Of a DNA stretch of 64,000 nucleotides, positions 1 to 64,000 are shown in pieces. The DNA is taken from the NCBI RefSeq assembly GCF_001019715.1, contig NZ_BBXJ01000001.1, forward strand, positions 620,001 through 684,000, given 5' to 3'. A model generated the notes under the pieces. The model was not told the DNA's origin. It worked only from the letters and a program-made list of their open reading frames with translations, and ran no database searches. Source of the stretch: Rodentibacter caecimuris. Its GTDB lineage: Bacteria; Pseudomonadota; Gammaproteobacteria; Enterobacterales; Pasteurellaceae. Position 1 is the stretch's first letter, and each line of letters opens with the position of its first letter. The translations under genes were made by a program, and so were the position numbers.

Positions 1-367
1 GATGTTGAGTGCAGGTTATGATTTCAAAAGTTTCTTAGTATCAGTTGATGCAGGCTACAAAAAAGATAAAACTGATGGTAGTGAATCTACTAAATCTTTC
101 TTCGTTTCTCCAGGTTTCCAAGTTCCTGTAATTGCTGATGTCAGTAAGGTATATGGTAACTACTTATATGAGCAATCTAAATCTGGTGATGATAAAACCA
201 AAACTCATGGTTTCTTGTTAGGTGTTGATTATAAACTTCATAAACAAGTTATCACTTATGTAGAAGGTAAGTATGTTCAGTCTAAAGACTATACTAACGG
301 CAATTATGACGAAAATTCAAAAGTCAAAGATAAAGCTATTGGTGTAGGTCTGCGTGTATTCTTCTAA
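1..367 (+). CDS. ompP2: Outer-membrane porin, C-terminal part (P2-like)
   Basis: This is the 3' end of a gene whose start lies outside the window; the reading frame is open from the first bases. The 121 visible residues alternate polar and hydrophobic positions as in porin beta-strands, carry Lys/Asp/Ser-rich loop-like stretches, and end in a phenylalanine pair after a short hydrophobic strand, the usual BAM recognition signature of outer-membrane barrels. In H. influenzae the major porin P2 lies beside nagA, and the nag genes follow here, which supports a P2-type general porin. An intrinsic terminator follows directly. The family assignment is firm; the exact porin name rests mainly on context. 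Confidence 0.75.
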   Translation, partial: MLSAGYDFKSFLVSVDAGYKKDKTDGSESTKSFFVSPGFQVPVIADVSKVYGNYLYEQSKSGDDKTKTHGFLLGVDYKLHKQVITYVEGKYVQSKDYTNGNYDENSKVKDKAIGVGLRVFF

Positions 368-391
368 TTGTTAAACTAGAGAACTCACAAG

Positions 392-418
392 AAAGGCGAA
401 TCTTAAGATTCGCCTTTT
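392..418 (+). terminator. Intrinsic terminator of the porin gene
   Basis: A perfect palindrome (AAGGCGAATC, loop TTAA, GATTCGCCTT) followed by a T-run starts 25 bases after the porin stop codon. This is a strong rho-independent terminator, as expected for a very highly expressed gene. Confidence 0.9.
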
Positions 419-480
419 TACTTTTAACCACCTGTCATAAAAACCAACGTTTTTTGAACATTGTTTTTTCAACTTCCTGA

Positions 481-1236
481 TTATTTTTGGCTACACACTG
501 CAATAAAATGCAATTTATGTTTCGGATCATTGAAGGTTTTAAACATACGTTTAAATTGCTCACGGTTTTCTGTTTTCATCGCATTTTTAACAATCTTTAG
601 TGTGCCTAAAACGCCCTCGTCGTAAATTATTCCTTTTGGTGAAAGTAATGTCATTTCGCCTGAAAATGTATCCACATTACGGAATCCGCTTTCTTGGAAA
701 AGCCCTTTCCAACCTTCTTTAGTTAAAGGGGTTACCGTTACATTAATCGCCTTACGCATATTATCAAGAATAATTTGATGATCTTCGCCTACCAGCATCA
801 CATCATGAGTGAGCAAAAAACCGCCCGGTTTTAACACTCGAAAATATTCTACAATGGCTTTTTTCTTCGCCTCTACCGGCAACATCGTCAACATCGCCTC
901 ATTGATCACAATGTCAAAAGTCTCATCTTCAAAAGGTAATTTCATTGCATTGGCACGCTGAACGTGAATTTTATCTTGCAAGTTATTGGCGACGATATTG
1001 GCTTTCGCCTTTTCTAACGCCTCCTCATCTAAATCAACGCCCTCAATCTGACAACCGAATTGTTTCGCCAAATCAATCGCCGTTGTCCCCATATTACACG
1101 CCACTTCTAATACTTTTTTATTCTGATTAAAATCACCGTTACCAATCAACCAATCCGTTGCTTTTTTACCGCCGGGACGTAAACGTGTTTTTCCTAAACG
1201 GGCCAAAAAATTATGTCCGACTTCTTCTTTCGCCAT
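481..1236 (-). CDS. Class I SAM-dependent methyltransferase, unknown substrate
   Basis: The 251-residue product has a Rossmann-type SAM-binding fold. The motif I loop (EVACNMGTTAIDLA) is at about residues 44-57, an acidic post-motif (GVDLDEEA) at about 67-74, and a motif IV region (FDIVINEAMLT) near residue 107, followed by an FRVLKPGG segment typical of Methyltransf_11/25 proteins. The start is well supported: AGGAGATTAAA precedes the ATG. It resembles the conserved H. influenzae HI0095-type methyltransferases, whose substrate I do not know. It lies between the porin gene and nagA, but the nagA terminator separates it from the nag operon, so it is probably transcribed alone. Confidence 0.8.
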   Translation of the reverse strand: MAKEEVGHNFLARLGKTRLRPGGKKATDWLIGNGDFNQNKKVLEVACNMGTTAIDLAKQFGCQIEGVDLDEEALEKAKANIVANNLQDKIHVQRANAMKLPFEDETFDIVINEAMLTMLPVEAKKKAIVEYFRVLKPGGFLLTHDVMLVGEDHQIILDNMRKAINVTVTPLTKEGWKGLFQESGFRNVDTFSGEMTLLSPKGIIYDEGVLGTLKIVKNAMKTENREQFKRMFKTFNDPKHKLHFIAVCSQK

Positions 1237-1302
1237 TTTAATCTCCTACTCTTAAACTAAGTTTTTACATTATAGATAAAAATTATTCTTATTAAAGCAA
1301 TA

Positions 1303-1341
1303 AAGAAAAAAATCCATACCGTGGCTACGATATGGATTTTT
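1303..1341 (-). terminator. Intrinsic terminator after nagA
   Basis: On the minus strand the arms AAATCCATA and TATGGATTT enclose a 12-nt loop, followed by a T-run (the A-rich plus-strand bases 1302-1312). It ends the nan/nag operon ahead of the methyltransferase gene. Confidence 0.8.
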
Positions 1342-1365
1342 CTTATTTTTTATTCAGTCTATTTT

Positions 1366-2520
1366 TTATGATGACAAATTCGGTTTCCATTCCCCATTCA
1401 CCACCGTGCCAATCACCTCATAATTTGGTGTAAACACGGCAAGATTTGCCACTTTACCTTTTTCTACCGAACCTAAACGATCATCCACGCTAATAGCCCG
1501 TGCCGGATAGAGGTTACTCATACGAATCGCTTCTGCAAGAGGAATTTCTACATGTTCCACCGCATTTTTGATGGACTCCATCATCGTGATCGAAGCTCCC
1601 GCAATAGTACCGTTAGCATCATAACAACGACCTTCTTTTACATAAATGGTTTTGCCTTCAAAGGTGAAACTTTCTAATTCAGGCCCTGCACCCGCTGCCG
1701 CAATAGAATCGGTCACAATGCACAATTTATCACCTTTAATCTTCTTGTCGATTCTGACGTTACCATAGTCAACATGCACGCCATCTATAATAATAGCGGT
1801 GTAAATATCAGAATCCAACACCGCACCGACAACCCCCATAGCCCGACCGGAGCTGATTGGCGACATAGCATTATGTAGATGTGTTGCAAAGGTTGCGCCT
1901 TTACGGAATGCCGCTTTAGCGGTTTCATAAGTCGCATTAGAATGCCCAATGGAAACAACAATACCGCTTTTTACAAAATCGGGAATATATTGTGAGGTTG
2001 GATTTTCCGCGGCAATCGTGATCTTAGTAATCACATCACCGTTCTCACACAGAAAACCTTTCATTTCAGGCGAGATTTCACGGATATATTCAGGACGGTG
2101 TACGCCTTTTTTCTCCACGCTAATATAAGGCCCTTCAATGTGTAAACCGAGTGCTTGGTTCTTATGCTTAGTTAAATATTCCCGCATAATTTTAACCGCA
2201 CTTTTAATGCCTTCGTCCGGTGCGGTAATAAAGGTTGGTAAGAAACTGGTACAGCCGGATTTTAAATTGGTGGCTTGCATAATTTCCAAGGTTTCCACCG
2301 TGGTTTGATCATTAAACATCACACCGCCACAACCGTTGAGTTGAAGATCAATAAAACCGGCAGTTAAATTATTGCCCTGTAAATCAATGGTTTTAATGCC
2401 CGCCTCAAGTTCATTTTGCGGAATAACGGCTTCTATGATTTCCCCGTTAATCACCACCGCAAAATCACGCAATACCTCGTATTTTGTGTAAATCACTGAA
2501 TTAACTAATGCGTATTTCAT
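1366..2520 (-). CDS. nagA: N-acetylglucosamine-6-phosphate deacetylase
   Basis: NagA removes the acetyl group of GlcNAc-6-P to give GlcN-6-P in the cytosol, the step where sialic acid and GlcNAc breakdown meet. The 384-residue protein has the amidohydrolase order: GFIDLQLNGCGG at about 55-66, HIEGPY with the metal-ligand Glu129, GHSNA with His193, HLHNAMSP with His214/His216, and VTDSIAAAG with the catalytic Asp271. Length matches the family. It is the last gene of the nan/nag operon, 123 bp after nagB; that gap holds a cluster of hairpins. The operon carries it with nanA, nanK and nanE, so it should be induced by sialic acid. Confidence 0.97.
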   Translation of the reverse strand: MKYALVNSVIYTKYEVLRDFAVVINGEIIEAVIPQNELEAGIKTIDLQGNNLTAGFIDLQLNGCGGVMFNDQTTVETLEIMQATNLKSGCTSFLPTFITAPDEGIKSAVKIMREYLTKHKNQALGLHIEGPYISVEKKGVHRPEYIREISPEMKGFLCENGDVITKITIAAENPTSQYIPDFVKSGIVVSIGHSNATYETAKAAFRKGATFATHLHNAMSPISSGRAMGVVGAVLDSDIYTAIIIDGVHVDYGNVRIDKKIKGDKLCIVTDSIAAAGAGPELESFTFEGKTIYVKEGRCYDANGTIAGASITMMESIKNAVEHVEIPLAEAIRMSNLYPARAISVDDRLGSVEKGKVANLAVFTPNYEVIGTVVNGEWKPNLSS

Positions 2521-2541
2521 TTTATCTTCCTAAAATTATTC

Positions 2542-2634
2542 ACAAACTCGCTTACTCGTTTGTTCCCCCTAAAGGGGTCGTTGGCAAAGCCAACATTCCA
2601 AAAACAGTGTTTTTGTGACCGCACTTTCTGCGGT
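2542..2634 (-). repeat. Cluster of five hairpins between nagB and nagA
   Basis: Five inverted repeats follow one another: ACAAAC/GTTTGT (2542-2563), CCCC/GGGG (2566-2577), GTTGGC-AAA-GCCAAC (2580-2594), CAAAAAC-AGT-GTTTTTG (2599-2615) and ACCGCA-CTTTC-TGCGGT (2618-2634), the last including an uptake signal. None has a convincing T-run in the operon direction. They may slow mRNA decay or form a dispersed intergenic repeat unit. The arms are seen directly; the role is inferred. Confidence 0.75.
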
Positions 2635-2643
2635 GTTGCTGAA

Positions 2644-3450
2644 TTATGACAACACGCTATGAATGGCTCGTTGCTCTAATTCACTGAAATATTTTACTGT
2701 TTTCACTTTTAATTCTTGCTGTGCCGGTTCATCACATACTAAGATAAAGTGGCGATGCAACTGTAATGCGCTGACCGTCCACATATGGTTCACCGCCCCT
2801 TCAACAGCGGCTTGCACGGCAAGGGCTTTTTGATGCCCGGTGGCAAGAATCATCACTTCTTCCGCATCTAATAAGGTGGCAACGCCAATGGTTAGAGCAT
2901 ACTTCGGCACTTTATTCACATCATTATCAAAGAAACGGGAATTGGCAATAAGCGTATCCTGCGTCAAAGTTTTAATCCGTGTGCGAGAATTCAATGATGA
3001 TGCCGGCTCATTAAAGGCTATATGTCCGTCATTTCCCACTCCGCCCATAAATAAATTGATTTTTCCGTAAGATTTAATTTTTTCTTCATAGCGGCGACAT
3101 TCTTCATCATGATCTTCCGTATTACCATTCAAAATATTAATATTTTGCGGTTGAATATCGATATGATTAAAGAAGTTTTTATACATAAAGCTATGATAAC
3201 TTTCAGGATGATCTTGTGGTAAATCCACGTATTCATCCATGTTAAAGGTAACAACATGTTTGAAACTCACTTCACCGGCTTGATAAAGTTTGATCAATTC
3301 CTGATAGGTTTTAAGCGGTGTGCTACCGGTAGGCAAACCAAGTATAAACGGACGTTCTGCAGTCGGTTTGAAATGGTTAATTCGATCCGCAATATGACGA
3401 GCTGCCCAACGGCTCACTTGATCATTTGTTTGTAAAGGGATAAGACGCAT
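2644..3450 (-). CDS. nagB: Glucosamine-6-phosphate deaminase
   Basis: NagB turns GlcN-6-P into fructose-6-P and ammonia, feeding amino sugars into glycolysis. The 268-residue protein carries the phosphate-binding loop GLPTGSTPL (38-46), the catalytic Asp72 in NMDEYV, and the Asp141/His143/Glu148 triad in the [11 protein letters not shown] stretch. Length and motifs match the hexameric deaminases. It is the penultimate gene of the nan/nag operon. The 139-bp gap to nanA holds an uptake signal and an AT-rich stretch, so a weak internal promoter is possible but not evident. Confidence 0.97.
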
Positions 3451-3589
3451 AAGAAAACTTCCTTTAGTTTGACCGCACTTATCCCATCATATCTCACGGA
3501 AAACTTTAATATAAACGTTTAGTTTCCCCTCCCCTTTCTATAAATAAAAAGAAAGACTCATTCAACAAGTGCGATCAATTTTTATGAAT

Positions 3590-4468
3590 TTATAAATATT
3601 TCTGTTTTAATTCTTTTGCTTTTGCAAGCTGTTCCGGTGTGGCTTTTGCCGTCATCGGTTCACGACAATACCCCGCTTCGACCCCTTCTAATTTGAGCAA
3701 TTCTTTGATGGTTAAATATAAACCGTTGGCTAAAATACCTTCAATCAAATCATTAGTTACATGCTGAATATCTAGGGCTTCTTGAAGTTTACCCGCTTTG
3801 GTTAATTCAAAGATTTCGCGGGCACGTACACCATTCACATTGAATGTCGAACCAATTGCACCGTCCACCCCTAAAGAGGCTGCCGGTAACATCATTTCAT
3901 CAAACCCAGCCCAAATGAGGTGATTTGGATACGCCTTTTTCAAACGTTCTAAGAGATAGAAATCGCCCGCAGTAAATTTCACACCAAGCACTTTTGGGTT
4001 TTTATAAAGTTCGCCGAATTGCTCAATTCCCATATTAACACCGGTTAAAAACGGTATGGAATAGACGATCATATTATTACCGGTTTTCTCAATGATGGTA
4101 TCGTAATAATGTTTGATTTCAGGAAAACTGAATTTATAGTAGAAAGGAGTAACTGCCGATAAACAGTCATAGCCTAATTCGGTTGCATATTGACCTAATT
4201 CAACGGCTTCCTGCAAATTGACGCTACCTACTTGGGCGATAAGCGCTACTTGATCTTTTACTTCATCTTTTGCAATACGGAAAATTTCTTTTTTCTCTGC
4301 GGTAGAAAGCATAAAGTTTTCACCGGTAGAACCACCGACATATAAACCGTCCACTTTCATTTTATCAATGTTATAACGAATAATTTGGCGCAATCCTTTT
4401 TCATTGATTGAACCGTCTTCGTTGAATGACACTAATAACGCACTGAAAATACCCTTTAAATCACGCAT
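3590..4468 (-). CDS. nanA: N-acetylneuraminate lyase
   Basis: NanA cleaves sialic acid (Neu5Ac) to ManNAc and pyruvate. The 292-residue protein is a class I aldolase of the DapA/NanA barrel family: GGSTGEN (45-51) binds the substrate carboxylate, Tyr136 lies in YSIPFLTG, and the Schiff-base Lys164 in GVKFTAGD. The SIPF/KFTAG pattern is that of NanA, not of DapA, whose own gene lies at 34605. A strong AGGAGA site precedes the ATG. It starts 9 bp after siaR, inside the nan operon. Confidence 0.97.
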
Positions 4469-4477
4469 ACTTTTCTC

Positions 4478-5344
4478 CTATTTTATACGTTGTTCAAGAA
4501 TCACATCGAGCGTTTTTTGCTTTATCTCTATCGCTTTATCTTGCTCACTTTGCACTAATAAAGCGTAAATCAAATCTAATACAAAAAGCTGGGCGATTTT
4601 GGTACCAATGGAATCCCCCTGCAATTTACCCTGTTTATTACCGTTTACTAAAACAAAATCCGCAGAGCTTGTAACCGGCGAACGCAAGCTATGAGTGATT
4701 GCCACTGTCGTTGCCCCATTTTGTTTGGCAATTTTTAACGCATGTGCGGTTTCTTGCGAATACCCTGAATGGCTTATCCCAATAGCAACATCCCGCGGTT
4801 TGAGTAATGCCGCCTGCATATACATAAAATGGTTATTGCCGGTCGCATCGACTTGGAACCCGATACGCATTAATTTATTTTTTGCCTCTTCTGCCGTTAT
4901 CCCCGATGAACCCACACCAAATAAAAAAACACGATTTGCACGGCGTATCGCACTAACGGTTTCTTCTAACTGATTAAAATCGAGTAAATTAATGGTTTCA
5001 TCTATTACGCTAGTAATAGAGGTTTGTAATTTTTGTGCAATATGGCGTGAGCTATCGGTAGGTTCAATATCGTTTTCTAACAATGGGTGGGAATGATTGT
5101 CTTTTGTCGCCAATTCAATGGAAAGCTCCAGTTTAAAATCACTAAAACCTTTAAAGCCCACCGAGCGACAAAAACGGACGAAAGTAGCTTCTCCTACGCC
5201 TAAACTCTCGGCAATTTCGGAAAGCGGATACCCCACAACAAGATCCGGAGAGGTTAAAACGGTATCGGCAATTTTTTTCTCGGTTTTGGTCAAACTTTGA
5301 TAAAGCGAGCTTATGGTATTTAAAATATTCCCATTTCTAGTCAT
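4478..5344 (-). CDS. siaR: RpiR-family sialic acid regulator
   Basis: The 288-residue protein has an N-terminal RpiR helix-turn-helix (about residues 1-75, with LSEIAESLGVGEATFVRF) and a C-terminal SIS phosphosugar-binding domain (about 125-265). In H. influenzae the gene at this place in the operon, SiaR, represses both divergent sialic acid operons and responds to GlcN-6-P together with CRP. The start overlaps the end of nanK by 8 bp, so the two are translationally coupled. Its likely operators are the GAAATAAAACTYCAT repeats at 7020 and 7089. Family is certain; ligand and targets are inferred from the homologue. Confidence 0.93.
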   Translation of the reverse strand: MTRNGNILNTISSLYQSLTKTEKKIADTVLTSPDLVVGYPLSEIAESLGVGEATFVRFCRSVGFKGFSDFKLELSIELATKDNHSHPLLENDIEPTDSSRHIAQKLQTSITSVIDETINLLDFNQLEETVSAIRRANRVFLFGVGSSGITAEEAKNKLMRIGFQVDATGNNHFMYMQAALLKPRDVAIGISHSGYSQETAHALKIAKQNGATTVAITHSLRSPVTSSADFVLVNGNKQGKLQGDSIGTKIAQLFVLDLIYALLVQSEQDKAIEIKQKTLDVILEQRIK

Positions 5345-6239
5345 GACTTCCTCCTTGCAATTGTGCGAGTAAGCAATCTTTTACCCAATAGGCGGCTCCC
5401 ACTAAACCGGCATCTTGCCCGAGTTGGGCGGGAATCAGTTCACAATGATAAACTTTCGGCATTTCATTCAAAAACTGCTGCACCAAAGGCAAATAACCTT
5501 CCGCCAAACCAACACTTCCTCCAATAGCAATTTTCTGCATATCTAGAGTAATTTTTAAATCGGCGACTAAATTAGCAATGGCAATGGCTGAACGGGCAAC
5601 AAGTGCGGTTGCTTTTTCATCATTTTTTCTAAAACGATCAAATACTTCTTTTGGAGAACAAGAAACATCCCAAGTGGAAGATACCGCTTCAATAGCACGA
5701 CCTGAAGCGATTGCTTCTACGCAACCGCGACGACCACAACCGCACAACGGCCCATTCGGGTCTGCCAAGGTATGACCGATATGCCCTGAAATACCATTCG
5801 GTTCCGTGAGTAACTGACGATTAATAATCAATCCGCCGCCCACTCCAGTCGAAACAGTGATAAAGGCAAAATTGGCTAATGTATCCCGTTCCTGTAATTG
5901 ATATTCCGCATAAGCGGCAGCCTGAACGTCATTTAGCAATCCTATCGGTTTATCCGTATGGCGGGCAATACTTGCTTTAAGCGGAAATTCCGCTAGTCCC
6001 CCTAGATTTTTAGGATTCAGTGCGGTCAAAATACCCTGATTGATAATTCCGGTAGAAGCAACCGCAACATAATCAAACTGGCCGGCATATTCCGTTAATA
6101 ATTGAGCGATACTTTGGTGTAATGCTTCTGCTGCATTATTTTGAGGGGTAGAAATTTGTTGGCGTTGAGCAACTCCGCCCTTTTCAACAATTGCAGCGGC
6201 AATCTTAGTTCCGCCAATATCTAAAGCCAAACAACGCAT
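5337..6239 (-). CDS. nanK: N-acetylmannosamine kinase (ROK family)
   Basis: NanK phosphorylates ManNAc to ManNAc-6-P with ATP. The 300-residue ROK protein begins with the nucleotide-binding DIGGTKIAAA (7-16), has a LNDVQAAA segment with the probable catalytic Asp104, and a ROK zinc site at His156 and Cys166/168/173. Operon position between nanE and siaR supports ManNAc rather than glucose as substrate. Its last codons overlap the siaR start. Confidence 0.95.
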   Translation of the reverse strand: MRCLALDIGGTKIAAAIVEKGGVAQRQQISTPQNNAAEALHQSIAQLLTEYAGQFDYVAVASTGIINQGILTALNPKNLGGLAEFPLKASIARHTDKPIGLLNDVQAAAYAEYQLQERDTLANFAFITVSTGVGGGLIINRQLLTEPNGISGHIGHTLADPNGPLCGCGRRGCVEAIASGRAIEAVSSTWDVSCSPKEVFDRFRKNDEKATALVARSAIAIANLVADLKITLDMQKIAIGGSVGLAEGYLPLVQQFLNEMPKVYHCELIPAQLGQDAGLVGAAYWVKDCLLAQLQGGSHD

Positions 6240-6257
6240 CGTGAATTCCTTCTTATC

Positions 6258-6944
6258 TTATTTTGCCCATTTCACTGCTTCGGCAAACCAACCGACAATA
6301 TGTTCAAGACGGGTCAATGCGGAACCAACCGTCACAAAATCCGCCCCGATTTCGATGGCGGTTTTAGCCAATTCAGGAGAATTGTAACGCCCTTCCGCCA
6401 TCACCCGACAACCAGCGGCTTTTAAATCTTTCACTAATTGATAATCCGGTTCTTCTGGCACTGTTCCGCCGGTATAACCCGACATAGTGCTACCAATAAT
6501 ATCAAATCCTAATGTTTGGCAGTGTAATCCTTCTTCCAAATTGGAACAATCCGCCATCGCAAGACAACCCAATTCATGGATTTTTTTGACCGCACTTTCC
6601 AATTCAACCGGACGAGGGCGATGAGTGCCGTCCACCGCAATAATGTCCGCCCCCGCATTAGCAAGATCTTCAATGTCATTCAGAAACGGGGTAATACGAA
6701 CCGGACTATCGGGTAGATCACGCTTTACGATGCCGATAATCGGAACATTTACCGTTGGACGGGTTGCTTTTAAATTTTCTACGCCTTCAATACGGAGACC
6801 GGCCGCACCGCCTACTACTGAAGCTTGAGCCATTGCCGCCACAATTTCCGGTTTATCCATCGGACCATCATCCACCGGCTGACAAGAGGCGATTAAACCA
6901 TTTTGAATACGCTGAAAAATCTGTTCGTGTGTAAATCTAGACAT
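6258..6944 (-). CDS. nanE: N-acetylmannosamine-6-phosphate 2-epimerase
   Basis: NanE converts ManNAc-6-P to GlcNAc-6-P, linking sialic acid breakdown to NagA. The 228-residue TIM-barrel protein has the family stretches [17 protein letters not shown] near its N-terminus, DGTHRPRP in the middle and [10 protein letters not shown] near the end. I chose the ATG at 6944 because GAGG lies 5 nt before it; an in-frame ATG at 6956 has no good ribosome site. It is the first gene of the leftward nan/nag operon. Confidence 0.96.
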
Positions 6945-7011
6945 AAAAACCCTCATTTCATCTTCGGATAAACCGAGATCATTAAAATCTCAAGTTCCGT
7001 TACTTTTCCTC

Positions 7012-7040
7012 ATTATATAGAAATAAAACTTCATTTTAAA
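7012..7040 (-). promoter_or_regulatory. Probable nan operon promoter
   Basis: On the minus strand a perfect -10 box TATAAT lies at 7012-7017, with only a weak -35 (TTTAAA, 7035-7040) 17 bp upstream, as expected for an activator-dependent promoter. Start of transcription would be near 7005. The CRP-like site centred at 7075.5 would then lie near -70, a class I position. Confidence 0.6.
7020..7034. promoter_or_regulatory. Candidate SiaR operator A
   Basis: GAAATAAAACTTCAT is repeated with one change at 7089-7103. It has partial GAA/TTC symmetry, common in RpiR-family sites, and lies between the -35 and -10 of the nan promoter, where a bound repressor would block RNA polymerase. Assignment to SiaR is inference. 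Confidence 0.5.
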
Positions 7041-7067
7041 TTTATTTTTGAAGCATATTTTCTTAAA

Positions 7068-7083
7068 TGTGATCAATGTCTCA
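7068..7083. promoter_or_regulatory. CRP-like site between nanE and siaP
   Basis: TGTGA-TCAATG-TCTCA matches the CRP consensus TGTGA-N6-TCACA at 9 of 10 defined bases. It is midway between the two candidate SiaR operators in the divergent control region. In H. influenzae CRP and SiaR jointly control these operons, which agrees. Confidence 0.65.
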
Positions 7084-7088
7084 ATTTT

Positions 7089-7103
7089 GAAATAAAACTC
7101 CAT
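7089..7103. promoter_or_regulatory. Candidate SiaR operator B
   Basis: GAAATAAAACTCCAT is a 14/15 direct repeat of operator A, 69 bp away, on the siaP side of the CRP-like site. Two sites could allow looping over bound CRP or separate control of the two operons. Confidence 0.5.
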
Positions 7104-7190
7104 AGGGCTATTTAAAAACTGTTTTTTTACTCTTAGAATAAAAATTGAAGAATTGTTTTGGGTACTGTTTTACCAAAATTCTTATGCTAG

Positions 7191-8213
<1,023 letters not shown>

Positions 8214-8289
8214 TTAACCTTGAATGCACCTACTGTCCGGTGCATTCAATTTCGTCCTTTTCTTTTCGTCTTCGTGCATGGAGTAAAGC

Positions 8290-10140
8290 ATGAAAATTTT
8301 TAATAAATTAGAGGAATGGATTGGTGGCGCTCTATTTCTCGTCATTTTCTGCATTCTTATCGCGCAAATTCTTTCCAGACAGGTATTTCACTCCCCCCTT
8401 ATTTGGAGTGAGGAACTTACCAAACTGCTTTTTGTATATGTAGGTATGCTCGGCATTAGCGTTGCTATCAGAAAACAAGATCATGTTTACATTGATTTCT
8501 TAACCAATTTAATGCCGGCTAAAGTGAGAAAGCTATCAAATACCTTTGTACAACTCATTATTTTTGCCTGTATCTTCTTTTTTATCCATTTCGGCATTCG
8601 AACCTTTACCAATGCGTCTTTCCCGATTGATGCTTTGGGCGGTATTTCGGAAAAGTGGATTTTTGCCGCTTTACCTGTTGTTGCTGCCTTAATGATGATT
8701 CGCTTTTTTCAGGCTCAAGCACAAAATTTCAAGGAAGATAAAAGCTATTTACCCGCCACTTTCTTTATTGTAAGTGCGGTCATTTTACTGGCAATTTTAT
8801 TTTTTGCGCCGGATTGGTTTAAAGTTTTACGTATTACAAACTACATAAAACTGGGTTCTAGTGCCGTTTATGTCGCCCTGCTTGTATGGCTTGTCATTAT
8901 GTTCTTAGGTGTGCCTGTGGGTTGGTCACTTTTCATTGCAACCCTTCTCTATTTCACCATGACTCGGTGGAATGTCGTGAATGCGGCATCGGACAAATTA
9001 GTATATAGCCTGAATAGTTTCCCACTGCTTGCCGTACCGTTCTACATCTTAACCGGTATTTTGATGAATACGGGCGGAATCACGGAACGTATTTTCAACT
9101 TTGCAAAAGCCTTACTCGGCCACTACACCGGCGGAATGGGGCACGTAAATATCGGTGCAAGTTTACTATTTTCAGGTATGTCCGGATCAGCCCTTGCTGA
9201 TGCAGGCGGTTTAGGCCAGTTAGAAATTAAAGCGATGCGCGATGCAGGTTATGATGATGACATTTGCGGTGGAATTACCGCGGCTTCTTGCATTATCGGC
9301 CCTTTGGTACCGCCAAGTATTGCAATGATTATTTATGGTGTTATTGCTAACGAATCCATTGCCAAACTCTTTATTGCCGGCTTTGTACCCGGTGTATTAG
9401 TGACTATCGCGCTCATGGCAATGAACTATTACGTTTCTAAAAAACGCGGCTATCCAAGAACGCCAAAAGCCACTCGTGCAGAGCTATGCGATTCATTCAA
9501 GCGTGCTTTCTGGGCAATTTTAACGCCAATATTGATTATTGGAGGTATATTCTCCGGTCTATTCAGCCCGACAGAATCTGCCGTAGTTGCGGCGGCTTAC
9601 TCCGTCATTATTGGTAAGTTTGTCTATAAAGAGCTCACCTTAAAAATGCTCTTCAACAGCTGTGTGGAAGCCATGGCGATTACCGGTGTCGTTGCATTAA
9701 TGATTATGACGGTTACCTTCTTCGGAGATATGATCGCCCGTGAACAAGTGGCAATGCGTATTGCCGATGTCTTTGTTGCCGTTGCGGATTCACCGTTAAT
9801 GGTACTTGTGATGATCAATGCTTTGTTGCTCTTCCTCGGTATGTTTATTGACGCTCTGGCATTACAATTCTTAGTTCTGCCGATGCTGATTCCAATTGCC
9901 ATGCAGTTTAATATCGATCTTGTCTTTTTCGGTGTGATGACAACACTAAATATGATGATCGGAATTTTAACACCACCAATGGGAATGGCTCTCTTTGTCG
10001 TAGCACGTGTTGGCAATATGTCGGTATCCACTGTAACAAAAGGTGTACTACCGTTCTTAATTCCAATTTTTGCTATGTTGGTTTTAATCACTGTCTTCCC
10101 ACAAATTATTACCTTTATACCGAATCTCTTGATTCCATAG
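8290..10140 (+). CDS. siaT: Fused sialic acid TRAP permease SiaQM
   Basis: This 616-residue inner-membrane protein joins the small SiaQ subunit (about residues 1-165, four membrane segments) and the large SiaM subunit (about 185-616) through an extra hydrophobic helix. SiaM carries the DctM features: a GGITERIF segment, [17 protein letters not shown], and IIGPLVPPS followed by a second symmetrical half. It imports Neu5Ac with sodium, using SiaP. The fusion is the form seen in H. influenzae. It lies 76 bp after siaP and ends in a paired uptake-signal hairpin. Confidence 0.97.
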
Positions 10141-10142
10141 CT

Positions 10143-10182
10143 AAAGTGCGGTTAAAAATCATCACATTTTTGACCGCACTTT
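10143..10182 (+). terminator. Uptake-signal pair acting as terminator after siaT
   Basis: AAAGTGCGGT and ACCGCACTTT face each other around 20 bases that also pair in part (AAAAAT with ATTTTT). The stem is strong but the following T-run is short (TTTAAAT), so termination before nanM may be partial. Confidence 0.6.
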
Positions 10183-10249
10183 AAATAACACTCTATTCAA
10201 TGCCGTTTTATGAATAGCAAATCATAACATTACTCAAATGAGGTTTATT

Positions 10250-11377
10250 ATGACATTAACAAAAACAGCATTATGCACCGCACTTTTCACCACCCTCGCA
10301 TTTTCCGCAAGCATTCAAGCCTATCCTGATCTTCCGGTAGGCATTAAAAGCGGTGCAGGTGCGTTAATCGGCGATATTGTATATGTAGGATTAGGTTCCG
10401 GCGGAGACAAGTTCTACTCCCTCAACTTAAAAGATCCGGCTGCACAATGGAAAGAGATTGCCACGTTCCCGGGTGGAGAGCGTAACCAGCCCGTTGCTGC
10501 CGCCGTAGATGGGAAACTCTACGTGTTTGGCGGCTTGCAAAAAAATGAAAAAGGCGAGCTGCAACTGATCAATGATGCCTATCAATATAACCCGACAGAT
10601 AATACTTGGACGCAGCTGCCAACTCGTTCTCCACGTGGTTTAGTCGGCTCATCCGGTGCCTCACAAGGTGATAAAGTTTATATTATAGGTGGCTCCAATC
10701 TGTCTATCTTTAACGGTTTCTTTCAAGATACAATCGCTGCCGGAGAAGATAAAATGAAAAAGGACGAAATAACGGCGGCCTATTTCAACCAACGTCCGGA
10801 AGATTACTTCTTTACTACGGAATTATTAAGTTATGAACCTTCTACGAATAAATGGCGTAACGAAAGTCGAGTACCGTTCTCCGGTCGTGCAGGTGCGGCA
10901 TTTACCATTCAAGGCAATGATTTAATCGTCGTAAATGGGGAAATTAAGCCCGGACTTCGTACTGCTGAAACCCACCAAGGTAAATTCACCGCCAAAGGCG
11001 TGCAATGGAAAAACTTACCGGATTTACCGGCTCCAAAAGGTAAAAGCCAAGATGGTTTAGCCGGCGCTATGGCGGGCTATAGCCATGGTCATTATTTAGT
11101 GACCGGAGGGGCAAACTTCCCCGGCTCCGTTAAACAATTTAAAGAAGGTATGCTACACGCACACAAAGGTTTAACCAAAACATGGCACAAGGATATTTAT
11201 ACGTTAAATAATGGCAAATGGCGTATTATTGGCGAGTTACCAATGAATATCGGCTATGGATTATCCGTTTCTTATGATAATAAAATGCTATTAATTGGTG
11301 GTGAAACTGATGGCGGAAAAGCCTTAACTTCCGTGAAAACATTAAGCTACGACGGTAAAAAATTGACAATAGAATAA
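10250..11377 (+). CDS. nanM: N-acetylneuraminate epimerase (mutarotase), periplasmic
   Basis: NanM speeds conversion between alpha- and beta-Neu5Ac in the periplasm, so sialidase product reaches the form used by SiaP. The 375-residue protein has a signal peptide ending ASIQA and Kelch-type repeats (for example [39 protein letters not shown]). The ATG at 10250 has GAGG at good distance; an in-frame ATG at 10238 does not. The gene follows siaT in the sialic acid operon, as in H. influenzae. Confidence 0.94.
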
Positions 11378-11403
11378 TCGTCAATCACGTAACAAGGACT
11401 GCT

Positions 11404-11426
11404 TGGGAACATTCTATTTGTTCACA
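11404..11426. promoter_or_regulatory. 23-bp inverted repeat ahead of nagE
   Basis: TGGGAACA-N7-TGTTCACA is an 8-7-8 palindrome with one mismatched arm position, 29 bp before the nagE ATG. It has no T-run, so it is more likely an operator or a leader hairpin than a terminator. I cannot name the regulator; it does not match CRP or GlpR spacing. Confidence 0.4.
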
Positions 11427-11455
11427 AGCATTTTAGTGAAACCTAAGGAGTATTT

Positions 11456-12919
11456 ATGAGTATTCTCAGTTATGCACAAAAAATTGGTCAAGCCTTAATG
11501 GTCCCCGTGGCTGCATTACCGGCAGCGGCGTTATTAATGGGAATCGGTTATTGGATCGATCCTGACGGATGGGGGGCCAACAGTCAATTAGCGGCATTAT
11601 TAATCAAATCCGGAGCGGCAATTATTGATAATATGGGCTTATTATTCGCCGTGGGGGTTGCTTTCGGTTTATCAAGAGATAAGCACGGTTCGGCCGCACT
11701 TTCCGGTCTGGTCGGGTTCTATGTAGTTACCACCCTTCTTTCTCCAGCCGGAGTTGCACAGCTACAACATATTGCATCGGATCAGGTTCCGGCAGCATTT
11801 AATAAAATCAATAACCAATTTATTGGGATTTTGATAGGTGTGATTTCTGCAGAACTTTATAATCGTTTCTACCAAGTAGAATTACCAAAAGCCCTTTCCT
11901 TCTTTAGTGGAAAACGTCTCGTACCCATTGTGGTCGCTTTTGTTATGATCGCCATTTCTTTTGTTCTCCTCTATGTTTGGCCGCATATTTTTAATGCGCT
12001 TGTCTCTTTTGGTGAATCAATTAAAGATTTGGGTGCGGTTGGTGCCGGAATTTACGGTTTCTTTAACCGCTTACTGATTTCGGTAGGCTTACACCACGCA
12101 TTAAATTCTGTTTTCTGGTTTGATGTGGCAGGCATTAACGATATTCCGAACTTCCTTGGCGGGGCAAAATCCCTTGCTGAAGGAACCGCAACCGTAGGGG
12201 TAACAGGAATGTATCAAGCAGGCTTCTTCCCAGTTATGATGTTTGGCTTACCCGGCGCGGCATTTGCTATTTATCACAGTGCAAAACCGAGTCAAAAAGC
12301 AAAAGTCGCCTCAATTATGCTTGCCGGTGCATTTGCTTCGTTCTTTACCGGAATTACCGAACCGCTTGAATTTTCATTTATGTTCGTCGCGCCAATTCTT
12401 TATGTTATCCATGCATTTTTAACCGGGATTTCGGTATTTATTGCAGCAAGTATGCATTGGATCGCCGGTTTTGGTTTCAGTGCCGGTTTAGTTGATATGG
12501 TACTTTCTTCACGTAATCCACTTGCCGTAGATTGGTATATGCTCATCATACAAGGCATTGTTTTCTTTGTGATTTACTATGTCATTTTCCGTGTGGCAAT
12601 CAAAGCGTTTAACCTTAAAACAATTGGTCGTGAGGAACAAGAAGAGTCTCTTGAGGCTCCCGCTACAACAACATCTTCGCGCGAAGAAAGAGCGATTAAA
12701 TTTATTGATGCGTTGGGTGGAAAAAATAACCTCAAGAATATTGATGCTTGTATTACCCGCTTGCGACTAACCTTGAACGATCACAATAATATTAATGAAG
12801 AACAACTCAAATCATTAGGTTCGAAAGGGACGGTAAAAATTGGTAATGATGGTTTACAAGTTATCTTAGGCCCTGAAGCGGAATTAGTTGCTGACGCCAT
12901 TAAACGCCAGCTCCATTAA
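11456..12919 (+). CDS. nagE: PTS N-acetylglucosamine permease, IICB domains only
   Basis: This 487-residue protein imports GlcNAc and phosphorylates it to GlcNAc-6-P. The IIC membrane domain spans about residues 1-385, with GLHHALNSVFWFD and FFTGITEPLEFSFMF motifs of the glucose/GlcNAc PTS family. The IIB domain follows, with phosphorylated Cys432 in ACITRLRL. The E. coli enzyme is about 648 residues with a C-terminal IIA domain; that domain is absent here, so a separate IIA such as Crr must donate the phosphate. Specificity for GlcNAc rests on similarity to NagE and on the neighbouring nag genes; a related amino sugar is possible. Confidence 0.85.
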   Translation: MSILSYAQKIGQALMVPVAALPAAALLMGIGYWIDPDGWGANSQLAALLIKSGAAIIDNMGLLFAVGVAFGLSRDKHGSAALSGLVGFYVVTTLLSPAGVAQLQHIASDQVPAAFNKINNQFIGILIGVISAELYNRFYQVELPKALSFFSGKRLVPIVVAFVMIAISFVLLYVWPHIFNALVSFGESIKDLGAVGAGIYGFFNRLLISVGLHHALNSVFWFDVAGINDIPNFLGGAKSLAEGTATVGVTGMYQAGFFPVMMFGLPGAAFAIYHSAKPSQKAKVASIMLAGAFASFFTGITEPLEFSFMFVAPILYVIHAFLTGISVFIAASMHWIAGFGFSAGLVDMVLSSRNPLAVDWYMLIIQGIVFFVIYYVIFRVAIKAFNLKTIGREEQEESLEAPATTTSSREERAIKFIDALGGKNNLKNIDACITRLRLTLNDHNNINEEQLKSLGSKGTVKIGNDGLQVILGPEAELVADAIKRQLH

Positions 12920-12930
12920 GCAACGCTTTT

Positions 12931-13175
12931 AATTAACGCCCCGCCCAAGGGGCGTTTCTAAATTCCGCCTCCCTGAATCCGAATTTTACCTCGTTGAAAA
13001 CTTTCATTGCTTATCCTTAATCTCATGTTTCTTTTGAGACTTCACCATACCTTCATATCATTTCTACATTGATACCTACTCTGTCCGCACAGCCACCTCT
13101 TGCTCAAAAGTAAATCCCATATCATTTCGTTTTTTTAAATACGGAAACTTATTCGCAACCTTATGGCGGTGCTAT
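12931..13175 (-). pseudogene. Decayed IS200/IS605-type transposase remnant, copy 1
   Basis: This stretch is the bulk of the 337-bp gap after nagE. On the minus strand, broken frames read FPYLKKR, then a tryptophan-glycine core, DRVGINVEMI and RYGEV, resembling the C-terminus of the small tyrosine transposase TnpA (VGxxxxxIxxYVxxQ). The 3' side keeps an 8-bp hairpin AACGCCCC-GCCCAA-GGGGCGTT (12935-12956), which resembles an element-end hairpin. The same arrangement occurs at 36632-36885. There are several stops and frameshifts, so it is dead. The hairpin may now help terminate nagE. Confidence 0.55.
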
Positions 13176-13207
13176 CTTTTCAATAGTGGTGTTTCGTTAG
13201 CAATAAA

Positions 13208-13234
13208 AAATCCGCCTTACCATAAGACGGATTT
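13208..13234 (-). terminator. Intrinsic terminator after the MFS gene
   Basis: On the minus strand TCCGTCTTA-TGG-TAAGGCGGA is followed by a T-run. It closes the MFS transporter transcript 22 bp after its stop codon. Confidence 0.85.
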
Positions 13235-13256
13235 AAAATAAGCTCAAAATCAACCT

Positions 13257-14474
13257 TTATTTTAATTCGCTACCTTTTAGTTCCGGAATAAGCACAAGGG
13301 TGGCAATCATATCAATGAGGTAAATAATCGCTAAGAATGCAATAGCAAGGCTAAATGAGTAGGCAGAAACAATCGCGCCGACTACAACAGGCCCAAAACC
13401 ACCGACAGCCCGTCCTAAGTTGAATAAGACATTTTGTGCAGTAGCCCGCGCTTCCGTAGGGTAAGCCTCCGCCATTAATGCTCCGTATCCTCCCATCATA
13501 CCGTTCACAAACATCCCGAGAAACGCACCGGCGATAAGCATTATGGTCGGATCGGTAAGTTGAGAATAGGCAATAATGCTGACAACCGCACCGAATTGGA
13601 ATAATAAGAAACTTGGTTTTCGCCCTAATTTATCGGCAAGGCGACCAAAAACCCAGATGCCTAACATCATTCCGCATACCGTTACCGCTGTCCAAATACC
13701 TGATTTTGTTAGACTAAAGCCAAGTTGTTTAGCTAAAAAATTTGGCATCCAGATCATAATGCCGTAGTAACCAAAATTTTGTACGGATGTCAGCACAACA
13801 ACGCCTAAACTCACTTTAGCCGTCGCTTTATCTTTCACTAAAAGTTTAAAGGATTCCAATTTTGATGTTTTTTGTGCTGAAAGTGCGGTCTGTTTTTGGG
13901 TGAAAATTTCAGGTTCGTGCAATCTGGCCCGTAAATACCACGCCACAAATGCAGGGAAAATACCAAGAATAAACATACCACGCCAGCCAATATACGGTAG
14001 TAATACCGGCGTTAATAATGCTGCGCCTAACACGCCGACTTGCCAGCCCAAAGCGACATAAGAGGCAGCTCTAGCACGATGGCGTGCCGGCCAAGCCTCA
14101 ATCGCAAGTGCCATACCGATGCCAAACTCACCGCCCAAACCAATACCTGCGATAGTGCGGTAAATAAGCAAATCCCAGTAACCTTGGGCTAATGCACATA
14201 AACCGGTGAAAACGGCAAATAATACGATTGTCCAAGTCAGTACACGTACACGACCGTATTTATCACTTAATGCACCAAATACAATGCCACCGAATACGGC
14301 GCCGATTAGCGTCCAAGTAACAAGCGATCCTGACTGAGCAGGCGTAAGACTCAGATCGGCAGAAATAGCGCTGAGCATAAAACCAAGAATAAGTAAATCG
14401 AAACCGTCCATAGCGTAACCGACGGCAGATCCGATAAGGGCTTTCCAGCCATATTGATTGACTTTAGTTGTCAT
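13257..14474 (-). CDS. MFS transporter, organic acid symporter type
   Basis: The 405-residue protein has about 12 membrane segments and the two-half MFS signature: GALSDKYGRVRVL after helix 2 and GRLADKLGRKPSF after helix 8. The N-terminal YAMDGFDLLILGFML segment and the EFGIGMALAIEAWPARHR stretch are typical of the aromatic-acid/sialate/lactate symporter groups (AAHS/SHS). Both NanT-type sialate and carboxylate carriers belong here, so the substrate cannot be set from sequence. A working TRAP system nearby makes a second sialate carrier less needed. Two leader hairpins precede the start. Confidence 0.8.
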   Translation of the reverse strand: MTTKVNQYGWKALIGSAVGYAMDGFDLLILGFMLSAISADLSLTPAQSGSLVTWTLIGAVFGGIVFGALSDKYGRVRVLTWTIVLFAVFTGLCALAQGYWDLLIYRTIAGIGLGGEFGIGMALAIEAWPARHRARAASYVALGWQVGVLGAALLTPVLLPYIGWRGMFILGIFPAFVAWYLRARLHEPEIFTQKQTALSAQKTSKLESFKLLVKDKATAKVSLGVVVLTSVQNFGYYGIMIWMPNFLAKQLGFSLTKSGIWTAVTVCGMMLGIWVFGRLADKLGRKPSFLLFQFGAVVSIIAYSQLTDPTIMLIAGAFLGMFVNGMMGGYGALMAEAYPTEARATAQNVLFNLGRAVGGFGPVVVGAIVSAYSFSLAIAFLAIIYLIDMIATLVLIPELKGSELK

Positions 14475-14488
14475 GTTGATGTCCTTTT

Positions 14489-14554
14489 ACTACTCACAGG
14501 TAGTGTTTAAAGAGGGATAAGACTATGTCATGAGCGGCAAAATTGCCCATGCTC
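14489..14554 (-). other. Two hairpins in the MFS gene leader
   Basis: ACTAC/GTAGT (14489-14504) and a longer stem GAGC plus GGCAA/TTGCC plus GCTC (14532-14554) lie within 80 bp upstream of the MFS start. There is no anti-terminator-like T-run. They may be only mRNA structure; a regulatory role is a guess. Confidence 0.4.
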
Positions 14555-14604
14555 AAAACCGGGGCGTAGTTTAAAGAATCTTTTTATTTTAGGCAAATAA
14601 AAAA

Positions 14605-14626
14605 GCACGAAAACCATATTTCGTGC
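14605..14626 (-). terminator. Intrinsic terminator after glmS
   Basis: On the minus strand GCACGAAA and TTTCGTGC pair around a 6-nt loop, followed by TTTTTTA. It lies 31 bp after the glmS stop. Confidence 0.9.
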
Positions 14627-14656
14627 CTTTAAAATAATGACTAAACCAACCGTACT

Positions 14657-16489
14657 TTATTCAACGGTTACCGCTTTTGCAAGATTACGCGGTTGATCCA
14701 CATCCGTTCCTTTAATTAAAGCCACGTGATAAGCCAATAATTGCATCGGTACCGTATAAAAAATTGGCGCAATAATTTCATTCACTTTTGGCATAGTGAT
14801 AATTTTCATCCCTGCCGTTTCGGTAAAACCGGCATCTTGATCGGCAAAGACATATAACTGACCACCACGGGCGCGAACTTCTTCAACATTCGATTTCACT
14901 TTTTCTAATAAATCATTAGTTGGAGCCACTACGATCACCGGCATATCCGCATCAATTAATGCTAACGGGCCATGTTTTAATTCACCTGCTGCGTAGGCTT
15001 CCGCATGAATGTAAGAAATTTCTTTTAATTTCAAAGAGGCTTCCATGGCAATCGGATAATATTCACCACGACCTAAAAATAACGCATGATGTCTTTCAGC
15101 AAAATCTTCGGCAAGAAGTTCAATATCTTTGTCAAAAGCTAAACTTTTTTCAATATCGGCCGGAAGAGAATGCAATGCTTTAACAATTTCTTTCTCTTTT
15201 TCATCGGAAATATTACCGTTAAGTTTTCCAATCGCTGTCACTAACATTAGCATTGCAGCTAATTGGGTAGTAAAGGCTTTTGTTGATGCCACGCCAATTT
15301 CTACCCCTGCACGAGTCATAAAGGCAAGATCGGATTCACGCACCAGAGAAGAACCTGCAACGTTACAAATTGTCATTGCCGCCATGTAACCTTTTTCTTT
15401 TGCTAAACGGAGTGCAGCTAATGTATCCGCGGTTTCACCGGATTGAGAAAGGGTAAGCAACAAACTATTTGGACGGGTAACAAATTTGCGATAACGAAAC
15501 TCAGAGGCGATTTCTACATCACAACTGACACCTGCAAGCGCCTCAAACCAATAACGTGCCACCATACCGGCATTATAAGATGTACCACAAGCGACAATTT
15601 GGATATGTTGTACTTTCTCTAAAATATCTTTCGCGCCATTGCCGATAGATTCTACAATCACGTTACTGTGATTAATACGCCCTTCCATTGTGTTGATAAG
15701 TGCGGTCGGTTGTTCAAAAATTTCTTTCTGCATAAAATGACGGAATTTGCCCTTCTCGGCAGCATCATTCTCAAGATTGGATTCATGCACGTCACGTTCA
15801 ATCTTGTTACCTTGCACATCATAAATATCTACCGTACGACGGGTGATTTCTGCAATATCCCCCTCTTCCAAGAAAATGAAACGACGGGTCACACTTAATA
15901 ATGCCAGTTGATCTGAGGCTAGGAAATTTTCACCGATACCTAAACCGATGACTAATGGGCTGCCTGAGCGGGCTGCCACAAGATGCTTCGGTTGATTACG
16001 ATCCATCACGACCATACCATAAGCACCTGTGAGTTGCTTCACTACTTTTTGTACTGCTTCAAGCAAAGAATCCGTGCTACGCATTTCCCATTCCACAAGA
16101 TGTGCTATCACTTCGGTATCGGTTTGAGAAAGGAACACATAGCCCCGTGATTTTAGTAATTCACGCAATTCTTCGTGATTTTCAATAATGCCATTATGTA
16201 CCACGGCAAAATTGCCTGAAATATGAGGGTGGGCATTGGCTTCTGACGGTTCACCATGAGTTGCCCAACGGGTATGGGCAATCCCCGTCCCGCCAATTAA
16301 CGGCTTCGTCGCAACAGCTTCGTCCAATGCTTTAACTTTACCTAAACAACGTACACGTTGTAATTCATGCTGTTCATTGACCACCGCCACTCCAGCAGAG
16401 TCATACCCGCGATACTCTAAACGATGTAACCCGTTAATTAAGATTTCTGCAACATCACGCTGCGCCACTGCGCCAACAATACCACACAT
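14657..16489 (-). CDS. glmS: Glutamine-fructose-6-phosphate aminotransferase
   Basis: GlmS makes GlcN-6-P from fructose-6-P and glutamine, the first step of UDP-GlcNAc synthesis, the reverse direction to NagB. The 610-residue enzyme starts [10 protein letters not shown]; the Cys after Met is the glutaminase nucleophile. Two SIS isomerase domains follow (around 285-420 and 455-600), with the motif [13 protein letters not shown] in the first and the conserved C-terminal end LAKAVTVE. A DeoR-type regulator lies immediately upstream in the same direction. No glmS ribozyme is expected or seen in this group. Confidence 0.98.
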
Positions 16490-16546
16490 AAGCTTTCCTT
16501 TATTTGTTGATTAATTTAAAAAATAATTGTTATTTTGACCGCACTT

Positions 16547-17320
16547 TCACACACAGATGACTTCGACACCTTGTGCCAAAATTGCTTGCTTGTCTTGTTC
16601 GGACAGCCCGTTATCGGTAATCAGTACGTCAATTTTCTGCCAAGTTAATTCTAAATTGGGCATTTTTCTGCCAATTTTTTGGGACTCTACCATCACGATC
16701 ACTTCACGAGAAACCTCTGCCATCACTTGACTTAGCCCGACTAACTCATTAAATGTCGTTGTTCCCCGTTCTAAATCAATACCGTCCGCTCCAATAAAGA
16801 GCTGATCAAAATCATAGGATCGTAATACCTGCTCCGCTACTTTGCCTTGGAATGATTCGGAGCGTGTATCCCATGTTCCCCCAGTCATTAGTAGCGTCGG
16901 TTCATTTTCCAAAGCCCTCAGCTCTGTTGCCACAGAAAGGGAATTTGTCATCACAATCAAACCTTGTTTGCGGTTGAGCTGCTTAATCAAAGCCGCCGTC
17001 GTACTACCACTATCTACAATAATACGATTATGATCGCGAATACGCTCTGCTGCAGCCTTGGCTATGACAATCTTTCGTTTCGAAAGTTCTTCATTTTCGC
17101 TTTCATCAATAATTTCTTTTGGCATTAAGATCGCGCCGCCATATTTACGCAATAAAAAACCGCTGCTCTCCAACGCGGTTAAATCTTTACGAATGGTGAC
17201 TTCAGAGGTGTCAAATAGCCTAACTAACTGCTCCACACCAACTTCACCTTGTTGCTGTAAAAGCTGCATTATCTTGTGGCGACGTTGCTGTGTATTACGG
17301 GGTTGATTATTTCGTTTCAT
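16547..17320 (-). CDS. DeoR-family regulator next to glmS (GlmR-like)
   Basis: The 257-residue product has a DeoR winged helix (about 13-65, with VEQLVRLFDTSEVTIRKDLTAL) and a C-terminal DeoR sensor domain with VDSGSTTAAL and the FIGADGIDLERGTT stretch. In Pseudomonas a DeoR-type gene next to glmS, GlmR, controls amino sugar metabolism; this gene has the same position and layout, 57 bp upstream of glmS. I took the ATG at 17320, giving an N-terminus MKRNNQPRNTQQRRH like other family members. A TTG at 17332 has a slightly better ribosome site, so the start is open. Confidence 0.8.
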   Translation of the reverse strand: MKRNNQPRNTQQRRHKIMQLLQQQGEVGVEQLVRLFDTSEVTIRKDLTALESSGFLLRKYGGAILMPKEIIDESENEELSKRKIVIAKAAAERIRDHNRIIVDSGSTTAALIKQLNRKQGLIVMTNSLSVATELRALENEPTLLMTGGTWDTRSESFQGKVAEQVLRSYDFDQLFIGADGIDLERGTTTFNELVGLSQVMAEVSREVIVMVESQKIGRKMPNLELTWQKIDVLITDNGLSEQDKQAILAQGVEVICV

Positions 17321-17408
17321 CTTAAAATGCAAAATAACTTTCGAATAAAATTTCGGTTCAAAATATTATAGAAATAGAACTATTTTGTAAAGGAAATTTC
17401 AAGCAACA

Positions 17409-17433
17409 AAAAACCCTGCTCAAAGCAGGGTTT
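17409..17433 (-). terminator. Intrinsic terminator after hupA
   Basis: On the minus strand AAACCCTGC, a short loop and GCAGGGTTT are followed by TTTG, 20 bp after the hupA stop. Confidence 0.9.
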
Positions 17434-17453
17434 ATAATAATTTATGCAATGAA

Positions 17454-17726
17454 TTATTTGATTGCTTCTTTTAATGCTTTGCCAGATACAAATGCAGGCA
17501 CTTTAGATGCAGCAATTTTAATTTCCGCACCGGTTTGTGGGTTACGGCCTGTACGTGCCGCACGTTGATTTACTTTAAATGTACCGAAACCAATCAATTG
17601 TACCGGCTCACCTTTTTTAAGGCTTGCAGCGATTGCTTCTAAAGTTGCTTCCAATGCTGCTTTAGCTTGTTTTTTATTTAGCTCTGCAGCACTTGCGATT
17701 GCATCAATTAAATCTGTTTTGTTCAT
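17454..17726 (-). CDS. hupA: HU-family nucleoid protein
   Basis: HU bends and compacts DNA. The 90-residue protein has the complete fold: two N-terminal helices, [12 protein letters not shown], and the DNA-gripping beta arm [15 protein letters not shown] with the intercalating proline. Position after nudC, hemE and yjaG equals the E. coli hupA neighbourhood. A CRP-like site and -10 box lie upstream, and a strong terminator follows. Confidence 0.97.
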
Positions 17727-17811
17727 AGACTTTACCTTTCGTTAAATTTAATTTGTTTCTTTAATAAAGCGCGCCACCAAGCATTCAGCCCAGGCAACAA
17801 CGGCTACGTAA

Positions 17812-17817
17812 AGCATA
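17812..17817 (-). promoter_or_regulatory. Probable hupA -10 box
   Basis: TATGCT on the minus strand, about 86 bp before the hupA ATG, has no good -35 box. The transcription start would be near 17805, placing the CRP-like site at 17858 near -60, a normal class I activation position. Confidence 0.45.
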
Positions 17818-17857
17818 ATCTAACTTTCAATGAAATAAAAGTAAGATTTTTTAAATT

Positions 17858-17873
17858 TGTGATAAATCTCACG
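17858..17873. promoter_or_regulatory. CRP-like site upstream of hupA
   Basis: TGTGA-TAAATC-TCACG matches TGTGA-N6-TCACA at 9 of 10 positions, ending one base before the yjaG stop codon. Confidence 0.55.
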
Positions 17874-18464
17874 TTATTGGTTAAATTCTATACCGATATT
17901 GGATATACCTTCAGTTCTAATCTCATTTTTTAGATCTAAAATCAGTGCAACATCTCGTTTTTCACATTCTTTTAACAAACGATAAATTTGCCACTGCACA
18001 TCCAATTCGGCTTGAATATCTCCATTTTCTTTGAGCTCAGTTTCAGAAAAATGGCGGCCGTTTTCCGTTTCCAATAATGCCGTCACCGTCCCCAAAGAAA
18101 TGTGGCTAATTTTAACCGCTCTTTCTAAGGTTTCTCCTGCAATAATAGCATGCAAAATCTCTGCCAAGGCTTCACAAGCATCAAGTGCGGGTACAACACC
18201 AAAATTGTCATAGTTATTCACATCGGGAATAACGGTTTCCAATTTTTCCAACTGATTCTCAAAATTAATTTTACAATCTTTTACCGTTAAATATTCCCAC
18301 ACTAAGTTGAGAATATTTTGGTAGATTTTGCCTTCGGTTTCCTGATTATTCATTTGGCAGAATAATTTAAAATTCGGCATCATACGCTCGCATAATGCCG
18401 CCATAAAAGTTAAATGCTGCCAGCTCTCAAGGTTTTCCAGACGTTTATGGATAGGATTTCGCAT
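17874..18464 (-). CDS. yjaG: DUF416 protein, YjaG-like
   Basis: The 196-residue protein matches the conserved DUF416/YjaG family in length and in its SWQHLTFMAALCERMMPNF N-terminus and FNQ-type end. No catalytic motif is visible and no function is established that I can rely on. It starts 8 bp after hemE and precedes hupA, the same place as in enterobacteria. Confidence 0.88.
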   Translation of the reverse strand: MRNPIHKRLENLESWQHLTFMAALCERMMPNFKLFCQMNNQETEGKIYQNILNLVWEYLTVKDCKINFENQLEKLETVIPDVNNYDNFGVVPALDACEALAEILHAIIAGETLERAVKISHISLGTVTALLETENGRHFSETELKENGDIQAELDVQWQIYRLLKECEKRDVALILDLKNEIRTEGISNIGIEFNQ

Positions 18465-18472
18465 CTTATTTT

Positions 18473-19537
18473 TTATTTATGATAGATTTTAGAATATTCG
18501 TGAACCGCATCAACAAACACTTTTGGTGCATTTTCCGGCACATCTTGATGGATACCGTGCCCGAGATTAAACACATGGCCACTGCCTTCTCCAAAATCTG
18601 CCAAAATTGACCGCACTTCTTGCTCAATTCGTTCTGCCGGCGCGTAAAGTACACTTGGATCCATATTGCCTTGCAAAGCGACTTTATGTCCGACACGTGC
18701 TTTTGCCTCAGCCAGATTGACCGTCCAGTCTAAGCCGATAGCATCACAACCGGTATTCGCGATCGCTTCAAGCCATAATCCGCCGCCTTTGGTAAACAGC
18801 GTTACTGGTACAGCACGTCCCTCATTTTCACGAATCAAACCATCAACAATTTTATGCATATATTGAAGAGAAAAATCCAAATATTCACGATGGCCCAATA
18901 CTCCGCCCCAAGTATCAAAAACCATCACCGATTGCGCACCGGCTTTAATTTGCCCGTTAAGATAGAGGATCACGGCATCTGCAAGTTTATCTAACAATAA
19001 ATGCAATGTTTGCGGTTCTGCATACATCATTTTTTTGATTTTATTGAAAGTTTTACTGCTGCCGCCTTCCACCATATAAGTAGCAAGCGTCCACGGGCTA
19101 CCGGAAAAACCGATAAGCGGGACTTCGCCGTTTAGTTCACGGCGAATAGTGCGTACTGCATTCATCACATATTGCAATTCCTTTTCCGGATCAGGAATCG
19201 GCAGATTTTCAACCGCACTTTTGCTTTCAATCGGTCTGGCAAATTTAGGGCCTTCGCCAACACCAAAACTTAAACCAAGCCCCATGGCATCCGGAATGGT
19301 TAAAATATCGGAAAATAAAATTGCTGCATCTAGAGCATAACGACGGAGCGGCTGTAAAGTCACCTCACATGCCAAATCCGCATTGCGGCAAAGCGACATA
19401 AAATCCCCTGCTTGCGCCCGTGTTGCTTTATATTCCGGTAAATAACGTCCTGCCTGACGCATCATCCAAACCGGCGTACAATCCACAGGTTGGCGTAATA
19501 AGGCTTTTAAATAACGATCATTTTTTAGTGCTGACAT
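18473..19537 (-). CDS. hemE: Uroporphyrinogen decarboxylase
   Basis: HemE decarboxylates uroporphyrinogen III to coproporphyrinogen III in heme synthesis. The 354-residue protein has the family signature [12 protein letters not shown] near residue 24, the catalytic Asp in [13 protein letters not shown] and [13 protein letters not shown]. It begins immediately after the nudC stop codon. A heme pathway suits the five-heme Nrf cytochromes, although Pasteurellaceae differ widely in heme synthesis, so other hem genes should be sought. Confidence 0.97.
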
Positions 19538-20338
19538 TTAGGTTTCCTTTCTGTTATCAGATGCTTTGCAAAGTTGAAGCGTAGCATCAATCAATTTACG
19601 TGCGATAGTACCTGTTGGCGGCAATTCTGGCAAGGGTTGATGATAAGAAAACCATTGTGCATCATGAATTTCCGTTTCTTGTAAAGCAATTTCACCACTT
19701 TCATAGTCAGCCAAAAATCCTACCATTTGTGAATTCGGAAATGCCCAAGGCTGGCTACCGAAATAACGAATATTTTTAATTCGAATACCGGTTTCTTCAA
19801 AAACTTCGCGTTGAACCGTTTGTTCAAACGTTTCCCCTACTTCGACAAAACCGGCAAGCGTTGTGTACATTCCTCCACCGGGCTGATAATGGCGTTTATG
19901 ATTGGCGAGTAAAATATGCGTGTCACGGCGTACGGCAACAATAATGGAAGGGCAAATGACGGGATAAGTACGATAACCGCACTGTGTACACTGCATAGCA
20001 AGTTCATCTTCCGTTTGGCTATTGGAATGACCGCACCGACCACAAAATTGGTGGGTTTTCAAAAAATGATTAATTTCCACACCACGATTTAATAAATAAA
20101 ACTTTTCTTCGGGAAGAAAAAGCAAATCCCGTAAACTAAAATAGGCGCGTTGATCATCTTGCTGTTCTTCAATAAGCCATAGGGGCTGCTCTTCCCATTC
20201 GCCAATTAACATACCTTTTAAATTTTCCAAGCCAAATGAGGCAGCCGTTCCGTAAGGTAATTTGCCCTGTATTAAATGTAAATTGGAACCCTGTGTGAGG
20301 AGCCAATAGCCTAAGTCCGTTGATTGAATGTCGCGCAT
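19538..20338 (-). CDS. nudC: NAD(+) diphosphatase / RNA NAD-decapping Nudix enzyme
   Basis: NudC hydrolyses NAD(H) and removes NAD caps from RNA. The 266-residue protein has a zinc ribbon (Cys99, 102, 117, 120), a Nudix box GFVEVGETF...REVFEETGI at about 163-185, and SQPWAFPNS (196-204), the motif that separates NADH diphosphatases from other Nudix enzymes. It is coupled to hemE with no gap. Confidence 0.95.
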   Translation of the reverse strand: MRDIQSTDLGYWLLTQGSNLHLIQGKLPYGTAASFGLENLKGMLIGEWEEQPLWLIEEQQDDQRAYFSLRDLLFLPEEKFYLLNRGVEINHFLKTHQFCGRCGHSNSQTEDELAMQCTQCGYRTYPVICPSIIVAVRRDTHILLANHKRHYQPGGGMYTTLAGFVEVGETFEQTVQREVFEETGIRIKNIRYFGSQPWAFPNSQMVGFLADYESGEIALQETEIHDAQWFSYHQPLPELPPTGTIARKLIDATLQLCKASDNRKET

Positions 20339-20448
20339 AAAATCTTCTCCAAAATGACCGCACTTTTTTAATTATTGTAGCAATTTCCAAACCGACAAGG
20401 TTAGCTTTAATTCACGATAAAATTTGTCAAACATTCGGGAAAAATTAA

Positions 20449-20480
20449 GGGGTAAATCCTTAACTAATAGAATTTACCCC
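20449..20480 (-). terminator. Intrinsic terminator after the pirin gene
   Basis: GGGGTAAAT and ATTTACCCC pair around a 14-nt loop and are followed on the minus strand by TTAATTTTT, 33 bp after the pirin stop. Confidence 0.75.
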
Positions 20481-20512
20481 TAGATTGAGTCATATCATAC
20501 CTAAAGCATTTT

Positions 20513-21394
20513 TTAGTTTAAACGACCGAATTTACCGCTTTGCACATCGTTAAAAGCCTCAACAATTTGCTCGCGGGTATTCATCACGAACGGGCCGTAA
20601 CCGACAATCGGTTCATTAAGCGGTTCACCGGTAAGAATTAACAATTTCGCTTCATTGTTAGATTCAATGAGTACATCCGCACCGCCACGCTCAAAAGTGA
20701 CTAACTCTCCACGCCGTGCAATCGCCTCTCCGCCGACTTGGATCGTTCCCTCTAATACAAGGATGACGACATTATGGCTTTCCGGCACACTAAAAGTATG
20801 TGTCGCATTTGCATTCATGGTCGTATCCCACATATTAATCGGGCTAAAAGTACTGGCAGACCCTGTTGCTCCTAACAATTCACCGGCAATCACTCGGACT
20901 TGACCGGCATCGTTAGGCAATTTTACTACCGGAATATCCGCCGATTTAATCGCTTGATATTTCGGTTCGGTCATTTTATCTTTTGCCGGTAAATTTACCC
21001 AAAGTTGCACCATTTCGAATAATCCGCCCTCTTTAGCAAATTTTTCTGAGTGCATTTCTTCGTGCATCACACCGGAACCCGCTGTCATCCATTGAACGTC
21101 GCCCGTACCGATTGTACCGCGGCCACCGTGAGAATCGCGGTGAGAAACTTCGCCCTGATAAGCAATCGTTACTGTTTCAAAACCACGGTGAGGATGTTCT
21201 TCTACACCGCGTAAATCAAATTCAGAATTATCACGACGACCGCCTTGGAAGTATTTTGGCGGGTTGTAATCCATTAAAAGAAACGGATCAAGATTTTTAT
21301 CTTTATCGTTGTAACTAAACATTGACGCAACATGGAAACCATTACCTACCCAGTGTTTTTCCGGTGCAGTAAAAACGTTTGCTACTTTTTTCAT
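20513..21394 (-). CDS. Pirin-family cupin protein
   Basis: The 293-residue protein has the two-cupin pirin fold. The N-terminal metal site is visible as EEHPHRGFETVT and, further on, HRDSHGG and SGVMHEEM. Bacterial pirins include quercetin dioxygenase-like enzymes and stress-linked proteins; the role here is unknown. AAGGAG lies six bases before the ATG at 21394, so I prefer it over an in-frame ATG at 21409. A palindrome just upstream suggests local regulation. Confidence 0.88.
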   Translation of the reverse strand: MKKVANVFTAPEKHWVGNGFHVASMFSYNDKDKNLDPFLLMDYNPPKYFQGGRRDNSEFDLRGVEEHPHRGFETVTIAYQGEVSHRDSHGGRGTIGTGDVQWMTAGSGVMHEEMHSEKFAKEGGLFEMVQLWVNLPAKDKMTEPKYQAIKSADIPVVKLPNDAGQVRVIAGELLGATGSASTFSPINMWDTTMNANATHTFSVPESHNVVILVLEGTIQVGGEAIARRGELVTFERGGADVLIESNNEAKLLILTGEPLNEPIVGYGPFVMNTREQIVEAFNDVQSGKFGRLN

Positions 21395-21417
21395 ATAAAA
21401 CTCCTTCATTTCTTGTT

Positions 21418-21432
21418 AGAACCAATTGTTCT
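21418..21432. promoter_or_regulatory. Palindrome in the pirin leader
   Basis: AGAAC-CAATT-GTTCT lies about 25 bp upstream of the pirin start and just downstream of a minus-strand TATAAT. A repressor bound here would block the gene; the regulator is not known. Confidence 0.4.
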
Positions 21433-21600
21433 GTTGATGGAGCGCATTATATAATTTCAAAAAATTAAATAAACAACCAATCAGTTAAAATATAATTTAC
21501 TAAAAAGAAATAATAGTCTTAATTATATGAATAAATTTTGGCAGCTTTTTGACAAATCACTTTACTAGCCCAGCGCACTTCCAATGCTTAATAAAACAAA

Positions 21601-21641
21601 AAAGTGCGGTTAAAATTCATCAAGATTTTTAACCGCACTTT
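21601..21641 (-). terminator. Uptake-signal pair terminating pyrG
   Basis: AAAGTGCGGT and ACCGCACTTT face each other; the inner bases also pair (TTAAAA with TTTTTAA). A T-rich stretch follows only weakly on the minus strand. It lies 14 bp after the pyrG stop. Confidence 0.65.
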
Positions 21642-21654
21642 TTATATTCAAAAA

Positions 21655-23304
<1,650 letters not shown>

Positions 23305-23482
23305 TTATTGGGATATAAATGATTATAGCTAATCATCTTGCTAGACATTTCACAAAAGTGCGGTCGGAAATTGAAGAAGATTAGCTATCAAAGACGGGAC
23401 GATAGTTTACCCGATTTATTGATCCAACTCAACGGGGATACGGGAATTAAACGTCAGGATTATCAATAAACTGATAAAAAAA

Positions 23483-23505
23483 TGACCGCACTTTAAGTGC
23501 GGTCA
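23483..23505 (-). terminator. Uptake-signal palindrome terminating the fuc operon
   Basis: TGACCGCACTT and AAGTGCGGTCA meet with a single base between them, followed on the minus strand by TTTTTTT. It lies 10 bp after the fucP stop and is a clear case of a doubled uptake signal serving as terminator. Confidence 0.85.
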
Positions 23506-23514
23506 AATTTACGA

Positions 23515-24804
23515 TTAGCTAAGAATTTTCCAAGATCTAAATCCGTAGATAGCAATGACGACAAAGCAGACAAGCGGTAGAATAAAGGAGAAGTTCACCG
23601 CTGGTAGCCCCATGACTTCACCTTGGTCAATAATCATACCTTGCAGTGGCGGCATCAATGCACCGCCTACAATCGCCATCACTAAGCCTGCGGCACCGAT
23701 TGTCGATTCTTCTTTTAAACCATTAAGCGCAATACCATAAATAGTCGGGAACATCAGTGACATAAACCCGGAAGTTAAAATTAAGCAATACAATCCCCCG
23801 ATACCATCAATAAAAATCACCCCGAGAATGCTAAAGAAACCACCGATAGCAAAGAGCATTAACATAAATTCGGCTTTGAGATATTTCATTAAACTGGTAC
23901 TAATGAAACGGCTGGCAATAAAAATACCCATCGCAATAATATTGAAATTTTGCCCTTCCGCCTTAGTAAAGCCTAAACGTTCCGCATATTGAACAATAAA
24001 TGTCCAACACATAATTTGCACACCGACATAAAAGACTTGCGCAATAACGCCCTCGCGATATTTTGCTTTTTGTATCAGGCGACTAACCGCCTCTTTAAAG
24101 GTAATATGACAATCTCCCTCTTCAACTCTTACTTTCGGCATTTTATAGAGGCTTATAATCACGAGTACTGCAATCACCACAAAACCTAATACAATATAGG
24201 GGTCACGAATTTCAGCCAAATCATGTGTACGAATACTCATTTTTTCTGCTTCAGATAAAGTATGGAAAATCAAACTACCCGCCGCATCGCGTTTATCGGA
24301 CTCAAGATTTGTTAGCACCAGTTGAGAAGCCACAAACATACCTGTAATTGAACCTAACGGGTTAAAAGATTGAGCTAAATTCAAGCGACGAGTCGCCGTT
24401 TGCGGATCGCCCATCGCGAGAATATAAGGGTTTGCCGTCGTTTCTAAGAAAGCCAGACCAAAGGTTAAAATATAAAGCGAGATCAAGAAAAAATTAAACA
24501 CTTCATATTTTGCCGCCGGCCAGAATAAAAAAGCACCGATAGCATAGAGAATAAGCCCTAACATAATCCCTGATTTGTAGCTATAACGACTGGCGAATAT
24601 CGCAGCAGGAATCGCCATTGTGCCGTAACCGCCATAGAAAGCGAACTGGACTAAAGCCGCTTCTGAAGCCGGAATTTCCATCACGGTTTGAAATACCGCC
24701 ACCATGGGATTGGTAATATCATTTGCAAATCCCCATAATGCAAATAAGCTGGTAATTAAAATAAATGGGACAACAAATTTCTTTTCTAATACTTTGGCAC
24801 TCAT
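23515..24804 (-). CDS. fucP: L-fucose:H+ symporter
   Basis: The 429-residue MFS protein has 12 predicted membrane segments and the FucP signatures FALWGFANDITNPMV near the N-terminus (the Asp and Asn in this helix act in sugar and proton binding) and AQSFNPLGS. It imports L-fucose with a proton. It closes the fucIKUAP operon. Confidence 0.96.
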   Translation of the reverse strand: MSAKVLEKKFVVPFILITSLFALWGFANDITNPMVAVFQTVMEIPASEAALVQFAFYGGYGTMAIPAAIFASRYSYKSGIMLGLILYAIGAFLFWPAAKYEVFNFFLISLYILTFGLAFLETTANPYILAMGDPQTATRRLNLAQSFNPLGSITGMFVASQLVLTNLESDKRDAAGSLIFHTLSEAEKMSIRTHDLAEIRDPYIVLGFVVIAVLVIISLYKMPKVRVEEGDCHITFKEAVSRLIQKAKYREGVIAQVFYVGVQIMCWTFIVQYAERLGFTKAEGQNFNIIAMGIFIASRFISTSLMKYLKAEFMLMLFAIGGFFSILGVIFIDGIGGLYCLILTSGFMSLMFPTIYGIALNGLKEESTIGAAGLVMAIVGGALMPPLQGMIIDQGEVMGLPAVNFSFILPLVCFVVIAIYGFRSWKILS

Positions 24805-24847
24805 AATACCTTCCTTATATTAATTAGTAGAGAGGAGTAAAGAATTG

Positions 24848-25495
24848 CTATTCTTCAATGCGTAATCCATACGTATGGAATTTTCCTAATACCACCTGCA
24901 TTTGCTCACGGCTCAAAAGCGGAATCTCCAACCCGGTGGCAAGTAATTTCAAATACCAAGAAGCCAATACCTCTACTTCTTGCGCCAACCACAACGCTTT
25001 ATCAAGATTCTCAGCACAAGCAATTAAACCATGGTGAGCCAACAAAATTGCCTTACTTTTTTTGATTCCATCCGCCACATAAGAGGCAAGTTCCTGCGTA
25101 CCAAATGTTGCGTAAGGTACGCAAGGAATATGATCGGTTCCCCCTACCGCAACCATATAGTGAATAGCCGGAATCGGTTTTTGGAGAATGGATAAACCGG
25201 CGCAATGAAGAGAATGATTATGTACCACCGCATTGGCTTCGGCACGGACTTGATAGACGGCTAAATGAAATTGCCATTCGCTGGAAGGCAACTTTCCGTC
25301 CTCGTATTTACCGTTACTATCGACATAAACGATGTTTTCCGGTGTGATTAAATGATACGGCATACCTGTGGGGGTAATCAGCATACCGTCTTTGTAGCGT
25401 ACACTTACATTTCCTGCGGTACCTTGGTTTAGCCCTAATCGGGTCATTTCAAGGCAGGTGTCAATAATTTTTTGTGAAAGCGCTTTTCTATTCAT
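24848..25495 (-). CDS. fucA: L-fuculose-1-phosphate aldolase
   Basis: FucA splits L-fuculose-1-P to dihydroxyacetone phosphate and L-lactaldehyde. The 215-residue class II aldolase keeps the zinc and catalytic residues at the E. coli numbers: Glu73, His92 and His94 in HNHSLHC, and a His near 155 in HHGLIA. An NQGTAGNVSVR phosphate loop is at 24-34. Confidence 0.97.
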   Translation of the reverse strand: MNRKALSQKIIDTCLEMTRLGLNQGTAGNVSVRYKDGMLITPTGMPYHLITPENIVYVDSNGKYEDGKLPSSEWQFHLAVYQVRAEANAVVHNHSLHCAGLSILQKPIPAIHYMVAVGGTDHIPCVPYATFGTQELASYVADGIKKSKAILLAHHGLIACAENLDKALWLAQEVEVLASWYLKLLATGLEIPLLSREQMQVVLGKFHTYGLRIEE

Positions 25496-25515
25496 TTTTA
25501 AGTACCTCTAAGTTG

Positions 25516-25950
25516 TTATAAAACAGGTGTAACCCCTTTTTTGATAATAATGTTGCCGTATTTTGCGGTTTCGCCACTCACGACAACGGCATAAGCATGT
25601 TTTGCACGCTGATAGAAATCAAAGCGATCGATACGGCTGAGATTCGGCACAAAATCGACCGCACATTGAATTGCCGCTAAATAGCGTTTTTCCACCTCGG
25701 GATCCAAGGTATCCCCTTGTACTACCTGCATCATGACAAGCGGCGCCGCCACATAAGCATCAAACTCAAATAACGGTGCGATTCCTTGTAATAAGGTGGC
25801 AACAGAAATCCCATCGGCACGCACTACATTGTGATGAAGCGAATGAGCGGGAAAATGCGCATCAGCAAGCACGAGTTCATCGCCATGCCCCATTTCGGTT
25901 AGAATTTTGAGTAATTCCGGGGAAATTGCCGGATGAATACCTTTTAACAT
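25516..25950 (-). CDS. fucU: L-fucose mutarotase
   Basis: FucU interconverts fucose anomers to supply FucI. The 144-residue protein has the RbsD/FucU fold pattern: [14 protein letters not shown] at the start, the [17 protein letters not shown] catalytic loop near 22-38, and the end motif [10 protein letters not shown]. It is only 11 bp from fucK. Confidence 0.95.
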
Positions 25951-25961
25951 GAGATTTGCTC

Positions 25962-27383
25962 CTATTGGTTTGCAAAATTAAACTGAGGATAAATACGTTT
26001 GCGCTTCGGTTGCATCGCTTTTTGTGCCGCTTCCGCGTTGTCATAAACACCAATACCGGCAAAAGTAAACATCGCTGCACCTAATACTGTTGTTTCTGCA
26101 ACATCAACTACATCAATGGGCAAACCTAAAACGTCGGCACGAATTTGGTTCCATAATGAATTTTTTGATCCGCCGCCAACGCAGATCAAACTTTCCGCTT
26201 TAAAATGACTCACCTGTTGTAGCACCGCCAAGCCTTGCTTAAGCTGATTTGCCATGTAATAAAGTGCCGCACGATAAATTTCGCCACGAGAAGTAAACAT
26301 AGAAAGTCCGGCAATATGCCCTTGTCCTAGTTGGCTAAAAACGCCCTGAAAATCAACCGCACTTTTCTCAGCCGCTATCGCTTCTGCAATCATCGTCGAA
26401 TAATATTTGTCTGCGCCATATACATCTGCAAACAACAGTTTTCCAAGCCATTCCATAATGCCTGAGCCGACCCATTGCACCGCCGGGTTAAAGCAATTCG
26501 GTTGAACGTCAAATTCCGTTGTTAATCCTTGCGAAATAAAATCAAATTGCGGTTTTGCATATGGCGTACGAACCATTAAAATTTCCCACGTACCGGAACT
26601 CAGCACAGGTTGATTTAATGCTGCTCCGGAACCGAATACGGCAAACTGAGTATCATGTCCGCAAGCAATCACCGGAATGCAATTTAGCCCCCAACGGGCG
26701 GCAAGTGCGCTGGTGAGTTCTCCCACTTTTTCACCGGCATGACGCATTGGTGGAAAATGATTTGGGGTTAACCCAAGCAACTGCAAAATGCCTTCGTCCC
26801 AATCACCGCTAGCAAGATCCGTCATCATAGAGGTGCCCGCCATGCTGTGATCGGTTGTCCATTCGCCGGTTAAACGTTGGGTTATCATGGAAGAAATGAA
26901 CATAAACTTATCCATTTTTTGGAAAATTTCCGGTTCATGTTCTTTCAACCAAAGCAATTTAAATAAGGTATTAAAACTGTATTGCCCGATACCATTGCGT
27001 TGATAGAGATCTTCAATATCAAGCAACCGTGGTAGGGCTTCCATCACCGGAAGTGTACGCGGGCATTTCCAAGAGATAATCGGATAAAGCTGTTGCCCCT
27101 CATGATCAAATGGCGCGCCATCCACACCAAATGTGGTAACGGAAATGCCAACAATATCGTTTAGATCAATATGTTGTTGTTTTAATTGATTAATCGTGTG
27201 ATCAGCACAATCGGATAACTTTTGCCAAATTTCTTCAAAATCCCAAATATGATAATCAGCGAATTTGAGATCAGGTTGGGTATTGTTCGCAATATGATGG
27301 GATGCCAAAATTTCGCCTTTATCACTCATCGCAATAGTACGTAAATTGGTCGCACCGCAATCAAAAATCAGTACGATAGGCAT
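25962..27383 (-). CDS. fucK: L-fuculokinase
   Basis: FucK phosphorylates L-fuculose with ATP. The 473-residue FGGY-family kinase has the N-terminal phosphate loop [17 protein letters not shown] in the sugar site, and the C-terminal [18 protein letters not shown] motif. It is separated from fucI by 122 bp that contain a paired uptake-signal hairpin. Confidence 0.96.
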
Positions 27384-27406
27384 AAGCCCTCCCTAAAATT
27401 GAGAAA

Positions 27407-27446
27407 AAAGTGCGGTTGAAAAAATAAATGAATTTTTGACCGCACT
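27407..27446 (-). terminator. Uptake-signal hairpin between fucI and fucK
   Basis: On the minus strand AAGTGCGGT, AAAAAT / ATTTTTTC partial inner pairing and ACCGCACTT are followed by TTTTTTC. It has the form of an intrinsic terminator inside the operon, so fucI may be expressed more than fucKUAP. Confidence 0.6.
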
Positions 27447-27505
27447 TCAATGTGGGTTCTGGATGGAATGGTGACACGCGTTGCAAAGCACGTGCCAATC
27501 ATCAC

Positions 27506-29275
27506 TTATTTATAAAGTGGCCCGAAGTTTTTACAGGCGCGATAATCCTGGCCTTCTTTATCTTGACCAAAACCATTCCAAGCACTTGGACGGAATATAT
27601 TGCGTTCATCAACGTTATGCATACAAACCGGAATACGTAACATTGAGGCAAGGGTGATGAGATCTGAACCAATATGTCCATAAGTGGCGACACAATGGTT
27701 CGCTCCCCAATTTGCCATGACGGAATACACATCGGTGAATGCGCCCTTGCCTGTTAAACGAGGAACAAACCACGTCGTCGGCCAAGTTTCATTCGTGCGT
27801 TTGTTGAGGATATCGTGTACTTGTTCTGGTAAATCGATTGACCAACCTTCGGCAATTTGCAATACCGGCCCTAATCCTTTGATCAGGTTAATACGATGCA
27901 TTGTGAACGGCATACCGCCTTGAGTTAAAAATTGAGAAGATAAACCACCGCCACGGAAATATTCATGTACTGCCGGACACCAACGGGTATGCGCCAAACA
28001 ACGTTTGCCGTCTTGTTCGGTTACTTGCCAAACCGGTTTAATGGCGGGTTTGCCACTTTCATCTCTGTGTTGCCCCGTACCGTCAAGCGCTGCGGAACCG
28101 GAGTTAATTAAATGAATAAAGCCGCTTTCCGGTTTCCAACCGGTCACACGCTCAACGGATTCAGGGCTCCAATAAGTACGCACATCAGCAAAAACTTGAG
28201 CCTGACCGGTCAATTGATGTCCGAACAGCATACACACCGCATTCAAACTGTCATTTTCAGTGGCGAGAATATAGGGTGGTCGAACGCCATTCCAATCATA
28301 AGTAGAATTCAACATCGCCTCCATAAAGTCACCGTTTGGTAAATGATCGGTCCAATGACGTTGACCTTGGAAACCGGCTGCAATGGCGTTATGACCTAAT
28401 GCTTCTTCCGCATAATTTAATTTCGCTAATTTTGGATTGCCCACCATTAAATCTCGGGTAATGATGGTCATTTTCACCACATTTTCCCAAAGCTCGGCAC
28501 GTTCTTCTGCACTGCGTTGATTTTCAAGGCTATTTACATCAACGCCCTCTTTGCAATATTGTTTTACCCAAGAAAGTGCGAGATCCACTTCTTCTTGATC
28601 ATAAATTTTGCGATCTAAACGACGTTTGATTTCGGTCATATCAACGTATTCATTACGCATACCGAGGTATTCTTGGAAAAATTGTTGGTTCACAATGGAG
28701 CCGGCGATCCCCATAGAAACAGAACCGATGGACAAATAAGATTTACCGCGAATGGTTGCGACGGTGAGACCGGCACGGGCAAAACGTAAGAGTTTTTCTT
28801 TTACATCCTCCGGAATTTCTGTGTCATCCGCTTCTTGAACTTCTGTTCCATAAATTGAGAATGCCGGTAAACCTAATTGGGAATGACCTGCAAGTGCAGC
28901 GGCAAGATAAACCGCGCCCGGACGCTCAGTGCCGTTAAATCCCCAAATGGCTTTTGGCATATGTGGATCCATATCAATAGTTTCGGAACCGTAGCACCAG
29001 CAAGGGGTTACAGTAATGGTTAATCCCACGTTTTCACGTTTAAACTTATCCGCACAAGCTGCGGCTTCCGCAACGCCACCGATACAAGTATCGGCAATCA
29101 CACAAGTGACAAAAGAACCGTCAGTATGGCGGATATGTGTTTGTAATAAGTCTGCAACAGATTTTGCCATACGCATGGTTTGATCTTCTAACGATTCACG
29201 TACGCCCATACGACGACCGTCAATGGTTGGACGAATACCGATTTTAATACGATTGGTTTGGGTAAAAGATGTCAT
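27506..29275 (-). CDS. fucI: L-fucose isomerase
   Basis: FucI converts L-fucose to L-fuculose with manganese. From the ATG at 29275 the protein has 589 residues, the family length, and AGGAGA stands 9 bases upstream; an in-frame ATG at 29308 would add 11 residues. The [19 protein letters not shown] start, [23 protein letters not shown] with metal ligands, and the C-terminal [15 protein letters not shown] are characteristic. It is the first gene of the fuc operon, downstream of a perfect CRP palindrome. Confidence 0.97.
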
Positions 29276-29407
29276 AATAGAGTCTCTCCTATCATTTTTA
29301 ACATTCATATTGAAATCTCGGATAAGCGGTTTATCTGCTTAACTTGAAATTATTTTTGAATAAAAAAATGAAAGAAAATAGGAGAAAAATGAAGTTGATT
29401 TCAAATT

Positions 29408-29423
29408 TGTGAAAGGGATCACA
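29408..29423. promoter_or_regulatory. CRP site of the fuc operon
   Basis: TGTGA-AAGGGA-TCACA is a perfect match to the CRP consensus in the 228-bp fucR-fucI gap. It should activate fucI. An AATAAT -10 candidate at 29349-29354 on the minus strand would put it near -73. Confidence 0.8.
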
Positions 29424-29503
29424 ATAATTGGGTATTTTTTCGGGAAAATAATGCCCGATTATTGCTTATATTTTTAGAAAACGGTAAATTCGGTCATTAT
29501 TTA

Positions 29504-30253
29504 TTATAAAATGGTCAAAATATCGTTTTTTTCACAATATGCCTGAAGCGTTTCGGACAAATCGGAATCAGTAAAAAGAGTATTAATTTCACTCAATTCA
29601 GTTAATTGGATAAGGCTTTTTTTCTCAAATTTGGAATGATCCGCCAAAAGATAAGCATGCTCTGATGCTTCCATCATTTTACGCTTTACAGATGCATTTA
29701 ACTCGTTGGACTCCCAAATGTTTCCTTGATTATCAATACCGGAACAAGAAAAAATAGAAAAGTTAATATGGAGGCGTTGTAATAAATATTCTGATAACGG
29801 CCCATAAAATGCTTCATATTTTGATGAATAAACTCCACCGGTCACAATGGTTTTGATGTTGGGCTTATTAACCAATGCGTTGATATTCAGCATAGAATTA
29901 GTTACCACAGTACAAGGGATATCCGGCATTAAATGTGCAAAATACCAACTTGTAGAACTTGCATCTAATCCAATCACCGCATTTTCATAAAGTAATTCAA
30001 GCGCATTTTTAGCAATATAGCGTTTTTCTGTTGCATTAATATATCGCCGAGTCTGAAAAAAAGAGCCCAGATCTGTCGTTTTATTACTTATCGCCCCACC
30101 ATGGGTACGATAAAGCAATCCTTGTTTTTCAAGTCGATTAAGATCACGTCGGATGGTTTCAACAGATATGTCGCACTTTTCAGCCAGTTCAATCACACTC
30201 GCTTTTCCTTGCTGATTAATCCATTGCAAAATCATGTCATCTCTATTACGCAT
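29504..30253 (-). CDS. fucR: DeoR-family fuc operon activator
   Basis: The 249-residue protein has a DeoR winged helix (about 7-60, VIELAEKCDISVETIRRDLNRLE) and a sensor domain with GLDASSTSWYFA and FSCSGIDNQG. FucR in enterobacteria activates the fuc genes with fuculose-1-P. The ATG at 30253 is preceded by GGGGTG; in-frame codons further upstream lack a site. It reads toward fucI and is divergent from glmU. Confidence 0.9.
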   Translation of the reverse strand: MRNRDDMILQWINQQGKASVIELAEKCDISVETIRRDLNRLEKQGLLYRTHGGAISNKTTDLGSFFQTRRYINATEKRYIAKNALELLYENAVIGLDASSTSWYFAHLMPDIPCTVVTNSMLNINALVNKPNIKTIVTGGVYSSKYEAFYGPLSEYLLQRLHINFSIFSCSGIDNQGNIWESNELNASVKRKMMEASEHAYLLADHSKFEKKSLIQLTELSEINTLFTDSDLSETLQAYCEKNDILTIL

Positions 30254-30374
30254 ATTCACCCCAAATCGCTCAAAAATTGTCTCATTATAGAGTTTTTTAG
30301 AAAAAATAAACAACTTATCATCTTTTCCTTTCTACGATAAAATATTTCGACTTTTTGATTACAAGAGAGAATTT

Positions 30375-31745
30375 ATGATAAACAAAACATTAAGTGCGGT
30401 CATTTTGGCGGCAGGAAAAGGTACGCGGATGTACTCGGATTTGCCAAAGGTATTGCATACGGTGGCAGGCAAGCCAATGGTGAAGCACGTGATTGATACG
30501 GCAAATTCATTAGGGGCTGAAAACGTACATTTAATTTACGGACATGGCGGTGAATTAATGCGTGAACGCCTTGCCAATGAGAACGTTAATTGGGTATTGC
30601 AAACCGAACAACTTGGCACGGCACACGCAGTGCAACAGGCTGCGCCGTTTTTTAAAGACGATGAAAATATTGTGGTGCTTTACGGCGATGCACCGCTCAT
30701 TACCAAAGCAACCCTAGAAAAACTGATCGCAGCAAAACCGGAAAACGGCATTGCCTTATTGACCGTACAGCTCGACAATCCGACCGGCTATGGGCGTATT
30801 ATTCGTGAAAATGGTCGTGTCGTTGCCATTGTGGAACAAAAAGATGCGAATGCAGAACAATTAAAGGTTCAGGAAGTAAACACCGGTGTGATGGTATCCG
30901 ATGGGGCAAGCCTCAAAAAATGGCTTGCACGTGTCGGCAACAATAATGCACAAGGCGAATATTATTTAACGGATTTAATTGCTCTCGCAAACCAAGACGG
31001 TTACCAAGTTGTTGCCGTTCAAGCAATGGATAGAATGGAAGTGGAAGGGGCGAATAATCGTTTACAGCTAGCCGCACTTGAACGTTACTATCAACATAAA
31101 CAAGCTGAACGCTTATTGTTAGAAGGTGTGATGTTATTTGATCCGACTCGTTTCGATTTACGTGGTTCGCTAGAACACGGTAAAGATGTTGAAATTGATG
31201 TGAATGTGATTATTGAAGGCAAAGTGCGGTTAGGAAATCGGGTAAAAATTGGTGCCGGTTGTCTATTGAAAAATGTAGTGATCGGTGATGATGTGGAAGT
31301 AAAACCTTATTCCGTACTAGAAGATGCCAGCATTGGCGAAAAAGCGGCAATCGGTCCGTTCTCCCGTTTACGTCCCGGCACAGAACTTGCTGCCGAAACC
31401 CACATTGGTAACTTTGTAGAAATTAAAAAATCCGTCGTCGGTAAAGGTTCAAAAGTGAACCATTTAACCTATGTAGGAGACAGTAAAATCGGCGCACATT
31501 GTAATATTGGCGCAGGGGTTATCACCTGTAATTATGACGGAGCAAATAAATTTAAAACCATTATTGGTGATAATGTTTTCGTGGGTTCCGATACACAATT
31601 AGTAGCACCTGTTACGGTTGAAGACGGTGCAACAATTGGTGCGGGTTCAACCATCACGCGTAATGTCGCAAAAGATGAGTTAGTGATTACACGTGTGCCA
31701 CAACGTCATATTCAGGGCTGGCAACGCCCTGTTAAGAAAAAATAA
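30375..31745 (+). CDS. glmU: Bifunctional GlcN-1-P acetyltransferase / UDP-GlcNAc pyrophosphorylase
   Basis: GlmU carries out the last two steps to UDP-GlcNAc, the precursor of peptidoglycan and LOS. The 456-residue protein has the uridyltransferase loop [17 protein letters not shown] (12-28) and a C-terminal left-handed beta-helix of hexapeptide repeats (about 250-440) with the acetyltransferase segment GVITCNYDG. It is the third amino-sugar synthesis or breakdown locus in the first half of the window. Confidence 0.98.
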
Positions 31746-31763
31746 GAGCTGATGTCATAATAA

Positions 31764-31788
31764 AAAAGCAGAGTTAAACTCTGCTTTT
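31764..31788. terminator. Bidirectional terminator between glmU and tonB
   Basis: AAAAGCAGAGT and ACTCTGCTTTT form a stem with T-runs on both strands between convergent genes. It overlaps the first bases of the tonB stop codon. Confidence 0.85.
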
Positions 31789-32557
31789 ATTGCAAACTAA
31801 AGCGAATCGGGACAGAAACTCTACTCTCAAATCCATTTGGTTTAGGTCCAACAGATCTTGCTCTTTTCACTGCTTTTAATGCGGCCTTATCCAAGCTTTC
31901 ATCGCCGGAGGATTTCACCAAATTTTCTCCGCTTAATGAGCCGTCATGACCAACACTAAATGAAACATAAGCGATTCCCTGTTTACGCATCATTTTAGCC
32001 CGTGTCGGATATTCTTTTCGACGCTCTATTTCACGATAAAGTGCGGCCCGATACGCAGCAATTTCATTGGTATTTGAACCGCTCCCTACCATATTGGCAT
32101 TGGTATTTACCGCCGTTCCAATTGTTGTCGCTTTTGAATTTACCACCGAAGCAGAATTGACATTACGCTCGCCTACCGGCAAATGTTGCGGTAATTTCTG
32201 TGGTTTTTCAGCTTGTTGAACCTGTTTTTTTGGTTTTTCTTTGGGCGGTTTTGGTTTTTCCTGTTTATTCTCAGGTTGTTTTTTCTTCTCAGGTTCCGGT
32301 TTTTTTGTCGGATCCGCGACTATCTCTTCTTTTAGCTCCGGCTCTGGCTCACTCTTTTGAGATGTCGGCTCCGATTCCGGCTCTTCAATGCGCATTCCCT
32401 GCAACATTTCCATTGAAATTGTCGTCGCCAACTCACCAATATGGTTATTTGCACTATCATCAGATTCCTGCCAATTCCACAACAATGCCCCAACCACAGA
32501 GCTATGAACGAGAAGAGAAATAAGCAAAGCTAGGGATAAACGTTTAGCTTGTTGCAT
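31787..32557 (-). CDS. tonB: TonB energy transducer
   Basis: TonB spans the periplasm and passes proton-motive energy to outer-membrane receptors for iron, heme and other ligands. The 256-residue protein has an N-terminal membrane anchor (about 8-28), a long Pro/Glu/Lys-rich rod (about 55-125, repeated PEPEK-type runs), and a C-terminal domain with YPTRAMKRKQG-type motif (here YPTRAKMMRKQGIAYVSF). AGGA lies six bases before the ATG at 32557; an ATG six bases upstream is less well placed. It is the last gene of exbB-exbD-tonB. Confidence 0.95.
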   Translation of the reverse strand: MQQAKRLSLALLISLLVHSSVVGALLWNWQESDDSANNHIGELATTISMEMLQGMRIEEPESEPTSQKSEPEPELKEEIVADPTKKPEPEKKKQPENKQEKPKPPKEKPKKQVQQAEKPQKLPQHLPVGERNVNSASVVNSKATTIGTAVNTNANMVGSGSNTNEIAAYRAALYREIERRKEYPTRAKMMRKQGIAYVSFSVGHDGSLSGENLVKSSGDESLDKAALKAVKRARSVGPKPNGFESRVSVPIRFSLQ

Positions 32558-32565
32558 AACCATTC

Positions 32566-32970
32566 CTATTTTCCGGCAGGTGTCATACGTTTTTTATCTT
32601 TCATTGATACCAATGCCACATTTTTGATCTCATTTTTGGCAAGTAAATCGGTAATAGTGACAAAATCCTGAAAACTCGCTTCCGCATCAATTTTTAATGT
32701 CACTTTTTGCCCCTTATCCCATTGGTTAATTTCCACCTCTAGTGCATCTTGTGAGATAGGTTTATCGTTGAAGTAGAGCTCTCCTTTCGCCGTAACCGTG
32801 AGTAATTTAGCCAAATCATCAGATTTAAAAGCGACCGCCGTACTTGCCTTTGGCACATTGACTTGAATTTTTCCCTGAGAAATAAAAGAAGCGGTAATCA
32901 AAACAATGGCTAACAGCACCAACATAATGTCAATGAAAGGAATAATATTGATTTCATCAAATTTTTTCAC
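32566..32970 (-). CDS. exbD: Biopolymer transport protein ExbD
   Basis: ExbD joins ExbB as the proton channel that drives TonB. The 134-residue protein has a short cytosolic start ([17 protein letters not shown]) with the essential Asp in its single membrane segment (about 13-32) and a periplasmic domain. It is 2 bp from exbB and 8 bp from tonB. Confidence 0.96.
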
Positions 32971-32972
32971 GA

Positions 32973-33425
32973 TTATTCCTTATCTTTCTGTGAATTTAAC
33001 ACTTTCCATTTTAAGCGGTTTACTTCAATTTTACGGTTTAAACCGCTATAAAACACCATCGCCGGAATAGCCACCAAAATCCCAAGTGCGGTTGCTTTTA
33101 ACGCTAAAGAAAGATGCAGCATAATTTTACCGGCATCCACATCGCCACCACCCTGACCAATTTGATAGAAAGTTAATAAAATACCGATAACCGTACCTAA
33201 TAACCCTACATAGGGCGCATTCGCACCAACAGTTGAAATCGTGGTCATATTACGCTTCAAATCAATATCCAGCGCATGGATATTAGAATATTTACCTACA
33301 TTAATCCTGCTTAGAAAAATAAAGCGTTCAATAACCATCGCAAGCATAATCACGCTCATCACAAATAAAAGCCCGATAATAATGTAATCACTGTATTGTT
33401 GTAAAAATTCAAAAAGTTGAGGCAT
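32973..33425 (-). CDS. exbB: Biopolymer transport protein ExbB
   Basis: ExbB is the pentameric channel scaffold of the TonB motor. The 150-residue protein has three membrane segments and the MotA/TolQ/ExbB core [19 protein letters not shown] (near 61-79) and [19 protein letters not shown]. It is the first gene of the operon and has a Fur-like palindrome upstream. Confidence 0.96.
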
Positions 33426-33451
33426 TTTTTATCCTTAAAACATAAAAGGCA

Positions 33452-33470
33452 ATTGAGAATTAGTTTCAAT
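33452..33470. promoter_or_regulatory. Fur-like box upstream of exbB
   Basis: ATTGAGAATTAGTTTCAAT is an imperfect 19-bp palindrome of Fur-box size, 27 bp before the exbB start. Iron control of exbBD-tonB is usual, but the match to the Fur consensus is only moderate. Confidence 0.45.
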
Positions 33471-33546
33471 TAGAAACTAAATTCTAGCAAAAGGAAATGA
33501 GCTCGTAAATATTAATTGGGGAAAAACGCCGAAATTGCGTAGCCAT

Positions 33547-33613
33547 TGTACAACGCTGAAATTATGATTCCTGAGCCTGTCGAAAGATGAGCAGTTTCAA
33601 CGCTCTTGTAACA
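33547..33613. repeat. Imperfect inverted repeat in the exbB-bcp gap
   Basis: TGTACAACGCTGAAA and TTTCAACGCTCTTGTAACA are inverted relative to each other around a core containing CCTGAGCCTGTCGAA. It looks like a dispersed intergenic palindromic unit. The gap from 33426 to 34024 also holds a terminator-like stem at 33641 and a second repeat at 33919; I see no gene in it. Confidence 0.55.
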
Positions 33614-33640
33614 CTGTAAAAGTGGATTGATATGACACTA

Positions 33641-33670
33641 CGTAGGCTTTTACCCCTACGCAATTTTTTT
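33641..33670 (+). terminator. Orphan terminator-like stem
   Basis: CGTAGG and CCTACG pair around 8 bases and are followed by CAATTTTTTT on the plus strand. No plus-strand gene lies upstream, so it is either part of the repeat next to it or ends an unannotated transcript. Confidence 0.45.
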
Positions 33671-33918
33671 CAAATTATCCGTAAAAATTAACCGCTTGAT
33701 AGCAAAACGCCCTACTTTTTTCAAAATAGATACGGGAATGTATAGCAACGTCCGATATATTTCAGACTTGGCGAATTTCCAATTCATCGGGATTCACCCG
33801 GCGAATGGAATAACTCAAGGTGTAAGTGCGGTAAAATGAAGTCATTTTTCGAGAAGTTTCATTTGATTCCTATTGTTTAAATCTTAAAGTACAGTCAATT
33901 TTTTCGATTTAATCTGAG

Positions 33919-33986
33919 TGTAGGAACACACTATGTGCGCCCGCTATCAAATTTATCGATTAGGGCACATACAATTCGCACCTACA
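33919..33986. repeat. 68-bp inverted repeat before bcp 3' end
   Basis: TGTAGG and CCTACA form the outer arms; ATGTGCGCCC and GGGCACAT pair inside with a two-base bulge; a near-palindrome ATCAAATTTATCGAT is the core. This resembles the GTAGGnTGCG...-type palindromic elements scattered in some gamma-proteobacterial genomes. Confidence 0.55.
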
Positions 33987-34024
33987 TTTTGTTTTGTGAG
34001 TTTGCAACATCATACCGGTCAATT

Positions 34025-34498
34025 TTATAAAAAGAGGGATTGAAGATAGTCTAAAACCACCTGATGATGGTCGCCGGTTTTAAATTTATCAAATACTTGC
34101 TGAATTTTGCCTTGTTCATCTATGAGAAAGCTTATTCGATGGATACCATCGTAAGTTCTTCCCATAAATTTCTTTTCGCCCCATACGCCAAATTGCTCGG
34201 CAACTTGATGGTTTTCATCCGAAAGTAAAGTGAAATTGAGTGCTTTTTTCTCAGCAAACTGCGCTAATTTTTTAGGGCTATCAGGGCTAATACCTAAAAT
34301 GACTATACCCAATTTTTCTAATTCATTTTTTGCATCCCGTAATCCGCAAGCTTGTGTTGTGCAACCGGGTGTGAGTGCTTTGGGGTAAAAATAAACAAGC
34401 ACTTTTTTACCTTTAAATTCCGCAAGGGAAACCGGTATTTCAGCCTGATTATGTAATGTAAACTGCGGCGCGGTATCACCCGCTTGTAATGTTTTCAT
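34025..34498 (-). CDS. bcp: Thioredoxin-dependent peroxiredoxin (Bcp/PrxQ)
   Basis: Bcp reduces peroxides with thioredoxin. The 157-residue protein has the peroxidatic Cys46 and resolving Cys51 in PGCTTQACGLRD, the spacing of the atypical two-Cys PrxQ class. AAGGA stands 8 bases before the ATG at 34498; an upstream ATG at 34543 lacks support. It is divergent from dapA. Confidence 0.96.
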   Translation of the reverse strand: MKTLQAGDTAPQFTLHNQAEIPVSLAEFKGKKVLVYFYPKALTPGCTTQACGLRDAKNELEKLGIVILGISPDSPKKLAQFAEKKALNFTLLSDENHQVAEQFGVWGEKKFMGRTYDGIHRISFLIDEQGKIQQVFDKFKTGDHHQVVLDYLQSLFL

Positions 34499-34604
34499 AG
34501 AAAATTCCTTAAAATAAAAAAATGATTTGCAAATTTTAATCATTTTAGCGATCCTAGCAGGTGTTTTTCAAATATTAATCACGATAATCTGAAACGGAGG
34601 TTTT

Positions 34605-35501
34605 ATGTCTACGCAAAATCCCTTATTTTTTGGCAGCATTGTTGCTTTAGTCACCCCAATGGATAATCACGGAGGAATTGATTTTGAAGCTCTAGAAAAA
34701 TTAGTAGAGTTTCATATTGATGCAGGCACTAATGCTATCGTTTCAGTAGGCACGACCGGTGAATCCGCTACATTAAGTATTGAAGAAAATGTTAAGGTGA
34801 TTGAGAAAACTGTAGAACTGGCAAAAGGACGTATTCCAATCATTGCAGGAACAGGCGCAAATGCAACCAGCGAAGCGATTGTGATGACAAAACTATTGCG
34901 TGATAGCGGTGTGGCCGGGTGTCTTTCCGTTGTGCCGTATTATAACAAGCCGACACAAGAAGGAATGTTCCAACACTTTAAAGCTATTGCGGAATGTACC
35001 GATTTACCTCAAATTCTTTACAATGTACCGGGGCGTACGGGAAGCGATATGAAACCTGAAACCGTTGCCCGTTTGGCACAGATTGAAAATATCGTTGGTA
35101 TTAAAGAAGCAACCGGTGAAGTCCATCGTATAACAGAAATCAAAAAATTAGCAGGAGAAAATTTCATCGTATTAAGCGGTGATGATGCAACGGGATTAGA
35201 AGCGATGAAGCTAGGGGCTGAAGGTGTCATTTCCGTTACCAACAACCTGGCTGCAAAAGATATGGCGGAAATGTGTCGTTTAGTGCGTGTTGACGAACTT
35301 TCCAAAGCAGAAGAAATTAACCGGCGTTTAATGGCATTACATCGTGATTTGTTTGTGGAACCCAACCCAATTCCGGTGAAATGGGCGGCTTATCGTTTGG
35401 GATTAATAAAATCGCCTTCTCTTCGTTTACCATTAACAATTCTCAGTGAAAACGCACAACCAAGAGTTGAAGCAGCATTAAAAACAGCAGGTTTGATTTA
35501 A
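34605..35501 (+). CDS. dapA: 4-hydroxy-tetrahydrodipicolinate synthase
   Basis: DapA condenses pyruvate with aspartate semialdehyde, the first committed step to diaminopimelate and lysine. The 298-residue barrel has Thr50/Thr51 in GTTGES, Tyr139 in YNVPGRTG with Arg144, and the Schiff-base Lys167 in GIKEATG. These separate it from the NanA paralogue at 3590. Confidence 0.98.
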
Positions 35502-35595
35502 TTAATCATAAGGGACTGACTGCCAGCCCCCAAACTTTCTGAATAACTAATTGTCGAAGTGCGGTCAGTTTTTCATTTATTTTTAAGGATTTATT

Positions 35596-36600
35596 ATGAA
35601 GAAAATTTTCTTAGGATTAGCAACGGCAGCCTTACTATCCGCCTGTTCGACCGATCCTGAAAAATTACAAAGCGCAAATGATAGTTATCAAAAATCAAAC
35701 TCTCCTATTCCAAATTTCGCACCTTTAGCAAGCGGTGGGGTTAATCTGCCACAACAGGCATCCACCTATGATTTACCCAATATTGCCATAAAAAAAGATA
35801 CAACCGTTGATATTCGTCCGCCATCAGTCCCCTTGGCGATCATAAAAAATTCACTCACACAATTTGATGGTGAACGTGCTTTAATCGTTTATTCCAACGA
35901 GCAAGCCTCTCTCTACAACTTACAGCAAATTCAACGCTTACTAAAAGAAGAAGGGATTGATTCTACTATTGATGGTGCGGTTTTATTAACAGATTGGCAC
36001 AGTACGGAACGGGCAGACGACAAATCCGACATGGAAATTCGTTATCAAGTGGAACAATTTACCACACATGACGCCAGTGCATTAGGTGTTTCGGTAGCGC
36101 AGATGCGTCGCAATAATATTCTTTTCACGCCAAGTGTAGCAGAAAAACAGCGCTACACCTCTGCTCGTTTAAATCGTTTTGTTTCAACATTAACCCATAA
36201 TTACAATAAGCAACAGCAAGATCTCAATAATGTCTCAGTGGACGCATTTCAATCTGAGTTAATTACCGATACAAACGGGAGAACCGCATTGGGTATGAAT
36301 GCCTCCTTTGGTCAAGCATGGGAAAAATTAGGTGCTGTCTTGCCAAAATTGGGATTTGCCATCAAATCGGAAACTGCCGGTCGCGGACAACGGGAATTGA
36401 AATATTCGCCGTTGGATAAAGAAGATTGGTTACGTTTAGGAGTCGATGAACTGGAGCTTGAAAAAGGCACTTATATGATGCAGATTTCTGCTATCGGAAA
36501 ACAAAGTGCCGTTGTCATTAGCGATGAAGATGGCAACACAATAAACGACGAAGCGGCTAAAACGCTCTATACTGCTTTAAGCGTTCTACTGGCTAAATAG
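35596..36600 (+). CDS. bamC: Outer-membrane assembly lipoprotein BamC
   Basis: BamC is a lipoprotein of the BAM complex that inserts outer-membrane barrels. The 334-residue protein has a lipobox LLSAC (Cys at about 18), an unstructured N-terminal stretch, and two helix-grip domains. It follows dapA by 94 bp including an uptake signal, the usual dapA-bamC pair. Confidence 0.93.
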   Translation: MKKIFLGLATAALLSACSTDPEKLQSANDSYQKSNSPIPNFAPLASGGVNLPQQASTYDLPNIAIKKDTTVDIRPPSVPLAIIKNSLTQFDGERALIVYSNEQASLYNLQQIQRLLKEEGIDSTIDGAVLLTDWHSTERADDKSDMEIRYQVEQFTTHDASALGVSVAQMRRNNILFTPSVAEKQRYTSARLNRFVSTLTHNYNKQQQDLNNVSVDAFQSELITDTNGRTALGMNASFGQAWEKLGAVLPKLGFAIKSETAGRGQRELKYSPLDKEDWLRLGVDELELEKGTYMMQISAIGKQSAVVISDEDGNTINDEAAKTLYTALSVLLAK

Positions 36601-36631
36601 AAATAATCCTTCATAGATAGAAGATGACCTT

Positions 36632-36885
36632 GATTAACGCCTCATAGAGGCGTTTCTAAGTACCGACTCTTAGAACCCAAGTTTACATTTTTAAATTGTT
36701 AAAAGACTTAATTACTTATCTTCATCTCTTGATACTTCACATATCTTTGTATCATTTCTGCATTAACACCTGCGGTATACACAGTAACTCTCTTGTCCAA
36801 AACTATTCACCACATAATTAATTTGTCCTTAAATACGAGAACTTATTGAACAACCTTATCACTATCCTACTTTCTAAAGATCCCA
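36632..36885 (-). pseudogene. Decayed IS200/IS605-type transposase remnant, copy 2
   Basis: This stretch aligns by eye over some 250 bp with 12931-13175. It starts with the hairpin AACGCCTC-ATA-GAGGCGTT (36636-36654). On the minus strand broken frames read FNKFSYLR, an FW core, then the same C-terminal block that reads NAEMIQRYVKYQE once frames are joined, like TnpA of the IS200/IS605 family. It is not functional. The hairpin follows bamC by 35 bp and may serve as its terminator. Confidence 0.55.
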
Positions 36886-37228
36886 TTACCGCTGAAACTG
36901 ACAGTTTCGAATGAAGTTTAGACTAACAAATAAACATAAGCCACTTAGACATTTAATTCTATTATTTCCATTTTCAGTTATCCATATAAAACTCCTAGCT
37001 GAACATAGGCTCTTTTATCTTTTAATATTCTAAAACAGAATTTCGGTATCCATATCAAATGCGATGATCTTTTAAACCGCCTCATACATTTTCCATACAT
37101 TGATTATGGAAATACTTCCAAAAGGATATTCTCTGAGGCAATTTACCCAGATAAAACTTTTAAACCTATAACTATCCTCACAAATAGTTTTTTGAGTTAG
37201 CAAATAACAATCCGCACATAAAACTGCT
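36886..37228. other. Intergenic DNA without recognisable gene
   Basis: This AT-rich stretch lies between two decayed insertion sequences. A 60-codon open frame (37072-37254, minus) has no recognisable family and overlaps the end of the neighbouring element; I treat it as chance. It may be more of the same mobile-element debris. Confidence 0.5.
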
Positions 37229-37971
37229 CTACCCTCAAAAGTTGGAGTAAACAACCAACTGATTGAGATGCAGATTTTTTACGACTGAATACAGCCTGTC
37301 TTTCAAATAACAAGTGATTGAGTTTTATCTTCGAAATAGAAAAATCGTACTCACCCATCAATCTTTTCAGCTGGAAGAAATAACATTACAGTATTAGATT
37401 AACCAATATAATCATTAATGGTTGCAACGAATTAGCTGTACTTGGTACAAAACCTACCTGAATTTAAATTGTCCGTCATACAAGTGGTTAAAAATAGGTA
37501 ATTTTCGACTACACAGGCAGTTACCGAGATTTATCATGAAAACAATAGAAACTATAGTTACCGACGAATCACGCTTGCATTGAAAAAACCGGACAATTAA
37601 CCACAAACGGGTTCAGATCATCATGCAACGGTCAGACTTACCAGGTCGAAGCCAATATTGCATTCCGACCAAGGTTGGCAATATCAAATTGCCGGACTAT
37701 TGAGCGATATTGGAGACAAATAGCATTGTGCAAAGTATGTCGAAAAAAGGAAATTGCTTGGATAACAGGATGATGGAAAGCTTTTCGGTCGGTTAAAAAC
37801 AGAATGTTATTTGGGCTGGCGGTTTGATACTTTCGTCGAACTTGAAGAAACGATTCACCAGTCTATTCATTACTACAATAATGAGCGTATTCAAGTAAAG
37901 TTAAAAGGACTGAGCTCTGTATTCCACAGGACTCAGTCCTCAAATTAAATGAATCTAACTTTTTGGGCTGA
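37229..37971 (+). mobile_element. Decayed IS3-family (IS150-type) element with internal deletion
   Basis: Both transposase genes are recognisable in broken frames. From 37287, EYSLSFK, stop, QVIEFYLRN and later PEFKLSVIQVVKNR are orfA. From about 37517, AVTEIYHENNRNYSYRRITL starts the orfB core, followed in other frames by NHKRVQIIMQR, HSDQGWQYQI, SMSKKGNCLDNRMMESF, GRLKTECY and IHYYNNERIQVKLKGLS. A one-base deletion near 37786 breaks the last part. orfA runs straight into mid-orfB, so several hundred bases are missing. Ends resemble each other: CCCTCAAAAGTTGGAGTAA (left) and CCCAAAAAGTTAGATT (right, complement). Confidence 0.8.
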
Positions 37972-38003
37972 TCATTTAGCAGGTTTTCTTTCTTCAAAAG
38001 TCA

Positions 38004-38849
38004 CTAAAAACTCACCGCATTTTTCAATTTTTTAAGAGCATTAGCCTCAAGTTGGCGGATACGTTCTGCAGACACATTATATTTTGCTGCTAAATCATGT
38101 AATGTCGCTTTATTCTCATCTAACCAACGAGCTTTAATAATATCCTGACTACGTTCATCAAGGCTTTGCAAGGCATTGCTTAACTGCTCAGTCGCTTGGC
38201 TTTCAAAATTTTCGTTCTCTAACTCCGCAGCGAAGTTAGAACTTTTATCTTCCAAATAAAGCGATGGTGAATAAGTTTCGCTTTCACTGTCATCGGTTGG
38301 TAAGTCAAAGCCAACGTCGGCACCGGTCATACGTGATTCCATTTCGATCACATCTTCTTTTGATACGCCTAACTCGTTTGCCACGATGTCTAATTCATTT
38401 TCATTGAACCAACCTAAGCGCTGTTTCATTTTGCGTAGATTGAAAAATAGTTTGCGCTGTGCTTTTGTAGTCGCCACTTTCACAATACGCCAGTTGCGCA
38501 ATACATATTCATGGATTTCAGCCTTAATCCAATGAACAGCAAAGGAAACTAAACGCACCCCGACTTCCGGATTAAAACGTTTCACGGCTTTCATTAAACC
38601 GATATTGCCTTCTTGAATAAGATCTGCCTGCGGTAAACCATAACCGGAATAGCCACGCGCAACGTGAATAACAAAACGAAGATGTGACAACACTAATTTC
38701 TTAGCTGCGTCAATATCACCGTTATAATATAAACGTTCCGCTAATTCTTTTTCTTCCTCTGCGGTCAACATTGGATATTCATTTGCCGCACGAATATAGC
38801 CTTCAATGCTACCTTGAGGAACTAACATCATTTGTGTCTCTTTATCCAT
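38004..38849 (-). CDS. rpoH: Heat-shock sigma factor sigma-32
   Basis: RpoH directs RNA polymerase to heat-shock promoters. The 281-residue protein has region 2 ([29 protein letters not shown] near 57-85), the RpoH box [10 protein letters not shown] near 131, and a region 4 helix-turn-helix ([28 protein letters not shown]) at the C-terminus. It lies beside the insertion-sequence debris, which ends 32 bp from its stop. Confidence 0.97.
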
Positions 38850-38966
38850 CTTTTTCCTTCTGTTTGGACTTTGCCAATTAGTGATTTTCCTTATAGCACA
38901 ATAAAAAGGTTTATTGAACTAATTTGCTTTCTAAGACAGGTTTTACCTATTAAAAGTTCAATATAC

Positions 38967-39284
38967 TTAGTTATTTTTTAGCACTTCAAGTTCTAAAACC
39001 AAACCTTCATTAAGTACCTTAAAAAGCAAGTCAATATTAGGGTGTTTACCCGGATTTTTCTTCGCATCTTCCACATATTCCGCAAACCAATCTATGCCCT
39101 GTTGCGCCGAAGTGCGGTCTAATTTTCCATTAAATTTTTCTGCAAGGGCATTATAAAGGCGCAATGACCCTAGTTTTCCCGCTATGGCGGGAATATTATG
39201 GATGATCTCGCCATCTTGTTTTACATTTAACCCTGTTAGGTGATCAATTGCTGGAAACGTATCCAAAATCTCTTTAAAACTCAT
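38967..39284 (-). CDS. DUF2322 family protein, unknown function
   Basis: The 105-residue acidic protein matches the small DUF2322 family in length and layout (FKEILDTFPAIDHLTGL start, LDRTSAQQGIDWFAEYV near 57, HPNIDLLF near 81). No catalytic motif, signal peptide or membrane segment is visible. It lies between rpoH and murB, which are adjacent in H. influenzae as I recall. Ribosome site and length support a real gene. Confidence 0.75.
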   Translation of the reverse strand: MSFKEILDTFPAIDHLTGLNVKQDGEIIHNIPAIAGKLGSLRLYNALAEKFNGKLDRTSAQQGIDWFAEYVEDAKKNPGKHPNIDLLFKVLNEGLVLELEVLKNN

Positions 39285-39354
39285 TTTATTTCCTTTATCG
39301 ATAGGAATCTTTATTCAGTATGACGACAGATTCTACCACTTATACACGAAAAAA

Positions 39355-40380
39355 TTAAGCAATCGCCTTTTCACTATCGATCTCTCCCTCTGCACCGATA
39401 AAACGAACTTCCGGTTGGAGATAGACAGCAAATTTTTCAGCTACCGACCGACGAATATAACGAGAGAGATCCACGACATCTTGTCCCATAGCATTACTTT
39501 CATTAATCAGCACTAATGCTTGTTTTTTATGCACTGAGGCACCACCAATTTTAAAGCCTTTAAGATTACATTGATCAATTAGCCAACCTGCCGCGAGCTT
39601 TACACGTCCATCAGGCTGTGGAAAGTGCGGTAGATTTTCGTTAAGTTTTTTCAGTTCGGCAAACTGTTCGGCACTAACCACCGGGTTCTTGAAAAAACTC
39701 CCCGCATTGCCAAACTCGTCAGGATTCGGTAATTTACTTTGACGAATATGGCAAACTTCATCAAATATTTCCTTCGCGGTTACCTTTTCCCTATCAAAGT
39801 TCACAAGCGTACCGTATTCCAATACGGGTTGCCAATTTTTTGACAGTTTTAATCCTATCGCGGTAATCACGTGATCATTCCGATAACGGCGCTTAAAAAT
39901 ACTTTCCCGATAACCAAAATCACATTCTTCCGTACTTAATCGAAATTGTTTGTCCGTTGCCAAATCAAGTACATCAACATAATGGCAAACATCTTTAAAT
40001 TCCACACCGTAAGCGCCAATATTTTGAATCGGTGCCGACCCAGCACAGCCCGGAATCAGTGCAAGATTTTCTAGCCCTCCAATGTCCTGTTCAAGACTGT
40101 ATCTCACTAAATTATGCCAATTTTCCCCGGCATTAACATGGAGATAGTGAAAATGCTCATCTTGTTCATGAGTAATCCCCAACAGTCGATTGATAATAAC
40201 GATCCCATTAAAATCTTCGACAAAAAGCATGTTACTCCCTTGCCCAAGAAAAAGCACGGGAAGATTTTGAGCCTTTGCTCCAATCCAAGCCCTTTTCAAC
40301 TGTTCAAGATTTTTTACTTCAATAATCTCATTTGCATTGGCTGAGATATGAAAGGTGTGAAAGGGTTGTAAACTTTTCAT
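39355..40380 (-). CDS. murB: UDP-N-acetylenolpyruvoylglucosamine reductase
   Basis: MurB reduces the enolpyruvyl group to give UDP-MurNAc with NADPH and FAD. The 341-residue type I enzyme has the FAD segment [20 protein letters not shown] (near 103-122), the proton-donor Ser in NAGSFFKNP, and a C-terminal PEVRFIG with the catalytic Glu. It lies 9 bp downstream of narQ on the same strand. Confidence 0.97.
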
Positions 40381-40389
40381 TGTATTTCC

Positions 40390-42093
40390 TTAAAATAATT
40401 TTTGCGGCAACGTGATTTTAACTTGTGTCCCGCCCAGTTCACGGCGACTAATGGTTAATTCTGCACCAAGCTGACCACAACGTTCCGCCATAATATTTAA
40501 TCCGTAATGACCTTCCGGTTCATCTAAACTTGGAATACCAACACCGTCATCCTGAATAAGGATTTCGTACTCCCCCTCCGTATTGATATGCGCGGTAATT
40601 TCAATTGTTGTTCCTTGAGAATGCTTAATCGCATTTAAAGTAGCTTCACGTACAACTTGCAGCAAATGGACGAGTTGCTGAGGATTTAAGCTTTGTGACG
40701 GGAGTTGGCTATTTACCCTCATTCGCATATTGGTTTGCGGACGCAAAGAATCAACAACTTGTTCCAATGCCTGTTGTAAATTAGCCTCTTGTACGGTTAG
40801 ACGAAAGGTAGCCAACAACTCACGCAACTGCACATAACCGCTAGAAAGGGCTTGTTCAAAGCTATCAATAATGGCAAAACTTTTCTGTTGTGCCGCCTCA
40901 TCATTCTTCTTCAAATTATATTTCAACAAGGCAAGTTGGATCTGTAAAAAAGATAATACTTGAGCCAATGAATCATGTAACTCTCGTGCAATAATTGATC
41001 GTTCTTCCATTAATAAAAGTTGTTCTTGCTGACGTTGATTTTTGTGGAAATATAAGGCTCGAGCTAACATTTGCACCAAATTTTGCATCATTCGAGGATC
41101 AGGGCAAGGTAGTCCTGCTTGCCATGAAAGTACACCCAGGGTCTCACTTTCCACTTTCAATTCTTGTGTTTCCAAACTCTGAGACGTGTTTTTCTGTCCT
41201 AATGCAATATCCCAATGTTCCGCCCCCAAAATATCCAGTTCAATATAGCTCAAATGTTCACTAACAAAAATCTGCTGCAATACTTGGCTAAGAATTTTAT
41301 CATTAATGGCATTCACAGTAAGTAACTGTGAGCTTTGGTAGAGGGTCGATAAAGAGCGGTTGGTTTGACGTAATTTTTGCGTTTTTTCATTCACTGCATC
41401 TTCAAGACGTGAATACAGTTTACCCAATTCTGTTGACATTTGCGTGAACACACGCGCTAACGTACCAAGCTCATTATCATTTTTCGTATCAAGCGGAATA
41501 TGGTTAAACTGGCGCATTTGTACTTGTATACTGGCTCGTGTGAGCAATTTTAACGGTTTAACCACTTCACGTTGCGTAAACCAAATGACATAAGACACCA
41601 TCCCCACAATGAGTAACATCGAAAAACACAGTACGGATAACGCAAAAATCCATTTTTGCTCACTAAAACGCTGCAATTCAAACACAAAATAGTCCACTTC
41701 ACTCACATAATCCATGAGATTTTGACTGTATTGTTGAATATCATTTTGTCGGGCAAAATTTTCCATTACTGCCCAACGTTGAAGAATAGTTTGGTACGAT
41801 TGTTTCACTGCATCGGGAGCAAATAATTGATGCTGAATATTCACCAAACTTGGGGCATAGAGGCTTTTTTCATAAAAACCTAGATTTTTTTCAACGGTAT
41901 CCGGCCGCTTTTCCATCAAGTACAACAAACGATAACTTTGCATACGCAATGAACCGGAAACGTTAATCGCTTCAGCATCGGATTCATTACTCGCCATAAT
42001 CGCTAAACTCAGAGAACTGATAACCCCGGCAGCAATAATGATAAGAGAAAGATATTTTGCAATACGTAAAGAAACTGAACGAGTGAACTGCAC
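40390..42093 (-). CDS. narQ: Nitrate/nitrite sensor histidine kinase
   Basis: NarQ senses periplasmic nitrate and nitrite and phosphorylates the NarP response regulator, which acts on nrf-type operons. The 567-residue protein has two membrane segments (about 12-35 and 148-170) around a sensor domain, with the P-box SGSLRMQSYRLLYLM at about 43-57, then a HAMP linker, a GAF-like stretch, the phosphorylated His in ARELHDSLAQ and a C-terminal ATPase domain (DDGVGIP, GLNIMAERC). The nrf operon in this window is a likely target; NarP is not in the window. Confidence 0.96.
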   Translation of the reverse strand: MQFTRSVSLRIAKYLSLIIIAAGVISSLSLAIMASNESDAEAINVSGSLRMQSYRLLYLMEKRPDTVEKNLGFYEKSLYAPSLVNIQHQLFAPDAVKQSYQTILQRWAVMENFARQNDIQQYSQNLMDYVSEVDYFVFELQRFSEQKWIFALSVLCFSMLLIVGMVSYVIWFTQREVVKPLKLLTRASIQVQMRQFNHIPLDTKNDNELGTLARVFTQMSTELGKLYSRLEDAVNEKTQKLRQTNRSLSTLYQSSQLLTVNAINDKILSQVLQQIFVSEHLSYIELDILGAEHWDIALGQKNTSQSLETQELKVESETLGVLSWQAGLPCPDPRMMQNLVQMLARALYFHKNQRQQEQLLLMEERSIIARELHDSLAQVLSFLQIQLALLKYNLKKNDEAAQQKSFAIIDSFEQALSSGYVQLRELLATFRLTVQEANLQQALEQVVDSLRPQTNMRMRVNSQLPSQSLNPQQLVHLLQVVREATLNAIKHSQGTTIEITAHINTEGEYEILIQDDGVGIPSLDEPEGHYGLNIMAERCGQLGAELTISRRELGGTQVKITLPQKLF

Positions 42094-42321
42094 TGGAATG
42101 CCTTTATAGAAAAATTCGTGTCAGTCTAACATAAAAATACCCTGATTTTTAAGTGAAAATCCACTTTCACAGAAGGGAGTTTTTAGTTAGCTAAAAAATA
42201 ATGACTTTACATACTATTCAAACCATTAAGCAATATTTTAATAAAAAACTAAAGATAAAAACTACGCTCAGGATTATTTATGACACGTTAATTTGGGAGA
42301 ATAAAATTTGGAAAGTTTATT

Positions 42322-42432
42322 AGACTATTTCTAGGGTGGTGAACTAAGCAGAATTGGTCTTAACAGCAAGTGGCTTACTGTACGCATCCTTGCGGAATTT
42401 CTACCTAGCTCACCATGGAGGTGTTCTAGTCT
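42322..42432. other. Structured block of nested inverted repeats upstream of narQ
   Basis: Three successive hairpins (ACAGcAAG/CTTaCTGT 42363-42381; CGCA/TGCG 42383-42394; CTAG-CACC/GGTG-CTAG 42405-42429) sit within a possible closing helix AGACTA (42322-42327) with TAGTCT (42427-42432). The closing helix and the third hairpin share bases and cannot form together. On the minus strand it would be part of the narQ leader behind a weak TTGAAA-17-TATGTC promoter. It matches no RNA family I can recognise. The rest of the 42094-42640 gap holds the small RNA candidate and the crp terminator. Confidence 0.5.
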
Positions 42433-42444
42433 GCGCGACATAAA

Positions 42445-42521
42445 ACAATAAAAAAGGTTTTTCAACCTTTTAAGCCACTTTTCAGGAGACCAATCCTGTA
42501 TTCCTACACATTTGTAAGAAT
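42445..42521 (-). ncRNA. Candidate small RNA between crp and narQ
   Basis: A near-consensus promoter directs transcription leftward from about 42521. The predicted ~77-nt RNA has hairpin ATTCTTACA/TGTAGGAAT, hairpin CAGGA/TCCTG with loop UUGGUC, a short open stretch, then terminator AAAAGGTT-GAAA-AACCTTTT with a T-run. The GGUCUCCU segment is complementary to Shine-Dalgarno sequence, as in many Hfq-dependent regulators. No open frame exists in it. crp has its own terminator upstream, so this is not merely the crp 3' end. I do not recognise a known family. Confidence 0.7.
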
Positions 42522-42527
42522 GTGCGT

Positions 42528-42556
42528 ATAATAGAATCCTTTTCCCCTATTGTCAA
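42528..42556 (-). promoter_or_regulatory. Strong sigma-70 promoter of the small RNA
   Basis: On the minus strand TTGACA (42551-42556), 17 bp, then TATTAT (42528-42533). This is one of the two best promoter matches I found, and no protein gene follows it within the next 400 bp. Confidence 0.8.
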
Positions 42557-42616
42557 TTTAATGTATATCTATTTGAATATTAAATATGCAAAAAACTTTT
42601 CCGACATTATAAAAAA

Positions 42617-42632
42617 ACCACTTTTCAGTGGT
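42617..42632 (-). terminator. Intrinsic terminator after crp
   Basis: ACCACT-GAAA-AGTGGT on the minus strand is followed by a run of seven T, 8 bp past the crp stop. Confidence 0.9.
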
Positions 42633-42640
42633 CTTACCTG

Positions 42641-43312
42641 TTATCTTACGCCATAAACAACAATCGTTTTACCATGGGCATAAATCAAATTTTGATCCTC
42701 TAGCATTTTGATAATGCGTCCTACTGTTTCACGAGAACAGCCGACCATTTGCCCAATTTCTTGGCGGGTAATTTTAATTTGCATACCATCCGGATGAGTC
42801 ATTGCCTCAGGTTGTTTGGCAAGGTTAATCAGCGTTTGAGCAATACGTCCGGCAACATCTAAAAATGCCAAATTACTTACTTGGCGAGAAGTATTCTGCA
42901 CCCGACGTGCTAATTGTGCAGTTAAAAACATTAAAATCTCAGGATTAATTTGGATCAATTGACGATATTTTTTATAAGAAACTTCAGCAATCTCGCAAGG
43001 TGTTTTGGTTTTTACCCAAGCCGAGCGCTTTGATCCTTCATCAAACAAACCCGCTTCACCAAAAAATTCCCCCGCGCCGAGATAAGTTAAAATCATCTCT
43101 TTGCCTTCATCATCTTTTGCTGAAACCATCACAGTACCTTTAATTACATAATAAAGCGTGGTTGCATCTTCCCCGGCATAAATCAAAGTTGATTTCGCTG
43201 GGTATTTATGTAAATGGCAATGTGTCAAAAACCAATCTAAAGCCGGATCTCTTGCTGGGTGCTCAGCATGTAATTGTTCCACCTCAATGTCAGCATCAAT
43301 GTAATTTGACAT
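42641..43312 (-). CDS. crp: cAMP receptor protein
   Basis: CRP activates catabolic operons and, in H. influenzae, competence. The 223-residue protein has the cyclic-nucleotide fold with [22 protein letters not shown] in the cAMP pocket and a C-terminal winged helix ([23 protein letters not shown]) that recognises TGTGA. CRP-like sites occur in this window before fucI, hupA and between nanE and siaP. Confidence 0.97.
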
Positions 43313-43331
43313 ATTGACTCCTTAGCAGTTT

Positions 43332-43550
43332 CTACTTCAAAAACTCCATTTTATCTTTTATATCAATGGATTCGTGTAATTCTGACCAGATAATGACCGC
43401 ACTTCCATTACGGATTTTTTCTAATAATTGTTCTTTTTTACGTGCAAATGGAATTTCTTCCGCTCCGTAATCGGTACCCTCGCGTAATATGACACTTTCA
43501 ACAATATTATCAAGGGTTTCGGATTCCAAACTCTGCCATGGAATAATCAT
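43332..43550 (-). CDS. yheU: UPF0270 protein, YheU-like
   Basis: The 72-residue protein matches the small YheU family from its MIIPWQ start through LREGTDYGAEE and VIIWSELHE. Function is unknown. AAGGA precedes the ATG at 43550, so the upstream in-frame ATG is not used. It lies between slmA and crp. Confidence 0.85.
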   Translation of the reverse strand: MIIPWQSLESETLDNIVESVILREGTDYGAEEIPFARKKEQLLEKIRNGSAVIIWSELHESIDIKDKMEFLK

Positions 43551-43571
43551 ACATTTCCTTAAGAAAGTCAA

Positions 43572-44228
43572 TTAGGCAAATAAAGGTTCAATAAAGCGCC
43601 ATTGTTGTTCAAAAGATTGGCTTGATGTTACGCGGAAATTCGTTCGAACATAACGCATAAATTGTCCCTCGCATAAGGTTACTAAATGTGCGGCAATAAT
43701 ACGAATATCCACTGCAAATCCCTTTCCTTCCCGTAATTTACGCATTTGTAGAATATTCACAAATTGCATTTCAAGGCGATCAAAAAACATTGCTACGCGT
43801 GCCTGTAATTCCGCCCCTTCAAACATTAGCGCATGCCCCGTTAAAATGCGTGTGAAACCGGGATTTTTACGGGCAAAATCCAAAATCATTTGTAAAATAT
43901 CATGGACACGATTCAGCGTATTGGTTTCATTACGTATAGAAGCATTGATTCGGCTCAATAAATTACTTTCAATATTTTCAATCAACGCTTCAAATATTTT
44001 TGTTTTACTCGGGAAATAACGATAGAGTGCAGCCTCCGACACACCAACTTCCTGTGCCAGACGGGCAGTAGTCATACGCTCCATTCCCCGTTCAGAATGT
44101 AGCATATGGGTTAATACCGTTAATACTTGCTGACGACGCTCTTTCACGGTACGTTTTTCAATTTTCGGTATTTTTACTTCCGGTGCAATTTCATCTACAC
44201 CGGATAAAGATAACTGTTCTTCTATCAT
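43572..44228 (-). CDS. slmA: Nucleoid occlusion factor SlmA (TetR fold)
   Basis: SlmA binds chromosomal sites and stops FtsZ assembly over the nucleoid. The 218-residue protein has a TetR-type helix-turn-helix ([29 protein letters not shown]) at about 60-88 and the conserved C-terminus. It follows dut by 3 bp, its normal neighbour. Confidence 0.95.
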
Positions 44229-44231
44229 AGG

Positions 44232-44687
44232 TTACTGTTTGCCTGAATGTCCAAAACCGCCTTCACCACGCTCGGTTTGTTGAAAATCCTGAACAAGATT
44301 GAATTCTGCCTGTACCACGGGAACAAATACTAACTGCGCAATCCGATCACCCACTTCAATTTTAAAAGGTTCAGAACCTCGATTCCACACGGAAACCATC
44401 AATGGACCTTGATAGTCCGAATCAATCAACCCCACTAAATTTCCTAACACGATTCCGTGTTTATGCCCTAAACCGGAACGCGGTAAAATAATCGCTGCTA
44501 GATTGGGATCGGCGATATAGACGGATAAACCTGTCGGAATCAATTTTGTTTCATTCGGTTGAATTTCAAAACTTTCATCAATTAGAGCCCGCAAATCCAG
44601 ACCGGCAGAGCCTGCAGTGGCATAAGTAGGTAAAGGAAATTCTTTTCCAATACGTTGATCTAAAATTTTTACATCAATTTTTTTCAT
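44232..44687 (-). CDS. dut: dUTP diphosphatase
   Basis: Dut hydrolyses dUTP to dUMP, keeping uracil out of DNA; ung at 62843 repairs what escapes. The 151-residue trimer subunit shows all five motifs: [35 protein letters not shown] and [14 protein letters not shown] lies six bases before the ATG at 44687, which also gives the family length. Confidence 0.97.
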
Positions 44688-44739
44688 TTTATACTCCGTT
44701 TGAAATTCTATTTCTTGCATAAAGTGCGGTCAAAAATTA

Positions 44740-45939
44740 CTATGTTTTTTGATATTGTTTAACGATCTCATCAACTAAATCAGCTGCAAGTTCAGTTTTC
44801 GATTTAAAAGAAAGGGTTGCCCCGCCTGCTTTCCAGAAAAGCTGTAAAGCATTGTCATCAGCATTAAACACTTGCCCGCCAGATACATCATTCGCACAAA
44901 TCATATCTAAATTTTTACGTTTTAGTTTCGCCTTTGCATAATCAGCAAGATTTTGCGTTTCTGCTGCAAATCCCACTGTAAAAGGACGATTTCTCGTTAA
45001 ATGCCCTACATCTGCAATAATATCCGGATTTTTAACTAATTTAAGCAACATTTCCTCAGCAGATTTTTTAATTTTCTGTTCGGCAATATCCGCAACACGA
45101 TAATCGGCCACCGCTGCACAGCCAATAAAAATCTGATTTTTAACGGCATTTTCAAGGGAAACTTGCCACATTTCTTTTGCCGATACGACATCAATACGTG
45201 TCACATTATTCGGTGTCGGTAAATTTACAGGGCCGCTAATTAATGTGACATTCGCCCCACGTTTTGCAAAACTGTCTGCAATAGCAAAGCCCATTTTTCC
45301 AGAGCTATGATTGGAAATATAACGGACAGGATCAATGGCTTCTCGAGTCGGGCCTGCAGTGATCGCCACATTTAATCCTTGTAAGTCTTGGCGTTGTGTG
45401 AAAAAAACCGAAAGTGCCGTAAATATTTCCATCGGCTCCGACATCCGCCCTGCTCCCATATCACCACAAGCCTGAAAACCACTATTTGGACCTATCATCT
45501 GTATGCCTCTCGCTTGAAGTGCGGTCAAATTTTGTCGGGTAATTTGTTGACGGAACATTTGTTGATTCATTGCCGGAGCAAGAAAAATCGGTGCATCGGT
45601 TGCTAAACAAATTGTAGAAAGCAAATCATTTGCCATCCCCACCGCAAAACGAGCAATAAAATCCGCACTAGCCGGCGCAATTATCACCGCATCAGCCCAT
45701 TTTGCAAGCTCAATATGTCCCATAGCGAGTTCCGCCTGCGGGTCAAGTAAAGATTGTGCGACCGCATTACCGGAAATAGCTTGTAAAGTCAGGGGGGTAA
45801 CAAATTCTGCGGCAGCGGGTGTCAATACCACACGGACTTCAGCCTCCGCTTTACACAATAAGCGAATAAACTCAATGGTTTTATAGGCTGCAATTCCTCC
45901 TGTTATTCCCACAACAATACATTTTCCACTTAGCTTCAT
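44740..45939 (-). CDS. coaBC: CoaBC: phosphopantothenoylcysteine synthetase/decarboxylase
   Basis: The fused enzyme carries out two steps of coenzyme A synthesis. The 399-residue protein has the flavin decarboxylase domain first ([10 protein letters not shown] at 10-19, APAMNQQMF, catalytic Cys in [12 protein letters not shown] near 158) and the CTP-dependent synthetase domain after about 190 ([16 protein letters not shown]). GGAGAGGA directly precedes the ATG at 45939. Confidence 0.96.
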
Positions 45940-46115
45940 TTCCTCTCCGTTTAATTTGTTAGTGGTTAACCACAATTTATGTATTTTACTTCAATTTAGT
46001 TGAATAAAAAATTTTATTTTCACGATCCGCTACGCAGTATTTACATGCCTCAATAGTCAAATCATAGAAGAGCGGTCAAAATCTGGGAGATTTTTATTGA
46101 TATAAGGTAAAACCA

Positions 46116-46778
46116 ATGGAAATTCACCAACTTATGCCGCGAGAAAAGTTATTAAAATATGGAGCCGCCACTCTTTCAGACCAAGAACTCTTAGCAATTT
46201 TTTTACGTACCGGCATAAAAGACTGCCCTGTTCTGCAACTTTCACAGCAAGTCATTGAGCATTTTGGTTCGCTTCGAGCCCTGCTTTCAGCCGATCAAAT
46301 TTCTTTTTGTGCAATGAAAGGTTTAGGTATTACGCAATTTATTCAACTCCAAGCGACTACTGAAATGACCAAGCGCTACCTTAAACAAGAAATGCTTCAT
46401 TCACAAATTTTTACCGACCCGGAGACAGTCAAACTCTATTTAAGAATTGAGCTACAACATGAAGAACGTGAAATTTTTATGGTGTTATTTTTAGACAATC
46501 AACACAGACTCATTAAAAAAGAGCGGTTGTTTTTAGGCACAATTAATGTCGCAAACGTATATCCGCGTGAAATAATCAAAGAAGCGCTTTATTGCAATGC
46601 TGCAGCGCTCATTTTGGTACATAACCATCCTTCAGGGGTAGCAGAACCTAGCCAGGCGGATCAACTCGTCACACAAAAAATTTGTGAGGCGGCAGAATTA
46701 ATGGAAATTCGTGTTCTTGATCATTTCATTGTGGGAAAAAGCGATTGCTATTCCTTTGCCGAGCATAATTTCCTTTAG
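46116..46778 (+). CDS. radC: RadC-family JAMM protein
   Basis: The 220-residue protein has a helix-hairpin-helix-like N-terminus (REKLLKYGAATLSDQELLAIFLRTG) and a C-terminal JAMM metal site, HNHPSG...SQAD. RadC proteins are widespread and linked to competence and DNA metabolism, but a defined role is lacking. It is divergent from coaBC and upstream of rpmB. Confidence 0.93.
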   Translation: MEIHQLMPREKLLKYGAATLSDQELLAIFLRTGIKDCPVLQLSQQVIEHFGSLRALLSADQISFCAMKGLGITQFIQLQATTEMTKRYLKQEMLHSQIFTDPETVKLYLRIELQHEEREIFMVLFLDNQHRLIKKERLFLGTINVANVYPREIIKEALYCNAAALILVHNHPSGVAEPSQADQLVTQKICEAAELMEIRVLDHFIVGKSDCYSFAEHNFL

Positions 46779-46833
46779 TTCTCATAAAAATTACTGATTT
46801 TTTTCTACTCCCTTAGGAAAATCGTATTTATGC

Positions 46834-46862
46834 TTGAGAAATGGAAATAAAGTCAGTATAAT
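46834..46862 (+). promoter_or_regulatory. rpmBG promoter
   Basis: TTGAGA (46834-46839), 17 bp, TATAAT (46857-46862): a near-consensus sigma-70 promoter directly after radC. Transcription should start near 46869, giving a 5' leader of about 120 nt. Confidence 0.85.
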
Positions 46863-46868
46863 CTGCCA

Positions 46869-46989
46869 CCTTTAATATAGTAAGCGGGTCGGATTTGCGC
46901 GACCTGACGAGGCAGCAAATCTGGTTAAGCCAGATTTAGAGCAATCCGAACCGTAAGCTCGAGCTTATATTTAATTATTGGAGATTATT
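46869..46989 (+). other. Folded 5' leader of rpmB-rpmG mRNA
   Basis: The leader contains an 8-bp hairpin AAATCTGG-TTAAG-CCAGATTT (46917-46937) enclosed by CGGATT...GC (46890-46898) pairing with GCAATCCG (46941-46948). A competing pairing GGTC/GACC (46887-46904) and a TAAGCTCGAGCTTA palindrome follow. Such a leader could let L28 control its own synthesis; this is inference. Confidence 0.5.
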
Positions 46990-47226
46990 ATGTCTAGAGT
47001 TTGTCAAGTAACAGGCAAGCGTCCGGCTGTGGGTAATAACCGCTCACACGCAATGAATGCGACACGTCGTCGTTTTCTTCCAAACCTTCACACTCACCGT
47101 TTTTGGGTTGAAAGTGAAAACCGTTTCGTAACTTTGCGCTTAACAGCAAAAGGTATGCGTATTATTGATAAAAAAGGCATTGATGCAGTGTTAGCTGAAA
47201 TCCGTGCTCGTGGCGAAAAAATCTAA
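46990..47226 (+). CDS. rpmB: 50S ribosomal protein L28
   Basis: The 78-residue basic protein begins [11 protein letters not shown] and contains [18 protein letters not shown], the full L28 pattern. GGAG precedes the ATG at 46990; the upstream in-frame codon is inside the leader. rpmG follows after 16 bp. Confidence 0.98.
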
Positions 47227-47242
47227 TAAAAGGAGCTAAGAC

Positions 47243-47413
47243 ATGGCAGCGAAAGGCGCTCGTGAGAAAATCCGTTTAGTTTCTACTGCAGAGACCGGTC
47301 ACTTCTACACAACCGATAAAAACAAACGTAACATGCCTGAAAAAATGGAAATCAAAAAATTTGATCCGGTAGTACGTAAACACGTTATCTATAAAGAAGC
47401 AAAAATCAAATAA
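47243..47413 (+). CDS. rpmG: 50S ribosomal protein L33
   Basis: This short gene encodes 56 residues: [20 protein letters not shown] at the start, then a Lys-rich stretch ending [11 protein letters not shown]. This is L33 of the type without zinc cysteines. AGGAG lies 8 bases before the ATG. A terminator follows, so rpmB and rpmG form a two-gene operon. Confidence 0.97.
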
Positions 47414-47430
47414 TTTTGCCGATTTGAAAA

Positions 47431-47455
47431 AGCCCGACATCGCTCGGGTTTTTTT
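47431..47455 (+). terminator. Intrinsic terminator after rpmG
   Basis: GCCCGA and TCGGGT pair around a short loop, followed by seven T, 18 bp past the rpmG stop. Confidence 0.92.
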
Positions 47456-47484
47456 GTACAAAAAATTCATTAGAGAACTCAATT

Positions 47485-48300
47485 ATGCCGGAATTACCTG
47501 AAGTTGAAACTGCCCTACGTGGTATAAGCCCCTATTTAACAGGTTTTACTATTGAAAAAATAACTGTTCGCCAACCTAAATTACGTTGGGCTGTTTCACC
47601 TGAATTAATGGAACTGACCAATGTGAAAATTCTAAAACTCTCACGTCGGGCAAAATATCTTATCATCCATACAGAACAAGGCTATATCATCGGGCATTTA
47701 GGTATGTCCGGCTCAGTTCGAATTGTGCCGCACGACAGCCCTATTGATAAACACGATCACCTAGATATTATTATGAATAACGGGAAATTATTGCGCTATA
47801 ACGATCCCCGCCGCTTTGGCGCATGGCTATGGACAGAAAATCTTGACGAATTTCATCTTTTCTTGAAACTTGGCCCTGAGCCACTTTCCGATGAGTTTAA
47901 TGCTGAATATCTCTTCAAAAAATCCCGTAAAAAATTGACCGCACTTAAAACTTTCTTAATGGATAATGCCGTCGTGGTCGGCGTCGGTAATATTTATGCC
48001 AATGAAAGTTTATTTTTATGCGGCTTACATCCACAAAAAGTGACAGCAAATCTCACCCGAAAACAATGCATATTATTAGTAGATACGATCAAATCTGTGT
48101 TAGAAAAAGCAATACAACAGGGTGGAACAACACTCAAAGATTTTTTACAACCGGATGGCCGCCCCGGCTATTTCGCACAAGAATTATTAGTATATGGTAA
48201 CAAAGACAAACCTTGTCCAAAGTGCGGTACAAAAATTGAAAGTTTAATTATTGGACAACGCAATAGCTATATTTGTCCGAATTGCCAGAAGAAAAAATAA
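47485..48300 (+). CDS. mutM: Formamidopyrimidine-DNA glycosylase
   Basis: MutM removes 8-oxoguanine and ring-opened purines. The 271-residue enzyme starts MPELPEVET, with Pro2 as the catalytic nucleophile and Glu3; the beta-turn Lys lies in the RRAKYL stretch, HLGMSG follows, and a C-terminal zinc finger (CPKC...CPNC) ends the protein. It follows rpmBG, a common arrangement. Confidence 0.97.
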
Positions 48301-48317
48301 ACGCTTATCTCTATTTT

Positions 48318-48339
48318 AAAGCCCGATTTAACGGGCTTT
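48318..48339 (+). terminator. Probable terminator after mutM
   Basis: AAAGCCCG and CGGGCTTT pair around six bases; the T-run after it is short (TAAATTT). Confidence 0.65.
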
Positions 48340-48840
48340 AAATTTGAAGTTTTCGTAAAAACCTGCTCAAACCGGATCGCAAAAGTTTCTTTTTATTTAT
48401 CCGACTATTTCATTGCAAATGAATAACAAATCTGATGGGATCTACCTATAAAAAACACAATTTTTTATCTGTCAAAAAAGAATTTTATTTAATAATAAAA
48501 CACAGATTACAGTAGTGGTTTTTCTGTAATGAATATTATAAAAAAACTAAAAGAATCATTTAGATAAGCAGACTATTTATAACCAAACAGTTCTCTGTTT
48601 TCCCTCTCTCTACATCCTCATTTTAACCATATTAAATCATTACTCATTTAGAGGTATTTTTTATTGTTACTTTGATCTAAAACAGCTTTTTCTCAAATCG
48701 TTCTAGAAAATCATTGAACTTTTGCTATTGTTACCATTACATGAACCTCTATTTTTTTAAGCTATTTCAATAGCTTATCAATAATAATGGTTCGCATTTA
48801 ATGCTATTTTACTTTCCTTATTTTTTATGGAGTGATTATT
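48340..48840 (+). promoter_or_regulatory. nrf upstream region with weak FNR-like site
   Basis: This 500-bp AT-rich region precedes nrfA and holds no gene I can see. TTGAT-CTAA-AACAG (48672-48685) resembles an FNR site in its first half only. A TAGAAA -10 candidate at 48704 would place it near -41, the expected position. FNR and NarP control would be expected for nrf; the sequence evidence is weak. Confidence 0.3.
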
Positions 48841-50364
48841 ATGAAAGCATTGAGAAAAAGCCTGATTTTGGCAATTTCTTTCGCAACTTTAGGTACCTAC
48901 AATTCAGCTATGGCAGAAATGGTCTATAAACCTGTTGAACAACCGGTTGAAGCACCAAATCCAAATTTAAAAATTGAAGCCGTAAATGAAAAATTCGCAG
49001 AAAAATATCCAAAACAATTCCAGTCTTGGAAAGCGACGGAGAAAGGGGATAAATTAATTTATGCCAATGAAGAAAATCCACGCTTGATTGTACTTTGGGG
49101 CGGATATGCTTTCTCTAAAGAATATAATGCACCACGTGGTCACGCTTATGCGGTTAAAGACGTGCGTGATATTTTGCGTACCGGTGCGCCGAAAACGGCC
49201 AATGACGGTCCTCAGCCTATGGCATGTTGGACATGTAAAGGTCCTGATGTTCCCCGTTTAATCGCTGAATGGGGCGAAGAAGGTTACTTTAATGCGAAAT
49301 GGGCAAAAGGCGGGCCTGAAATCGTGAATGCAATAGGTTGTGCAGATTGTCACGATACCACCTCTAAAGATTTTGCAGAAGGAAAGCCTGCGTTGCGTAT
49401 TGCACGCCCACACGTTTTACGTGCGTTAGATCACCTCAACAATGCTTTACAAGCCAAGGCAAAAGCAGAAGGAAAAGAGCAAGCGAACCTTAGTTTCAAC
49501 ACAGCTGCACGTACAGAACAACGTGCGGAAATCTGTGCAAACTGCCATGTTGAATACTACTTTGCCGGTGATATAAAACAAGTCACATTCCCTTGGAATA
49601 ACGGTCAAACGGTTGATGACATTGAAAAATACTATGATGATATTGGCTTCAGCGACTGGACTCACTCTCTTTCTAAAGCACCAATGTTGAAAGCACAGCA
49701 TCCGGACTTTGAAATTTGGTCTTTAGGGATGCACGGTAAAAACGGCGTAACCTGTGTGGATTGTCATATGCCAAAAGTACAGGATGCAGATGGAAAAGTT
49801 TATACCGATCACCAAATCCAAAATCCGTTTGATGCCTTTGAATCAACTTGTGCAAACTGTCACGATCAAAGCAAAGAAAAACTAAAAGACATCGTTGCTT
49901 CACGTAAAAAAGATGTTAAAGATGTAATGGGTCGTTTAGAAGATCAAGTTGTGAAAGCTCACTTTGAGGCAAAAGCAGCTTGGGATGCGGGTGCAAGTAA
50001 AGAAGAAATGGAACCTGCATTAATGAATATCCGTCACGCACAATGGCGTTGGGACTATTCGGCAGCGAGCCATGGCGGTCATATGCACGCACCGGATATT
50101 ATGCTTCGTGTACTAGGTTCCGGTTTAGATAAAGCCGCTGATGCACGCACTAAACTTGCCGTTATTTTAACCAAACATGGCGTGAAAACACCGGTTGAAA
50201 TCCCTGATATTTCCACAGCAGAAAAAGCTTGGAAAGTAATGGGTATTGATATTGAAAAAGAACGTCAAGCAAAAGAAGAATTCTTAAAAACAGTTGTACC
50301 TCAATGGGAAAAAGAAGCAAAAGCCAACGGCAAATTAGCTGAAGGTGCAGGGCCAAAACAATAA
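48841..50364 (+). CDS. nrfA: Periplasmic pentaheme nitrite reductase
   Basis: NrfA reduces nitrite to ammonia with six electrons in the periplasm. The 507-residue precursor has a signal peptide ending YNSAMA and five heme sites: CWTCK, whose lysine ligates the active-site heme, then CADCH, CANCH, CVDCH and CANCH. GGAG precedes the ATG at 48841; an upstream in-frame GTG overlaps this site. It leads the operon nrfABCD, whose heme lyase genes follow. Confidence 0.98.
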
Positions 50365-50372
50365 GAAAAATC

Positions 50373-50405
50373 ACCGCACTTTGCGTCTTAACAAAAAAGT
50401 GCGGT
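50373..50405 (+). terminator. Uptake-signal hairpin between nrfA and nrfB
   Basis: ACCGCACTTT and AAAAGTGCGGT face each other, followed by TTATTTTC, 9 bp past the nrfA stop. It may stop part of the transcripts, or protect the nrfA mRNA 3' end, giving more NrfA than NrfB. Confidence 0.55.
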
Positions 50406-50436
50406 TATTTTCAACAATAAATTTGAGGTAATCCAA

Positions 50437-51075
50437 ATGAATTTAACTTCTTTTATTCGCAATATGGCAAAAGCAGTAGCATTGCTTATTTTTGCTGCTG
50501 CAACACCAATGATTGCACATGCACAAACGGATTCTACACAAAATTACGAACCGCAATTAGACAACCAACGTGATCCAAACCAATATTGTGCGAAATGTCA
50601 TAAATTTGACAAAGTAGATAAAAATCAAACATTGGATCAATCCGGTGGTGAGCTACACTTTGGCAAATTCCATGGTGCACACTTAAACCAAAAAAATCCA
50701 AACAACGGCAAACCGATCACCTGCGTAAGCTGTCACGGAGATATCACTGAAAACCACCGCCGTGGTGCAAAAGATGTAATGCGTTTTGAAGGTGATATTT
50801 TTGGTGAGAAAAAACCGATGTATTCCGTGCAAGAACAAAATCAAGTTTGTTTTGCTTGCCACCAACCTGATAAATTACGTGAAAAACTTTGGGCTCATGA
50901 CGTTCACGCAATGAAATTACCTTGTGCCAGCTGCCACACACTTCATCCTAAAGATGATGCTATGAAAGGTATTGAACCAAAACAACGTGTAAAACTTTGT
51001 GTTGACTGTCATGGTGAACAACAAAAACGCCAAGCCGAACAAGAAAAATCAACCGAACAAAAGGATAAACAATGA
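50437..51075 (+). CDS. nrfB: Pentaheme cytochrome electron donor to NrfA
   Basis: NrfB carries electrons from NrfCD to NrfA. The 212-residue precursor has a signal peptide ending MIAHAQ and five CxxCH sites (CAKCH, CVSCH, CFACH, CASCH, CVDCH). The C-terminus is charged and Gln/Lys-rich. It overlaps nrfC by 4 bases. Confidence 0.96.
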   Translation: MNLTSFIRNMAKAVALLIFAAATPMIAHAQTDSTQNYEPQLDNQRDPNQYCAKCHKFDKVDKNQTLDQSGGELHFGKFHGAHLNQKNPNNGKPITCVSCHGDITENHRRGAKDVMRFEGDIFGEKKPMYSVQEQNQVCFACHQPDKLREKLWAHDVHAMKLPCASCHTLHPKDDAMKGIEPKQRVKLCVDCHGEQQKRQAEQEKSTEQKDKQ

Positions 51076-51749
51076 CAACTTGCTCACGCCGAAACTTTGT
51101 TTCCGGCATGGGGGCAGTGATCCTTATGACGGGAACATCCTTAACTTCTTTAGCAAAAGAAGACAAGGCGGATAAAACCAAACGTTACGCAATGGTGCAT
51201 GATGAAACGACTTGCATTGGCTGTACGGCCTGTATGGATGCTTGCCGTGATGTCAACCAAGTGCCGCAAGGCGTATCTCGTTTAGAGATTTTGCGCAGCG
51301 AACCTTATGGCGAATTTCCAAACCAAAAATATGAGTTTTTCCGTCAATCTTGCCAACACTGTACAAATGCGCCTTGTGTGGCGGTTTGTCCAACCGGGGC
51401 ATCTTTCATTGATAAAGAAACCGGTATTGTCGATGTGCATAAAGATTTATGTGTAGGCTGCCAATATTGTATTGCAGTTTGCCCGTATCGTGTACGTTTC
51501 ATTCATCCGGAACATTTAACAGCAGATAAATGTAACTTCTGTCGTGACACTAATTTAGCCAATGGTAAACAGCCTGCCTGTGTAGAGGCTTGTCCGACAA
51601 AAGCATTAACCTTTGGCGATATGAACGATCCGACCAGTGAAGTAGCCCGTAAGGTAAAAGAAAAACCGGTTTATCGCACAAAAGTGGAATTAGGGACACA
51701 ACCAAATCTCTACCATATTCCATTCCAACATGGGGAGCCTAGAAGATGA
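51072..51749 (+). CDS. nrfC: Nrf iron-sulfur protein
   Basis: NrfC passes electrons from the membrane quinol oxidase NrfD to NrfB. The 225-residue protein has a Tat signal (SRRNFVSGMGAV) and four ferredoxin-type Cys clusters: CIGCTACMDAC, CQHCTNAPCVAVC, CVGCQYCIAVC and CNFC...CVEAC, enough for four [4Fe-4S] centres. It overlaps nrfB and nrfD by 4 bases each. Confidence 0.96.
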   Translation: MTTCSRRNFVSGMGAVILMTGTSLTSLAKEDKADKTKRYAMVHDETTCIGCTACMDACRDVNQVPQGVSRLEILRSEPYGEFPNQKYEFFRQSCQHCTNAPCVAVCPTGASFIDKETGIVDVHKDLCVGCQYCIAVCPYRVRFIHPEHLTADKCNFCRDTNLANGKQPACVEACPTKALTFGDMNDPTSEVARKVKEKPVYRTKVELGTQPNLYHIPFQHGEPRR

Positions 51750-52711
51750 TGTTAGATTATCCAGTTCCGTTCCACACACCAAATTTAGTGTGGGACTCAA
51801 CCATTGCGATCTATTTGTTTTTACTCGGGATCTCATCCGGTGCAGTACAATTAGCCGTTGCATTTAAACGTAGCCATAAATTGGAAAATCCAAGCCAAAA
51901 CTGGATTATTCGTGCCGGTTTGATTTTAGGCTCGGTACCGACATTAATCGGCTTAACACTGTTAATTTTCCACTTGGCACGCCCTTGGACATTCTGGAAA
52001 TTGATGTTCAACTATCAGTTTGATTCCGTCATGTCTATGGGGGTTATGCTCTTCCAAATTTATATGCTGTTCTTGGTATTATGGGGCATTACGATATTCA
52101 AAAATGAAATTGAAGCAATCGTCCATCGCTTTATGCCAAAACTAAAATTTGTGATGAAGCTAATTAACTTTGCAGAACGTTTAACCAATCCGGTGGAAGT
52201 ACTTTTATTCATATTGGCGGCAGTACTAGGCGCTTACACCGGTTTCTTACTTTCTGCCCTAATTAGTTATCCAATGCTGAATAACCCTGTATTGCCGGCA
52301 TTGTTCTTAGCTTCAGGCACATCCTCCGGTATTGCGGCAACATTCTTAATGATTTTGATTGCCGGCAAACTAAAAGGCGATTCCCACGAATCCCACTTTA
52401 TACACAAATTTGAAGTGCCGGTTATGGTAACAGAGCTTGGATTGTTAGTGTGTTTCTTTGTGGGATTACATTTTGGTGGCGGGCAAAAAACCGTTGCACT
52501 TCACAACGCGCTTTCCGGATTTTGGGGAATGGTATTCTGGATTGGTGTATTCTTTATCGGGATTTTAACACCGTTAATTGCAAATATGCTTTCATCCGAA
52601 CGACTCAAATATAACCGTAACTTTATCATTCTAGTATCGGTTTTTGACTTAATCGGTGTACTCTGTCTGCGGTACTTTATTTTGTATGCGGGACAGTTAA
52701 CGGTTGCTTAG
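51746..52711 (+). CDS. nrfD: Quinol-oxidising membrane subunit NrfD
   Basis: NrfD takes electrons from menaquinol. The 321-residue protein has about eight membrane segments and matches the NrfD/PsrC family, with WDSTIAIYLFLLGISSG near the N-terminus and HLARPWTFWKL after the third segment. A strong terminator follows its stop codon. Confidence 0.95.
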   Translation: MMLDYPVPFHTPNLVWDSTIAIYLFLLGISSGAVQLAVAFKRSHKLENPSQNWIIRAGLILGSVPTLIGLTLLIFHLARPWTFWKLMFNYQFDSVMSMGVMLFQIYMLFLVLWGITIFKNEIEAIVHRFMPKLKFVMKLINFAERLTNPVEVLLFILAAVLGAYTGFLLSALISYPMLNNPVLPALFLASGTSSGIAATFLMILIAGKLKGDSHESHFIHKFEVPVMVTELGLLVCFFVGLHFGGGQKTVALHNALSGFWGMVFWIGVFFIGILTPLIANMLSSERLKYNRNFIILVSVFDLIGVLCLRYFILYAGQLTVA

Positions 52712-52730
52712 GTAATAGTTGTTTTATAGA

Positions 52731-52762
52731 GAAAGGCGTATTAATATGCGCCTTTCTTTTTT
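52731..52762 (+). terminator. Terminator between nrfD and nrfE
   Basis: AAAGGCGTAT, loop TTAAT, ATGCGCCTTT is followed by CTTTTTT. The stem has nine Watson-Crick pairs and one G-U. It separates nrfABCD from the heme-lyase genes, which presumably need less expression and depend on read-through. Confidence 0.85.
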
Positions 52763-52799
52763 GAAACCCGATTTTAATCATTTAAAAATAAATTTTATT

Positions 52800-54707
52800 A
52801 TGCTCCCAGAACTTGGTTTCCTTTCTCTTTTAGTTGCCACTATTAGTGCTTTGTTCCTTGCATTGCTGCCACAAATCGGCTTACTCAAAAAAAATTCAAC
52901 GTTAATTAATTCCGCTTGGTGGTTAAGCTATATTTTTACCCTCTCAACGATCATCTCCATTAGCATTCTCGCCTATTCTTTTGCCGTGGACGATTTCACG
53001 CTTGAATATGTGGCAGCGCACTCCAATTCCCAGCTACCGACATTCTTCAAAGTCGCCGCCACGTGGGGAGGACACGAAGGATCCATGCTGTTCTGGTTAT
53101 TTTCATTAAGTTTATGGCTTGCCGCTTTTGCTATTTTCAACCGAAAAAATGACCGCACTTTTTCCACGCAAACGCTCTCCTTACTCGGTTTAATTTGCTT
53201 AGGATTTGCCGTTTTTATTCTATTTTATTCTAATCCCTTTGGGCGTATTTTTCCCGCACCAATGGAAGGGCGGGATCTCAATCCAATGCTTCAAGATGTG
53301 GGATTAATTTTTCACCCGCCATTGCTCTATATTGGTTATGTGGGCTTTGCAGTGAATTTTGCAATGACGCTATCCGCGCTGATTTATAACCTGCCTGTCA
53401 AACAAATTGCCCATAAAATGCGTGGCTGGATATTGTTTTCTTGGTTATTTCTCACACTTGGTATTGTATTGGGTGCTTGGTGGGCATATTACGAGCTGGG
53501 TTGGGGCGGCTGGTGGTTTTGGGATCCGGTGGAAAATGCCTCGCTGATGCCATGGTTAGTGGGGCTTGGTTTGTTGCATAGTTTAACGATTACTGAAAAA
53601 CAAGGGGCGTTTAATTATTGGACAACCCTGTTTTCTCTCCTTGCTTTCGCCTTCAGCATACTGGGAACATTTATCGTACGCTCCGGTGCACTCACCTCGG
53701 TTCATGCTTTTGCTTTGGATAACACCCGTGGTTATATACTGCTATTAATTTTCTTTTTACTCACGCTATTTGCCTTCGGGTTATTTGCTCTGCGCGCAAG
53801 CAATAATACGCAAAGTGCGGTCAGATTTCGGCTGATTTCTAAAACTGGCGGTATTTTATTATTCAATATTCTATTAACGATTGCGATTGTTTCCACCTTT
53901 TTAGGCACATTCTATCCTATGCTGTTTCAAGCTATGAATTGGGGATCGATTTCTGTCGGCAGCCCCTATTTCAACAGTATTTTCTTACCTATTTTAACGG
54001 GGATGCTCATTGCCATGGTCGTTTCCCTCGCATTACGCCAATCAAAATTTGATCGTGCTTTTTTCGCACGTTGTTTATTACTACTCATCCCCTCTTTCGG
54101 ACTATCCGCCTTAATGATTTGGCAGCAAATTCACAATAATGATACGCTCACTTTTCACAGCTTTGCTTTCTCATTATTAAGTCTTGCTATCTGGCTTTTC
54201 TTTGCTACTTTATGGCAAAACTGGCGCAAAATTCGTTTAACTCAGTTTGGTATGATTCTTGCCCATTGCGGTGTTGCTATTGCAACGATGGGGGCGGTGA
54301 TGAGCAGTTATTTTGGTAGTGAAATTGGTGCTCGTCTTGCGCCGCAACAAAGCCAAAAACTAGGGCAATATGAATTTTATTACCGTCAATTTTCTAATGA
54401 AATCGGCCCGAATTTCACCGCTGAAGTCGCTGTTTTCGATGTAACCGAAAATGGTAAAGTTTACGCAACAATTGTTCCCGAACGCCGTTATTACGATGTT
54501 CGAACCATGACTATGAGTGAAGTCGGCTTAAACGGAAATTTTTGGGGGGATTTATATATCGTCATGGGCGATGCCCTCGGCAAAGGCGAATTTACCTTCC
54601 GCCTACATTATAAACCGCTGATTCGTTGGCTTTGGGCTGGCGGAATTTTAATGGCATTGGGCGCATTTTTTAGTACGCTGACTTTGCGTCGAAAACGGGA
54701 AAAATAA
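52800..54707 (+). CDS. nrfE: Heme lyase subunit NrfE (CcmF family)
   Basis: NrfE, with NrfF and NrfG, attaches heme to the unusual CWTCK site of NrfA. The 635-residue membrane protein has the CcmF core [11 protein letters not shown], the WWD-type motif [17 protein letters not shown] and conserved histidines. The start is uncertain: ATG 52800 fits the family N-terminus ([11 protein letters not shown]) but has no clear ribosome site; ATG 52746 has AAGG upstream but lies inside the terminator stem and adds 18 residues. A general CcmF role is also possible. Confidence 0.88.
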
Positions 54708-55237
54708 TGAAGAAAAAACTACTTTTTTTTACACCGCTCTTTATGCTTTTAGCGGTATGTATTTTATTAATCGCCGGGCTAAATCAGGATCCGAAAAAAA
54801 TCTCCTCTGCGCTAATTGATAAACCCGTACCGGAATTTTATCAGGCAAATTTACTTGCCCCCTCGCAAAAGATCAGCCCGAAAAATTTCCCGAAGCAAGC
54901 ATTTTTATTGAATGTTTGGGGCAGTTGGTGCGGCTATTGCAAGGAAGAACATCCGCTATTAATGGATATTGCCAAAACCACACCGATCATCGGTATTGAT
55001 TATCGGGACAACCCACAAAATGGACGTGAAATGCTCAAAAGAATGGGCAATCCCTTTCTTTTCACGATTGATGACAGCCACGGCGAGCTTGCTCTAAAAC
55101 TTGGCGTAGATGGCGCACCGGAAACTTATTTGGTGGATATGCACGGCGTGATTCGTTATCGCCATTCAGGATTACTTGAACGTGAAACCTGGGAAAACAT
55201 TTTTGTGCCGAAAATTCAAGAATTAATGAAAAAATGA
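54707..55237 (+). CDS. DsbE/CcmG-type thiol-disulfide protein
   Basis: The 176-residue protein has an N-terminal membrane anchor (about 4-25) and a thioredoxin fold with [13 protein letters not shown] (Cys pair near 73 and 76) and the GAPETYLVD cis-proline loop. It keeps apocytochrome heme-site cysteines reduced for ligation. Its ATG overlaps the nrfE stop, and it overlaps the next gene by 4 bases. Confidence 0.92.
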
Positions 55238-56289
55238 GAACGTTTTTAACCGCACTTTTATTCCTATTCAGCTTGTTTGCCCAAGCTGAAATAGTCGATA
55301 CCTACCAATTTAAAAACCAGGCGGATCGCACCCGAGCCGTACAACTGGCAAAATCTTTACGTTGCCCGCAATGCCAAAACCAAAACTTGGTAGAATCCAA
55401 TTCACCCATCGCTTATGACTTGCGGATTGAAGTCTATAATATGGTGAATGAAGGCAAAACAAATCAGCAAATTATCGACACAATGAAGGCAAGATTCGGT
55501 GATTTTGTCAATTACAAACCGCCTTTCCAATGGAATACGGCATTATTATGGCTATTACCGATAGGATTACTTATTTTAGCCTTCGGGTTGATTTGGTATT
55601 CCCGACAAAGAACTTCTCGGCTTGAGGATAATACTTCCCTTTCAGCATTCAATAACCTTGAGCAAGTCGAGCAAAATACGCATTTTCCGCAAAAGAGCAA
55701 TGGAAAAATCATGCTATGTATTTTTGCGTTACTCCTAGCCATCCCACTTAGCTATTATTTATCTCTTGATCGTTTTTCACGCTTACAAGAAGGTAAGCAA
55801 GCGATGATTTCCCAACATAACAAGCAAATTGAAATGGCAGACTTTCACAAAAAAGAAGATGTAATTAGTAAAATCCAAGATAAATTACGTGCCAATCCAA
55901 ATAACGACGAGGCGTGGATTCAACTCGGCGAGGCTTATGTACAAAATAATGAGTTTGACCATGCCCTCATTGCCTATGCAAACGCAGAAAAATTATCGGG
56001 CAGCAAACCGAATATTTTAGGCTTAAAAGCGACCGCACTTTATTACCAAGCAGGTCAGCGGCTTACGCCCGAAATTCAGCAACTTTTAACACAAGCCCTA
56101 GAACAGGATAAAAAAGAAGTGTCGAGTATTTCTTTGCTGGCTACAATTGAACTTGAACAACGTAATTATTCACAAGCAAAAAATTATTTACAGCAATTAT
56201 TAGATACCGGTAATGCTGCTGTTGATCGCCGCATGGTGATTCAACGTATGAAGATGTTAGAATTTTTAGACCGAGGACAAACACAGTGA
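55234..56289 (+). CDS. nrfF: Fused NrfF-NrfG type cytochrome c biogenesis protein
   Basis: The 351-residue protein joins two functions. Residues 1-125 are NrfF/CcmH-like: a signal peptide, the [16 protein letters not shown] heme-lyase thiol motif at about 42-57, and a membrane segment near 108. After a second membrane segment (about 158-177), the C-terminal part has TPR-like repeats ([25 protein letters not shown] and [15 protein letters not shown]) as in NrfG/CycH, which dock the apocytochrome. E. coli has separate nrfF and nrfG. Confidence 0.9.
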
Positions 56290-57494
56290 GCCATTATTCC
56301 GAAACCCTGATTATCGGTGCCGGTGCAGCCGGCTTATTTTGTGCGGCACAACTAGGAAAATTAGGCAAAGAAGTAACCGTGCTGGATAATGGTAAAAAAA
56401 TTGGACGAAAAATCTTAATGTCTGGCGGCGGATTTTGTAATTTCACAAACCTTGAGGTGACACCGGCACACTATCTTTCGCAAAATCCACATTTTGTGAA
56501 ATCCGCGCTTGCCCGTTATACCAACTGGGATTTTATCTCAATGGTTGCAGAATACGGTATTGCTTATCATGAAAAAGAGCTTGGACAGCTTTTTTGTGAT
56601 GAAGGCGCAGAACAGATTGTAGAAATGTTGGCGAATGAATGTAAGAAATACCAAGTAAAGATACACTTACGCAATGAAATATCGCAGGTCGAACGGATTG
56701 AAAATGATGAGAAAGTGCGGTTCATTTTGCAGGTAAATTCAGCTCAATGGCAATGTAGAAATTTGGTTATCGCAACCGGCGGACTTTCAATGCCCGGCTT
56801 AGGCGCAACCCCCTTTGGTTATAAACTGGCGGAACAATTTGGCATTAACGTCATTCCACCACGAGCCAGCCTTGTGCCTTTCACTTATCGGGAAACCGAT
56901 CGATTTTTGACCGCACTTTCAGGCATTGGCCTACCGGTCACGATCACGGCAACATGCGGAAAGTCTTTTCACAATCAGTTACTTTTCACTCATCGTGGTA
57001 TTTCAGGTCCCGCCGTACTACAAATCTCTAATTATTGGCAACTGAATGAAAGTGTGGAAATTGATTTATTGCCGACACACAATCTGCAAGAAGAAATCCA
57101 TCAAACCAAGCAACAATCACCAAAACTCATGCTAAAAACCGTGCTGACGCGATTACTGCCGAAAAAATTAGTCGAGCTTTGGCTCGAACAAGGGTTTATT
57201 CAAGATGAAGCGATCGCTAACCTCAACAAAGAGCGGTTAAAAAATCTGCTGGATTTAGTTCATCATTGGCAATTTGTACCAAATGGAACGGAAGGTTATC
57301 GTACGGCGGAAGTTACCATGGGTGGGGTGGACACTCATCATATTTCTTCCAAAACTATGGAAAGTCAGCAAATAAAAGGACTATATTTTATCGGTGAAGT
57401 ATTGGATGTTGCCGGTTGGCTTGGGGGTTATAACTTCCAATGGGCATGGAGTTCCGCTTATGCTTGTGCCTTAGGGATTGGCAATGAGGCTTAA
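56286..57494 (+). CDS. HI0933-family FAD flavoprotein
   Basis: The 402-residue protein has an N-terminal FAD-binding fold (IIGAGAAGLFCAAQLG at 9-24, GRKILMSGGGFCNFTN) and a C-terminal GLYFIGEVLDVAGWLGGYNFQWAWSSA. It belongs to the HI0933/YhiN family, named for the H. influenzae gene; the reaction is unknown. It starts with GTG overlapping the stop codon of the nrfF gene, so it is translationally coupled to it. Confidence 0.9.
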   Translation: MSHYSETLIIGAGAAGLFCAAQLGKLGKEVTVLDNGKKIGRKILMSGGGFCNFTNLEVTPAHYLSQNPHFVKSALARYTNWDFISMVAEYGIAYHEKELGQLFCDEGAEQIVEMLANECKKYQVKIHLRNEISQVERIENDEKVRFILQVNSAQWQCRNLVIATGGLSMPGLGATPFGYKLAEQFGINVIPPRASLVPFTYRETDRFLTALSGIGLPVTITATCGKSFHNQLLFTHRGISGPAVLQISNYWQLNESVEIDLLPTHNLQEEIHQTKQQSPKLMLKTVLTRLLPKKLVELWLEQGFIQDEAIANLNKERLKNLLDLVHHWQFVPNGTEGYRTAEVTMGGVDTHHISSKTMESQQIKGLYFIGEVLDVAGWLGGYNFQWAWSSAYACALGIGNEA

Positions 57495-57544
57495 TCCTTT
57501 TTAAGCATAAAGTGCGGTTGTTTTTTTAGTTCATTTTCAAACAA

Positions 57545-57569
57545 AAAGCCAAGGATTCACCTTGGCTTT
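57545..57569. terminator. Bidirectional terminator between the flavoprotein gene and era
   Basis: AAAGCCAAGG and CCTTGGCTTT pair around ATTCA. The minus strand has a T-run after it. Uptake signals at 57510 and 57597 flank it. Confidence 0.85.
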
Positions 57570-57605
57570 CTACATGATAAAACTTACGGAAAACGAACCG
57601 CACTT

Positions 57606-58514
57606 TTATTCGTCCATATAGCCTAAGCTACGTAATGCACGTTCATCATCCGCCCAGCCGGACTTCACTTTTACCCAAAGTTCGAGATGGACTTTGTTAT
57701 CAAATAAACGTTCCATATCCGCACGGGCTTCCATACCAATAGTTTTAATTTTCTGCCCCTGTGCGCCAATCACCATTTTCTTTTGCCCTTCACGTTCAAC
57801 CAAAATCAACCCGTTGATTTCATAAGTGCCACGTTCATTCAGTTTAAATTGTTCAATTTCAACAGTGACCGAATAAGGCAATTCTTCGCCGGTAAAACGC
57901 ATTAATTTTTCACGGATAATTTCCGATGCCATAAAACGTTGCGAGCGATCTGTGACATAATCTTCAGGAAAATGATGTACACCTTCCCGTAAGGAAACAC
58001 GCACAATTTTTTTAAGTTCACCAACATTATTACCACGTTGGGCAGAAATCGGTACGATATGTGCAAAATCAAATTTACCGCTTAATTCAGTGATAAACGG
58101 CAATAAATCATCTTTATTTTTGATGTTATCTACCTTGTTAATCGCCAATACTACCGGTACTTTCGCGTTGCGAAGTTTGTTTAACACCATTTCATCATCG
58201 GCATTCCAATGGGTGCCGTCCACCACAAAAATGATAAGATCCACATCGCCAATGGCACTACTCGCCGCACGGTTCATTAAACGATTGATAGCACGTTTTT
58301 CTTCAATATGAAGCCCCGGAGTATCCACATAAATTTCTTGATAAGCCCCTTCTGTTTTGATCCCCACAATACGGTGACGGGTGGTTTGGGCTTTACGTGA
58401 AGTAATTGAGATTTTCTGCCCTAAAATTTTATTTAAGAGCGTTGATTTCCCGACATTCGGGCGACCTACAATGGCAATAAAGCCGCAATAGGTTTTGTTA
58501 AATTGTTCGGTCAT
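57606..58514 (-). CDS. era: Ribosome assembly GTPase Era
   Basis: Era matures 16S rRNA at the 3' end. The 302-residue protein has G1 GRPNVGKS (at 17-24), DTPGLH, NKVD (G4) and a C-terminal KH domain with [12 protein letters not shown]. It overlaps the end of rnc by 4 bases. Confidence 0.98.
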
Positions 58515-59194
58515 TTGATTTCCAATTCTTGTAAAATTTGTTCTGCCGCAGCCTGTTCTGCTTTACGGCGACTTGATCCTTTCGCCACGAAAGTGCGGTC
58601 AATTTTAGCTACATTTTTCACTTTGCATTCAACAGTGAAAGTCTGGCAATGGGGTTCACCTTGAATATTAATAACTTCATAACTTGGCAATGCCAACCCT
58701 TTACCTTGTAAATATTCCTGTAGGCGGGTTTTCGCGTCTTTTTGGTTATCACCCGGTTTGATTTCTGCCAACAGAGTTTGATACCAAGTTCGAATCACTT
58801 GTGTCGTTAGAATAATGCCTTGATCCAACGACATCGCGCCAATAATAGCCTCCACACAGTCCGCAAGGATTGATTCACGGCGAAAACCGCCGCTCTTTAA
58901 CTCCCCGGAACCAAGCGACATATATTCTCCCAGTTCAAACTGACGTGCTAACACTGCTAATGTTTTTTCTCTCACTAAAGTCGCCCGCATACGACTCAGT
59001 TCACCTTCGTTACAATGAGGGAATTGATGATACAAGGCTTCGGCAATCGTGAAATTGAGGATAGAATCGCCTAGAAATTCTAGGCGTTCATTATGTTTTG
59101 TGGCAGCACTTCGGTGGGTGAGTGCTAATTTTAAGAGCGAGATATCCCTAAATTGATAACCGATTTTTCGCTCTAATCTCTCTAAATGATTCAT
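58511..59194 (-). CDS. rnc: Ribonuclease III
   Basis: RNase III cuts double-stranded RNA in rRNA and mRNA processing. The 227-residue protein has the catalytic signature [13 protein letters not shown] near 37-49 and a C-terminal dsRNA-binding domain ending [13 protein letters not shown]. It is one base from lepB. Confidence 0.98.
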
Positions 59195-59195
59195 T

Positions 59196-60245
59196 TTATT
59201 TAATTGCTGTAAAGAAACGTTCGAAACGTAAGCCTGTCGGCCATTCGTTTGGTTCTTTTTCTAAGCTCATCCAAATATAAGTGGCTTTACCGACGATATT
59301 TTTTTCCGGCACAAATCCCCAAAAACGACTATCATCACTGTGATCGCGATTATCACCCATGACAAAATATTGCCCTTCCGGTACGACCCATTCTGCGATC
59401 GGATTCCCCTCTTGGGTAAAAAATTCCGGGCCGGCATAATAGCGATACGGGCTAATCAATACGTTGTGTACCACATCACCTTTTTCTGTCAATTCCAATT
59501 CATTCGGAAATGCCGGATTCGTTGGATTTTGACTATATTCAAACGCTTTACTTTCACAGTTTACTTCGCAAGGTTTACCTTCTTTACCATACACAATCTT
59601 CAATGTTTTTTGATCCATATCGAAAATGATACGGTCTCCGCCTTGCCCTACAATACGTTTAATATAATCCACACCGGACATATTATTTTTTGAGGTTAAC
59701 GCTAAATTTTCCGCATAAGCCGCTCGGGTTGCCCCCAATCCGGTACGAAGTAAGGCTTGTTCCGGCGCTTTAAATACGATGACATCACCACGTTGTGGCT
59801 TATCACCTGCAATAATCGTATTTTGAAAAATAGGATCTTTGACGCCATAAGCATATTTATTCACCACCAGAAAATCACCTACACGCAATGTTGATTCCAT
59901 TGAGCCGGAAGGAATTTGGAAAGGTTCAAATAAAAACGAACGGACAAAGAACACCACAGCAAGCACAGGAAATAATGAAGACAAAAACTCCGAACCTTCT
60001 GAAATAGGTTCGATTTTTGCCTTTTCTTCATCTGTTAATGCCTGACCAGAACGCTGCTCGGCACGAGCTATTTTACGTTGGCGTTTCGGCATAACAACAA
60101 AGCGATGGTAACACCATAATACGCCTGAAACCGTGGTCAAAATCAACAATAAAATACCGAAGGTATTCGGCAACTGGAAATAATCCAAAGCTTTCCAAAT
60201 ACCGAAACCAACGGCCAGTAAAATGATAAAAAATAAATTCGACAT
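59196..60245 (-). CDS. lepB: Signal peptidase I
   Basis: LepB removes signal peptides at the outer face of the inner membrane. The 349-residue protein has two N-terminal membrane segments, the catalytic Ser115 in [13 protein letters not shown] and Lys196 in DYIKRIVG, and a C-terminal [14 protein letters not shown] box. It is 8 bp downstream of lepA in the lepA-lepB-rnc-era unit. Confidence 0.97.
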
Positions 60246-60253
60246 AGCTTTCC

Positions 60254-62050
60254 TTATTTATCCTTACCTACGTGTAAAATTGCTAAAAACGCCTCTTGCG
60301 GTACTTCTACATTACCTAAGGATTTCATTCGTTTTTTACCTTCTTTTTGTTTCTGTAAAAGTTTTTTCTTACGGCTAACATCACCACCATAACATTTCGC
60401 TAACACGTTTTTGCGTAATTGTTTCACCGTTGAACGTGCAATAATGTGATTACCGATAGCGGCTTGAATAGCAATATCAAATTGTTGGCGAGGGATCAGC
60501 TCGCGCATTTTTTCCACTAATTCACGACCACGATATTGGGAATTATCTTTGTGTACAATTAACGCTAACGCATCCACACGCTCACCATTGATCATAATAT
60601 CGACACGCACCATATCCGCCGCTTGGAAACGTTTAAAACCATAATCCAATGAGGCATAACCGCGAGAGGTTGATTTTAGACGATCGAAGAAATCCAGCAC
60701 CACTTCGCCCATTGGAATTTCATAAGTCAATGCAATTTGATTCCCGTGATAGACCATATTGGTTTGTACACCACGTTTTTCCACACATAATGTAATAACG
60801 TTTCCTAAGTATTCTTGCGGCACGAGCATATTACATTCTGCAATCGGCTCACGAATTTCGGAAATATTATTAAGCGGCGGTAATTTAGCCGGACTATCCA
60901 CATACACCACTTCACCACTAGTCATTTCAACTTCATAAATTACCGTTGGTGCCGTGGTGATTAAATCAAGATCATACTCCCGTTCTAAGCGTTCTTGGAT
61001 GATCTCCATATGAAGAAGTCCCAAGAAGCCGCAACGGAAACCAAAGCCAAGTGCGGTTGAATTTTCCGGTTCATAGAATAATGAGGCATCATTGAGACTT
61101 AGTTTACCCAGCGCATCACGAAACGCCTCATAATCATCCGAACTGACAGGGAATAAACCGGCGTAAACTTGAGGTTTTACTTTTTTAAAGCCGGGTAAAA
61201 CACTACTTGCCGGGTTATGTTGATGAGTTAATGTATCCCCCACCGGTGCACCTAAAATATCTTTGATCGCACAAACGACCCAACCGACTTCGCCACAATT
61301 TAATACCGTTGTGTCCACTTGCTTTGGTGTGAAAATACCAAGACGATCCACATTATAAGCCTGACCTGTGGACATCACTTTAATTTTATCGCCTTTTCGT
61401 AATACGCCATTTTTTATCCGTACTAACGAAACCACGCCAAGATAGTTATCAAACCAAGAATCAATAATCAGGGCTTGTAACGGCGCATTCGGTTCGCCCT
61501 CAGGAGCAGGGATTTTCGCCACAATTTCTTCTAATACATCTTCAATACCCTGTCCGGTTTTTGCAGAACAACGCACCGCTTCCATCGCGTCAATACCCAC
61601 AATATCTTCAATTTCTTCGGCAACCCGTTCAGGATCTGCTGCCGGTAGATCAATTTTATTTAAAATCGGCACAACCTCCAGATTCATTTCAATGGCGGTA
61701 TAGCAGTTCGCTAGAGTTTGTGCTTCTACCCCTTGCCCGGCGTCCACCACTAACAATGCGCCTTCACAAGCGGCAAGAGAACGGGAAACCTCATAGGAAA
61801 AATCCACGTGTCCCGGTGTATCAATAAAGTTTAATTGATAGGTTTCCCCATCTTTGGCTTGGTAATTTAAAGTTACGCTTTGAGCTTTAATGGTGATACC
61901 GCGTTCACGTTCAAGATCCATTGAATCCAACACTTGTGCTTCCATTTCACGATCTGAAAGACCTCCACAGGTTTGAATCAAACGGTCGGAAAGGGTTGAT
62001 TTACCATGGTCAATATGGGCAATAATAGAAAAGTTACGAATATTCTTCAT
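60254..62050 (-). CDS. lepA: Elongation factor 4
   Basis: LepA is a ribosome-bound GTPase linked to translation initiation and assembly. The 598-residue protein has the G1 loop [26 protein letters not shown], and a C-terminal LepA-specific domain ending [20 protein letters not shown]. It is first in the operon. Confidence 0.98.
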
Positions 62051-62170
62051 AAAAGTTTTGGTTTTCTCAAAAAATCATCAAATTTAACTGGCGGATTGTA
62101 CCTGAAAAGCACCAAAACCGCTAGGGAAGAAAGGAAAGTGCGGTGGATTTTTTCTGAGTTTTAGAAAAAC

Positions 62171-62194
62171 AAAACCCCGACAAAATCGGGGTTT
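62171..62194 (-). terminator. Intrinsic terminator after grcA
   Basis: On the minus strand AAACCCCGA and TCGGGGTTTT enclose a short loop and are followed by GTTTTTC, 16 bp past the grcA stop. Confidence 0.88.
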
Positions 62195-62210
62195 CTATTT
62201 AATCTTTCAA

Positions 62211-62594
62211 TTACAGACTTTCAGTGAAAGTACGGGTAATAACATCACGTTGCTGTTCCGGAGTTAAAGAATTGAAACGCACTGCGTAACCGGAAACACG
62301 GATTGTTAATTGTGGATATTTATCCGGATTGTTTACCGCATCTTCTAATGTTTCGCGACGTAACACGTTCACATTTAAGTGTTGACCGCCTTCCACTTTT
62401 ACGGTTGGCGCAACGTTTACCGATAATTCACGGTATTCGATTTGACCAAGTTCGCTTACTGCAACAACTTGATCTTCCTTGAAATCCCCTTTTGCGCATA
62501 GGCAACGAGCCTCATTCGTCTCACTATCTAACAACCAGAATGAGTTGAGTAAATTGTCATTTGCTGCTTGGGTAATTTGAATACCTTTAATCAT
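62211..62594 (-). CDS. grcA: Autonomous glycyl radical cofactor
   Basis: GrcA (YfiD) is a spare glycyl-radical domain that replaces the damaged C-terminal part of pyruvate formate-lyase after oxygen exposure. The 127-residue protein carries the radical Gly102 in RVSGYAVRF and the typical end [13 protein letters not shown]. It suits an organism that switches between oxygen and anaerobic growth. Confidence 0.97.
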
Positions 62595-62842
62595 AATAGA
62601 CTCCTAAGTTGGTATGGGTATAATCATAAAACTGTGCAAATTTTATCAAAAAATTTTAATACATCAAATTCTTTTGATTAAGAATAAGCAGCTTTTTGCA
62701 AATTTTTCGTGAGATCAAAAAATTTTCTTGTAGCCTAATCGAGTTACAAGACTTAAATTAACAGTTCATCAACAAATTATCTCGTTCCATAGGTTATAAC
62801 TTAGTTTATAATGCGACAACTCAATTTAAAGAGGATTCAATA

Positions 62843-63502
62843 ATGAAAACATGGACAGATGTGATCGGCAAAGAAAAAGAGCAACCTTATTTCCAGCACA
62901 CATTAAAACAAGTTCACCTTGCTAGACAAAGTGGGAAAACCGTTTATCCTCCGCAAGATGAAGTGTTCAACGCGTTTAAATACACCGCATTTGAAGATGT
63001 TAAAGTGGTCATTTTAGGTCAAGATCCGTACCATGGTCCAAATCAAGCACACGGGCTTGCTTTTTCAGTTAAACCGGAGGTGGCAATCCCTCCGTCCCTC
63101 GTGAATATCTATAAAGAATTAAGCCAAGATATTGCCGGTTTTCAAATGCCCTCCCACGGTTATTTAGTGAAATGGTCGGAACAAGGGGTGTTATTGCTCA
63201 ATACCGTATTAACCGTTGAGCGGGGACTTGCCCATTCACATGCCAATTTAAATTGGGAAACCTTTACCGATCGCGTTATTGAGGCACTTAATCACTATCG
63301 TAAAAATTTAGTTTTTTTGCTCTGGGGTAGCCATGCGCAGAAAAAAGGTAGAATGATTGATCGCTCTCGTCATCTGGTTCTTAGTGCGCCTCACCCGTCT
63401 CCCCTTTCAGCACATCGAGGTTTTTTAGGTTGCCGCCATTTTTCCCAAACCAATGCTTACCTGAGGGAAAACGGGATCAAAGAAATTAATTGGCAAGTTT
63501 AA
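62843..63502 (+). CDS. ung: Uracil-DNA glycosylase
   Basis: Ung removes uracil from DNA. The 219-residue enzyme has the catalytic Asp in [18 protein letters not shown] (near 62), the leucine-loop [11 protein letters not shown], and FTDRVIEAL. An AGAGGA site precedes the ATG. grcA lies divergently next to it. Confidence 0.98.
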
Positions 63503-63581
63503 AGTGCGGTCAATTTTTCATGGTTTTTTATAGAGACATTTAGTGATTCGCTAAGTAAATTCCAATTAAAGGAGGAAAGTA

Positions 63582-63941
63582 ATGAATCAGCGTGAGATGT
63601 TGCTGACCTACGCTGCCGAACAATATGGTACATCACCTGAATATTTATGGAAAAAATTCCCAAGTTATGCCGTTCTTCGCCATAATAATCTGAGAGCAAA
63701 ATGGTATGCCCTCATTGCAAACGTACCTAAAATGAAACTGGGTTTAAACGAGGAAGGAAATGTAGAAATTGCCAATTTTAAGTGTATTCCCGAATTAGTC
63801 GGAGCCTTACGACAAAATAAAAATATTTTCCCCGCTTATCACATGAACAAGGAGCATTGGATTACCGTTATACTGGATAACAACGTCCCTGATGATGAGT
63901 TATGTCGGTTAATGGAAGAAAGTTATAGATTAACAGGGTAA
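63582..63941 (+). CDS. MmcQ/YjbR-family protein
   Basis: The 119-residue protein matches the YjbR/MmcQ fold family: YGTSPEYLWKKFPSYAVLRH, KWYALIANVPKMKLGL and HMNKEHWITVILD are its conserved blocks. These proteins have a DNA-binding-like fold but no settled function. AGGAGG precedes the ATG. About 60 bp to the window end hold nothing recognisable. Confidence 0.85.
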   Translation: MNQREMLLTYAAEQYGTSPEYLWKKFPSYAVLRHNNLRAKWYALIANVPKMKLGLNEEGNVEIANFKCIPELVGALRQNKNIFPAYHMNKEHWITVILDNNVPDDELCRLMEESYRLTG

Positions 63942-64000
63942 TTCCAAAACCGCTTAAATAAGTATTAAAAAATGTTTATGGGAGGGAAAAGTGTAACCTA

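What the first reader, a model, noticed from the sequence alone, without database searches (positions are those of the whole stretch)
42445..42556. Candidate unannotated small RNA next to crp
Seen: TTGACA-17-TATTAT on the minus strand, then ~77 bases with two hairpins, an exposed GGUCUCCU segment and a terminator with a T-run, no open frame, and a separate crp terminator just upstream. Known: many enterobacterial trans-acting sRNAs have this build and expose C/U-rich anti-Shine-Dalgarno seeds. Inferred: a carbon- or respiration-linked regulator, given crp and narQ as neighbours; AGGAGA sites of nanA and fucI in this window are complementary to part of the loop.
Basis: partly seen in the sequence, partly recalled or inferred. 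Interest (0 to 1): 0.75.

Follow-up and report, generated by a model that had tools for sequence, protein, structure and literature searches.

The report
Stray phage immunity RNA beside crp
What looked like an unknown small regulatory RNA next to the crp gene is the front end of a phage-type "C4" immunity RNA gene that has lost its phage and is kept almost unchanged in Rodentibacter and Haemophilus chromosomes, which suggests the bacteria now use it.

Summary
The sequence features are real, but the finding is half of a larger object. The 77-nt element (42521-42445, minus) is the leader of a C4 antisense RNA locus. The C4 RNA lies just downstream (42420-42332, minus; Rfam RF01695 at 33.5 bits, cut-off 45; fold z -5.75). 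The leader carries sites a1 and b1, antisense to the C4 arms a' and b' (8 + 10 perfect pairs; 0 of 1000 shuffled leaders pair as well), like Weinberg's "c4-a1b1" motif. Prophage C4 loci run promoter, a1b1 leader, hairpin, C4, then a2b2 on the start site of an antirepressor gene. Here a2b2 and that gene are missing. C4 matches of this kind (80 bits or more) occur in 42 of 140 Pasteurellaceae genomes: Rodentibacter 12/15, Haemophilus 10/10, the parainfluenzae group 11/11, an unnamed genus 9/9. Beside crp in the first three, in nearly all loci examined. Between the window and four Haemophilus loci a1, a' and b' are identical, while fourfold crp sites agree at 36-39%. Rfam does not call it. Identity is about 95% sure. 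The trans target is inferred: most likely antirepressor mRNAs of matching phages, with a host mRNA as the main rival. The anti-Shine-Dalgarno and respiration reading is not supported.

The parts
42528..42556 (-). sigma70-type promoter TTGACA-17-TATTAT
   Evidence: 11/12 consensus; TTGACA and TATNAT invariant in 21 of 21 aligned loci
42500..42521 (-). leader hairpin 1
   Evidence: fold; 4 of 8 pairs with change on both sides, 97% of cells paired
42483..42498 (-). a1 hairpin CAGGAUUGGUCUCCUG, antisense to the C4 a' arm
   Evidence: identical (16/16) in all nine loci compared with the window; changed at one position in 4 of 32 loci (L060, L062, L109, L110); 8-bp perfect antisense ATTGGTCT 42494-42487 to C4 42360-42353
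42471..42480 (-). b1 site AAGUGGCUUA, antisense to the C4 b' loop
   Evidence: 10-bp perfect antisense to C4 42377-42368; 8-9 of 10 letters kept in four Haemophilus loci; the b1/b' core changes together from AGUGG/CCACU to AGCGG/CCGCU in a fourth genus
42452..42471 (-). leader hairpin 3, terminator-like with T-run in the window; weak or without T-run in most other genera
   Evidence: not reported by the consensus scan
42332..42420 (-). orphan C4-type antisense RNA (17-bp closing stem, inner hairpin, b' hairpin, exposed a' UUAAGACCA)
   Evidence: Rfam RF01695 33.5 bits, E 1.6e-4; fold z -5.75, 0 of 200 shuffles; 95% mean column identity over 22 loci
42352..42361 (-). a' antisense arm AAGACCAAUU
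   Evidence: invariant in 22 of 22 loci; same core letters as prophage C4s such as L117, L118, L121
42366..42378 (-). b' antisense loop GUAAGCCACUUGC
   Evidence: 13/13 identical to 8 of 9 loci compared, 12/13 in L053
42614..42635 (-). crp terminator (separates crp from the element)
42641..43312 (-). crp, conserved upstream neighbour
   Evidence: NCBIfam NF008732 367.4 bits; neighbour in 20 of 22 loci including the window

Best explanation
The locus is an orphan C4 immunity gene of phage origin fixed in the host chromosome. SHOWN BY SEQUENCE: a conserved promoter precedes a leader holding sites a1 and b1, then a hairpin and a C4-type RNA whose arms a' and b' are antisense to a1 and b1; the prophage-type target (a2b2 plus antirepressor gene) is absent. 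INFERRED: RNA polymerase reads through the leader hairpin, RNase P trims the C4 RNA at AU^GGUG, and C4 acts in trans by two-point pairing. INFERRED: its pairing with a1b1 in nascent or free leader limits its own level (feedback by attenuation, or titration by a decoy). INFERRED, least certain: its purpose is to silence antirepressor mRNAs of incoming phages that carry the matching a2b2 type (ATTGGTCT with AAGTGG), so that the host has a resident, prophage-free immunity RNA.
For: Identity: Rfam C4 at 33.5 bits, E 1.6e-4; C4 fold z -5.75; leader-C4 duplex -32.9 kcal/mol against -16.5 (sd 3.2) for shuffled leaders, 0 of 1000; the same promoter-a1b1-hairpin-C4 order in prophage loci. In a 50-locus comparison the 39 phage-type loci pair with their own leader (-26.0 to -46.3 kcal/mol; mean of all non-own pairs -23.7) and 38 of 39 pair with their own downstream stretch better than the non-own mean of -19.0 (down to -40.3); 9 of 11 orphans have the leader partner (-30.9 to -35.1) and no downstream one (-9.1 to -15.5). 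Genes behind four same-a' prophage C4s encode AntA or KilA-N with P22_AR_C domains. Selection: C4 matches of 80 bits or more in 42 of 140 genomes; a1, a' and b' 100% identical between the window and four Haemophilus loci whose crp fourfold sites match at 36-39%. Immunity: a' still equals the a' of living prophages. Of 71 IMG/VR sites with an ATTGGTCT a2, 21 have b2 CTAAGTGGA and 27 could not be classed; one of the 21 is identical over 281 bases to Escherichia phage phiv142-3, where the gene is annotated anti-repressor. The orphan pairs with that target at -31.3, with the two prophage targets of its own genome at -18.2 and -22.2. The exact a+b pattern occurs in the host genome only at the locus itself. 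Prophages with a cognate a2 occur in 0 of 42 carriers and 6 of 98 non-carriers.
Against: The carrier/non-carrier contrast is not significant (one-sided Fisher p 0.11; 0.14 among C4-positive genomes; 0.08 and 0.10 if G155 is added) and ignores kinship. No phage with the exact a2b2 pair was found in any carrier genome; the only one of 140 genomes with it is G036, a non-carrier. The best a+b match is in enterobacterial phages, not known to infect these hosts; a Pasteurellaceae same-a' target (L117) pairs at only -23.9. The duplex to the phiv142-3-type target is a minimum-energy pairing and not cleanly two-site. Whole-molecule cofolding does not discriminate: gain -2.5 with the own leader, 0.0 with the phiv142-3 type, -0.5 with L117, and -0.9 and -2.0 with non-cognate targets. 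Two of 11 orphans (L109, L110, with a changed a1) pair with their leader at -24.5, about the non-own mean, and with the downstream stretch at -21.4. Invariance over genera is also what a fixed host target would give. No expression data.
Confidence: 0.5

Rival explanations
1. Same RNA, different purpose: a domesticated C4 RNA that now regulates one or more host mRNAs in trans, perhaps through the exposed a' segment alone.
For: Invariant a' and b' over several genera and loss of the phage operon; a fixed chromosomal place beside crp in three genera in nearly all loci examined. Precedent: C4-like sRNAs of Acinetobacter baumannii, proposed to target phage and/or host transcripts (PMC5320573, passages seen).
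Against: Exact 10-mers antisense to a' (5 hits, one the locus itself; 6 for the reversed control) and b' (6 hits, two the locus itself; 21 for the control) are not enriched in the own genome, and by eye none of the other eight lies at an evident start site. The exact a+b pattern in 15 Rodentibacter genomes finds, beside the locus, only a few places in four genomes, one of them shared by two. Single-site pairing with mismatches was not searched. a' has kept the phage letters rather than drifting to a new seed.
Confidence: 0.35
2. Relic: a decaying prophage immunity region with no present function.
For: The downstream target is gone; G008 keeps only the leader beside crp; G010 and G013 have nothing there and no 80-bit match elsewhere; a1 is changed at one position in 4 of 32 loci.
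Against: C4 78-79 of 83 letters and a1, a', b' 100% identical in four Haemophilus loci where crp fourfold sites are at 36-39%; 42 of 140 genomes; coordinated b1/b' change in a fourth genus.
Confidence: 0.05
3. One reading: a stand-alone 77-nt trans-acting sRNA with an anti-Shine-Dalgarno seed, linked to carbon or respiration control.
For: Promoter, hairpins and a T-run in the window and most Rodentibacter loci; a terminated short product is possible there.
Against: UCCUG is in a stem; the T-run is not conserved; the most strictly kept leader letters are those of a1, antisense to C4; the downstream gene is not conserved; AGGAGA is common in the window. A free leader could still act as a C4 decoy.
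Confidence: 0.07

Closest known systems
C4 antisense RNA of phages P1/P7 (Rfam RF01695)
   Same: 17-bp closing stem with inner hairpin, b' loop and a' segment, GGU at the 5' stem end, two-site antisense arms; downstream of a promoter and leader
   Different: no a2b2 target or antirepressor operon downstream; chromosomal, crp-linked and conserved across genera; 33.5 bits, below the 45-bit cut-off; the b'/b1 pairing extends past the SD-like core
c4-a1b1 motif (Weinberg et al. 2010, PMC2864571; only the table entry was seen; motif details recalled, supplement not read)
   Same: leader upstream of C4 carrying a1 and b1
   Different: hairpin weak and without T-run in many orphans; not attached to a phage operon
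C4-like Group 1 sRNAs of Acinetobacter baumannii AB5075 (PMC5320573, passages seen)
   Same: C4-like RNAs counted as bacterial sRNAs, with RNA-seq coverage that suggests RNase P-type processing
   Different: 21 similar sequences in one genome with variable a'; here one orphan copy with invariant a'/b', an a1b1 leader and conserved synteny over genera
IsrK of Salmonella prophages
   Same: prophage regulatory RNA; that IsrK shares clan CL00128 with C4 is recalled (one search shows only C4's clan), and APSE-7 records annotate C4 and isrK at one place
   Different: no anti-Q operon or prophage here; IsrK's role was seen only as a table row of a review (PMC12197685)

Membership tests
C4 antisense RNA (RF01695) | covariance-model score at or above the curated cut-off (45 bits) | tested here: not met
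   33.5 bits in the window; none of the orphans in 11 scanned loci or in the nine loci of the fourth genus reaches the cut-off; the one C4 hit in them, L109 at 543-627, is a different copy
C4 antisense RNA (RF01695) | C4 secondary structure: long closing stem enclosing two hairpins and a free a' segment | tested here: met
   model positions 1-87 of 87 spanned; MFE fold with the same layout, z -5.75
C4 antisense RNA (RF01695) | arms a' and b' antisense to paired a and b sites on a nearby transcript | tested here: met
   a1/b1 in the leader, 8 + 10 bp; b1/b' co-change in a fourth genus
C4 antisense RNA (RF01695) | a2b2 target overlapping the RBS of an antirepressor operon downstream | tested here: not met
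   window downstream duplex -14.7, 41 of the other 49 downstream stretches pair better; downstream gene is narQ
C4 antisense RNA (RF01695) | processing of a precursor by RNase P at GGU and function in trans | not testable with these tools
   AUGGUG invariant in 22 loci, processing not shown
c4-a1b1 leader motif (Weinberg 2010) | located upstream of C4 with a1 and b1 sites antisense to it | tested here: met
   comparison with the authors' own alignment was not possible (supplement not read, no Rfam family matched the leader)
Hfq-dependent trans sRNA of enterobacterial type | intrinsic terminator with U-run conserved among homologues | tested here: not met
   T-run missing or reduced in Haemophilus and fourth-genus loci
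Hfq-dependent trans sRNA of enterobacterial type | Hfq binding | not testable with these tools
   no data

The most novel reading that the evidence does not exclude
A temperate-phage immunity RNA has become a vertically inherited host gene: a self-limiting C4 locus (antisense RNA plus its own decoy leader) that stands guard without a prophage by silencing antirepressors of a whole a2b2 class of phages, and has been kept nearly letter-perfect beside crp since before Haemophilus and Rodentibacter split.
Probability: 0.35. Interest if true: 0.8.

Novelty: new variant of a known kind. Interest (0 to 1): 0.58.

Why it matters
C4 RNAs are known as phage parts. A target-less copy that has been kept nearly unchanged in the chromosomes of Haemophilus (records named H. 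influenzae, H. haemolyticus and H. parainfluenzae among them), Rodentibacter and a fourth genus, and that the current Rfam cut-off misses, means a hidden conserved RNA gene in much-studied bacteria. It makes a concrete question testable: do bacteria keep phage antisense RNAs as immunity genes, or recruit them for their own mRNAs? The paired a1b1 leader, whose role is to my knowledge not settled, can be studied here without a phage around it.

Tried and rejected
Rejected: stand-alone anti-SD sRNA (UCCUG in a stem, T-run not conserved); nanA/fucI targets (AGGAGA 17 times in the window); PreQ1 and archaeal RNase P matches in the same Rfam scan (14.1 and 13 bits against cut-offs of 39 and 84); decay relic. 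Led nowhere: IMG/VR scans with the orphan's own a' arm gave 4 hits (contexts not read), 0 and 2 that are prophage C4s; phage BLAST of the orphan gave only chance-level hits, E 0.7; host target 10-mers not enriched; the a2b2 pair with the orphan's specificity in 140 Pasteurellaceae genomes: only G036, a non-carrier. The order-wide sample found matches in 13 of 394 genomes, all in the same four genera (stricter filters, E <= 1e-8). AaHKsRNA82 was first taken for an a1b1 leader, but its match starts downstream of the a1b1 sites. Literature: in the listings seen (20 of 60 papers listed), 68 and 85 I saw no report of a C4 locus beside crp; most subscription papers are not held, the P1 papers of 1992 and 1995 that I asked for were not held, and the Aggregatibacter sRNA paper did not turn up.

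Rows and parts left out: one search used 29 of the prophage-type loci, 10, and 11 orphans (nine of the fourth genus, G130 and the window); L022 (same as the window) and L043 and L046 (cut by contig ends) were dropped, and the listed C4 places without a locus were not used. One search leaves out L060 (promoter cut off). In one search nine of the 21 named loci were compared, eight of them for crp. In one search, 27 of 71 sites had no classifiable b2. One search was misoriented and is replaced.

Full report
WHAT WAS CHECKED. The window belongs to a genome (G000) placed in one genus with Rodentibacter records: G006, 95% identical over the 361-base query, has a contig of the same length as Rodentibacter genomosp. 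2 Ppn422. The promoter is TTGACA-17-TATTAT, 11 of 12. Alone this is not beyond chance (3 found, 2.3 sd 1.5 expected), but TTGACA and TATNAT are invariant in 21 of 21 aligned loci. The 77-nt fold is real (z -3.63). The loop exposes UUGGUC, not GGUCUCCU.

WHAT IT IS. A permissive Rfam scan placed a C4 antisense RNA match (RF01695, 33.5 bits, cut-off 45, E 1.6e-4) on the same strand just downstream, 42420-42332; it folds with z -5.75. The leader holds two stretches that are perfectly antisense to the C4 arms: ATTGGTCT (42494-42487 with 42360-42353) and AAGTGGCTTA (42480-42471 with 42377-42368). The duplex energy is -32.9 kcal/mol against -16.5 (sd 3.2) for shuffled leaders, 0 of 1000 as good; the count of antisense 8-mers (4) is reached by 1 of 2000 shuffles. 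This is the a1/b1 - a'/b' arrangement of C4 loci; Weinberg et al. 2010 list both 'c4 antisense RNA' and 'c4-a1b1' as motifs (PMC2864571, passages seen).

COMPARISON WITH PHAGE C4 LOCI. In 61 genomes (own plus 60 relatives) 32 have a C4 above cut-off. The neighbourhoods printed read: promoter, a1b1 leader, strong terminator-like hairpin, C4, then a2b2 lying on the Shine-Dalgarno and start of a gene. In four same-a' cases tested the gene encodes AntA or KilA-N with P22_AR_C domains. I computed duplexes of each C4 with all leaders and all downstream stretches for 50 loci. All 39 phage-type loci pair with their own leader better than the mean of non-own pairs (-26.0 to -46.3 against -23.7), and 38 of 39 with their own downstream stretch (exception L025, -18.8; non-own mean -19.0), though the own partner is not always the very best. 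Nine of 11 orphans have the leader partner (-30.9 to -35.1) and no downstream one (-9.1 to -15.5). Two (L109, L110), with a changed a1, are unclear (-24.5 and -21.4). The window's C4 pairs with its leader at -32.9; seven other leaders pair better, several of them phage leaders that share a1.

DISTRIBUTION AND SYNTENY. A covariance model of 22 orphan C4s finds matches of 80 bits or more in 42 of 140 Pasteurellaceae genomes: Rodentibacter (g1) 12 of 15, Haemophilus (g7) 10 of 10, the parainfluenzae group (g58) 11 of 11, and an unnamed genus g49 9 of 9 (genus sizes from the list). The sequence context was examined in 32 loci: the window, the 21 named records, the nine of g49 and G130; the other genomes are counted by score alone. 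g7 is named by a contig that equals an H. quentini record in length; g58 by its 91-nt C4 variant, as in the H. parainfluenzae records, which is an inference. g49 may be Aggregatibacter: one of its loci has an Rfam Aggregatibacter sRNA nearby, but such families also match the window, so this is weak. An order-wide sample of 394 genomes adds no further genus. crp is the upstream, same-strand neighbour in 20 of 22 loci including the window, and in G130. The exceptions are L053 and L060; L060 is cut at the locus end, and L013, another stretch of the same H. quentini contig, has crp. In g49 crp was not found within about 4 kb; the upstream neighbour is accA, divergently oriented, confirmed by profile in one locus and by the same N-terminus in the other eight. 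The gene downstream changes: narQ, N-acetylglucosamine PTS, RlmC, Dcu and GMP synthase, a Band 7 protein, each confirmed in one locus. In Rodentibacter, G010 and G013 have no element after crp, G012 and G014 have it elsewhere, and G008 has kept only the leader.

SELECTION. Between the window and four Haemophilus loci, crp fourfold-degenerate sites agree at 36-39%, while C4 is 78-79 of 83, a1 16/16, a' 15/15, b' 13/13 and b1 8-9 of 10; hairpin 1 (12-16 of 22), hairpin 3 (11-14 of 20) and the promoter spacer (9-11 of 17) vary. So the most strictly kept letters are a1, a', b' and the C4 body. Hairpin 1 shows compensatory change in 4 of 8 pairs; the C4 stems hardly vary, so they say little. The b1/b' core is AGUGG/CCACU in 23 of 32 orphan loci and AGCGG/CCGCU in the nine of g49 (b' of L113 read by eye): one compensatory switch, or a second domestication of a related phage type. 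a1 is changed at one position in 4 of 32 loci.

HOW IT MOST LIKELY WORKS. Transcription from the conserved promoter; read-through of a leader hairpin that is a credible terminator in the window but not in most other genera; RNase P-type release of C4 (reported for P1/P7 and suggested by RNA-seq in A. baumannii according to PMC5320573, passages seen; not tested here); trans pairing by a' and b'. Pairing with its own leader is a built-in brake or sponge. For the trans target, the a' letters are still those of living phages: seven non-carrier genomes (G008, G036, G070, G103, G105, G140, G155) have prophage C4s with the same a'. Of 71 IMG/VR sites with an ATTGGTCT a2, 21 have b2 CTAAGTGGA and 27 could not be classed; one of the 21 is identical over 281 bases to Escherichia phage phiv142-3, where the gene is annotated anti-repressor. 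The orphan pairs with that target at -31.3 kcal/mol, with a Pasteurellaceae same-a' target at -23.9, and with the two prophage targets in its own genome at -18.2 and -22.2. Cofolding of whole molecules does not discriminate (own leader -2.5; cognate phage types 0.0 and -0.5; non-cognate -0.9 and -2.0), so structure would have to open first. Cognate-a2 prophages occur in 0 of 42 carriers and 6 of 98 non-carriers (one-sided p 0.11, 0.14 among C4-positive genomes): suggestive, not significant, and uncorrected for kinship. G008, the Rodentibacter that keeps the leader without C4, does carry such a prophage.

HOST TARGETS. Exact 10-mers antisense to a' or b' are not enriched in the own genome, by eye none lies at a clear start site, and the exact a+b pattern finds only the locus itself there. 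Mismatched or single-site targets were not excluded.

VERDICT. Observation mostly right; identity of the object changed from a crp-linked anti-SD sRNA to the a1b1 leader of an orphan C4 locus. Membership in RF01695 by score fails, but structure and two-site antisense pairing are met, and the downstream target, a defining feature of the phage arrangement, is tested and absent. So: it is built like and probably works like C4, and is filed as a host-resident variant rather than as a regular phage member.

Noticed in passing
window 8081-8197 (-) and 2527-2624 (-): Rfam matches to Aggregatibacter sRNA families AaHKsRNA96 (115.3 bits) and AaHKsRNA22 (57.7 bits) in the same window.
   Followed up: no
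G000:C1:2069148-2069236 (-) and 530741-530825 (+) (L020, L021): Two further C4 RNAs above cut-off in the window's genome, with a1b1 leaders and a2b2 targets of other specificity, so probably resident prophages.
   Followed up: partly
L109:442-522 with C4 at 543-627: The Rfam family AaHKsRNA82 (Aggregatibacter sRNA 82) lies between an a1b1 leader and C4 of a prophage-type locus, which suggests that this named sRNA is a piece of a C4 precursor transcript.
   Followed up: partly
downstream of the orphan C4 in window and L052-L072, L106-L115: The gene after the orphan C4 differs between related species while the upstream neighbour (crp or accA) mostly stays: a rearrangement boundary close to the C4 3' end, unexplained.
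   Followed up: partly
G036 (family f1, genus g23): 34 C4 matches in one 2.9-Mb genome (27, with another E limit), many with identical scores.
   Followed up: no
   Followed up: partly
window 42435-42446 (-) and orphan loci: A block like GTTTTATGTCGC between leader and C4 recurs, with some changes, in orphans of four genera; it may correspond to the T-run plus ATGCG of phage leaders.
   Followed up: no
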